From Bacteroidetes bacterium ADurb.Bin012 (GTDB taxonomy: Bacteria; Bacteroidota; Bacteroidia; Bacteroidales; TTA-H9), in NCBI GenBank assembly GCA_002071415.1, contig MWFC01000019.1, forward strand, positions 1 to 39,504: a stretch of 39,504 nucleotides of DNA, read 5' to 3'. Each line of letters begins with the position of its first letter. The stretch's first letter is position 1. Positions 1-39,504 of this stretch are shown here, in pieces. Under the pieces are notes generated by a model. That model did no database searches and was not told the DNA's origin. It saw only the letters and a list, made by a program, of their open reading frames with translations. The translations under genes and the position numbers were made by a program.

Positions 1-735
1 TCTTACCTGATGTATCAATTCATGATAAGGTTTCAGGTTGGCTTTTAGCGCTTCAAGCGACATGGCAGTGGCAATCTCTGCTTGCTTCAGCCAGCGATTT
101 GCATCATATAAAAAAATTGCACTCATGGCCGTAAGTACATTGCTCCCATTTATGGCCGCCAGCCCATCCCTTGCCTTTAAGCCCGGTACTTCTATGCCTG
201 CCCTTCGCATGGCCTCCTTCCCATCTAATAATTCTCCCTCATAATAGGCTTTACCTTCTCCCATCAACAAAAGAGCTATCTGTGCCATGGGAGCCAAATC
301 ACCACAGGCACCTACCGAACCTTTCGTACATACATAAGGTGTAACACCTTTGTTGAGCATCTCTACCATCGTAAGAGTAATCTCTGGACGACATCCCGAA
401 TTGCCATGTGCATGCACATTGATGCGACCCAACATCGCTCCTCTGACCCACTCCTCAGGCATGGGTTCCCCTATCCCTGCTGCATGATTGTATATTAAAT
501 ACTTTTGAAAATCCTTAACCTGATCATCGGTCAGTACCACTTCAGAAAACTCGCCAATTCCAGTATTCACTCCATACATGATTTCGCGAGCTTCGATCTT
601 TTTTTCGAGCATGGCGCGGCATTGCACGATCTTCTCAATTGCTTCGGGATGCAAAACTACCTTCTGGTGATGTCGAGCTACAGCTACTATATCTTCTATA
701 GTTAACCCCTCGCCATTTACAATTAATGATTCCAT
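1..735 (-). CDS. Aromatic amino acid/histidine ammonia-lyase family protein, partial, with Cys-type MIO motif
   Basis: N-terminal 245 residues of an MIO-dependent ammonia-lyase (HAL/PAL/TAL family); the C-terminal half lies beyond position 1. The ATG at 733-735 begins MESLIVNGEG. Seen: the catalytic-loop tyrosine in YGVNTGIG (Y54) and the MIO region GSVGACGDLAPM at about 139-150. The family's usual Ala-Ser-Gly triad is Ala-Cys-Gly here (C144, codon at 304-306). A Ser-to-Cys change at this site in Pseudomonas HAL is known to keep activity, so the enzyme is probably functional. The selectivity region reads YNHAAG rather than the SHA of classical HutH, so the substrate may not be histidine. The region beyond the motif (SLEALKANLKPYHELIH) also departs from HutH. 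No TAnnTTTG box is obvious upstream. Family call is sure; substrate is open. Confidence 0.9.
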   Translation of the reverse strand, partial: MESLIVNGEGLTIEDIVAVARHHQKVVLHPEAIEKIVQCRAMLEKKIEAREIMYGVNTGIGEFSEVVLTDDQVKDFQKYLIYNHAAGIGEPMPEEWVRGAMLGRINVHAHGNSGCRPEITLTMVEMLNKGVTPYVCTKGSVGACGDLAPMAQIALLLMGEGKAYYEGELLDGKEAMRRAGIEVPGLKARDGLAAINGSNVLTAMSAIFLYDANRWLKQAEIATAMSLEALKANLKPYHELIHQVR

Positions 736-1014
736 AGAATTAGGTTTTTCTTACAGCGAAGAAACGAATTTTTCGAAATCTTTGCAAATACTTCATTAAG
801 TTTTATAATTTTTAACCGATCCCTACTCTTCAATTTATTGCATATTCTTGTCATTAAGCTTTGGTTATTTGAGGGTTCAACAAATTTCGAAGGTCATTTA
901 CTGACTCATCGAATGGAAAAATTATTCGAGCTCTTCTTTGTTTTATTTTCTATTTTATTGACTGAGTCTTGCCGTAACATCTTTGATAAAAGGAAGAAGG
1001 GCAACTTGCTGAAT

Positions 1015-1629
1015 CTATTCTCTCCACAAAAGATATTGAATGGTGAGGGTAAGTACATCGTTATATTGACCGTAGTTTGGGAAACGACTGGCTCCCGAGG
1101 TATGATCGCGAATCTGGTAGAGTGAATTGGTGCTTCTGAAACCTGCCGCCCATTTCTCGGCAAATCTATAATTTAGACCCACCAAAATGTTGAGTGCATG
1201 GGTATGAAATCCAGCATCACCGACATTCAAACTGAAATTGGCTTCTTCGTAATGGTGGAGCAGATAACCATACGATAGACCGCCTTCGAAACTCAAACGA
1301 TCATTGTACAAATATTTGTAAATAAAAGGAATATCAATATAATTCAAACGCAGAATATATTGCTGATATCCATTCTTTTCACTCGGGTTTTTTCGTGCAC
1401 CTTTCTGACTATAAACCAGTTCCATCTGAAAAACCGACTTTTCGCTGATATGGGTATAGGAAAAAAGACCAACATGAATTCCTGCCTTATCATAACCCGA
1501 TGCTACGTCGCCTGCTACCTGGCTGCCATTGACGCCTGCTACCAAACCTCCATATACTTTCTGAGCCCTTACTCCTGAATAAGTCGAAAGCATGAAACCA
1601 AGCAGGATAAAAACAAAGAAAGAACGCAT
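1015..1629 (-). CDS. Secreted outer-membrane beta-barrel protein (PorT-like, OMP_b-brl_2 type)
   Basis: A 204-residue protein beginning MRSFFVFILLGF, with a signal peptide and predicted cleavage A22|Q23 (VRAQKVYGG). The mature part has alternating polar/hydrophobic strands with glycine/aromatic turns (GGLVAGVN, FEGGLSYGY, HALNILVGLNYRF), as in the small porin-like barrels common in Bacteroidota. An in-frame upstream ATG would start at 1683. I prefer 1629 because it places the positively charged n-region directly before the hydrophobic core. Function unknown; location outer membrane. It lies between the two ammonia-lyases and is transcribed in the same direction as the first, 279 bases upstream of it. 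A -7 box is present at 1738-1745. Confidence 0.75.
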   Translation of the reverse strand: MRSFFVFILLGFMLSTYSGVRAQKVYGGLVAGVNGSQVAGDVASGYDKAGIHVGLFSYTHISEKSVFQMELVYSQKGARKNPSEKNGYQQYILRLNYIDIPFIYKYLYNDRLSFEGGLSYGYLLHHYEEANFSLNVGDAGFHTHALNILVGLNYRFAEKWAAGFRSTNSLYQIRDHTSGASRFPNYGQYNDVLTLTIQYLLWRE

Positions 1630-1737
1630 TATAGACTTCCATAGAATTCCAATACCGAAACGCCTTATATATTTCTGAAACATATTTTTATTTATTTTCT
1701 TTCAAAGCAAATTCCTCGATGCATTTCAAGACTCATG

Positions 1738-1745
1738 CAAATTTA
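1738..1745 (-). promoter_or_regulatory. Bacteroidota -7 promoter box for the barrel gene
   Basis: TAAATTTG on the minus strand, followed by C, fits TAnnTTTG. No convincing -33 TTTG is seen at 17-23 bases. It gives a leader of about 105 nt to the start at 1629. Confidence 0.5.
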
Positions 1746-2159
1746 GAAATTGCTGAGCATAGAATCCGATTCTTTCGAAAAATACTGCAATAAACATTTC
1801 ATTTTACCGGCATAGTCTTAAGAATAGCTTCGCTAAAAAACATGACCCATTTATTATCATTTCATTAGTTTACTGTGCAGATATACAAAGTAAGAATTGG
1901 TGTATGAAATAAGCTGCAATTCGTCCGAGAAACAATAAAAAGCGTAATTTTGCCGCATCATGTACGGTTATTTTCTGACATATAAGATAAAAATCAATCG
2001 AGCGGGTCTTTTTTAAGCCATTTGATAGGAGGAATGTCGTTTTTGGATTTGTCTTCGACCTTATCTTTAAGATTTATCATTCATTTTTCTCCTCTTTTGC
2101 GCTTTGCGGGCGAGGGACTAACGAAATCTCATTCATCGATTTTTTAAAAACACGATAAA
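1746..2159. other. Gene-free stretch upstream of hutH
   Basis: No conserved gene recognised. It holds a possible plus-strand -7 box (TAATTTTG, 1945-1952, with TTCG 21 bases upstream). That would give a leader of about 200 nt for the lyase at 2160. Within that leader is a 37-codon open frame (2034-2147) preceded by AGGAGG, but the purine run ends only one base before its ATG, too close for a normal Shine-Dalgarno site. An 18-codon frame starts at 1960. Coding status of either is unsupported. Confidence 0.4.
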
Positions 2160-3677
2160 ATGCCGGTATATCAAATTTCTTCGAAGGAACTTACTTACGA
2201 AAACATACAACATTTAATGGAGGAAGGATGGCAGATTGCCTTATCGGATGAAGCCATCCATAAAGTCGAACATTGCAGGGATTATCTCGATAACAAACTT
2301 GACATGCATGCCGGGCCAGTTTATGGTATCAATACGGGCTTCGGTTCGCTATGCGAGATAGAGATATCGAAAGAGCAACTGAAAGATCTGCAAAGAAATT
2401 TAGTAATGAGTCATGCCTGTGGAACAGGGGATGAAGTCTCCGAACAGATCGTAAAACTCATGTTGCTGTTGAAGATTCAGAATTTATCTTATGGGCATAG
2501 CGGTGTCCAATTAGATACCGTGAAATTGCTCGTTGAATTTTTCAATAAGGGAATCTACCCTGTGGTATATGAGCAAGGATCTTTGGGAGCGTCGGGCGAT
2601 CTGGCGCCTCTGGCTCATTTGTCGCTACCCTTATTAGGATTGGGTGAAGTAACTTATAAAGGGGAAAAAATGCCTGCCAGCAAAGCCCTGTTCGAAGCCG
2701 GTTTGAGTCCTGTTGATTTGAAATCGAAGGAAGGGCTGGCTCTTTTGAACGGTACTCAGTTTATGGGAGCTTATGGAGTTTATTGTCTTTTGAGAAGTTT
2801 TCGCCTTTCTACTCTTGCTGACTTGATTGGGGCACTTTCGCTCGATGCCTTCGATGGCAGAATAGAACCTTTTTATTTGCCTTTGCATGAAATTAGAAAC
2901 CATAAAGGGCAGATTTCCACTGCAAAAGGAATTGCCAATCTTCTCGAGAGCAGTGAGCTGATGAACAAACCCAAGAATCATGTGCAGGATCCTTATAGCT
3001 TCCGTTGTATTCCGCAAGTACACGGCGCCAGTAAAGATGCCATTGAATATGTTGCAAAGGTTTTTTCGTGCGAAATGAATGCAGTTACCGATAACCCTAC
3101 CATTTTTCCCTATGAAGACCTTATCATTTCAGGGGGAAATTTTCACGGACAACCTCTTGCCCTTGCGCTCGATTTTTTAGCTATTGCCCTTTCCGAATTA
3201 GGAAATATCTCGGAACGTCGCACTTATCAGCTCATTTCAGGGAAACGAAATCTACCGCACTTCCTTGTAGTAAATCCTGGCCTGCATTCTGGCTTTATGA
3301 TTCCACAATATACCGCTGCAAGCATAGTCAATCAGAATAAACAGCTTTGCACTCCTTCTTCGGTCGATTCCATCGAAAGTTCGCAAGGTCAGGAAGACCA
3401 TGTAAGCATGGGGGCTAATGCAGCCACCAAGGCTTTGAAAGTGGTAAATAATTTGCAGCGCATTCTGGCCATCGAACTCTTCAATGCAGCACAAGCACTC
3501 GAATTTCGCCGTCCTGCAAAAAGTTCTCCCCTCATCGAAAACTTTGTCCATAAATACCGCCAGTATGTTCCTTTCATTCAATATGATGAAGTGATGCATC
3601 CCCATATCGAAAATTCGATACGTTTTCTTTCTGAAGTAAAGCTCCCAATTTCTGACCTTTTCATCCCCAACCTTTAA
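2160..3677 (+). CDS. hutH: Histidine ammonia-lyase family protein (HutH type)
   Basis: 505 residues, full length for bacterial HAL (about 500). It catalyses non-oxidative removal of ammonia from an aromatic amino acid, most likely L-histidine to urocanate. Seen: YGINTGFGSL with catalytic Y55; SHACGTGDE, where the S84-H85 pair is HAL-like rather than the HL of Rhodobacter TAL; MIO triad A144-S145-G146 inside GSLGASGDLAPLAH; the NNNP-loop equivalent VTDNPTIF; and QEDHVSMGANA, with Glu as in HAL rather than the Gln of PAL. ATG at 2160 fits the family N-terminus. No hutU, hutI or ftcD is in the window, so it is not in a canonical hut operon. A LuxE-like acyl-activating gene follows after 123 bases with its own promoter. 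An aryl-polyene-type role cannot be excluded. Confidence 0.85.
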   Translation: MPVYQISSKELTYENIQHLMEEGWQIALSDEAIHKVEHCRDYLDNKLDMHAGPVYGINTGFGSLCEIEISKEQLKDLQRNLVMSHACGTGDEVSEQIVKLMLLLKIQNLSYGHSGVQLDTVKLLVEFFNKGIYPVVYEQGSLGASGDLAPLAHLSLPLLGLGEVTYKGEKMPASKALFEAGLSPVDLKSKEGLALLNGTQFMGAYGVYCLLRSFRLSTLADLIGALSLDAFDGRIEPFYLPLHEIRNHKGQISTAKGIANLLESSELMNKPKNHVQDPYSFRCIPQVHGASKDAIEYVAKVFSCEMNAVTDNPTIFPYEDLIISGGNFHGQPLALALDFLAIALSELGNISERRTYQLISGKRNLPHFLVVNPGLHSGFMIPQYTAASIVNQNKQLCTPSSVDSIESSQGQEDHVSMGANAATKALKVVNNLQRILAIELFNAAQALEFRRPAKSSPLIENFVHKYRQYVPFIQYDEVMHPHIENSIRFLSEVKLPISDLFIPNL

Positions 3678-3788
3678 ATCCATCCGAGAGGTATCCCTTT
3701 ATCAAATCCTCCGCTTTTGATTGCAAGGGGTAGTATAATACCCCAAAACTTTGTAATCACTCACTTCAGCTATCTTTTTACTGTTAAC

Positions 3789-3796
3789 TATCTTTG
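3789..3796 (+). promoter_or_regulatory. -7 promoter box for the LuxE-like gene
   Basis: TATCTTTG followed by C matches TAnnTTTG. Its last base is only 4 bases before the ATG at 3801, so the transcript would start at or within a few bases of the start codon. Confidence 0.55.
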
Positions 3797-3800
3797 CATC

Positions 3801-4781
3801 ATGAATCCATACGATATTTTCAACATCGACAATGAAGACGAGTTCAACCAGATGGCGTTGTCGATTTATCATTTTCAAAAAGAACATAATAAAGTTTACA
3901 GAGAATTTTTAAAGGCAAGCCATCATTTCGATATACCGATCCATCATTATTCGGAAATTATCTGTTTACCGATTGAATTCTTTAGAACGCAGAAGGTTAT
4001 CGTCGAACAACAATCTCCTCAGATGGTTTTCGAGAGTAGTGGAACTACTGGCCAGAATGTTTCTCGCCATTTCGTTGTCGATGTAGAACTTTACCGTCAA
4101 AGCTTTCTAAGGGGGTTTGCACAATTTTATGGAAACCCTTCAGATTGGACTTTTCTAACTTTATTGCCATCTTATAGGGGAAGGCCGAATTCCTCACTTA
4201 TTTTTATGATGAAAGGGTTGATGGAAGTTAGTGAGAGCCCATATAATGGCTTCTTTCTCGATGAAGTCGAGAAACTTTCAGAGCGAGTAGAGAAAGCGAA
4301 AACATGGCGAGAAGGGAAAGTCTTGTTGATGGGAGTATCTCATGCATTATGGGATTTGGCCGAAAAGTTTCCACAAAATCTTCAGGGGGTTATAGTGATG
4401 GAAACTGGGGGAATGAAGGGCCGACGCAAAGAAATAACCCGTTCACAATTGCATAAAATCTTAAGCCATAGTTTTGAAATGGAAAAAATCCATTCCGAGT
4501 ATGGAATGACGGAGATGTTATCTCAAGCCTATTCTCAAGGAGAAGGCATTTTTAAAACTCCACCCTGGTTGAAGATTTTGCTTACTGAGGCTGATGATCC
4601 TTTTTCACTTACCAAACCCGGGAGATCGGGATTGATTAATATAGTGGACCTGGCTAATTATTATTCATGCAGTTTCATAGCCACGAGAGATTTGGGCCGT
4701 TCTGTGGGAATTGAGCAATTCGAGGTTATTGGACGTCATGACTTGGCCGAATCAAGAGGCTGTAATCTGATGGTTTGGTAA
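3801..4781 (+). CDS. LuxE-like acyl-protein synthetase / acyl-activating enzyme
   Basis: 326 residues of the LuxE/acyl-protein synthetase family, in the AMP-forming adenylating superfamily. Seen: the phosphate-binding motif FESSGTTG (about 77-84), the acidic-aromatic motif EYGMTE (about 234) and a late TRDLGR region. Family members activate a carboxylic acid as acyl-AMP and pass it to a protein cysteine or other acceptor; the acyl substrate here is unknown. The frame stays open back to 3717, but the -7 box at 3789-3796 lies inside that extension and conserved-looking sequence begins MNPYDIFNID, so 3801 is chosen. No luxC or luxD neighbour is present. It is convergent with the TPR gene; a terminator hairpin lies between them. 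The adjacency to an ammonia-lyase hints at aryl-acid activation, which is inference only. Confidence 0.75.
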   Translation: MNPYDIFNIDNEDEFNQMALSIYHFQKEHNKVYREFLKASHHFDIPIHHYSEIICLPIEFFRTQKVIVEQQSPQMVFESSGTTGQNVSRHFVVDVELYRQSFLRGFAQFYGNPSDWTFLTLLPSYRGRPNSSLIFMMKGLMEVSESPYNGFFLDEVEKLSERVEKAKTWREGKVLLMGVSHALWDLAEKFPQNLQGVIVMETGGMKGRRKEITRSQLHKILSHSFEMEKIHSEYGMTEMLSQAYSQGEGIFKTPPWLKILLTEADDPFSLTKPGRSGLINIVDLANYYSCSFIATRDLGRSVGIEQFEVIGRHDLAESRGCNLMVW

Positions 4782-4846
4782 TTCCCTGTCAGTGCTTACG
4801 AAGCAGAGGAAATTTGCCGGAGAAAAATGAGAGCTGGTTGTTAACT

Positions 4847-4886
4847 GAAAAACAGAAAAAGCGGAAGACTCTTTCGAATCTCCCGC
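4847..4886 (-). terminator. Intrinsic terminator of the TPR gene
   Basis: Read on the minus strand, GCGGGAGATTC, a GAAA loop and GAGTCTTCCGC form an 11-bp stem in which two positions are G-U wobbles. It is followed by TTTTTCTGTTTTT. On the plus strand the same two positions would be A-C mismatches, so the hairpin is built for minus-strand RNA. It lies 40 bases past the TPR stop codon. Confidence 0.8.
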
Positions 4887-4926
4887 AATTTGGTAAGAGT
4901 TTTAGGATTATAAAAGGTGGAATGTT

Positions 4927-5892
4927 CTATTTACATTTCAGCACCTGTTTTATTTGGTATTGAGCATTTTGAACCAGTGGACCATCAGTAACATTTTTAT
5001 AAGCTGCACAGGCATCGGCGGCCCTACCAAGTCCTTCGTATGCCTTGCCCAATTCGAAGTAAATCTTGCTCTTATCTTTTTGTTCGAGCTCGAGTGCCTT
5101 TTGAGCTGCTTCTGCTGCCAGGCTGTATTTTTTCTCCATATTTGCTGCTAAGGTTTGATAATAGTAAGTGTTAGCCGTAGCATCGCCCAATGCAAGGGCT
5201 TTGTCACAATAGGTAAGAGCAAGGCTGCTATTTTTTGCTTGAATGGCTTTTGCAGCGGCAATGGAATACTCTCTGGCCACGAGAGCCTGAGCTTTTTCTG
5301 CAAATTGGGGGTCCTGAGTGCTGGTGGTTTTTACCTTCTCGAGCATCTCATCCATTTCATCATATTTGTCTTGCTCCCTATAAACCAGTAATTTGCCATA
5401 ATAAGCTCGGTATAGGGTACTGTCGAGCGTAATAGCTTGATCAAAGCTGACCAGCGCATTCGCAAAATCTTTGTTCTTGAAGTATTCGTTACCCTTTACC
5501 ATATAAATTTGAGCAGTCAAGTTGACCGCTTTTGCAATGATATTGGCATTGTTCACCTGCTGGCCCGTTTGAATGGCTTTATTACATGCTTCTATTGCTT
5601 GATCATAATTTTGAGAAGCTTGTAAATTTACTGCATAATTGTAATACAGAATGGGTAGCTGGTTCTGGGCCTGCATTTTCAATTCATTCCCACTTTCGCC
5701 TATTTTCTCGCACATGCCGATCACTTCTTCAAACTTTGAAATAGCGCTTGGCAGATCGTTCTGCATCAGTTGAATAGCAGAATTAAATGTGTTTCCTGCG
5801 TCTTCGAGGGTTTGAGCGCAAATTTTCTTTTGGGGAGCCAAGAATATAATACTTGCAATGGCTAACCCTAAAATAAAAGTCATCTTTTTCAT
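4927..5892 (-). CDS. Secreted/periplasmic tetratricopeptide repeat protein
   Basis: 321 residues. Signal peptide MKKMTFILGLAIASIIF with predicted cleavage A26|Q27 (KICAQTLED). The rest is helical with TPR-like units, e.g. YYNYAVNLQASQNYDQAIEA, YFKNKDFANALVSFDQAI and IYFELGKAYEGLGRAADACA, spaced about 34 residues apart. It is probably a periplasmic scaffold; partner unknown. An in-frame TTG at 5898 gives two extra residues, but ATG at 5892 gives the usual MKK start. A -7 box is at 5943-5950 and a clear terminator lies downstream. Single-gene unit. Confidence 0.75.
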   Translation of the reverse strand: MKKMTFILGLAIASIIFLAPQKKICAQTLEDAGNTFNSAIQLMQNDLPSAISKFEEVIGMCEKIGESGNELKMQAQNQLPILYYNYAVNLQASQNYDQAIEACNKAIQTGQQVNNANIIAKAVNLTAQIYMVKGNEYFKNKDFANALVSFDQAITLDSTLYRAYYGKLLVYREQDKYDEMDEMLEKVKTTSTQDPQFAEKAQALVAREYSIAAAKAIQAKNSSLALTYCDKALALGDATANTYYYQTLAANMEKKYSLAAEAAQKALELEQKDKSKIYFELGKAYEGLGRAADACAAYKNVTDGPLVQNAQYQIKQVLKCK

Positions 5893-5942
5893 CTTCAATG
5901 TTTTAATTATAATAATCGTTGTTTACCTTTCATTTAAGACCA

Positions 5943-5950
5943 CAAATTTA
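5943..5950 (-). promoter_or_regulatory. -7 promoter box for the TPR gene
   Basis: TAAATTTG on the minus strand, followed by T. It leaves a leader of about 50 nt to the ATG at 5892. No clear -33 element. Confidence 0.5.
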
Positions 5951-6369
5951 CATGATAATTTTCAATCGGTACACTGACGGATAAAAATTCGTTTTTATCG
6001 AGAATGGGGGGTAGAACGTTAAAAGTTTATAAAGGAGGAAAGGACGAAGGGAGACTGGGAGACAAGGTGGATGGTGGATGGTGATTGTGGGGGGGCTTGT
6101 TTGTTGTTCGTTGTCAGTTATTAGTTAATATCAGCGTATTAAAGCAGCGTAAATCAGCGAAAAAAAATAAGGTTCTTTCGACTATGGCTATAAAGTTGAA
6201 AAGATTATGGGATAGAGATGTTAGAATTTTGAGTTTTGAATTTAGTTGGAATTGGGGTGTTTTCCTTTTGTTTATATAGCTTTCCAGCTAAAATCAGTTA
6301 TAACTAACCGCATGGATTATTTTCTCGACAAACTCAAAAACATCATGTTTCATGGCCTTATGTTACGAA
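5951..6369. other. Gene-free stretch with short-period degenerate repeats
   Basis: No gene is recognised; frames here have no conserved features. 6049-6165 is a patchwork of short-period tracts (see the repeat entry). The rest is AT-rich and featureless to me. Confidence 0.5.
6049..6165. repeat. Mosaic of short degenerate tandem repeats
   Basis: Four different tracts in a row: GGGAGACTGGGAGAC (period 8), GGTGGATGGTGGATGGTGA (period 7), a GTTnnTNA-like run around 6101-6125, and CAGCG units at about 6132, 6145 and 6155 separated by AT-rich bases. None encodes protein. They look like replication-slippage relics. Confidence 0.5.
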
Positions 6370-6819
6370 TCAAAAACGGTATCGAATGTTCAAACCAAAA
6401 CCGTCTCCTGAGAAACCTCCTTCATCTATGATAGTTATTATTGGACGCCAGTCCAATCCAATACTCAAAGGAATATCGAAAGCATACTCGAATCCCAATT
6501 CTCCTGTAACTCCAAGGCGAAATACATCTCCAATATATACGATGCCTCCCACACCGGGATAGAAAATAAAACCAGGTGCAATAGGGAAGCCCCAATCGTA
6601 TAATCCGGCCAAAATTAGGCCATCGTGATGAAAAGACAGATCGGCATGAAGACGGTTGCCTGCTAGCGGAAGCATGGCATCCACAGCTGCCGAACCTCCA
6701 TAAGTATCTCCGAGCCGCAACCCAAGCTCATAACTTCCATAGTTCCTCTGAGCCTGAAGTAACTCTGCATGCATAAATCCTGCAGCAATAATCAAAATCA
6801 CACAAAATAACTTTTTCAT
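6370..6819 (-). CDS. Small secreted beta-barrel protein
   Basis: 149 residues. Signal peptide MKKLFCVILIIAAGF with predicted cleavage A23|Q24 (LQAQRNYGS). The mature part of about 126 residues has amphipathic strands rich in Gly and aromatics (YELGLRLGD, FRLGVTGELGFEYAF) and ends in ...NIRYRF. A C-terminal aromatic is typical of BAM-assembled outer-membrane barrels. No specific family recognised; some resemblance to small OmpW/PorT-like barrels. The upstream region has GATATTTG, an imperfect -7 box. Confidence 0.65.
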   Translation of the reverse strand: MKKLFCVILIIAAGFMHAELLQAQRNYGSYELGLRLGDTYGGSAAVDAMLPLAGNRLHADLSFHHDGLILAGLYDWGFPIAPGFIFYPGVGGIVYIGDVFRLGVTGELGFEYAFDIPLSIGLDWRPIITIIDEGGFSGDGFGLNIRYRF

Positions 6820-6980
6820 TTCTGTTTAATTTTTAACATTTTATATTTAAAAATGAAAATCATTTCGTTATTTACGCAAATATCAGAATTTTGTTGTTTC
6901 AAACAATAGGTAAATGAAAAAAAGTGAATTATAAATGGTTTGAATAATAAAAATTTGAAAAATGCATAAACCTGATAATT

Positions 6981-7553
6981 ATGGAAATTCTGGATATTTT
7001 AGGCAGGAGATGGAGCCCTCGATGTTTCGACGACAAGGCAGTGGAGCAGGAAAAACTCCAGAACATGATGGAAGCTGCTCGTTTGGCTCCCAGTGCCATG
7101 AATGAACAACCTTGGTATTACTTCATTGGAAGAAAGGACGATGAGACTTATCGAAAAATTTTTTCTACTCTCGTAGAATTTAATCAGCTTTGGGCCATTC
7201 AAGCACCTTTGCTTATGATGGCTTGCGGAAGAACAAAATACGTCTCCAGAGATAATTCCGATAATCGTTACTGGGACTACGATGTGGGGCAATCTGTGGC
7301 TTATCTCACGCTTCAGGCAACTTACGAAGGTTTATTCTGCCATCAGATGGGAGGATTCGATACCGACAAAACCGCCGAACTTTTCCATCTTCCCGAGGAG
7401 GTTGCCCCTATTGTTGTCATTGCTGTAGGATATATGGGTAATCCTGAGACTCTACCCGATTTTCTTCGAACCATGGAAAATGGACCTAAAACACGAAAAT
7501 CTCTCGAAAGTTTTATCTTTGGTTCTGATTTTGGTATTCCTTATCAATTCTAA
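6981..7553 (+). CDS. Nitroreductase family protein (FMN-dependent)
   Basis: 190 residues, typical nitroreductase length. Seen: the N-terminal RRWSPRCFDDKAV (the RRSxRxF-type FMN-phosphate site), the APSAMNEQPWYYF segment (about 37-49), a central DVGQSVAYLTLQATYEGL helix, and VVIAVGYMGNPE near the C-terminus. These enzymes use NAD(P)H and FMN to reduce quinones, nitro compounds or unknown metabolites; the natural substrate is not evident. The cyclase-like gene follows after 24 bases on the same strand, so the two are probably cotranscribed. No clear TAnnTTTG box upstream. Confidence 0.85.
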   Translation: MEILDILGRRWSPRCFDDKAVEQEKLQNMMEAARLAPSAMNEQPWYYFIGRKDDETYRKIFSTLVEFNQLWAIQAPLLMMACGRTKYVSRDNSDNRYWDYDVGQSVAYLTLQATYEGLFCHQMGGFDTDKTAELFHLPEEVAPIVVIAVGYMGNPETLPDFLRTMENGPKTRKSLESFIFGSDFGIPYQF

Positions 7554-7577
7554 ATAAAAACCAAAATTTCTAAACAG

Positions 7578-8573
7578 ATGAAAATCGGTAAATATTTTGG
7601 GATGCTATGCATGAGCCTGATTTTTCTGTATTCCTGTAAAGGTCCTCAACATGAAAAGAAACCAAAAATTGCAATAGATACTACGTTTTATCCTTCTTTT
7701 TCTGCGGATACTGCTTTCAGTTTCGTAGTTAAGCAAGTTGGTTTTGGACCGCGTGTTTCGAATTCTGACGCAAACAGGCGGTGTGGGGACTGGCTCATCC
7801 AAAAACTGGGTAGCTATAGTTCCGATATTATAGTTCAAGCATTCAAGGCAAGGGCTTATAATGGAGAAGTAATAAATGGCCGCAATATTATTGCTTCTTT
7901 CCGTCCTGAAGCTTCTTCGCGTATTTTGTTGGCTTCGCACTGGGATTCGCGTCCTTTTGCCGACCATGACCCCAATCCTGCCAATCGTCATAAACCCATC
8001 GACGGGGCCAATGATGGAGCCAGTGGTGTGGGGGTTCTCTTAGAATTGGCCAGAATCATGCATAGTTATCCACCAAATATCGGAGTAGATATTATTTTAT
8101 TTGATGCCGAAGATTATGGTCCTCCCGAAGATATGCAATCCCAACAGGGTGAGGATTGGTGGGGCCTTGGCTCTCAGTATTGGAGCCGCAATAAACATAT
8201 TCCATCCTATAATGCCAGATATGGCGTACTGCTCGATATGGTGGGAGTGCCCCAACCATCCTTTCTCATGGAAGGATTCTCCATGTATTATGCTCCCGAT
8301 GTGGTTAAAAAAATTTGGGATATTGCCGCATCCCTGGGTTATGGTAAGTATTTCCCCAAGCAGAAAGGAGGCTTTATTACCGACGATCATTACTACGTGA
8401 ATAAATATGCCGGAATTCCTATGATAGATATCATTCATCTCGAAAATGACTCACAGGGAAGTTCTTTTTTCGAACACTGGCATACTTTACAGGACAATCT
8501 CGAACATGTCGATTCACAATCATTGCAAATGGTAGGAGATGTTCTGATTAGGCTGATATACAAACCACAATAA
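7578..8573 (+). CDS. Glutaminyl-peptide cyclotransferase-like M28 family lipoprotein
   Basis: 331 residues. Lipoprotein signal with lipobox FLYSC (C20), so it should be membrane-anchored in the periplasm. M28/type II glutaminyl cyclase features: HWDSRPFAD (121-129), IDGANDGASG (metal-ligand D146), FDAEDYG (E178/D179), GSQYWSRN (about 199-205), TDDHYY and EHWHTLQDN (H302, the position of the C-terminal zinc His in animal QC). The HWDSRP/FDAEDYG/WHT..DN set matches the Bacteroidota QC group (PgQC-like) better than M28 aminopeptidases. Expected role: turning N-terminal Gln of exported proteins into pyroglutamate. Every signal peptidase I substrate predicted in this window has Gln at +1, which fits. 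The alternative is a plain aminopeptidase. Confidence 0.78.
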   Translation: MKIGKYFGMLCMSLIFLYSCKGPQHEKKPKIAIDTTFYPSFSADTAFSFVVKQVGFGPRVSNSDANRRCGDWLIQKLGSYSSDIIVQAFKARAYNGEVINGRNIIASFRPEASSRILLASHWDSRPFADHDPNPANRHKPIDGANDGASGVGVLLELARIMHSYPPNIGVDIILFDAEDYGPPEDMQSQQGEDWWGLGSQYWSRNKHIPSYNARYGVLLDMVGVPQPSFLMEGFSMYYAPDVVKKIWDIAASLGYGKYFPKQKGGFITDDHYYVNKYAGIPMIDIIHLENDSQGSSFFEHWHTLQDNLEHVDSQSLQMVGDVLIRLIYKPQ

Positions 8574-8577
8574 AAAA

Positions 8578-9033
8578 TCAATCAGCTTTTTGGTCGGGAG
8601 CATACCATTCTGCATAAGAAGTGGCAGTTTCGCTTAGTTTTAAGCTGTAGAGTTCTATGTCAGAAGGAAGAAGAGGCCGCAAAATTTCGACAAAATAAAG
8701 CAAAAGATTTTCGGTAGTGGGCTGAAACTCTACCCAGATGGTTCTGGCAAACAACTCACGACCACCAAGTGGAATCTCGTCCCTAACAGCATCATTTAAT
8801 ACAAGGGCATGATCGAAACGATCGATGAGGGCAGATTTTACGATGCGGTTGAGTTCTCCAAAATCCATGACCATTCCGTTTTTGGATGAACGAGGATCAT
8901 TTTTCGGCTGGCCCTTCAGTGTGATGCACAGTTCATACGAATGTCCATGTATATGACGACAAGGCCCATCATGACCCACCAGCGCATGAGCCATTTCAAA
9001 CCTAAATTTCTTTGTAATACGAATGTAATTCAT
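8578..9033 (-). CDS. queD: 6-carboxy-5,6,7,8-tetrahydropterin synthase (QueD) / 6-pyruvoyl-tetrahydropterin synthase family
   Basis: 151 residues. Catalyses an early queuosine step, 7,8-dihydroneopterin triphosphate to 6-carboxytetrahydropterin. Seen: zinc ligands H16, H29 and H31; catalytic C25 in the CRHIHGH motif; VMDFGELN (about 55-62); FDHALVLN (D74-H75); PTTENL (105-110); and ETATSYAEW (E135). It is encoded directly after the T9SS nuclease: stop and start abut as TAAATG at 9031-9036, so translation is probably coupled. No other queuosine gene is in the window. It is convergent with the cyclase gene, 4 bases apart. Confidence 0.88.
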   Translation of the reverse strand: MNYIRITKKFRFEMAHALVGHDGPCRHIHGHSYELCITLKGQPKNDPRSSKNGMVMDFGELNRIVKSALIDRFDHALVLNDAVRDEIPLGGRELFARTIWVEFQPTTENLLLYFVEILRPLLPSDIELYSLKLSETATSYAEWYAPDQKAD

Positions 9034-10122
9034 TTATTGCTTGATGATTCTGATGGGAATATTCTCATCGATCTGTCCAATGTAAATTCCATCTTTCAAA
9101 TGAGAAACATCGATGAGATTTTCCTTTCCACCACGTAAAGAAGTTGAAAAGATTCTGCGCCCTGCGATATCGGTGAGGACGAAAACATAAGAATCCGTCG
9201 GGTCATCGGGCAACACGATTTTTATAAAGTTGAAGCAAGGATTGGGATATAGCTGATAAATCACAGAAATTTCGTGCGCGATACCAGCGCCTTCTCCCCA
9301 GATTTTATCAACAAAATCGGGTTGGTCGATGTAAGGATTTCTATTGTTTTGAATATTGTAAACGGCATTGTTTCTGTCGATTTCTTTCTGACTAACTGGA
9401 TCCTGATGATGCCATTCCAACAACATGCTAACCGCCCATGGTTTCAACTGCGAGCCCGTTACCATTCCATTGCTTGCCCAGCCATTGTCTTCATTGTAGT
9501 AACGTGTTGCCACATAAAAATAGCTTCTTGCCAAATCGCCCTTGTATTCATCTATAGGCTCGAACACCACTTGGGAATATCCTGGATAATTACAGTTCCC
9601 TAATTTACTTCCATTCATAGAAGTCCATGAGGCGCTTCCTACTTCACCATAAGGGTAATTGCTTCGTTTTCCGTTTACGTAACCATCGGTGGGATAAATA
9701 TGAAAGAGATCTGTGTACATGGGAATTAAATCATTAAACCAGCTTGCAGGCCATGAATGTTCCCTGTTGAAACAATCCCCTTCCGATTTGTAGCTACCAC
9801 ATTCATCTTCATTGAAATAATAAATGTAGGGAGGATTTCCACCCGGTACGTCGGAATACATATCCCAAACCGTGTTATTGGGTTTTTTATCGGTGGTTTG
9901 GAAGTGCAACAAAATCGAACCATAGGATACCGAAGCGTGATCGTCGATAATATCGTGCAGCTTAGCTTGAAGAGCCACGCCTGTCAGGCCTTCGGTACCA
10001 TCGTAATATCCCGCCGGAGGTTGCGATTTTAGCAAACTGGCCGAAAGTATGACTGCAATAAGCAAAAGAGCCATAGGCTTGCCGTTTCTTAGCGAGAATT
10101 GTAAACGTAAGGCGTTCAACAT
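9034..10122 (-). CDS. Endonuclease I family nuclease with type IX secretion C-terminal sorting domain
   Basis: 362 residues. Signal peptide with core MALLLIAVILSASL and predicted cleavage S33|Q34. The Endonuclease_1 domain spans about 36-280; its core motif NREHSWPASWF (119-129) carries the beta-beta-alpha-metal His, supported by DLFHIYPTDGYVNGKRSN. Residues about 289-362 form a T9SS type A sorting domain (LYPNPCFNFIKI, TDIAGRRIF, LKDGIYIGQI) ending IRIIKQ. Expected to be an extracellular or cell-surface DNase. A longer frame from TTG at 10152 would place that TTG inside the -7 box, so the ATG at 10122 is the start. Coupled to queD downstream. Confidence 0.88.
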   Translation of the reverse strand: MLNALRLQFSLRNGKPMALLLIAVILSASLLKSQPPAGYYDGTEGLTGVALQAKLHDIIDDHASVSYGSILLHFQTTDKKPNNTVWDMYSDVPGGNPPYIYYFNEDECGSYKSEGDCFNREHSWPASWFNDLIPMYTDLFHIYPTDGYVNGKRSNYPYGEVGSASWTSMNGSKLGNCNYPGYSQVVFEPIDEYKGDLARSYFYVATRYYNEDNGWASNGMVTGSQLKPWAVSMLLEWHHQDPVSQKEIDRNNAVYNIQNNRNPYIDQPDFVDKIWGEGAGIAHEISVIYQLYPNPCFNFIKIVLPDDPTDSYVFVLTDIAGRRIFSTSLRGGKENLIDVSHLKDGIYIGQIDENIPIRIIKQ

Positions 10123-10149
10123 CTGAACTTTAAAATATTGAAGTCTTTG

Positions 10150-10178
10150 CAAAGATAAGTCAGTTTTTAGGATTCAAA
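10150..10178 (-). promoter_or_regulatory. Promoter of nuclease-queD (TTTG-N17-TATCTTTG)
   Basis: Minus strand: -33 TTTG at 10175-10178, 17 bases, then -7 TATCTTTG at 10150-10157 followed by C. It is a textbook Bacteroidota promoter. The ATG lies 28 bases past the box. Confidence 0.8.
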
Positions 10179-10244
10179 TCTTTTCACATCTATGTTCGAA
10201 AATTTTGAAATAGATGAAATTTTTAAGATAATTTTTTGTATATT

Positions 10245-10252
10245 TACATTTG
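10245..10252 (+). promoter_or_regulatory. -7 promoter box in front of the truncated secreted gene
   Basis: TACATTTG on the plus strand, about 75 bases before the ATG at 10328. It suggests the broken gene once had its own promoter. Confidence 0.4.
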
Positions 10253-10327
10253 TAATCATTTACAAACGAAAGAAGTCAAAATAAAAATTCATTGATTTAT
10301 AAATCTTTAACCTAAATCCAATTACTT

Positions 10328-10375
10328 ATGAAAAAATTAGTATTTATAACGACGCTATTCTTCTCCATCCCTTAA
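10328..10375 (+). pseudogene. Truncated secreted-protein gene (signal-peptide fragment)
   Basis: ATG followed by MKKLVFITTLFFSIP and a stop. This is the charged n-region plus hydrophobic core of a signal peptide, cut off before any mature domain. It has a promoter box and leader upstream, and the decayed transposase lies immediately downstream. I infer that IS insertion or later deletion removed the rest. No matching 3' part was recognised on the far side of the IS. Confidence 0.45.
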
Positions 10376-10399
10376 AAGCTTCTTATTATGAATCGAATT

Positions 10400-12300
10400 T
10401 TGTTATTTTTGATTATTGAGTCCGGTTTAAAAACTAAGTTGGATTAAAGTTTCCTGTTTCGACATTTTTGGACCTGAAAAAATTTTTTGAATCAAGAAGA
10501 ACCAAAAATACCTAAACAAGGAAAAATTATCAACAATAAATTCACATTTTGTTAATATTTCCCCTGTATTTGACATAATATCCTTCAAAAATACAATTAT
10601 TGGCCTATTAAATCCATCAGGACATCCATTTTTGACCAGAAATCTGTATGTCCTTCCAAAATTAATCGCTATCCCACTGCTATAAGCAAATAAACTCGCC
10701 TTTATTAATCCTCTTACTTTTAATTTCCCATCTTCTGTCCTTATCTTAAATTCACGTGCCGTAGCTTCTATATTTGGCCTAAGTTTCCAGCGCTCTTTAG
10801 GTATGCTCAAAATATTGCGACTGCGTTTGTTTTGTAGATACTCTTTTATGTGTTAAATAATATCACCCATTGTTCTTAAATGCCTAACAATTATCTTTTA
10901 ACAAACATCCCTTGCATATTTTCATAGCAAAACATACTTTATGTCGTTTCTTTGTGGGCATGGACTCTACCTTCTGAAAAGGACATTCTACAGTATACAC
11001 TTCCGGCGTCTTGGATTTCTGCTCTATCTTTATTTCTATATTTCTATCTCTCTTTCTCTCCCTCTAACTGCTGTTGTGATATGGTTTATCCCTAATTCTT
11101 CAAACTTCTTATCATTCTCTTCACTACCAAAATCACCATCTATGTGCATTTCATTCAACTGTGGCGTCTTCTCTTTAATTATATCGATCCTTTCGTTTAA
11201 TATCTGGCTGTCATCAACATTGTTGGGCATAACCACTATGCCAGTGATTAATTGTATGGGATTATCTGGATTTGCAGTTTCCGTAATGTTTATCGAAAAT
11301 CCTTTACTTTGCTCCCCATTCTTTTTCCTGTAAGTAGCATCCACATCATCAGGCGATTGCAACATGCTACGGGTCAACTCCTTCTCAGACCTTGGATTCA
11401 CTTCCTCTCCCTTCACAACAAAATGTTCATTGTATGCCCGAGTGAAATTGATATATTCTTTCCTTGAATGATATTCCTCTTTTTTACTCAACCATTCGAA
11501 TATAGTATAGTATATCTTACCTAACTTTTCTAATTCATGAGGTAATTCACTGGACTTCAACCCATAAATGTATTTATCTGCCCTTTTTTTAAATAAGGTT
11601 CTATCTGTTGGCCGATAAATTCCTTGTCTTCCTTCTTTAGCATCCTGTTTAATCGCATCAATACTTCTATGAGCAATTGTAAATGAGAATATTTTTTGAT
11701 ATTGGAAGAAACCAAAGTAGAATCGCTCCTTTGAATATTTGTATTTATCAACAATTCCTTTAACTGCTCTTGCGTCAGCTTATCAAAAACCTGTTCAATT
11801 AGTTTTTTCCTTTTCCGACGCTCATATTCTATTATCCTGTTTTAAAAATTGAATAGGGTTGCCCTTGAAAAAGGGATATCCCCAATCCATGAAAGCCCTA
11901 ATGCCGTTTTAAAATGTAAATCAAACACTACTCCTTCAATCAATTCATCATAACTGATCCCTTTGAGTTCTTTTAAAATTAAAGCGCAAACCAAAACATT
12001 CCCTGGTACATTAGGTCGACTTGCCTTTTGGGAATATAAATCCCGAAAATCCAGTTCATTGATATTGCTGAAAAGGATATGGTAAAACCATTTTCCCTTC
12101 GAACTATTCAGTAAATCACCTTGCTTCTGATTGAGTTCATCTTCGAAACTGAATATTTCTTGTTGGTTGTTTGATTTAAACATGAAACTAATCTTATTAA
12201 ATTTCCTAGTAAAAATAAAACATATTTCTTTGATAACCAGATAAATATATAAAAATGATGAAATTTAAAATATTGAATAACAGTAATTTACAAAATTGTT
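10400..12300. mobile_element. Insertion-sequence remnant (IS1182-like), ends not resolved
   Basis: The transposase pseudogene plus flanks. I looked for terminal inverted repeats around 10410-10440 and 12290-12360 and found no convincing pair, so the boundaries are approximate. Confidence 0.5.
10427..12183 (-). pseudogene. Decayed IS1182-family transposase
   Basis: Reading 12183 to 10427, pieces of one transposase appear in order. 12183-11842 is the N-terminal DUF772-type domain (ASRPNVPGNVLVCALILKEL). The frame then meets TAA at 11839-11841 and continues in the same frame (RIIEYERRKRKK) to about 11585. There a run of seven A's shifts the frame, and 11560-11036 carries the central catalytic part (DATYRKKNGEQSKGF, MHIDGDFGS). 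Another shift near 11040 leads to a Cys-rich segment (KICKGCLLKDNC). After further stops, 10810-10427 ends with the C-terminal ERWKLRPNIEAT and RGLIKASLFAYS. At least four disabling changes make it inactive. TCGA is not enriched here, unlike the neighbouring genes, in keeping with foreign origin. Confidence 0.8.
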
Positions 12301-12548
12301 GATAAATTTATTAATTAATTGATTTACTTTAAGTTAACCTAAAAAAATAGATTAACCTTCAAAAAACAGAATTCTTAATCATCAACTTTGCCCGAAACCA
12401 TTTTAGACGCGACTCATTCATTATTTCATGCAAAGCTGGCTGTTCGTTCCGTCTCGCTGCATGACGCAAACCATTTCCCCTTCTCCAGGAATTATTCATT
12501 ACTCGATCAACATTCTGGCCATGTAGATCATACCGATGATTTGTGCAA
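12184..12548. other. Gene-free flank between IS remnant and polA
   Basis: 12184-12358 is very AT-rich with no gene seen. 12370-12548 has higher GC. It holds one plus-strand frame open for 56 codons without a start codon (ending TAA near 12550) and one minus-strand frame that runs from inside polA. I recognise neither; it could be a relic of a disrupted gene. Confidence 0.4.
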
Positions 12549-15320
12549 TTAATGAGCTTCGAGCCAGTTTTCGCCGGCATTGATATCTACCACAACCGGA
12601 ATGGAAAGAGGCATAGCATTTTGCATGATGTCTTTCACCATTATTTTTATTTCTTCTGCTTCTTGCTTTCTGGCATCGAATACCAATTCGTCGTGAACCT
12701 GGAGAATCATGTAGGAATGGGGGAATTTTTCACTTAGAGCCTGATGAATCCTAATCATGGCAATTTTGATCATATCGGCTGCCGAGCCTTGAATGGGCGC
12801 ATTGATGGCATTACGTTCGGCAAATCCCCGTATATTGGCATTGGCCGAATTGATATCGGGTAAATAACGTTTACGTCCCTTGATGGTTTCAACATAACCG
12901 TGCTCCCGTGCAAACGCAATACTTTTTTCCATATAGGCCTTTATACCGGGATATTGCCTAAAATATTCTTCTATAATAGCTGCGGCTTCCTTTTTAGCTA
13001 TGTCGAGGTTTTGTGAAAGGCCATAAGCCGAAATTCCATAAACAATTCCAAAATTTACCGATTTTGCAGTGCGTCGTTGTTCTTTGGTAACCTGATCGAG
13101 AGGAATATTAAAAATGCGTGATGCCGTAGCCGCATGTATATCGAGGCCTTGCCTGAAAGCTTCTTTCATAGCCTCGTCGCCACTCAGGTGAGCAATGATT
13201 CTCAATTCGATCTGAGAATAATCGGCAGAAATCAATATATAATCAGGGTTTCTGGGGATAAAGGCCCTGCGGATTTCGCGGCCACGTTCTGTCCGCACGG
13301 GAATATTCTGCAAATTTGGGTTATTGCTGCTCAATCTCCCCGTAGCAGTCACCGCCTGATTATAACTTGTATGCACACGCTGAGTTCGGGGATTGATCAT
13401 CTGGGGCAGTGTATCTACATAAGTGGATTTAAGCTTTGTTAATTCTCTATAATCGAGAATCTTTTCGACAATAGGATGACGATGTGCTAATTTTTCGAGT
13501 ACATCTTCTCCTGTGGCATATTGTTTGGTACTCGTCAGCCGAGGATTTTCAGAAATTTTTAATTTTTCGAATAAGATGATTCCTAATTGTTTAGGAGAAG
13601 AAATATTGAAAGATTCACCCGCCAGAGAGTATATTTCATCTTCGAGCCTATGTATCTCATTTTCGAGTTGTTTCCCATAAGCGTCGAGGGCTTCGGTGTC
13701 AATTTTTACGCCTTCTATTTCCATGCTCACAAGCACAGGCATCAGAGGCATTTCTATTTCCTGAAACAACTCGTAAGTGCTTGTCTGGTGTAAAAGAGGT
13801 TCGATGGCATGCTTCAATTGAAGGGTAATGTCGGCATCTTCGCCTGCATATTCCTTGATTGTTTCGAGTTCCACCGCTTGCATATTTCTCTGATTATTTC
13901 CTTTCTTCCCAATGAGTGATTCGATAGGAACTGGATCGTAATTGAGATAGGCTCGTGCGAGATAATCCATGCTATGTCGTTGTTCGGGCTCTATTACATA
14001 ATGTGCCAGCATGGTATCGAAAAACGGCCCGTATATGTTGCATCCATACCATTGTAGCACAATAAGATCAAATTTCAGGTTCTGGCCAATTTTCAAAATC
14101 TTTCGATTATGGAAAACAGGCTTTAAAATCTGGAGAATATCAAGGATTTCATCGCGTTGTACGGGCATAGGAATATACCATGCTCGATGAGCTACCACGG
14201 CGAACGACATACCCACTAGATCACAATTATTGGGATCGATGCCGGTAGTCTCTGTATCGAAGCAAAATTCCGAAGATTTTTGCAGAGTATCGGCAAAAGA
14301 ACGGATTTCCTCTAAAGAAGTAAGGGTGAGATATTGATGAGGAGTGGTATGAATATTTTTAAACAAATTCGTATCGGATTCATGCCTGCTTGAAGTTTCT
14401 TCTGGAAAAAATGAAAGCTGTTCACTGGGTTTATCATGATTCAAATCCTTGAATATTCGCTGCGAAAAAGCACGAAATTCCAGAAAATCCAATATCTTCT
14501 TCAAGGTGTTTATATCTGGAGCCTGGCGTTTAAAAAGTTCCTCGTCAAATTTTACGGGAGCATCCAAACGAATAGTTGCAAGTCGTTTCGAAAATAAGGC
14601 TTCTTCAGTGTGAGAAAGAATTTTCTTCTTGAGTTTTGGGTTTTCTATCTTATCGGCATTTTGAATTAAATTTTCGATAGTATCGAATTGTGCAATGAGT
14701 TTTTTCGCATAAGTTTCGCCAATGCCGGGCACACCGGGTATATTATCGGAAGCATCGCCCCAAAGGCCCAAAAGATCTGCAAGCTGGGTGGGATTTTTTA
14801 TCCCATATTTCTGACATATCTCGTTCATTCCGAGTATTTCGGCGCCATTACCGAATCGTGCAGGCCGGTAGAGCAGTATATTTTCATTTACCAACTGGCC
14901 TAAATCTTTATCGGTACTCATCAGATAAACCTTGAAGCCTTTTTCTGCTGCCTGCACTGCCAAGGTACCTATAATATCATCGGCTTCGTATCCTTCTTGT
15001 TCGAGTATGGGAATGTTGAAAGCCCTAAGGAGTTCCTTAATCCAAGGTATCGAAGCGGCAAGATCTTCGGGCATTGCTTGACGATTGGCTTTATAATCGG
15101 CAAAATCTTCGTGACGAATAGTAGGGGCTTGCATGTCGAAAGCCACACCAATATGAGTAGGATTTTCATTTTTTAGTACATCCCATAGTGTATTGGCAAA
15201 TCCCAAGACAGCACCGGTATTCATTCCTTTGCTGTTGATACGAGGTGTTTTCACCATAGCATAAAAGGCCCGGTAAATCAAAGCCATGGCATCGAGTAGA
15301 AACAATTTCTGTTCAGGCAT
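12549..15320 (-). CDS. polA: DNA polymerase I
   Basis: 923 residues. The 5'-3' exonuclease domain (1 to about 290) has FLLDAMALIYRAFYA, EGYEADDIIG and the helix-hairpin-helix SDNIPGVPGIGETYA. The 3'-5' exonuclease domain (about 330-510) has a complete DEDD set: D355 and E357 in FDTETTG, D418, and Y491/D495. The polymerase domain has motif A DYSQIELR, motif B RRTAKSVNFGIVYG and motif C QVHDELVF. Proofreading should therefore be intact. The frame is open upstream to 15392, but the -7 box at 15342-15349 lies in that stretch and the family N-terminus is MPEQKLFLLD, so 15320 is the start. Confidence 0.97.
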   Translation of the reverse strand: MPEQKLFLLDAMALIYRAFYAMVKTPRINSKGMNTGAVLGFANTLWDVLKNENPTHIGVAFDMQAPTIRHEDFADYKANRQAMPEDLAASIPWIKELLRAFNIPILEQEGYEADDIIGTLAVQAAEKGFKVYLMSTDKDLGQLVNENILLYRPARFGNGAEILGMNEICQKYGIKNPTQLADLLGLWGDASDNIPGVPGIGETYAKKLIAQFDTIENLIQNADKIENPKLKKKILSHTEEALFSKRLATIRLDAPVKFDEELFKRQAPDINTLKKILDFLEFRAFSQRIFKDLNHDKPSEQLSFFPEETSSRHESDTNLFKNIHTTPHQYLTLTSLEEIRSFADTLQKSSEFCFDTETTGIDPNNCDLVGMSFAVVAHRAWYIPMPVQRDEILDILQILKPVFHNRKILKIGQNLKFDLIVLQWYGCNIYGPFFDTMLAHYVIEPEQRHSMDYLARAYLNYDPVPIESLIGKKGNNQRNMQAVELETIKEYAGEDADITLQLKHAIEPLLHQTSTYELFQEIEMPLMPVLVSMEIEGVKIDTEALDAYGKQLENEIHRLEDEIYSLAGESFNISSPKQLGIILFEKLKISENPRLTSTKQYATGEDVLEKLAHRHPIVEKILDYRELTKLKSTYVDTLPQMINPRTQRVHTSYNQAVTATGRLSSNNPNLQNIPVRTERGREIRRAFIPRNPDYILISADYSQIELRIIAHLSGDEAMKEAFRQGLDIHAATASRIFNIPLDQVTKEQRRTAKSVNFGIVYGISAYGLSQNLDIAKKEAAAIIEEYFRQYPGIKAYMEKSIAFAREHGYVETIKGRKRYLPDINSANANIRGFAERNAINAPIQGSAADMIKIAMIRIHQALSEKFPHSYMILQVHDELVFDARKQEAEEIKIMVKDIMQNAMPLSIPVVVDINAGENWLEAH

Positions 15321-15341
15321 CCTCTTGTTAAGTTTCGAAAA

Positions 15342-15349
15342 CAAATTTA
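15342..15349 (-). promoter_or_regulatory. -7 promoter box for polA
   Basis: TAAATTTG on the minus strand, 21 bases upstream of the ATG at 15320. No clear -33 TTTG. Confidence 0.55.
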
Positions 15350-15435
15350 CGGAAAGGATTTCATAATAAAAATGGAGGCTTATAAAATGCAAATAATTAA
15401 GCCAATTGCCTAAGATCGAAAAATATCTTCCCCGT

Positions 15436-16317
15436 TTATGACTTCAAAATGGCAATAATCTGGTCCATTCTTTCGGCTTTTTCACTGTCACCCTCCATAT
15501 CGTACATCATGCGCATTTCGCTTGCCAAACGTTGAAGAATCTGTACGTTGTTGCAAGCCGTAAAATATTGAGGTTGAGGTTCAATCTTATTATCTTTCAA
15601 AAAACGGTCAATTTCCTTGCGAATGAATATCATTCCCTTGAATACCGGATTGATATAAAAAAGCACGGGGTCGTTTTCAGGGTCATAAATATAAATGCCC
15701 GGATTATTCTCAAGATAGGCAATTATCATATTATAGGGCAAATTCACCCCATAAACGGGCAATTTGAGGCTTTGGGCAATGATAAGGTATAGAATGCCCA
15801 AAGTAGTACCACTTCCACGTTTCGAATCGATTAAATTGGGAATGAGATAATCTTGAAGGGAATATTGAGGAGGCTTGGTAGGTGTAAATTTATGAACATC
15901 GAACAAAATATGATTGAGCACCTTGATTTTTTCGAGCGGGTTCATCCTATCGTTCATTTCGAGCCATACATCCTGAATGATCTGTCCCAGATTGTGTGTA
16001 ATTCTGTTGATATCGAGTTCATGGAAATGATAACGAGAAAGAAGTATTGCTCCTTCGAGAAGATCATCCTGATTCGAATTTACCCAAGTAATCAACTGCT
16101 GCTGAATACTCTCAAAATGAATCGTATCAAGCAATTCTTGGATACGTAAACGAGTAAATTCTTCGAAGGAATTTTCCCAAGCTTTTTCGAGTGATGGCAA
16201 GGCTTCTTCTCCCAGGTCGATAATGCGCTGACGAATCCTTCCATACACTACTTCATCAGGTTCATCTACCATACTTATCAATGCTATCAATTCTTTTATA
16301 GTTTCCTTTTTTTCCAT
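15436..16317 (-). CDS. SirB1/transglutaminase-like family protein
   Basis: 293 residues. N-terminal helical region, then a segment resembling the SirB1 N-terminal (Transglut_core2) fold: LIDSKRGSGTTLGILYLIIAQSL followed by KLPVYGVNLPYNMIIAY, matching the family pattern RGxPxxLxxLYLxxAxxLGLPVxGVNLP. No catalytic Cys is present where a transglutaminase would have one (S/T/T instead), as in other SirB1 proteins, so enzyme activity is not expected. Function unknown. It lies 41 bases downstream of the PLP-enzyme gene on the same strand. Confidence 0.7.
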   Translation of the reverse strand: MEKKETIKELIALISMVDEPDEVVYGRIRQRIIDLGEEALPSLEKAWENSFEEFTRLRIQELLDTIHFESIQQQLITWVNSNQDDLLEGAILLSRYHFHELDINRITHNLGQIIQDVWLEMNDRMNPLEKIKVLNHILFDVHKFTPTKPPQYSLQDYLIPNLIDSKRGSGTTLGILYLIIAQSLKLPVYGVNLPYNMIIAYLENNPGIYIYDPENDPVLFYINPVFKGMIFIRKEIDRFLKDNKIEPQPQYFTACNNVQILQRLASEMRMMYDMEGDSEKAERMDQIIAILKS

Positions 16318-16358
16318 AAGTATAGAGAAGAAGTTCCTGTTGGCTCAATAAATTGAAA

Positions 16359-17504
16359 TTATGTATCTTTCATGAAGTTTGCGTTAAAAGTATCAAAAAT
16401 TGTACCGTCGCTTCCTATTATTCTCAGGGCTGCACTTACCATCAGGCAAGAATGCACAGGAACGACATCGAGAAGATCGCCGGGCTGAATCTTTTTGAGA
16501 AAATCTTTTGGAGCCTTTACAACGCCGTGTTCTTGGGAGAGCGAACTTAGCCAAGCCATCGGATATCGCCCTTGCCATTCAATAGAATCTCCATGAGCGC
16601 AAATAGCCCCAAAACATATCTCGTTGTGAGGTAAAGTTAAAAAATCCTTCCCTAAATGTATGGCTCCGCCATAAATCACGGCTCTTTCCTGTTCAGAATA
16701 TACGGCTACAATAGGACAAACCAAGCGAATAGCGATCTCATCCTGCGTACAGGTACCCAAATCATACTGCATCAAATCGTAGAAGACGAAATTACCCGGC
16801 CTCATTTCGTCTATGCCTTCATAACGATTGTCAATACTGCATGAAGGTGTATCTCCCATCGAATACAAAAATTTTCTTCCTGGGTAGAATACTTCGAGAT
16901 CATGACGTAAATGAGCTGTCATAGCAAGGGTGGCCGCGCGAATTTTTCTAATCTCATCAGTGTTATGAGCCTTATAAGTATGCCCATCGTGAAACAGGAA
17001 ACCTTCGATGGGTATTTGGAGTTCATCGGCCAATCGAATAAGAGGTAAAATTTTCTCAGCCGAGTATTCAAATCCAGATCTCCCCTGCCCTGTGTCTAAT
17101 TCGATGAAAAAATTCAAATGAAAGCTCAAAAAATCAAGTCTTGAGATTTTCTGTAAAGATGTCTCGTCTGAAATAAGTAGTGATAAATGCACTATCGAGG
17201 CAAGGCTCTTAATCTGTTCCCATTCGCGGAGATTTACAGGGAATGCGATGGTGATGTCGTTCCAGCCATCTTCGGCAAAATATTTGGCCATGCTAACCGA
17301 AGAAACTGTAATGGCACTTACTCCTGCCTGCCTGAAAAATCGCCCTATTCCCTTACTTTGATGCGTCTTGAAATGTGGACGAAATATAATCCCTTCCTGC
17401 CTGCTGATGTTCACCATCTTTTCGATATTGGCCTTACATTTAGGAATATCGAGCAAAACTTCGGGCTGGCAAAATGGGGGAGGACTATTCAAATATAGAT
17501 TCAT
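16359..17504 (-). CDS. D-threonine aldolase / D-serine dehydratase-like PLP enzyme
   Basis: 381 residues, alanine-racemase-type fold III. The N-terminal barrel has RPHFKTHQS (42-50), with PLP-lysine K46. Also seen: ELDTGQGRSGF, GFLFHDGHTY and SMGDTPSCS. The C-terminal D-ser-dehydrat-like domain ends with VPVHSCLMVSA, in which H351 and C353 form the HxC metal site of this family. It likely cleaves D-3-hydroxy amino acids to glycine plus aldehyde, or deaminates D-serine; which one cannot be told. It starts 10 bases after the uridine phosphorylase stop, so the two probably share an mRNA. Confidence 0.83.
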   Translation of the reverse strand: MNLYLNSPPPFCQPEVLLDIPKCKANIEKMVNISRQEGIIFRPHFKTHQSKGIGRFFRQAGVSAITVSSVSMAKYFAEDGWNDITIAFPVNLREWEQIKSLASIVHLSLLISDETSLQKISRLDFLSFHLNFFIELDTGQGRSGFEYSAEKILPLIRLADELQIPIEGFLFHDGHTYKAHNTDEIRKIRAATLAMTAHLRHDLEVFYPGRKFLYSMGDTPSCSIDNRYEGIDEMRPGNFVFYDLMQYDLGTCTQDEIAIRLVCPIVAVYSEQERAVIYGGAIHLGKDFLTLPHNEICFGAICAHGDSIEWQGRYPMAWLSSLSQEHGVVKAPKDFLKKIQPGDLLDVVPVHSCLMVSAALRIIGSDGTIFDTFNANFMKDT

Positions 17505-17514
17505 GAATAAAATT

Positions 17515-18390
17515 CTATGAATGAGTCATTTTTTCGAGAACCAAACGAATAAGTTCGTTCATGCGAGAACGATAATCAGGGCTAAATTTTCCTGTAGCTC
17601 TGTTGGCAATGGTAAGGCAAATAGTCAGAGCCTGGTGTCCCATAAGTGCCGATAAACCATACAGAGCCGAGGTCTCCATTTCGAAATTGGTAATACAACG
17701 ATCACGATAGCGAAACCTCATCAATCGTTCGTCCATATCGGGCATAGCCAGTGGTAAACGCAATTTACGACCTTGCGGGCCATAAAAGCCTGGTGCAGTC
17801 GCAGTAATTCCTCTTACAACCTCTTCACCCATCAAGCTCAATAATTCGGAAGAACCCCTAACCACATAAGGCTTACCCATGTCGAGCTTCCATTGTGTTT
17901 GACGGATAAATTCTTCGGCTATTTCTTCATCGAATGAATTTCCTTCGGGACGATAAAAACGCAATAAAGTATCAAGGCCTATGGCATATTCCGCCGCTAC
18001 GAAAGCATCGACTGGAATATCGGGCTGAAGGCTTCCCGAAGTTCCAATCCTGATAAGTCGTAAAAAAGTTTTCTGGGGTTTTTCTTCGAAAGTAGTTAGA
18101 TCGATATTTACCAACGCATCTAACTCATTTACTACAATATCGATGTTATCTGGCCCCATCCCGGTCGAAATAACCGATATTCCTGTTTTGCCTATCCAAC
18201 CCGTATGAACCAATATCTCGCGATTCTGTCCTTGAAATTCCAAACGGTCGAAATGGCTTGAAACCATTGATACCCGACCAGGATCTCCAACCAAAATTAC
18301 CGTATCGGCAAGCTGCTCGGGCTTTATCCTTAAATGATAAATATTCCCATCAGCACTGAGAACAAGTTCGGAAGCGTTGGGTCTTGGCAT
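17515..18390 (-). CDS. udp: Uridine phosphorylase / NP-I family nucleoside phosphorylase
   Basis: 291 residues. Catalyses phosphorolysis of a nucleoside to base and ribose-1-phosphate. NP-I features: VGDPGRV (34-40, phosphate site), ISTGMGPDNIDIV, RIGTSGSLQPDIPVD, and the ribose/base-binding NFEMETSALYGLSALMGH. The FEMETSALY signature and overall length favour uridine over purine nucleosides. First gene of a minus-strand unit (udp, PLP enzyme, SirB1-like). A -7 box is at 18445-18452. Confidence 0.85.
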   Translation of the reverse strand: MPRPNASELVLSADGNIYHLRIKPEQLADTVILVGDPGRVSMVSSHFDRLEFQGQNREILVHTGWIGKTGISVISTGMGPDNIDIVVNELDALVNIDLTTFEEKPQKTFLRLIRIGTSGSLQPDIPVDAFVAAEYAIGLDTLLRFYRPEGNSFDEEIAEEFIRQTQWKLDMGKPYVVRGSSELLSLMGEEVVRGITATAPGFYGPQGRKLRLPLAMPDMDERLMRFRYRDRCITNFEMETSALYGLSALMGHQALTICLTIANRATGKFSPDYRSRMNELIRLVLEKMTHS

Positions 18391-18444
18391 AAACCTAAAA
18401 TATTTATCGATAAACAGAAAAGAATATAGAAAATTTTAGAGAGG

Positions 18445-18452
18445 CAAAACTA
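18445..18452 (-). promoter_or_regulatory. -7 promoter box for udp
   Basis: TAGTTTTG followed by C on the minus strand; leader about 50 nt. No clear -33. Confidence 0.5.
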
Positions 18453-18645
18453 AAGATAAAAAGGTCATAAAAGAAGAAAAAGAATTTTTATCAATCATCG
18501 ACCACTGAACGAAGAATGACATGTTAGTGAGCAATCTAGCCAAACATAATGGGTAATGTGAATAAGGCTGCAATTCGAATTTATTTCTTTCCAAGTCGTC
18601 AGGAAGGTTTTATGTCGAATCTTTTATATTAGACAGGAATGATTT

Positions 18646-18653
18646 TAATTTTG
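18646..18653 (+). promoter_or_regulatory. -7 promoter box for ispG
   Basis: TAATTTTG followed by C, 16 bases before the GTG start at 18670, giving a very short leader. Confidence 0.55.
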
Positions 18654-18669
18654 CAGAAAATGCATATCT

Positions 18670-20364
18670 GTGGAAAAATATCCATTCTATATTCAAAAAG
18701 ATTATCAAAGATTAACGACCATTGAAATTCCCGTTGGGGATATACCGGTTGGAGGAACAAATCCCATTCGTATTCAGAGCATGACCAATACTTTTACGAT
18801 GGATACCGAAGCCACTGTCGCTCAGGCCATTCGATTGTTCGATGCAGGTTGTGATTATGTGCGTATCACGGCCCAGGGACCTAAAGAAGCTTCGAATCTA
18901 AAAGCGATAAAAGAAGAGCTCCACCTAAGAGGATATACAAAGCCCTTAATAGCCGACATTCATTACAGTCCGAAAGCCGCCGAAATTGCCGCTGCTGTTG
19001 TCGAAAAAGTGAGAATCAATCCAGGCAATTACATTGGCCCGCACATGGGAAAAATTACTTATACCGATAAGGAATATCGGGAGGAATTAGAAATCATATA
19101 CGATCATATAAAACCTTTATTGGAAATATGCCGTCAATATGGAACTGCATTGCGTATTGGAAGCAATCACGGATCGCTGTCGAAGCGCATCCTTTCTCGT
19201 TATGGAGACACACCCGAAGGAATGGTAGCCTCAGCCATCGAGTTTATTGAGATTTGCGAAGACCTCGATTTCGATCATATAGTTTTATCGATGAAATCGA
19301 GCAACCCTCGCATCATGATTGAAGCCAATCGTTTACTTGCAATGACGATGTTGAAGAGAGGCAAAGTTTATCCTGTACATCTGGGTGTAACCGAAGCAGG
19401 TGATGGAGAAGATGGAAGGATAAAATCGGCTGCAGGCATAGGAGCTTTACTTGCCGAAGGGATTGGCGATACTATTCGCGTGTCATTGACCGAAGAACCT
19501 GAAGCCGAGATTCCAGTAGCCTCTATACTCAAAGAAATGACCAGTGTTTTTCCGTTAAATCCTCTTGCATTCGGTTTAAAAAACTATCGTTATGAGAACT
19601 TTCAGAAAGAAAAATTCGTTAGCAATGAAATACATGAAATCGGCGGTATGAATCCTCCTTTAGTGATTGGTCAGACATCATCTGCAGATATCGTTATTTT
19701 ATCCGACCTCCCATTTCGAACCCATCAGATTCATACCCAATCGTTTCCATCTCACCTTGAGATTGCAAGACTTCAGGAAGAATTGCCCATAGTGATTCAT
19801 TCCGACCATCCTCGTGAATTGATTGCCCTGAGGGCAGCAGTTATACATCTGAGGAATCAGGGTATGAATCAGCCTATTATTATAAAAAGAAGCTCTTACG
19901 AGGCCAAACCAGAGAAATTCATTACCGAATCCGCTGCGGTAATGGGACCTGCATTCCAGGAAGGATTGGGACAAGCCATCTGGCTCGAAAATCCCAAATT
20001 AAAGCCAGAACAGCTGGTCAACATTTCCTTTTCCATCCTTCAATCGGTTAAAGCACGCATCTCCCGTACCGAATACATTGCATGCCCTTCGTGTGGCCGA
20101 ACACTTTTTAATATTCAACCCACACTTCGAAGCATCAAGGAGCGCACTTCTCATCTCAAAGGGCTTACTATTGCTGTTATGGGTTGCATAGTAAATGGAC
20201 CTGGTGAAATGGCCGGAGCCGATTATGGCTATGTAGGTGCAGGTAGAGGAAAAATTACTCTTTATAAAGGACATGCTCCTGTGAAAAGAAATATTCCAGA
20301 AGAAATGGCCGTGGATGAATTGATCGATTTAATCCGTCAGAACGGCGATTGGATAGAACCTTAA
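18670..20364 (+). CDS. ispG: 4-hydroxy-3-methylbut-2-en-1-yl diphosphate synthase, large three-domain form
   Basis: 564 residues; the MEP-pathway enzyme that reduces MEcPP to HMBPP with a 4Fe-4S cluster. The N-terminal TIM barrel includes PIRIQSMTNT, IADIHYSP and VRINPGN. The C-terminal [4Fe-4S] domain has C472 and C475 in ACPSCGRTLFN and C506 in GCIVNGPGE (E513), the three-Cys-plus-Glu ligand set. At 564 residues against about 370 in E. coli, it carries the extra middle domain seen in plant, Chlamydia and Bacteroidota enzymes. The start is GTG at 18670; the nearby ATG at 18660 is out of frame. The PHP gene follows 11 bases after the stop. Confidence 0.95.
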   Translation: MEKYPFYIQKDYQRLTTIEIPVGDIPVGGTNPIRIQSMTNTFTMDTEATVAQAIRLFDAGCDYVRITAQGPKEASNLKAIKEELHLRGYTKPLIADIHYSPKAAEIAAAVVEKVRINPGNYIGPHMGKITYTDKEYREELEIIYDHIKPLLEICRQYGTALRIGSNHGSLSKRILSRYGDTPEGMVASAIEFIEICEDLDFDHIVLSMKSSNPRIMIEANRLLAMTMLKRGKVYPVHLGVTEAGDGEDGRIKSAAGIGALLAEGIGDTIRVSLTEEPEAEIPVASILKEMTSVFPLNPLAFGLKNYRYENFQKEKFVSNEIHEIGGMNPPLVIGQTSSADIVILSDLPFRTHQIHTQSFPSHLEIARLQEELPIVIHSDHPRELIALRAAVIHLRNQGMNQPIIIKRSSYEAKPEKFITESAAVMGPAFQEGLGQAIWLENPKLKPEQLVNISFSILQSVKARISRTEYIACPSCGRTLFNIQPTLRSIKERTSHLKGLTIAVMGCIVNGPGEMAGADYGYVGAGRGKITLYKGHAPVKRNIPEEMAVDELIDLIRQNGDWIEP

Positions 20365-20375
20365 AGCCTTTGTCG

Positions 20376-21200
20376 ATGTATTGTTATCATACCCATACCT
20401 ATTTCTGCGATGGAACTTCCGCTCCTGAACTCTATGTAAAAAATGCCCTTCAGCTTCATTTCTATTCTTTAGGTTTTTCGGGACATGCACCTGTGCCATT
20501 CGCCAATAATTTTGCTATACCCAACGAAAAACTTATATCTTACTGTGAAGAAATAAATTCACTCAAATCGAAGTATCAAAATAAACTGAGTATTTTATTA
20601 GGTTTGGAAATGGATTATATCCCCGGAGTTTCCAAACCCTTCGAAGAATTAGCCAGGGAATGCCATCTTGATTATACCATAGGTTCGGTTCATTTCGTGA
20701 GAAATGTTGCAAAGGAAGAGCTATGGTTCATCGATGGCCCCAAAAGAGAAATATGGGACAAGGGTCTCGAGGAAGTAATGGAAGGCGATGTTAAATGGGG
20801 TGTGAATCTTTACTATCGACAAATACAGGAAATGATAGAACGAGAAAAAACCGATATTGTAGGTCATCTCGATAAAATAATGATGTATAATGCTCATCGT
20901 TATTTCTCGGAAAATGAACCCTGGTATCGTTATCTTGTCATCGAAACTCTCATGAAGGTCCAACAATGCGGGGCTATCCTCGAAATAAATACGCGCGGAC
21001 TCTATAAGAAACTGTCCGATCAACTATTCCCGTCCGAAACATTTCTTCCTGTCATAAAAGAATTAGGCATCCCTGTGGTTATATCGGCCGATGCTCATCA
21101 TCCATCCGAGATTGGATTATTATTTTCGCAAACCCTCGATCTTCTCCTCTCGAAAGGTTTCGAAGAAATAAACCATAAAGGGTTCAAGTGCTATAATTAA
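20376..21200 (+). CDS. PHP-domain phosphoesterase (histidinol-phosphatase family)
   Basis: 274 residues. PHP metal motifs: YHTHTYFCDG with H5 and H7, LGFSGHAPVPF, LLGLEMDY, TIGSVHFV, DIVGHLDKI, EINTRGL, and VISADAHHPSEIG at the C-terminus. The HisJ/HisK-type layout suggests L-histidinol-phosphate phosphatase, but no his genes are nearby, so the substrate is uncertain. A TTG at 20349 would overlap ispG; the ATG at 20376 directly before the HxH motif is the better start. Its stop lies 3 bases from the convergent M48 gene. Confidence 0.8.
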   Translation: MYCYHTHTYFCDGTSAPELYVKNALQLHFYSLGFSGHAPVPFANNFAIPNEKLISYCEEINSLKSKYQNKLSILLGLEMDYIPGVSKPFEELARECHLDYTIGSVHFVRNVAKEELWFIDGPKREIWDKGLEEVMEGDVKWGVNLYYRQIQEMIEREKTDIVGHLDKIMMYNAHRYFSENEPWYRYLVIETLMKVQQCGAILEINTRGLYKKLSDQLFPSETFLPVIKELGIPVVISADAHHPSEIGLLFSQTLDLLLSKGFEEINHKGFKCYN

Positions 21201-21203
21201 ATT

Positions 21204-22004
21204 TTAAGGGAGAGCATTTTTAAATTCCTTGTAACGTTCTGCGAAAGTGGCGCCATGCATTCCACCCAGAGCCTGAAAATGCTCTTCGATCTTCGCCAGC
21301 CTGTCTTCTGGAGAAGGATGTGTACTTAAGAATGTAGGTGGATATGGCTCGCCTTCCATTTTTTCGAAGAAATCTCCCAAACTGGCCGCATCATATTCAG
21401 TGGCATATAAAAACTTTACCGCATATTCGTCGGCTTCGTATTCCTGAGAACGGCTAAAGGCAAGCGTGCCAAGGCCTAAAGCTAACTCAGCAGCAATTTG
21501 TTCGGCAAAGTTTGGGTTGCTACCAAGTAAAACTCCTAATAAAATCTCCAAACCATAGACTTTTGTGAGCTGATCAGTAGAATGACGCCTGTCGGCATGG
21601 GCCATTTCATGAGCCATTACTCCCGCAAACTGCGCCTCATTATCCAAAAACTTGATGATACCCGTATAGAAATACATGTCGCCTCCAGGCAGGCTAAACG
21701 CATTAATCATAGTATCGTTCCTGATGATCTTGCAGTTCCATCGAAACTTTGTGGCATATTTTACCTTTCCTGAAGCAAGAATCGTATTGCGAATCCGATA
21801 AAGATGATCATAAGCCGAAGCATACTTGACAGGATCGAGAATGGGATATTCCTGAGGGTTTGCGGCTATCTCATTGGAAACCTGCTCACCTAAGGCTATA
21901 TCATCCTCGATGGTAAAAATATTGATGGAAGTGTCGTCTTTCGAACAACTATTCAAAACGACGATAAACAAACAAGAGATAAATGCCAGATAGAGTTTTT
22001 TCAT
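21204..22004 (-). CDS. M48 family metalloprotease, lipoprotein
   Basis: 266 residues. Lipoprotein signal with lipobox VLNSC (C20). Zinc motif HEMAH at 132-136 and third ligand E190 in QEYEADEYA, as in M48 (BepA/LoiP-like) proteases. Ser-Lys-Asp-Asp follows the lipidated Cys, resembling the Bacteroidota lipoprotein export signal, so the protein may face outward rather than the periplasm. Likely role: envelope protein quality control (inferred from family). A -7 box is at 22039-22046. Confidence 0.88.
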   Translation of the reverse strand: MKKLYLAFISCLFIVVLNSCSKDDTSINIFTIEDDIALGEQVSNEIAANPQEYPILDPVKYASAYDHLYRIRNTILASGKVKYATKFRWNCKIIRNDTMINAFSLPGGDMYFYTGIIKFLDNEAQFAGVMAHEMAHADRRHSTDQLTKVYGLEILLGVLLGSNPNFAEQIAAELALGLGTLAFSRSQEYEADEYAVKFLYATEYDAASLGDFFEKMEGEPYPPTFLSTHPSPEDRLAKIEEHFQALGGMHGATFAERYKEFKNALP

Positions 22005-22038
22005 AGTTTCGGGAGGATTTCTGAGGAGGTTATCTAAA

Positions 22039-22046
22039 CAAAATTA
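22039..22046 (-). promoter_or_regulatory. -7 promoter box for the M48 gene
   Basis: TAATTTTG on the minus strand, 34 bases before the ATG. A TTG lies only 12 bases upstream, too close for a standard -33. Confidence 0.5.
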
Positions 22047-22119
22047 CTAAAAGAAAATCAACTCACACGCAATAAACAGAAATATTCTCCTCATGAAAGG
22101 CAATTATGATTACCTTGGT

Positions 22120-23121
22120 TTATCTGGGATCGTAGGCCCATTTCAGATAGATAGCGCCCCAGGTGAAGCCAGCACCAAAAGTAGCCAGAATGATATTATC
22201 TCCTTTATGCATCTGATGTTCCCATTCGTACAAACAAAGAGGAAGTGTGGCCGAAGTGGTATTACCATATTTATCGATATTTATCATCACCTTTTTTTTC
22301 GGCAGGCGCATACGTCGGGCTACTGCTTCGATGATACGGTTATTGGCCTGATGGGGAACCAACCAATGAATAGTTTCAGAAGTTAATCCATGTTTTTCCA
22401 TCATTTCGACGGCAACGTCGGCCATAGAGGCTACTGCGGCCTTAAATACGACTTGCCCTTCCTGATAGATGTAATGTTCACGGGCTTCAACCGTACGATG
22501 GGTAGGAGGATATACCGAACCTCCGGCTTTTTGATACAGATAGATGCGGCCATATCCATCGGTATGAAGTATTTCGTCGATATAGCCAACTTCGGTATCA
22601 GCGGTGGGTTCGATAAGCACCGCACCAGCAGCGTCTCCAAACAAAGGGCAAGTGCTACGATCGGTATAATCCGTAATGGATGACATCTTATCGGCACCTA
22701 CCAACACTACCTTCTTATATCGCCCCGATTCTACAAACTTCGCAGCACTCGAAAGACCAATAAGAAAACTCGAACAGGCTGCGTTCAAATCAAAACAAAA
22801 GGCATTCTTAATCCTAACCTTATCGGCGATGATTGCCGAAGTAGAAGGAAAAAGATGATCAGGGGTTACCGTCGAACAAATCAATAAATCAATCTCTTCG
22901 GGCTTTGTTCCTGTTTTGCGTAAAAGTTCATTCACCGCAGGAGTTCCCAAATCGGATGTACCTTTGCCTTTCCCTCTCAAAATCCTTCGAGTCTTGATTC
23001 CAACCCGCGTCATGATCCATTCATCCGAGGTATCAACCATTCTGCTAATCTCCTCATTGGTCAGGATATAATCCGGTACATAAGCACCTACTCCCGTAAT
23101 TGCAGCACGTATCTTGGTCAT
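22120..23121 (-). CDS. fabH: 3-oxoacyl-[acyl-carrier-protein] synthase III
   Basis: 333 residues. Starts fatty acid synthesis by condensing an acyl-CoA primer with malonyl-ACP. The catalytic triad is visible: C116 in [10 protein letters not shown]257 in VPHQANNR, N287 in [12 protein letters not shown]. Last gene of a yceD-rpmF-fabH cluster; plsX, often found between rpmF and fabH, is absent. A perfect 20-bp palindrome overlaps the start codon (23120-23139). In Bacteroidota FabH often accepts branched primers, but that cannot be read from the sequence. Confidence 0.95.
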
Positions 23122-23139
23122 TTTAATTGCAATTAAAAT
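23120..23139. promoter_or_regulatory. Perfect 20-bp palindrome at the fabH start
   Basis: ATTTTAATTGCAATTAAAAT is its own reverse complement and overlaps the fabH ATG (23119-23121). It could be an operator or an RNA hairpin affecting translation; the regulator is unknown. Confidence 0.45.
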
Positions 23140-23259
23140 AGATTGTAATGTATTCTGCTTCGAAACGATTTAACCTCAGGCAATAAGTAAAAAAAATTCT
23201 CACAAAAATCTCTTGTCAAAGAATCTTTCAATCAATACAAATTTTAAGTATGAAGAAAT

Positions 23260-23445
23260 TTATTTCATCTTTTCGACTTCCATTACCTGACGGCCTCTAT
23301 AGAAACCACACGAAGGACATACTCTGTGGTAAAGCACTGGTGAGCCACAGTTGGGACATGCAAAGGCAGCCGGCATCTTGGCTTTGTAATGGGTTCTTCT
23401 CTTACGCGTTCTGGTCTTCGACCATCTTCTTTTGGGATTCGGCAT
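23260..23445 (-). CDS. rpmF: 50S ribosomal protein L32
   Basis: 61 residues beginning MPNPKRRWSKTRTRKRR, the standard L32 start. A zinc ribbon is present (C30, C33, C43, C46 in CPNCG and CPSCG), so this is the zinc-binding form. It lies 32 bases after yceD and 138 bases before fabH. Confidence 0.97.
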   Translation of the reverse strand: MPNPKRRWSKTRTRKRRTHYKAKMPAAFACPNCGSPVLYHRVCPSCGFYRGRQVMEVEKMK

Positions 23446-23477
23446 CTCTTACAATTTTTAGTTTGAATTATGAAATA

Positions 23478-24002
23478 TCAATCGGTTTTTAAACGATTTA
23501 AAACTTCCCATCTGGGATCTATTTGATTTTCCTTTGGTGCAAGTCTTTCCAGAATTTCAAGATTCTCCTTGTTGCATTCCGGATTCCCATTCTCATCGGG
23601 TAAGTGCAAACGATGATATGGTACCATCAAATGAATAAAATCATACAACATCTGCGAAATATCCACTTCATGGCTTCCCTGGGGTAAAACCAAAACGTCA
23701 TCATCTTCTTCGATATATTCAGGGCCGAACTTTATGTAAACCTCTTCCTTCCCTGCGATAGGTTGCATATATTCGTAGGCACAACGATCGCAAACCACCT
23801 CCACCGCACCATGGATATCGAAATGAAGCACTAACATCTTTTTCTGTTTTTCCAGATCCAAATCCACTTTAACTTTTCCAGCATGAATCTCGCTTTCTTC
23901 GAAACAATCGAAAAACTTCGATCCAATGTCGAAATCGTAATGATGATGACCCAGCGCCAAGCCTGAGAATCCCAGATGATATGGTTTCAATGCATTCAAC
24001 AC
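23478..24002 (-). CDS. yceD: DUF177 / YceD family protein
   Basis: 174 residues. YceD proteins are conserved next to rpmF and are linked to 23S rRNA/ribosome maturation. Seen: the metal-like CDRC motif in VVCDRCAYEYMQP, acidic EEDDDVLVLP, and HEVDISQMLYDFIHLMVPYH typical of the family. The start is GTG at 24002; no ATG is available nearby. First gene of the yceD-rpmF-fabH unit with a -7 box 20 bases upstream. Confidence 0.85.
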   Translation of the reverse strand: MLNALKPYHLGFSGLALGHHHYDFDIGSKFFDCFEESEIHAGKVKVDLDLEKQKKMLVLHFDIHGAVEVVCDRCAYEYMQPIAGKEEVYIKFGPEYIEEDDDVLVLPQGSHEVDISQMLYDFIHLMVPYHRLHLPDENGNPECNKENLEILERLAPKENQIDPRWEVLNRLKTD

Positions 24003-24022
24003 TTCTCACAGAAATTGGAGGG

Positions 24023-24030
24023 CAAAATTA
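24023..24030 (-). promoter_or_regulatory. -7 promoter box for yceD-rpmF-fabH
   Basis: TAATTTTG followed by C on the minus strand, 20 bases upstream of the GTG at 24002. Confidence 0.55.
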
Positions 24031-24084
24031 CGAAATAAAATGTTCGAAAATGAAAACCCTAAATAAAGCGATGAACCCGAATAT

Positions 24085-27000
24085 TTATTTGAAGGCTTTT
24101 TCGGGCAATCCATCGCCCTGAATGCTCAAACGTGAAAAGTATTCGGGTACAGGCCTGCCTGTGAGTTTATCGACATACATCTTGGCAAGGTACTGACTTA
24201 GCATGAAACCTTGGCCGCGGAGCCCGACAAATAATCCTAAATCCGGGTCTATGATCATTCGTGGTTCGACATAATAACCTGACCAGACCGCCTGAAAACC
24301 CACCGAGGATAATTCGGGCAACCAATCCACGAAAACTTCTGAGAAAATTTCGAGAAATTCTCTCGAGTTAACTTTCAAATTCTTGAGGGTTTCGGCGGGA
24401 TCTACTGCCGGAGAAGCACAGCCTATGACCTGACCCGTTTCGGCTAGCTGCTGCCCATAAACGGCCACGAAACCCTTGTATTTCCTTCTGTCGATCAACA
24501 TCGGAAGTGGTATATCGTTGACACCAAGCATAGGCATTCGACGCGTAATAAATGCCTGATGGCGTACGGGATAGAGACCCGTTTCTATTCCTAATAATCT
24601 GGCAAAGTATGCGGCTTCTGGCCCTAATGCATTGATGAAGATTTCACTACTGTATTCAATGTATTGTTTGGTATGATCTTGAACCAAAACTTGATATTCC
24701 TGACCATTCTTTCTTACATCGATTAACTTGCAATCTTCCAAAATCGTACCTCCTTGCTGAATTCCAATCCGACGGATTAAATCGATGGTTTTGCCCGGAG
24801 TAGCCTGCCAACAATTATAAGTAATCTGTGCAGCAATATAGGTTTTTAAACCTGGGTTGAAAAATGGAGAAATCCGTTTCGTAAAATCCTTCGGACTGAT
24901 CATTTCGGCTTTGCTCCATGCCATGGCAGCTTCCAGTGCCTTGTACATTTCTTCATCGTGTGCAAAATTCACGTATTGTATGGGATGATAGTCGATGTTG
25001 TGCAGTTGTTGCAATTCGATAAATATCTGGCGGTTATGCTCGGCAATATCGGAAAGCTCAGGAACACTGAAATTGGGACGGCCTCCTGCAATATTCCTCC
25101 ATGAAGAACCACGGCCAAAATTAATCAATACCGGCTTCTTGCCTGCTTCGGATAAATATCGAAATAAGGCACTTCCTCCCATGCCTCCACCTGCTATTAG
25201 AGTTTCCACTTTCTCCTTTCTTACAGAACGGTTTACTACGAAATTTTCATGAACTGGCCTGGGATAAAGCTCTCCAAGCGAAAGTTGATTCGACATCGGT
25301 CCGCGGGGCGTGGCTTCGCCTACAATCTGAATTCCATAATCCTTTATCTTGGACTTCAATCGGGGTATGCAACGTTTTCCCCGACATGCACCCATCCCTA
25401 AACGTGTAGTGTGCTTTATCTCATCAATGGATATGAATTTCCTCTCACCTACCACTTCTAAAATCTCCTCAATTTTTACATCATCGCAATGACAGATATA
25501 ACTTTCAACCGGAATCTGTTCATCATAAGGCCGTAGCTCTAAAGGCACTGGATAATTCTTCTTGACTATGAAGCTACGCACTTGTGTTAAATCTTCTCCA
25601 TGCAGGCTGAGCGACTTTACTCGAGCAATATTGGTTTTATTGGGTTTCCGAAGAATCTTATCGATTACCCCTTCTCCTAAAATTTTTCCATAATTGTCAA
25701 CGAGAAAAACTTCGGCATTTTCCTTTACATCATATTCTATGGGCAAAAATACCCAATCGCGTTTCAAATTATAACCAAAAATAGCTAAGCCCGGACATTG
25801 ATAAACACAATCCATACAGCCAATGCACTTGTCGAAATCGATGGAAGGAACTGTACTGGTCGAAGATTTTGTAATGGCACCCTGAGGACAGGCAAAAGCA
25901 CAAGGATTACAGGCGAATCCATAAAGACAATCGATCAACACGAATCCTTTGGCTTGCATCCTTTCATGGTCGGGCATGTAAGGTCGATCGATGATTCTTA
26001 TTGGATGTTGCTGCGAATCGATATATTCTTTCGAAAGTGAAAGATAATCGTCATAATTCAAACGAATTCCCATTTCCATAAGAATTTCATAGGCTACTTG
26101 CTTCCCTCTCAGAACCGCACTCGTGCCTTCTCCAATGCGAATGGTATCGCCAGCACCATAGCATTTTCGTCCAAAAACCTCGTTCCCCTTGATCAGTAGC
26201 TGATCATCCGAAACCAATCCCGTACAAATATTGATGGCATCGATACCTTCGACTACAGTCTCAGTTCCAACAACAGGATGAAAATTTTTGCAAAGTGCTA
26301 TTACAGCACCCGTGATTCCCGTCAAATCTCGATTGGGTATAGCTTTGAGCAGAATATGCGAGGTCAGTACAGGAATTCCCAATCTTCGCACTCTATTCGC
26401 CTGAACGGGAAATCCGCCTTCAAAGGGTTGAGCCTCCAAAATGACTTTTACCCTTGCTCCCGCCTGCATAAGCTGATAAGAAGTCAAATATCCAATATTC
26501 CCCGCTCCAACCGTCAAAACATTTTTACCCAAGAGGGTAAACTGCATATTCATCATCTTTTGAACTACCGCAGCCGTGTAAACTCCGGGTAAGTCATCAT
26601 TCTCAAAGGAAGGCATAAATGGAACAGCCCCGGTAGATACAACCAAATATTCTGCATCGATATAATAGATTCTGTCGGTCGTAATTTCCTTCACGGCAAG
26701 CCGACCTCCTTCCAGAATATCCCATACCGTCGAATTCAAAAATATACCATCATGGTCTGTCCCAGCTAGGGTTTGAGCAATATCGAAACCTCGCATCCCT
26801 CCAAATTTCTTTTCCTTCTCAAAAAAGAAAAACTGATGGGTTTGCATCAGAAATTGCCCACCAATCTTACTGTTGTTATCAACTACCAAATTATCGATCC
26901 CAAACTGACATAAGATTTCACGGGCAGCCAAACCTGCCGGCCCGGCACCAATAATTGCGACCTGGGTTTTATAAACATCGATGGGTTCATTCTTGCGATA

Positions 27001-27309
27001 TTCGACAACCCCCGGCCTGTAATCATGAGGGATTTCTTTTACCTCATGCACTCCATCGACCTTGGTAATGCAAATGCGCTTTACCTGCCCATTCACCAGC
27101 ATTTCACAAGCACCGCATTTCCCTATGCCACATTCCAAACTCCTCTTACGATTGCGTAAACTGTGACTGTGTACAGGAAATCCAGCCTGATGAAGCGCTG
27201 CAGCTATGGTATAACCCTTCTCAGCTTCGATGATGTGCCCATCGTATCTAAAAGTAACCTTTTCTGCCTTGGGAACCTCAAGAATGGGATGTGTGGTAAT
27301 TTTATACAT
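24085..27309 (-). CDS. Five-module fused FAD/iron-sulfur amino-acid dehydrogenase (HcnABC/LhpABC-like, single chain)
   Basis: 1074 residues. Order: 2Fe-2S ferredoxin-like domain, HcnA type (about 15-95; C60, C65, C68, C80). FAD/NAD pyridine-nucleotide oxidoreductase, HcnB type (about 113-410; GAGPAG at 121-126, second Rossmann GAGNIG near 268-273). Two 4Fe-4S motifs (C461/C467/C470/C474 and C495/C498/C501/C505). BFD-like 2Fe-2S (C606, C608, C642, C647). A D-amino-acid-oxidase-type FAD domain, HcnC type (about 700-1050; GGGMGG at 707-712). In other bacteria and archaea these modules are separate subunits of amine dehydrogenases (hydrogen cyanide synthase, D-hydroxyproline dehydrogenase, dye-linked proline dehydrogenase). 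It probably oxidises a secondary or alpha-amino acid and passes electrons to NAD(P) or ferredoxin; substrate unknown. Cytoplasmic. No signal peptide; no separate subunit genes nearby. Tryptophanase is encoded upstream on the same strand. Confidence 0.85.
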   Translation of the reverse strand: MYKITTHPILEVPKAEKVTFRYDGHIIEAEKGYTIAAALHQAGFPVHSHSLRNRKRSLECGIGKCGACEMLVNGQVKRICITKVDGVHEVKEIPHDYRPGVVEYRKNEPIDVYKTQVAIIGAGPAGLAAREILCQFGIDNLVVDNNSKIGGQFLMQTHQFFFFEKEKKFGGMRGFDIAQTLAGTDHDGIFLNSTVWDILEGGRLAVKEITTDRIYYIDAEYLVVSTGAVPFMPSFENDDLPGVYTAAVVQKMMNMQFTLLGKNVLTVGAGNIGYLTSYQLMQAGARVKVILEAQPFEGGFPVQANRVRRLGIPVLTSHILLKAIPNRDLTGITGAVIALCKNFHPVVGTETVVEGIDAINICTGLVSDDQLLIKGNEVFGRKCYGAGDTIRIGEGTSAVLRGKQVAYEILMEMGIRLNYDDYLSLSKEYIDSQQHPIRIIDRPYMPDHERMQAKGFVLIDCLYGFACNPCAFACPQGAITKSSTSTVPSIDFDKCIGCMDCVYQCPGLAIFGYNLKRDWVFLPIEYDVKENAEVFLVDNYGKILGEGVIDKILRKPNKTNIARVKSLSLHGEDLTQVRSFIVKKNYPVPLELRPYDEQIPVESYICHCDDVKIEEILEVVGERKFISIDEIKHTTRLGMGACRGKRCIPRLKSKIKDYGIQIVGEATPRGPMSNQLSLGELYPRPVHENFVVNRSVRKEKVETLIAGGGMGGSALFRYLSEAGKKPVLINFGRGSSWRNIAGGRPNFSVPELSDIAEHNRQIFIELQQLHNIDYHPIQYVNFAHDEEMYKALEAAMAWSKAEMISPKDFTKRISPFFNPGLKTYIAAQITYNCWQATPGKTIDLIRRIGIQQGGTILEDCKLIDVRKNGQEYQVLVQDHTKQYIEYSSEIFINALGPEAAYFARLLGIETGLYPVRHQAFITRRMPMLGVNDIPLPMLIDRRKYKGFVAVYGQQLAETGQVIGCASPAVDPAETLKNLKVNSREFLEIFSEVFVDWLPELSSVGFQAVWSGYYVEPRMIIDPDLGLFVGLRGQGFMLSQYLAKMYVDKLTGRPVPEYFSRLSIQGDGLPEKAFK

Positions 27310-27340
27310 GATATTTCCTTTAATGTGAATAAAAAAACAT

Positions 27341-27365
27341 TGTGAAAAATTTCACAGCAAAATTA
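27341..27365 (-). promoter_or_regulatory. Promoter box plus CRP/FNR-type palindrome of the fused dehydrogenase gene
   Basis: -7 box TAATTTTG followed by C (minus strand, 27358-27365). Directly after it, 27341-27356 reads TGTGAAAAATTTCACA, an exact TGTGA-N6-TCACA site. It spans the expected transcription start, so a bound Crp/Fnr-family protein would most simply repress. Confidence 0.65.
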
Positions 27366-27916
27366 CTGGGTTTATTTCTGAACCACACCCCATAAAAACG
27401 GAAAATCTCCTATTCATAATCATTTCAAATAACAACCCAAACCATTGATAAACTTTGCTACATTCAAACCATCGGCCTTCATCCAGTCAGAATTTCTTGA
27501 CAAAACAATATTTCGAAAGGTTTGCTTCGGAAAAACCATGTCAAAATGGAAAGGTTCGAAAAGGGAGAGATACTCTTTGCCAGAAATCGACCTCATGTCA
27601 GCTCCCCACCACGTCTGACGCCGAATATGGCTGACATTGGCGTCCTATCGATAAAAACACCAAAGAAACGATGAAGGTGCATAATAGAAAAACCTCCTAT
27701 CGTTTATAATACCCTGAAAATGAATAGCTACGACACAATTGCTTTCCCCTAACCAAATTCCGAAAAAGCCTACGAAAATGATTTTTTACCTACTATGTTG
27801 AAATTCACCAAGGATGCTTAAGAAAGAAAAAGAAACCAAGGACACATCGTGCCAGTATGTTGGCTCATGAACTTAAAATTCCATTTCTGAGAATACTTCG
27901 AGGCAGAATGTCGGGA
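27366..27916. other. Gene-free stretch between tnaA and the fused dehydrogenase gene
   Basis: About 550 bases without a recognisable gene on either strand. The only structure I see is the hairpin at 27617-27644 (GACGCC, one bulged G, AAT pairing with ATTGGCGTC) with no T-run after it on either side. No clear terminator for tnaA is visible. Confidence 0.5.
27617..27644. repeat. Inverted repeat (9-bp stem with a one-base bulge)
   Basis: GACGCCgAAT and ATTGGCGTC, 9-base loop. It stands alone in a gene-free stretch; function unknown. Confidence 0.4.
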
Positions 27917-29299
27917 TCAATTATCGGACTTTTCGAGCTCAACAGTAAAATGGCGCATGATAGGAGCTTCCCATGTAATTCGATACCCATGCTGGATATC
28001 CATGCGGCGGTCCCAGATATTTTTGATAGCAACGGCCACAACGTCAATATGATTATTGGTGTAAACCCTTCTAGGAATGGCCAGTCGAACCGTTTCGAGA
28101 GCCGGATAACGATCCTCACGTGTAACGGGATCTCTGTCGGCCAATAAAGTTCCTATTTCTACGGCACGAATTCCAGCCTCAAGATAGAGCTCCACAGCTA
28201 AGGTTTGAGCCACATATTCCTTACGTGGAACTTTAGGCAGAAACTTCAGGGCATCCACAAAAACTGCATGTCCCCCAACAGGTTGTTGAATGGGAATTCC
28301 AAACTCGGTGAGTCGTTTTCCAAGATATTCCACTTGTCTTATGCGTGTCTCTAAATATTCGAAAGTAGTACTCTCGCGCAGGCCTTCTGCCATAGCATTC
28401 ATATCTCGACCCGACATGCCGCCATAGGTAATGTATCCTTCGAACATGATATTGAAGGTGGTAGCCTGCCGAAAAATCTCCTCCGAACGAAATCCTATGA
28501 ACCCCCCAATATTGACTATTCCGTCCTTTTTCCCACTCATGGTAGCCAAATCGGCATAAGAATACATTTCGGTCACGATTTCACGAATCGATTTATCTTG
28601 ATATTCAGGCTCGCGTTTTTTGATGAAGTAGGCATTCTCGGCAAAACGAGCCGAATCATAGCAAACCGGAATACCATACTTAGCTGCCAGGGCTTTCACT
28701 TTGCGCAGGTTCTGCATCGAAACGGGCTGTCCACCCGAAGTATTGCAGGTCACAGTGATTAAGACAAAAGGAATTTTTTCTCTGGGATTCGCCTTCAGTA
28801 CATCCTCGAGTTTCTGCAAATCGACATTCCCTTTGAAAGGATGAGAAATACTGGTGTCAAAAGCTTCATTAATGCTACAATCTATGGCTGTGGCATTTCG
28901 AAATTCAATATGTCCTTTGGTAGTATCGAAAGGTGAATTGCCTGGAATTACATCTCCAGCCTTAACCAAAGCCGAAAATAAAACATTCTCGGCTGCTCGT
29001 CCCTGATGAGTGGGGAGAAAGTATGGGAAACCAAAGATTTCACCTATGGACTGTTTTAACTTGTAATAAGAACTGGCTCCCGCATAGCTTTCGTCGCCAA
29101 GCATCAGCTCGCTCCACTGACGGTCGCTCATAGCGCCAGTGCCGGAATCGGTAATCAAATCAATGTAAACCTGCTCGCTTTTTAAATTGAACAGATTGTA
29201 TCTGGCCTGTCTTATCCAGTCCTCTCTCTGTTCACGCGTGCTCGGATAAATCGGCTCTACCATCTTTATCCGGTAATATTCAGCAAATGGTAATTCCAT
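27917..29299 (-). CDS. tnaA: Tryptophanase
   Basis: 460 residues, PLP-dependent beta-eliminating lyase: L-tryptophan to indole, pyruvate and ammonia. PLP lysine is K258 in MSGKKD; also LTDSGTG-type LITDSGTGAMSD (48-59), PTHQGRAAEN (96-105) and DTTKGH (125-130). Tryptophanase and tyrosine phenol-lyase differ at known sites. Here RAVEIG (I382) has Ile where phenol-lyase has the phenol-binding Arg381, and RHFT (H450) has His where phenol-lyase has Phe448. DSARFAENAYF is also tryptophanase-like. These favour TnaA, although NIGGF near the active site is shared with phenol-lyase. A long leader with small ORFs precedes it. Pyruvate formed could feed the acyl-phosphate/ATP route encoded nearby. Confidence 0.88.
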   Translation of the reverse strand: MELPFAEYYRIKMVEPIYPSTREQREDWIRQARYNLFNLKSEQVYIDLITDSGTGAMSDRQWSELMLGDESYAGASSYYKLKQSIGEIFGFPYFLPTHQGRAAENVLFSALVKAGDVIPGNSPFDTTKGHIEFRNATAIDCSINEAFDTSISHPFKGNVDLQKLEDVLKANPREKIPFVLITVTCNTSGGQPVSMQNLRKVKALAAKYGIPVCYDSARFAENAYFIKKREPEYQDKSIREIVTEMYSYADLATMSGKKDGIVNIGGFIGFRSEEIFRQATTFNIMFEGYITYGGMSGRDMNAMAEGLRESTTFEYLETRIRQVEYLGKRLTEFGIPIQQPVGGHAVFVDALKFLPKVPRKEYVAQTLAVELYLEAGIRAVEIGTLLADRDPVTREDRYPALETVRLAIPRRVYTNNHIDVVAVAIKNIWDRRMDIQHGYRITWEAPIMRHFTVELEKSDN

Positions 29300-29312
29300 A
29301 AAATTGAAGTTT

Positions 29313-29447
29313 TTAATTATGATAATGGTTTTGTTTAATCTTTCGACTGGAAAAATCTCTATAGAAAATATGGAAAAAGAAAAAACACCCGGCTGGGGAA
29401 TTCAGATGGAATAATTGTCGCGGCACTTGATACGACAATATCTGCAT
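29313..29447 (-). other. Possible 44-codon leader ORF upstream of tnaA
   Basis: ATG at 29445-29447 to TAA at 29313-29315, ending 13 bases before the tnaA start. The peptide has no Trp. It overlaps the end of the 25-codon frame in another frame. Coding status unproven. Confidence 0.2.
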
Positions 29448-29479
29448 AGTGCTAATGAAGAAAGCAGTTCAAACCACAT
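29402..29479 (-). other. Possible 25-codon leader peptide of tnaA with Trp at position 2
   Basis: The frame encodes MWFELLSSLALC followed by 13 more residues and TGA. E. coli TnaC is 24 residues with an essential Trp-Phe pair; here Trp-Phe occurs but at positions 2-3, and no C-terminal Pro is present. The stop is followed by CCCCAGCCGGGTG and a T6-C-T5 run, an attenuator-like arrangement. A 7-bp inverted repeat (ATTGTCG/CGACAAT, 29414-29439) lies inside. Suggestive only. Confidence 0.3.
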
Positions 29480-29482
29480 ATT

Positions 29483-29490
29483 CAAAATTA
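29483..29490 (-). promoter_or_regulatory. Candidate -7 promoter box for tnaA
   Basis: TAATTTTG on the minus strand, about 184 bases before the tnaA ATG and 3 bases before the ATG of the small leader frame. No -33 TTTG. Confidence 0.4.
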
Positions 29491-29586
29491 TCGACGTAAA
29501 ATTAAAAGATTCGTATTTTACAATGCAAAAATCGGAAAAAAATCTCAAAACCAAAACTGGTTTATTTTCCTTTTCTCTTTCATCGA

Positions 29587-29620
29587 TTTGCCGAAAATCA
29601 ACAAAAGCTCTTTACCTTTG
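29587..29620 (+). promoter_or_regulatory. Promoter of the M64 peptidase gene (TTTG-N22-TACCTTTG)
   Basis: -33 TTTG at 29587-29590, 22 bases, -7 TACCTTTG at 29613-29620 followed by C. The ATG is 69 bases further on. One of the two most complete promoters in the window. Confidence 0.75.
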
Positions 29621-29688
29621 CTTGCAGGCTAATAACGAAAAACACAAACATAAAACATTGTGATTTAATTTATTAAATTTTCTCCATA

Positions 29689-30984
29689 ATGGCTCACTTT
29701 TTTCATCAACATCTTCTGAGTATATTGTTCGTTTTGAGTTGGTTGGTACACCCAAACGTCATTCATGCTCAATTCGACTCTCTCTTCCTCAATAAGACCC
29801 TACGCTTCGATTACCTACATATTGGAGACGCCAGGAATGAATTTTTTGCATTGGATGAACTCCTCGAAGAACCTTATTGGGCAGGTTCACACCTTCACCT
29901 GATCGATACCTTTGGTTATGGTAAATTCCAGTGTCGGCTCTACGATCAGGCTACGGGTGAGTTAATTTATTCGAGAGGTTATTCCACTTTGTTCTCGGAA
30001 TGGCAAACTACACTTGAAGCACAAAATGTTTACAGAGCATTCGAAGAATCCGTTGTCATGCCTTTCCCACGTCATGATGCCTTCATCGAAATCTACAGTC
30101 GGAACAGGAAGGGACAATTCGAAAAGAAATTTTCCTATCCATTTCGCGTCAACGACTATTTTGTGAACCAAAAGCAAAGAATGGTTTTCCCTGTCTTCAA
30201 GATCAGAGAAGTTGCTCCGGCAGAAAAAGCCCTCGATATTGTGATTTTGCCCGAGGGATATACTTCACAGCAGATGGAAATCTTCAAGCAGGATTGTCAA
30301 AAATTTGCGGAAATACTCTTAGGATATTCTCCTTATAACGAATACAGCGATAAAATCAATATCAAAGCCGTTTTAGCTCCTTCATTTGAAGAAAGCAGCG
30401 ATTTTCCACCATCGGGAATCTGGAAGAATACCTTGCTTCATTCGAAATTCTATACCTTCGATCTCGATCGTTACTGTATGACCGATGCATTTCAAACAGT
30501 AAGAGATGTTGCTTCCAATGCTCCTTACGACCAGATTTATATTTTAGTCAACTCATCCATGTACGGTGGTGGTGCAATCTTCAATTATTATGCTCTTTCG
30601 GTGAATAGCAACATGCTTGCTGGAAAGGTCTTCATCCATGAATTTGGGCATAGTTTTGCCGGATTAGCCGATGAATACTATGATTCGGAGGTGGCTTACA
30701 ATGAATTTTATCCTCTCGACCTCGAGCCGCAGGAACCCAATATTACTACATTGGTAAATTTCAAAAGAAAATGGGCCGATATGATAGAAGAAGGAACTCC
30801 CATCCCTACCCCTGCCGAAGAAATTTATAGAAATAAGGTGGGTGTTTTCGAAGGAGGAGGCTATGCTGCTAAAGGCATTTATCGCCCAGCCATGGACTGC
30901 CTGATGAATACTTTTCGTCAAAACACCTTTTGCCCGGTTTGCATACGAGCTATTCGAAAAATGCTCGATTTTTATACTCAATGA
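29689..30984 (+). CDS. Secreted M64 family metallopeptidase (IgA-peptidase M64 type)
   Basis: 431 residues. Signal peptide with core LLSILFVLSWLV and predicted cleavage A27|Q28. The N-terminal M64_N-like domain (about 30-160) precedes the catalytic domain. Zinc motif HEFGH at 317-321 with D328-E329 in LADEYY, as in peptidase M64; earlier DIVILPEGYTSQQM is also typical. CPVCIRAIRKML lies at the C-terminus. The name comes from Clostridium ramosum IgA protease, but Bacteroidota homologues have unknown targets. No T9SS tail is seen, so periplasmic or surface location is open. The ptb operon starts 25 bases downstream with no evident promoter of its own, so readthrough is possible. Confidence 0.85.
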   Translation: MAHFFHQHLLSILFVLSWLVHPNVIHAQFDSLFLNKTLRFDYLHIGDARNEFFALDELLEEPYWAGSHLHLIDTFGYGKFQCRLYDQATGELIYSRGYSTLFSEWQTTLEAQNVYRAFEESVVMPFPRHDAFIEIYSRNRKGQFEKKFSYPFRVNDYFVNQKQRMVFPVFKIREVAPAEKALDIVILPEGYTSQQMEIFKQDCQKFAEILLGYSPYNEYSDKINIKAVLAPSFEESSDFPPSGIWKNTLLHSKFYTFDLDRYCMTDAFQTVRDVASNAPYDQIYILVNSSMYGGGAIFNYYALSVNSNMLAGKVFIHEFGHSFAGLADEYYDSEVAYNEFYPLDLEPQEPNITTLVNFKRKWADMIEEGTPIPTPAEEIYRNKVGVFEGGGYAAKGIYRPAMDCLMNTFRQNTFCPVCIRAIRKMLDFYTQ

Positions 30985-31009
30985 ACAATATACTTAATCT
31001 TATACGACA

Positions 31010-31912
31010 ATGATTACTCATCTGGAACAAATGATAGAAGCTGCAAAGGCTAAGGCTCGTAAGAGAATCGTTGTGGCTTGCGCCAACGACAACCACTCTA
31101 TCGAAGCCGTACATCATGCCATGGAATTAGGAATTGTAGATGCTACGCTTGTTGGCGATGAAGCCACTATTGTAAAGGTTTGCAAGGATTTGAATATCCA
31201 ACCCGAGAAATTTCGCATTGTACAGGAATCGGATGAGCAAAAGGCAGCTCACAAAGCCGTTGAATTGATTGTAAAGGGAGAAGGCGATATTCTGATGAAA
31301 GGCCTTGTGACCACCGATAAATATATGAGGGCTATTCTCAATAAAGACGCAGGTTTGTTGCCACCAAAGGCAATCTTGAGTCATGTAACCGTTATCGAAA
31401 ACCCGAATTACGAAAAACTGTTAATTGTTGGTGACGTAGCCATTATACCTGTTCCCGACCTCGACCAGAAGATTGCCATCACGAATTACCTGATACAAAC
31501 TGCTCATCGTTTAGGTAATGAAAAGCCTAAGGTGGCAATTATTGCCGCAACAGAACAAATGTTACCGAACATGCCAACATGCGTGGATGCAGCCATAATT
31601 TCAAAGATGGGTGAACGCGGACAAATCAAAGGAGCGCTTATAGAGGGTCCTCTTGCACTCGACACGGCTATCGACAAAGAAAGCGCTGCCATTAAAAAGC
31701 TGAAGAGCGAAGTGGCCGGCGACGCCGATTGTCTGCTTTTCCCTAATATCGAAACAGGTAATGTTTTCTACAAATTCAATACAAAACTCGCCAAAGGCGA
31801 ACTGGGAGCCATCGTCATAGGAGCCAAATGCCCGGCAGTCCTCTCCTCAAGAGGCGATAGCGCCCTTACTAAAACCTATTCCATTGCCCTGGCTGCTCTG
31901 TCAACCGATTAA
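31010..31912 (+). CDS. ptb: Phosphate butyryltransferase (first copy)
   Basis: 300 residues, phosphate acetyl/butyryltransferase family; acyl-CoA plus phosphate to acyl-phosphate plus CoA. Seen: GDILMKGLVTTDKYMRAIL (about 85-103), AAIISKMGERGQIKGALIEGPLALD (about 198-222), IETGNVFYKF and PAVLSSRGDS. Length is normal for Ptb (about 300), shorter than Pta. First of a ptb-ptb-buk run; 27 bases separate it from the second copy. Confidence 0.92.
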   Translation: MITHLEQMIEAAKAKARKRIVVACANDNHSIEAVHHAMELGIVDATLVGDEATIVKVCKDLNIQPEKFRIVQESDEQKAAHKAVELIVKGEGDILMKGLVTTDKYMRAILNKDAGLLPPKAILSHVTVIENPNYEKLLIVGDVAIIPVPDLDQKIAITNYLIQTAHRLGNEKPKVAIIAATEQMLPNMPTCVDAAIISKMGERGQIKGALIEGPLALDTAIDKESAAIKKLKSEVAGDADCLLFPNIETGNVFYKFNTKLAKGELGAIVIGAKCPAVLSSRGDSALTKTYSIALAALSTD

Positions 31913-31939
31913 TGACCCATATTTCGTCATTTCCCGGCT

Positions 31940-32863
31940 ATGATCACGAATTTTACGCAATTGGTGGATAAATTAAATACAGCAGCCCCTCAAACCATTG
32001 CTGTGGTGGCCGCCGAAGATCATGCAACCATGGGAGCCATCGTTCGGGCCATAAGAACGGGATTTGCCAAGGCTATCCTTATCGGCAACAAGACCCGAAC
32101 AGAATCATTGCTTGCCCACCTGGAACTTCCTCCCGAAACTTTTTTGATCGTTCATCTACCCGATGAACAAATGGCAATGAAAGAGGCATTAAGTCTGATT
32201 CATCAAGGAAAAGCCGATATCTTGATGAAAGGACTCATTGGTACGGATATTTTTCTGAAAGCCGTGCTGGATAAAACATCGGGACTGATGAAACAGGGCG
32301 AAGTAATGACTTATGTAGCTGCTCTGCAAATCCCTTCTTACCACAAACTACTTTTCATTTCCGATACGGCAGTCATCCCTTATCCCAATCTCGAACAGAA
32401 AATTGCCATGTTGAAATACGCGGTGGAGATGGCAAGAAGGTTTGGCATTTCCAAACCCAAAGTTGCTTTGATTGGAGCCTCCGAAAAAGTCGGAAATCAA
32501 TCACAAACAGCCATAGATGCCAGTATTATATGCAAGATGGCTCAACGCGGACAACTTGGGGAAGTGATTGTGGATGGCCCACTCGATATTTTTCTTGCTA
32601 CTCAGCCCGAAAGCCTGAACATTAAACGAATCATCACTCCTATTGGAGGAGAAGCCGATATTTTGATCTTTCCTTCTCTCGAAAGTTGCAATGCATTCTA
32701 TAAAGGCCTTGTAAGGTTTGCTGGCGCAGAATTGGCTGGCTTGCTCCAAGGAACACGCAAGCCCGTAGTTCTGATGTCGAGAAGCGAAAGCGAAAATTCG
32801 AAATTTTACTGTTTAGCACTTGCCTGCCTCATGGCAAATAATAACAATTTATCCTATGAATAA
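31940..32863 (+). CDS. ptb: Phosphate butyryltransferase (second, diverged copy)
   Basis: 307 residues, clearly paralogous to the preceding gene but diverged throughout. Shared landmarks: ADILMKGLIGTDIFLKAVL, ASIICKMAQRGQLGEVIVDGPLD, LESCNAFYKG and PVVLMSRSES. The TTD of copy one is GTD here, and the acyl-pocket region differs, so the two may prefer different acyl-CoAs or form a mixed oligomer. Its stop overlaps the buk start by 8 bases (ATGAATAA at 32856-32863), implying coupled translation. Confidence 0.88.
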   Translation: MITNFTQLVDKLNTAAPQTIAVVAAEDHATMGAIVRAIRTGFAKAILIGNKTRTESLLAHLELPPETFLIVHLPDEQMAMKEALSLIHQGKADILMKGLIGTDIFLKAVLDKTSGLMKQGEVMTYVAALQIPSYHKLLFISDTAVIPYPNLEQKIAMLKYAVEMARRFGISKPKVALIGASEKVGNQSQTAIDASIICKMAQRGQLGEVIVDGPLDIFLATQPESLNIKRIITPIGGEADILIFPSLESCNAFYKGLVRFAGAELAGLLQGTRKPVVLMSRSESENSKFYCLALACLMANNNNLSYE

Positions 32864-33932
32864 TGAACGTATTCTTGCCATCAATCCTGGCTCAACCTCA
32901 ACCAAAATCGCCGTATATGAAGGAAACAAGAATATCTTCCTGAAAACCATACGCCATACTCCCGAAGAATTGCAATGTTATCGAAAAATTACCGACCAGT
33001 TTTCATTCAGGAAAGATATCATTCTTAAAGAACTAAAAGCAGCCGGAATCGATTTGAACAGCATAAGAGTGGTGGTTGGCCGAGGAGGTTTGGTCAAACC
33101 TATTCCAAGCGGAATATATGAAGTGAACTCTCGTATGATCGAAGATTTGAAAGCTGGCCTGATGGGCGAACACGCCAGTAATTTGGGAGGCATTATAGCC
33201 GACGAAATTGCTCGCTCGTTGAAGGATGCTAAAGCATACATAGCCGATCCGGTAGTCGTAGACGAATTACAGGACGTAGCACGCATTGCCGGCCACCCTC
33301 TCTTCAAGAGAGTTTCCATCTTTCATGCCTTGAACCAGAAAGCCGTAGCTCGATTATATGCCCGATCGCAGAACAAAAACTACGAAGACCTCAACCTATT
33401 GATTGCACACTTGGGAGGCGGTATATCGGTAGGCGCTCATCAAAAGGGAAAGGTGATTGACGTAAACAATGCTTTGGATGGTGAAGGTCCTTTTTCGCCC
33501 GAACGTAGCGGAACTTTGCCTGTAGGACAGTTGGCAGCCTTATGTTTCAGTGGAGAATATACCCTCGAGGAAGTAAAAAAGATGATTACGGGCAAAGGGG
33601 GATATATGGCCTATTTGAATACTAACAATGCTTATGAGGTGGAAATAGCCGCACGTGAGGGGAATCAGAAGGCTGCCCTCATTCAGGACGCCCTAGCCTA
33701 TCAGGTAGCTAAGGAAATCGGAGCTATGGCAAGCGTGTTGAAGGGAAATGTCGATGCTATTATTCTTACAGGAGGAATAGCTCATAATACCTATGTGGTA
33801 AATTACATCAAGGAAATGATTGGCTTCATCGCTCCCATTGTGGTTTATCCCGGAGAAGATGAAATGAGTGCCCTGGCCATAAACGGCCTCATGGTATTAA
33901 GGAATGAAGTAAATGCTGGCATTTATGAATAG
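32856..33932 (+). CDS. buk: Butyrate kinase
   Basis: 358 residues, ASKHA (acetate/butyrate kinase) family; acyl-phosphate plus ADP to acid plus ATP. Seen: ILAINPGSTSTKIAVYE at the N-terminus, GRGGLVKPIPSG, ADPVVVDEL, SIFHALNQKAVAR, IAHLGGGISVGAHQKGKVID, GPFSPERSGTLPV and ILTGGIAHN. ATG at 32856 gives the family N-terminus; a TTG at 32820 would add 12 unrelated residues. Last gene of the ptb-ptb-buk operon. Butyrate or branched-chain acids are the plausible products. Confidence 0.94.
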   Translation: MNNERILAINPGSTSTKIAVYEGNKNIFLKTIRHTPEELQCYRKITDQFSFRKDIILKELKAAGIDLNSIRVVVGRGGLVKPIPSGIYEVNSRMIEDLKAGLMGEHASNLGGIIADEIARSLKDAKAYIADPVVVDELQDVARIAGHPLFKRVSIFHALNQKAVARLYARSQNKNYEDLNLLIAHLGGGISVGAHQKGKVIDVNNALDGEGPFSPERSGTLPVGQLAALCFSGEYTLEEVKKMITGKGGYMAYLNTNNAYEVEIAAREGNQKAALIQDALAYQVAKEIGAMASVLKGNVDAIILTGGIAHNTYVVNYIKEMIGFIAPIVVYPGEDEMSALAINGLMVLRNEVNAGIYE

Positions 33933-34042
33933 GTGGTGGAAAAAACCATCTGTTATCCCTTAAATTGCCCAAGGTTTGCTATTTGAATCCTACAACAGAA
34001 AATTCGGCCTGCCTATCATGATCAAAAACAGTCGAAAAGAGG

Positions 34043-34050
34043 TAATTTTG
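34043..34050 (+). promoter_or_regulatory. -7 promoter box for recO
   Basis: TAATTTTG followed by C, 35 bases before the proposed ATT start at 34086. No -33 TTTG seen. Confidence 0.55.
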
Positions 34051-34085
34051 CATCATAACCTCAAATCTGCTGCATCATTCCTAAT

Positions 34086-34814
34086 ATTATTCGCACACCG
34101 GCAATATTACTCCACTACATTCATTATACCGATCATAGCATTATTGCCAGGCTTTATACTCGCCAGGGAGGTATAAAAGCATTCATGATCAAAGGCATCA
34201 ACAAGAAGAACCCTTCACTGAAACCTTCACAGCTTTTGCCTCTGAGCCTCCTTGAAATTGTATACGAAGAAAAACCGCACAATCGTATTTTCTTCCTGAA
34301 AGAAGCGAGGAATTACTTTTTAAGTTACAAGGTACAAAATCATGTGATCAAGGCGGGTATTACACTCTTCATGGCCGAAATTCTAAACCACAGCATCAAA
34401 GAAGAAGAAGCCAACATCTTGCTGTATGATTTTCTCGAAAAAACCATCATTAGGTTAGAAACCCAGGAAGAAAATGTTGCATTCTACCCTATCTGGTTTC
34501 TCATCAGGCTTTCGAGTTTTCTGGGGATTACTCCTCTGGATAACTACTCCTCCGAAACTATAACCTTCAATATGGAAGAGGGAAAGTTTCAGGAAAATGT
34601 CCCAGAACGAAATACTTATGTGGCGGGTGAAAATGTCAAAACGCTTTCTCTTCTCATTAAAGCCTTTAGCTCATCCGACTACTTTATACCCAATATTCAC
34701 ATCAAAGATAAAACAGCCATCATAGACATTCTCATTCGATACTACCATCAGCATTTACCTGGCTTTGGGGAAATTCATACACACAAGATCTTGAAAGAAG
34801 TCTTAAATTCATGA
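34086..34814 (+). CDS. recO: DNA repair protein RecO, apparent ATT start
   Basis: 242 residues from 34086, the length expected for Bacteroidota RecO. The N-terminal OB-fold is readable from IIRTPAILLHYIHYTDHS through IARLYTRQGGIKAFMIKG, and LQPLSLLE-type SQLLPLSLLEIVY follows; the C-terminal part has GITLFMAEIL and FYPIWFLIRLSSFLGI. The first in-frame ATG (34185) would delete the conserved N-terminal strand, and no ATG, GTG or TTG lies between the upstream in-frame stop and 34086. ATT at 34086 or 34089 is the best start. An assembly error or real rare start must be told apart. RecO works with RecR/RecF to load RecA on gaps. Confidence 0.82.
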   Translation: MIRTPAILLHYIHYTDHSIIARLYTRQGGIKAFMIKGINKKNPSLKPSQLLPLSLLEIVYEEKPHNRIFFLKEARNYFLSYKVQNHVIKAGITLFMAEILNHSIKEEEANILLYDFLEKTIIRLETQEENVAFYPIWFLIRLSSFLGITPLDNYSSETITFNMEEGKFQENVPERNTYVAGENVKTLSLLIKAFSSSDYFIPNIHIKDKTAIIDILIRYYHQHLPGFGEIHTHKILKEVLNS

Positions 34815-35055
34815 AATTTTCACTGTCGAATCGAATCAGAAAATCAAGAATTATCGCCAAACATGAAAAAATACAAGCCCCCCTCGATATAGTATGATGC
34901 AGAGTCAAATGTGGGAAATCCTTTGCATCTCGAGAACTATTCCTGCACACATGATTCATGAGGGGTTTTGTATTGCTAACAGTGAGGTGTTTCGAAAAAA
35001 ATTTTATATAGAATTAGTAATCAATCGATTTTTTCTCTATTTAAGGAAAAAATCG

Positions 35056-35063
35056 TAACTTTG
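35056..35063 (+). promoter_or_regulatory. -7 promoter box for the GT5-like gene
   Basis: TAACTTTG followed by C, 37 bases before the ATG at 35101. Upstream is a T-rich stretch without a clear TTTG. Confidence 0.6.
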
Positions 35064-35100
35064 CAAAGAAAAGACGACTAATTTTTATAATTTTTTCATA

Positions 35101-35919
35101 ATGACTAAAGCTCGTGTGCTCTTTGTTTCGCAAGAAATGGTTCCTTATTTAAAGGACAGTCCTATGGGACAAATTTCAAGATATCTGCCCCAGGGTATTC
35201 AGGAAAAGGGAAAAGAAATCAGAACATTCATGCCAAGATATGGGCATATCAATGAGAGGCGTAATCAGCTTCATGAAGTAATCAGATTATCGGGCATTAA
35301 TATTATCATCGATAATACCGATCGGCCTCTGATTATCAAGGTGGCTTCTATTCAGCAAGCACGCATGCAGGTTTATTTTATCGATAATGATGACTATTTT
35401 GCCCGAAAGTTTCAGTTTTACGATAAGAACGACAAATTTTTCAAGGATAACGACGAAAGAGCGGTATTCTTTGCAAGAGGAGTGCTGGAAACTGTCAAAA
35501 AACTTGGCTGGAATCCCGATATTATCCACTGCCATGGATGGTTTACAAGTTTACTCCCACTTTATGTGAAAACTGCCTATAAAGACAATCCTATCTACAC
35601 CGATGCAAAAATCATCGTATCTCTCTATGATGATGATTTTGAAGGCGAAATGGGGAAAACCATCAAATCGAAAATAAAGCTCCCCGGGATCAGAGAAAAG
35701 CATCTCGCCAACTACAAGAAGGGCACTTATATTGGATTTATGCAGGGAGCCCTCGATTTTGCCGATGGGGCTATTATTGCAAGCGAAAATGTAAACCCCG
35801 AAATCTTGAGCTATCTCGATCAAAAAAATATACCCGTTCTTCCTCTTCAGGATGAGGAAACCTATATCGATGCCTATAACGATTTCTACGAAAAAATTCT
35901 TCAAAATCACAATAGCTGA
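35101..35919 (+). CDS. Half-length glycogen/starch synthase-like protein (GT5 N-terminal domain only)
   Basis: 272 residues matching only the N-terminal Rossmann domain of GlgA. Seen: ARVLFVSQEMVPYLKDSPMG at the start and PDIIHCHGWFTSLLPLYVK (about 140-158), like the DVVHAHDWQ region of GlgA. The KTGGL ADP-glucose loop is replaced by LKDSPMGQI, and the C-terminal catalytic domain is absent, so it is probably not an active glycogen synthase. Half-length proteins like this are common in Bacteroidota; function unknown. The DUF4270 lipoprotein follows 65 bases later. Confidence 0.78.
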   Translation: MTKARVLFVSQEMVPYLKDSPMGQISRYLPQGIQEKGKEIRTFMPRYGHINERRNQLHEVIRLSGINIIIDNTDRPLIIKVASIQQARMQVYFIDNDDYFARKFQFYDKNDKFFKDNDERAVFFARGVLETVKKLGWNPDIIHCHGWFTSLLPLYVKTAYKDNPIYTDAKIIVSLYDDDFEGEMGKTIKSKIKLPGIREKHLANYKKGTYIGFMQGALDFADGAIIASENVNPEILSYLDQKNIPVLPLQDEETYIDAYNDFYEKILQNHNS

Positions 35920-35984
35920 TTATTTTTGCAAGAAATAATCAAGCCTCAGTCAGAGCCCCTCAAGTTTATTAAAAACCAAATACT

Positions 35985-37322
35985 TTGAAACAAATAATCC
36001 AAAAAACCTGCTGGTTCGTTTTTTTGGCCTTTTTGGCTGGTTCATGTACCAAAGAACCCGATCAAATAGGTACCAGCATAATTCCTCCAACCGATAAACT
36101 TCAATATGGTATAGATACGACCATTTTACTCGACGCCTACTCAATTGTGGAAGACTCTGTCCGTACCGATGAAACCAGCCAGAATATCCTTGGAAGTTAC
36201 TGGGACCCTATTTTTGGAATTAGCACTGCAGGAATTTATACCCAGCTTTCCTTGCCTTTTGTTGGACATAGCTTCGGGAACAACCCCATCATCGATTCGG
36301 CTATTCTTAAATTAGCCATTAAAGGTGCTTACGGCGATTCTACTTCCCTTCTTACTGTTAATGTTTACGAACTCCTCGATACCATTAGTTATAATAGCAT
36401 ATATTACTCGAATAATTCGATCGAACATTCCACTGTCCCACTCACCTCAAAAAGTTTTATTGCTAGGCCTTATGATAGTGTGTATATCGATTCTGTGAAA
36501 TATGCTCCTCACCTGCGTATCCGCCTCGACCAATCAGCTCCAGATTTTATTCAAAAAATATTTTCCACTCCTTCCGATGCACTTAGCCAAAATACAGAGT
36601 TCATCCAATACCTGAAAGGGCTTTATATTACTGCAGAAGATGCCACAATGCCTGGCAAAGGAAGTTTACTTTACGTAAACCTTGAATCCGCTCTCACTGA
36701 ATTGATTTTGTACTATAAAAACGATGAAAGCGACTCTTTATCCTTCAGCCTTGTTGTGAATTCAGCAACGGCTCGATTCAATCATTTCGACCATTATGGC
36801 TATGCTCATGCTGACCCTCTGTTTAAGCAGCAGGTACTCTATAACGACAAAACCCTCGGAAAAGAAAGACTCTATCTGCAAACCATGGGCGGAATCAAAA
36901 CTGTAGTTAAAATTCCTGACCTAAAAGGCCTTGTGGCTGATGGCCAGAAAATAGCCATAACCGAGGCAAAACTCATCATATCCAACGCCGACGCCAACTC
37001 CATCTATTCAGCACCAGATAATCTCGTTCTATTCGAAGAAGATACTACAGGACAAGTCTATTTTCTTTCGGAGCAAAGCATAGGAACCGAATATTTTGGA
37101 GGTATATACAATTCTAATCAACAAAACTACTACTTCAGGATTCCACGATATATTCAGGATATCTTTGATGGAACCCGCGATAGTACTCGTCATTTGACAC
37201 TAATTGCTTCAAGCCCCTCGGTGAGAGGAAACCGCTTGGTTTTCGGAGGCACAAATCCTACCAATCCTTCTTTATATGAAAAAAGATTGCGTTTACAAAT
37301 AGTTTACACTTTTTTACCTTAA
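35985..37322 (+). CDS. DUF4270 family lipoprotein
   Basis: 445 residues. The start is TTG at 35985; an in-frame stop lies 15 bases upstream and no ATG is available before the signal sequence. Lipobox LAGSC (C21), then TKEPD. The rest is rich in beta-strand with DUF4270-like features: GSYWDPIFGISTAGIYTQL, IIDSAILKL, LYLQTMGGIKTVVKIPDL and a C-terminal RLRLQIVYTFLP. Predicted envelope lipoprotein, perhaps surface exposed; function unknown. The preceding GT5-like gene is its usual partner in this phylum as far as I recall. glmS follows with its own -7 box overlapping this gene's stop codon. Confidence 0.82.
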   Translation: MKQIIQKTCWFVFLAFLAGSCTKEPDQIGTSIIPPTDKLQYGIDTTILLDAYSIVEDSVRTDETSQNILGSYWDPIFGISTAGIYTQLSLPFVGHSFGNNPIIDSAILKLAIKGAYGDSTSLLTVNVYELLDTISYNSIYYSNNSIEHSTVPLTSKSFIARPYDSVYIDSVKYAPHLRIRLDQSAPDFIQKIFSTPSDALSQNTEFIQYLKGLYITAEDATMPGKGSLLYVNLESALTELILYYKNDESDSLSFSLVVNSATARFNHFDHYGYAHADPLFKQQVLYNDKTLGKERLYLQTMGGIKTVVKIPDLKGLVADGQKIAITEAKLIISNADANSIYSAPDNLVLFEEDTTGQVYFLSEQSIGTEYFGGIYNSNQQNYYFRIPRYIQDIFDGTRDSTRHLTLIASSPSVRGNRLVFGGTNPTNPSLYEKRLRLQIVYTFLP

Positions 37323-37327
37323 ATTTG
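37320..37327 (+). promoter_or_regulatory. -7 promoter box for glmS, overlapping the DUF4270 stop
   Basis: TAAATTTG followed by C; the first three bases are the upstream stop codon. The leader to the ATG at 37362 is about 30 nt, too short for a glmS ribozyme. Confidence 0.55.
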
Positions 37328-37361
37328 CTATTAAAGTCCATCAACAAAATCTTTATTAAAA

Positions 37362-39200
37362 ATGTGTGGTATAGTAGGTTATATTGGTTACAGAGAAGCT
37401 GAGCCTATATTGATTAATGGTTTGAAACGGCTCGAATATCGAGGATACGACAGCGCGGGTATTGCTATCCTCAACGAAAAACTTCAAGTTTATAAGACAA
37501 AGGGGAAGGTTGCCGACCTGGAAAATTTAATCGATGGCAAAGACCTTCATGGCACTATTGGTATGGCTCATACCCGTTGGGCTACACACGGAGAACCCAG
37601 CGATATCAATGCTCATCCTCATTTTTCCCAAAACGACGAGCTTGCTCTAATCCACAATGGAATTATCGAGAATTATACCGTAATTCGTGATTATCTCATT
37701 CAATATGGATATCAATTTCGCAGCAATACCGACACCGAAGTCCTCATTCAACTTATTCATTACATCAAGAAAACTTCGGGCTTTAATCTGGTACAAGCTG
37801 TTCAGGCAGCACTAAATCATGTAATTGGAGCGTGGGCTATTGTGGTAATGGATAAGAACAACCCCGATACCCTGATAGCAGCTCGTAAAGGAAGCCCTTT
37901 AGTAATTGGCATTGGCAACGATGAATTTTTCCTCGCTTCCGATGCTTCTCCGATTATTGAATTTACTCATGATGTGGTTTTCCTGAATGACGAAGAAATA
38001 GCCATTATACAACGAGGCGAAAATCTCAGGATAAGAACCATCAAAGACGTAGAAAAAAATCCTCTTATTCAGAAATTGGAACTTAATATCCATCAATTAG
38101 AAAAGGGCGGTTACGAACATTTCATGCTCAAGGAAATCTTCGAACAACCTGATACCATTAAAGACTGTATGCGGGGACGTATCAGTGAAGACAATACTAC
38201 CATTGCCATGGCGGGAATTATCGATAATATCAAAAGATTCATGGAGGCACGGCGAATAATCATCACCGCTGCAGGTACTTCGTGGCACGCAGGCTTAGTG
38301 GGAGAATACATGCTCGAAGATTTAGCCCATATTCCTGTCGAAGTTGAATATTCCTCAGAATTTCGTTATCGCAATCCCGTCATTTATCCTGACGACATTG
38401 TGATTGCCATCAGTCAATCGGGTGAAACTGCCGATACCATTGCCGCCATTCAAATGGCGAAACAAAAAGGAGCATTTCTCTATGGAATATGCAATGTTGT
38501 GGGTAGTTCGATTGCCCGCTATGTAGATGCAGGCTCATATACCCATGCGGGTCCCGAAATTGGGGTTGCCTCAACCAAGGCTTTTACCGCACAGGTAACC
38601 GTGCTTGCACTTATGGCACTGGCACTGGGTCAAAAGAAAGGGACCATCTCCAACCAAAAGGTTAGGGAAGTACTTACCGAAATGGAAACTATTCCCGATA
38701 AGGTACGACAAATACTCGATAAGGCTGAAATGATTAGAGATTTTTCGAAAGTATTTACTTATGCACGTAATTTCCTTTATCTTGGCAGAGGATACAATTT
38801 CCCGGTTGCCCTCGAAGGAGCCTTAAAACTTAAAGAAATTTCCTATATTCATGCCGAAGGTTATCCTGCAGCAGAAATGAAGCACGGCCCCATTGCACTG
38901 ATCGACCAGGAAATGCCAGTGGTAGTCGTTGCTACAAATAGAGGTACCTACGAAAAAGTGATCTCCAACATCGAAGAAGTTAAATCACGAAAAGGACGCA
39001 TTATCTCGGTCATCACCGAAGGCGATACAAGAGTAAGAAAGCTTTCCGATTATTATATCGAAATACCCGAAACCGAAGAAATGCTCGTTCCCATACTGGC
39101 AACCATTCCATTGCAACTGATGGCTTATTATATCGCCGTTCTTCGTGGATGCAATGTCGATCAACCACGAAATCTGGCTAAATCGGTTACAGTGGAATAA
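37362..39200 (+). CDS. glmS: Glutamine--fructose-6-phosphate aminotransferase (isomerizing)
   Basis: 612 residues, full length. Makes glucosamine-6-phosphate from fructose-6-phosphate and glutamine, the first step to UDP-GlcNAc. The N-terminal glutaminase has nucleophile C2 (MCGIVGYIG), RLEYRGYDSAG, HTRWATHGEP and HNGIIENY. Two SIS domains follow (about 285-425 and 457-600): AGTSWHAGLVGEYM, ISQSGETADT, LGRGYNFPVALEGALKLKE and HAEGYPAAEMKHGP. The C-terminus NLAKSVTVE is the conserved sugar-site tail. Confidence 0.97.
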   Translation: MCGIVGYIGYREAEPILINGLKRLEYRGYDSAGIAILNEKLQVYKTKGKVADLENLIDGKDLHGTIGMAHTRWATHGEPSDINAHPHFSQNDELALIHNGIIENYTVIRDYLIQYGYQFRSNTDTEVLIQLIHYIKKTSGFNLVQAVQAALNHVIGAWAIVVMDKNNPDTLIAARKGSPLVIGIGNDEFFLASDASPIIEFTHDVVFLNDEEIAIIQRGENLRIRTIKDVEKNPLIQKLELNIHQLEKGGYEHFMLKEIFEQPDTIKDCMRGRISEDNTTIAMAGIIDNIKRFMEARRIIITAAGTSWHAGLVGEYMLEDLAHIPVEVEYSSEFRYRNPVIYPDDIVIAISQSGETADTIAAIQMAKQKGAFLYGICNVVGSSIARYVDAGSYTHAGPEIGVASTKAFTAQVTVLALMALALGQKKGTISNQKVREVLTEMETIPDKVRQILDKAEMIRDFSKVFTYARNFLYLGRGYNFPVALEGALKLKEISYIHAEGYPAAEMKHGPIALIDQEMPVVVVATNRGTYEKVISNIEEVKSRKGRIISVITEGDTRVRKLSDYYIEIPETEEMLVPILATIPLQLMAYYIAVLRGCNVDQPRNLAKSVTVE

Positions 39201-39220
39201 TCCCCCGGACTACTTACAAA

Positions 39221-39258
39221 AGAAAAACCTTCTCGATGCTTCTTCGCAATCGAAAAGG
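39221..39258 (-). terminator. Hairpin with T-run on the minus strand, just past glmS
   Basis: Arms CCTTCTCGAT (39228-39237) and ATCGAAAAGG (39249-39258). As minus-strand RNA the one odd position is a G-U pair and TTTTTCT follows, so it looks like an intrinsic terminator facing against glmS. On the plus strand it has a C-A mismatch and no T-run. Confidence 0.5.
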
Positions 39259-39504
39259 AGAATTATATCAAACAGGCCAATTCCTATCCAATCAAACCTT
39301 ACTTTCGATGGTGGTATTGGCTCAATTCGATTTGCTTACTTTTGGGGGAAACATAAAATAAATCACTATTAACCGACAAAATTCTAAAAAGCTCCTAAAC
39401 ATTTTTTATATACCACTTATTCAGTTAGTCCTGACTTCGACAATGCGTCACCCTAAAAATTTTTCCAAAACTTTTCATCAAAAAGAGGTGCGATTAATTT
39501 GTGT
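39259..39504. other. Intergenic end of window
   Basis: No gene seen. It contains a plus-strand promoter (next entry); the gene it drives would start beyond 39504. Confidence 0.5.
39317..39344 (+). promoter_or_regulatory. Promoter for a gene beyond the window (TTG-N17-TACTTTTG)
   Basis: -33 TTG at 39317-39319, 17 bases, -7 TACTTTTG at 39337-39344. At least 160 bases of leader would follow. Confidence 0.5.

Follow-up and report, generated by a model that had tools for sequence, protein, structure and literature searches.

A perfect CRP-like palindrome at a dehydrogenase promoter of uncultured Bacteroidales is very probably a Rex operator

Results

The dehydrogenase locus and its promoter

The window, by which we mean the whole stretch of DNA analysed, comprises 39,504 nt (contig MWFC01000019.1, Bacteroidetes bacterium ADurb.Bin012). 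The region considered here contains the following features:

24085..27309, minus strand: fused flavo-iron-sulfur dehydrogenase, 1074 aa (Pfam/NCBIfam domains, PDB matches)
27324..27339, minus strand: possible weak second Rex half-site, TGTTTTTTTATTCACA (differs from the motif at two positions)
27340..27357, minus strand: putative Rex-type operator, 18 bp, CTGTGAAATTTTTCACAA (core palindrome 27341-27356; sequence, conservation, ortholog consensus)
27358..27365, minus strand: -7 promoter box, TAATTTTG, abutting the operator

By computation we examined the site and its conservation in spite of varying spacers, the occurrence of the motif across genomes, whether Rex is present and of which class, and which genes are targets. 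Pfam and NCBIfam assign 2Fe-2S, Pyr_redox_2, 4Fe-4S, BFD and DAO domains to the dehydrogenase, and PDB matches were obtained with 1y56_A over residues 13-269 and with 1y56_B over residues 699-1050. We take 1y56 to be PH1363 and its partner, a dye-linked L-proline dehydrogenase. Its 2Fe-2S/flavin module and its DAO module are both found in the regulated enzyme, which differs in uniting them with the 4Fe-4S and BFD domains in one chain. The joining of the 1y56_A and 1y56_B domains suggests that the protein is probably an amino-acid dehydrogenase carrying its own electron-transfer modules. The congeneric genome G001 encodes a dehydrogenase that is 91% identical, and the nearest named genome is that of Bacteroidales bacterium UBA5762. 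A further dehydrogenase, 73% identical, occurs in a record named Phycisphaerae bacterium SM23_30 (L258), probably as the result of a binning error or of a transfer. Elsewhere in the window lie two tandem phosphate acetyl/butyryl transferases with an acetate/butyrate kinase-like gene (31010-33932) and an aromatic amino acid lyase, perhaps a histidine ammonia-lyase (2160-3677), all of which fit an amino-acid fermenter.

A preliminary description of this DNA had reported a perfect TGTGA-N6-TCACA site one base away from a promoter box, and both details are exact. Read along the minus strand, which codes for the dehydrogenase, the palindrome TGTGAAAAATTTCACA (27341-27356) is TGTGAAATTTTTCACA. A single base (C, 27357) separates it from the -7 box, and 31 nt lie between its end and the ATG (27309). 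Since TAATTTTG fits the TAnnTTTG consensus of the Bacteroidota -7 box (PMC7366714), transcription would start inside the palindrome, at about 27350-27352; no clear -33 TTTG was seen in the dehydrogenase promoter. The weak second half-site lies 17 bp from the main operator, centre to centre, and has counterparts of similar sequence in G001 (TGTTTTTGCATTAACA) and G004 (TGTTTTTCTACTAACA).

From a CRP-like pattern to TGTKAA-N4-TTMACA

All genome-wide counts given below come from pattern searches set against a reversed-sequence control. The single exact TGTGA-N6-TCACA match of the window is also the only one in the 2.64-Mb genome, and the control contains one as well. With one mismatch allowed, the genome yields 37 matches against 21 in the control, and three relatives yield 46 against 36, 68 against 47 and 43 against 34. 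A CRP regulon was discarded on these figures, which represent a mild excess at best, the exact pattern not being enriched at all.

G001 has the same site, TGTGAAATAATTCACA. Immediately after TAATTTTGC comes the palindrome of G001, G003 and G004, where the spacers are ATAA, TTTA and AAGA, and in G004 both arms are changed together into TGTTAA and TTAACA. These changed arms and spacers pointed to the motif TGTKAA-N4-TTMACA, which is found 61 times in nine genomes of the family against 4 times in the control, 5 times in the genome under study against none, and 21 times in G053, again with no control match. Of the TGTTAA-N0..12-TTAACA matches that were listed for six genomes, the N4 spacer accounts for 30 and N5, the next commonest, for 11. 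The preliminary description had raised the possibility that its motif is no commoner upstream of genes than inside them; for the recast motif, 51 of the 61 family sites lie outside ORFs, the non-coding share of the fetched DNA being 14%.

In the promoters of the dehydrogenase orthologs, whose alignment the same description had proposed, the site is kept in G001, G003 and G004 and missing from most of the named orthologs. Within 250 nt upstream, the exact motif is present in 18 of the 79 named orthologs (0.025 expected) and a site with at most one mismatch in 24 (0.66 expected); the other 55 have no site within one mismatch. The g2 and g5 genomes of the same family also lack a site upstream of the dehydrogenase. 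The absence of the site from these genomes and from most orthologs indicates that the dehydrogenase has been gained or lost repeatedly as a target. A chance palindrome in AT-rich DNA would account for a TGTGA-N6-TCACA count that equals its reversed control, but is scarcely credible in view of the excess over expectation among the named orthologs and of the conservation of the site behind the -7 box in three relatives whose spacers have changed.

When the inner letters are not assumed, TGT-N10-ACA is found 37 times in the ortholog promoters, against 3 to 7 times for other spacings. In these 37 sites position 4 is T in 21 and G in 13, A6 is present in 30 and T11 in 27, and the resulting unbiased consensus is (C/T)TGTTAAT-NN-ATTAACA(A/G), of which TGTGAA is a variant half-site. 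This is the Rex operator (ROP) of Ravcheev et al. 2012, of which the general form, TTGTGAANNNNTTCACAA, is quoted in PMC6391272 and the clostridial form, TTGTTAANNNNTTAACAA, in PMC5367854. In these quoted forms, the ROP agrees with our sites in length, N4 spacer, the two half-site forms and promoter placement, and the 18-bp site at the dehydrogenase agrees with TTGTKAA-N4-TTMACAA at every position except one outer base.

The Crp/Fnr protein of the genome

The preliminary description had linked the palindrome to the Crp/Fnr family, and the ten fixed letters of TGTGA-N6-TCACA are indeed all present. The genome, moreover, encodes one Crp/Fnr protein (contig C29, 225 aa), whose recognition helix, TTRESVCR, is CRP-like and whose own gene has two one-mismatch palindromes just upstream of it. 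It is nevertheless highly unlikely that this protein or a relative binds the site as an operator of the CRP/FNR type. The congener G001, whose assembly is 95% complete, keeps the site and shows no match to the C29 protein, no Crp/Fnr and no cNMP-binding domain, and on this ground the C29 protein was rejected as the regulator of the palindrome. In addition, the orthologous sites prefer TGTTAA to TGTGAA and keep A6 and T11, instead of conserving TGTGA around a free N6 spacer; the exact pattern is not enriched; and the close relatives of the C29 protein belong to other families of the order, with none in its own family. The ortholog consensus is a Rex box, and the rex operon is headed by the same motif; an assignment to Crp/Fnr is not supported.

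The Crp/Fnr gene itself (L002 1480-2214; contig C29, 14058-14792) encodes an N-terminal CxxCxC ahead of the helix just described. The palindromes AGTGATACAAATCACA and TGTTATATCATTCACA lie 20-57 nt before its start, beside a divergent DsrE-like gene, and the protein likely regulates its own expression through this CRP-like motif. Its absence from the congener and the position of its closest relatives (55-62%) in other families indicate that it was acquired or that the contig is a stray one.

Rex proteins and their two recognition helices

Rex is encoded on contig C3 (L230 415-1047) as a protein of 211 aa with the domains PF06971 and PF02629; it scores 198 bits against NCBIfam NF003995 (cut-off 126) and matches solved Rex structures. 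All nine family genomes have a Rex match, eight of them above the Pfam cut-off. The ninth, G008, is 76% complete and has seven sites; its match is below threshold and does not align as a true Rex. In the Rex of T. maritima, Arg48 touches the G of the half-site (PMC8836258), and the recognition helix of the Rex studied here, VQVRRDLMLIG, possesses this G-contacting Arg.

Across 60 genomes of the order, the helix takes two forms, VRRD(L/I)MLIG and VAKDLS. Outside the family, genomes whose Rex is of the VRRD form are enriched in the motif (75 against 17 in the control). Those with the VAKD form show no enrichment (5 against 5), and neither do those that lack Rex (28 against 37), the classes having been assigned post hoc with the counts already seen and some genomes remaining unclassified for want of a fetched Rex locus. 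The comparison is supportive: enrichment is confined to genomes in which Rex has kept the G-reading Arg. In the second class of Rex (loci L203-L211), Ala takes the place of this Arg, and TGTKAA-N4-TTMACA is not enriched.

Genes downstream of the motif

The rex gene is the last of an operon that also contains NuoE-like, NuoF-like, [FeFe] hydrogenase, hydrogenase-like histidine kinase, receiver and receiver-kinase genes. The motif heads this nuoE-nuoF-[FeFe]hydrogenase-HisK-rex operon in the genome under study and in G001, and in G053 a site precedes rex by about 67 nt; rex itself would belong to the genome-wide regulon of redox and fermentation genes. Within the operon (L230 2639-4630 and L231 5217-7208), an [FeFe]-hydrogenase-like domain is fused to a histidine kinase beside the receiver and receiver-kinase proteins; this fusion is perhaps an H2 sensor next to an NADH sensor.

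In seven genomes gdhA (glutamate dehydrogenase) has a site no more than about 160 nt away. The same holds for nqrA, hydrogenase genes (NuoE-type and electron-bifurcating [FeFe]), a tdh-like threonine catabolism gene divergent from kbl, an SDR, pyruvate carboxylase B/oxaloacetate decarboxylase alpha and aldehyde ferredoxin oxidoreductase. Some of these names were given by the appearance of the sequence instead of a family search; one suspected V-ATPase subunit E, for example, had no Pfam match. In G053 a site precedes proline dehydrogenase, and G001 has a full Rex box, TTGTTAAATAATTAACAA, in the interval that separates tryptophanase from an M64 peptidase (L152 7464-7479). The same interval of the window (29300-29688) has no intact Rex box and holds at most TTGTGATTTAATTTATTAAA near 29659. 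The clustering at amino-acid fermentation genes for which a genome scan had been suggested is therefore seen with gdhA, kbl/tdh and the NAD-linked hydrogenase, and in relatives with tnaA and proline dehydrogenase.

Compared with the ROP as it is quoted, these targets are alike in including hydrogenase, NADH-linked enzymes and rex itself. They differ in including the fused flavo-iron-sulfur dehydrogenase, glutamate dehydrogenase and kbl/tdh, and the lineage, here, is one of uncultured Bacteroidales.

Discussion

At low NADH, Rex is bound to DNA, from which NADH releases it. The model we propose is that the palindrome is very probably a Rex operator at which Rex represses the dehydrogenase by blocking the transcription start and from which NADH releases it, together with a regulon of redox and amino-acid genes. 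In that state Rex would occupy TGTGAAATTTTTCACA, which adjoins the -7 box on its downstream side and covers the predicted start, and would thereby keep RNA polymerase from transcribing the gene for the fused dehydrogenase of amino acids. A rise in NADH would release Rex and allow the dehydrogenase to be expressed along with glutamate dehydrogenase, the NADH-linked [FeFe] hydrogenase, the Na+-NQR and amino-acid catabolism genes. The dehydrogenase, which may feed electrons in, may then run with the hydrogenase and the NQR in an amino-acid fermentation programme. We infer the binding of Rex, its response to NADH and a repressing rather than an activating action; an operator that spans the start would be expected to block transcription. 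The preliminary description had taken the overlap with the start as a hint of repression by a redox- or metabolite-sensing protein. The conserved operator does span the predicted start, a position that fits repression, and the second part of this proposal is borne out by a regulator that reads the NADH/NAD+ balance, whose gene is present and whose operon is headed by the motif.

The placement of the operator is not uniform. Eight genomes (that of the window and seven others) have it one or two bases behind the -7 box. In five, its start precedes the end of the box by 29-40 bp, and in eight by 51-65 bp. In seven orthologs this distance is 51-54 bp, a placement that does not demand repression and that would suit a site at which Rex binds and activates or fine-tunes expression instead of blocking the start. 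We regard such a role at the dehydrogenase as unlikely, because the palindrome of the window and its seven equivalents directly follow the -7 box across the predicted start and because Rex is described as a repressor (PMC8836258, PMC6391272). The offsets from the end of the box (+1, -29/-31, -40, -51/-54 and -65; L235-L310) fall in steps of about one helical turn, with few independent cases.

The mechanism of Rex is well known. The amino-acid dehydrogenase as a target, and the surrounding Rex regulon of uncultured Bacteroidales, appear to be undescribed as far as our literature search extends: it returned no account of a Rex regulon in Bacteroidota, Ravcheev et al. 2012 being known to us through the papers that quote it, and a paper on the regulatory network of B. 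thetaiotaomicron makes no mention of Rex. On balance, we lean towards the view that an undescribed Rex regulon of the deep Bacteroidales links the NADH/NAD+ ratio to amino-acid fermentation and NADH-linked hydrogen metabolism, and that a second class of Rex (VAKD instead of VRRD), having lost the key Arg, must read another operator.

In conclusion, our observations call for caution, as a site that matches the CRP consensus perfectly can be a Rex box, and they extend the Rex box to a phylum whose Rex regulon seems uncharted. The two recognition helices, with Arg or Ala and with the motif present or absent, offer a natural contrast for the study of site choice by Rex. For the uncultured anaerobic Bacteroidales, the proposed operator would constitute a concrete and testable redox switch for amino-acid fermentation.
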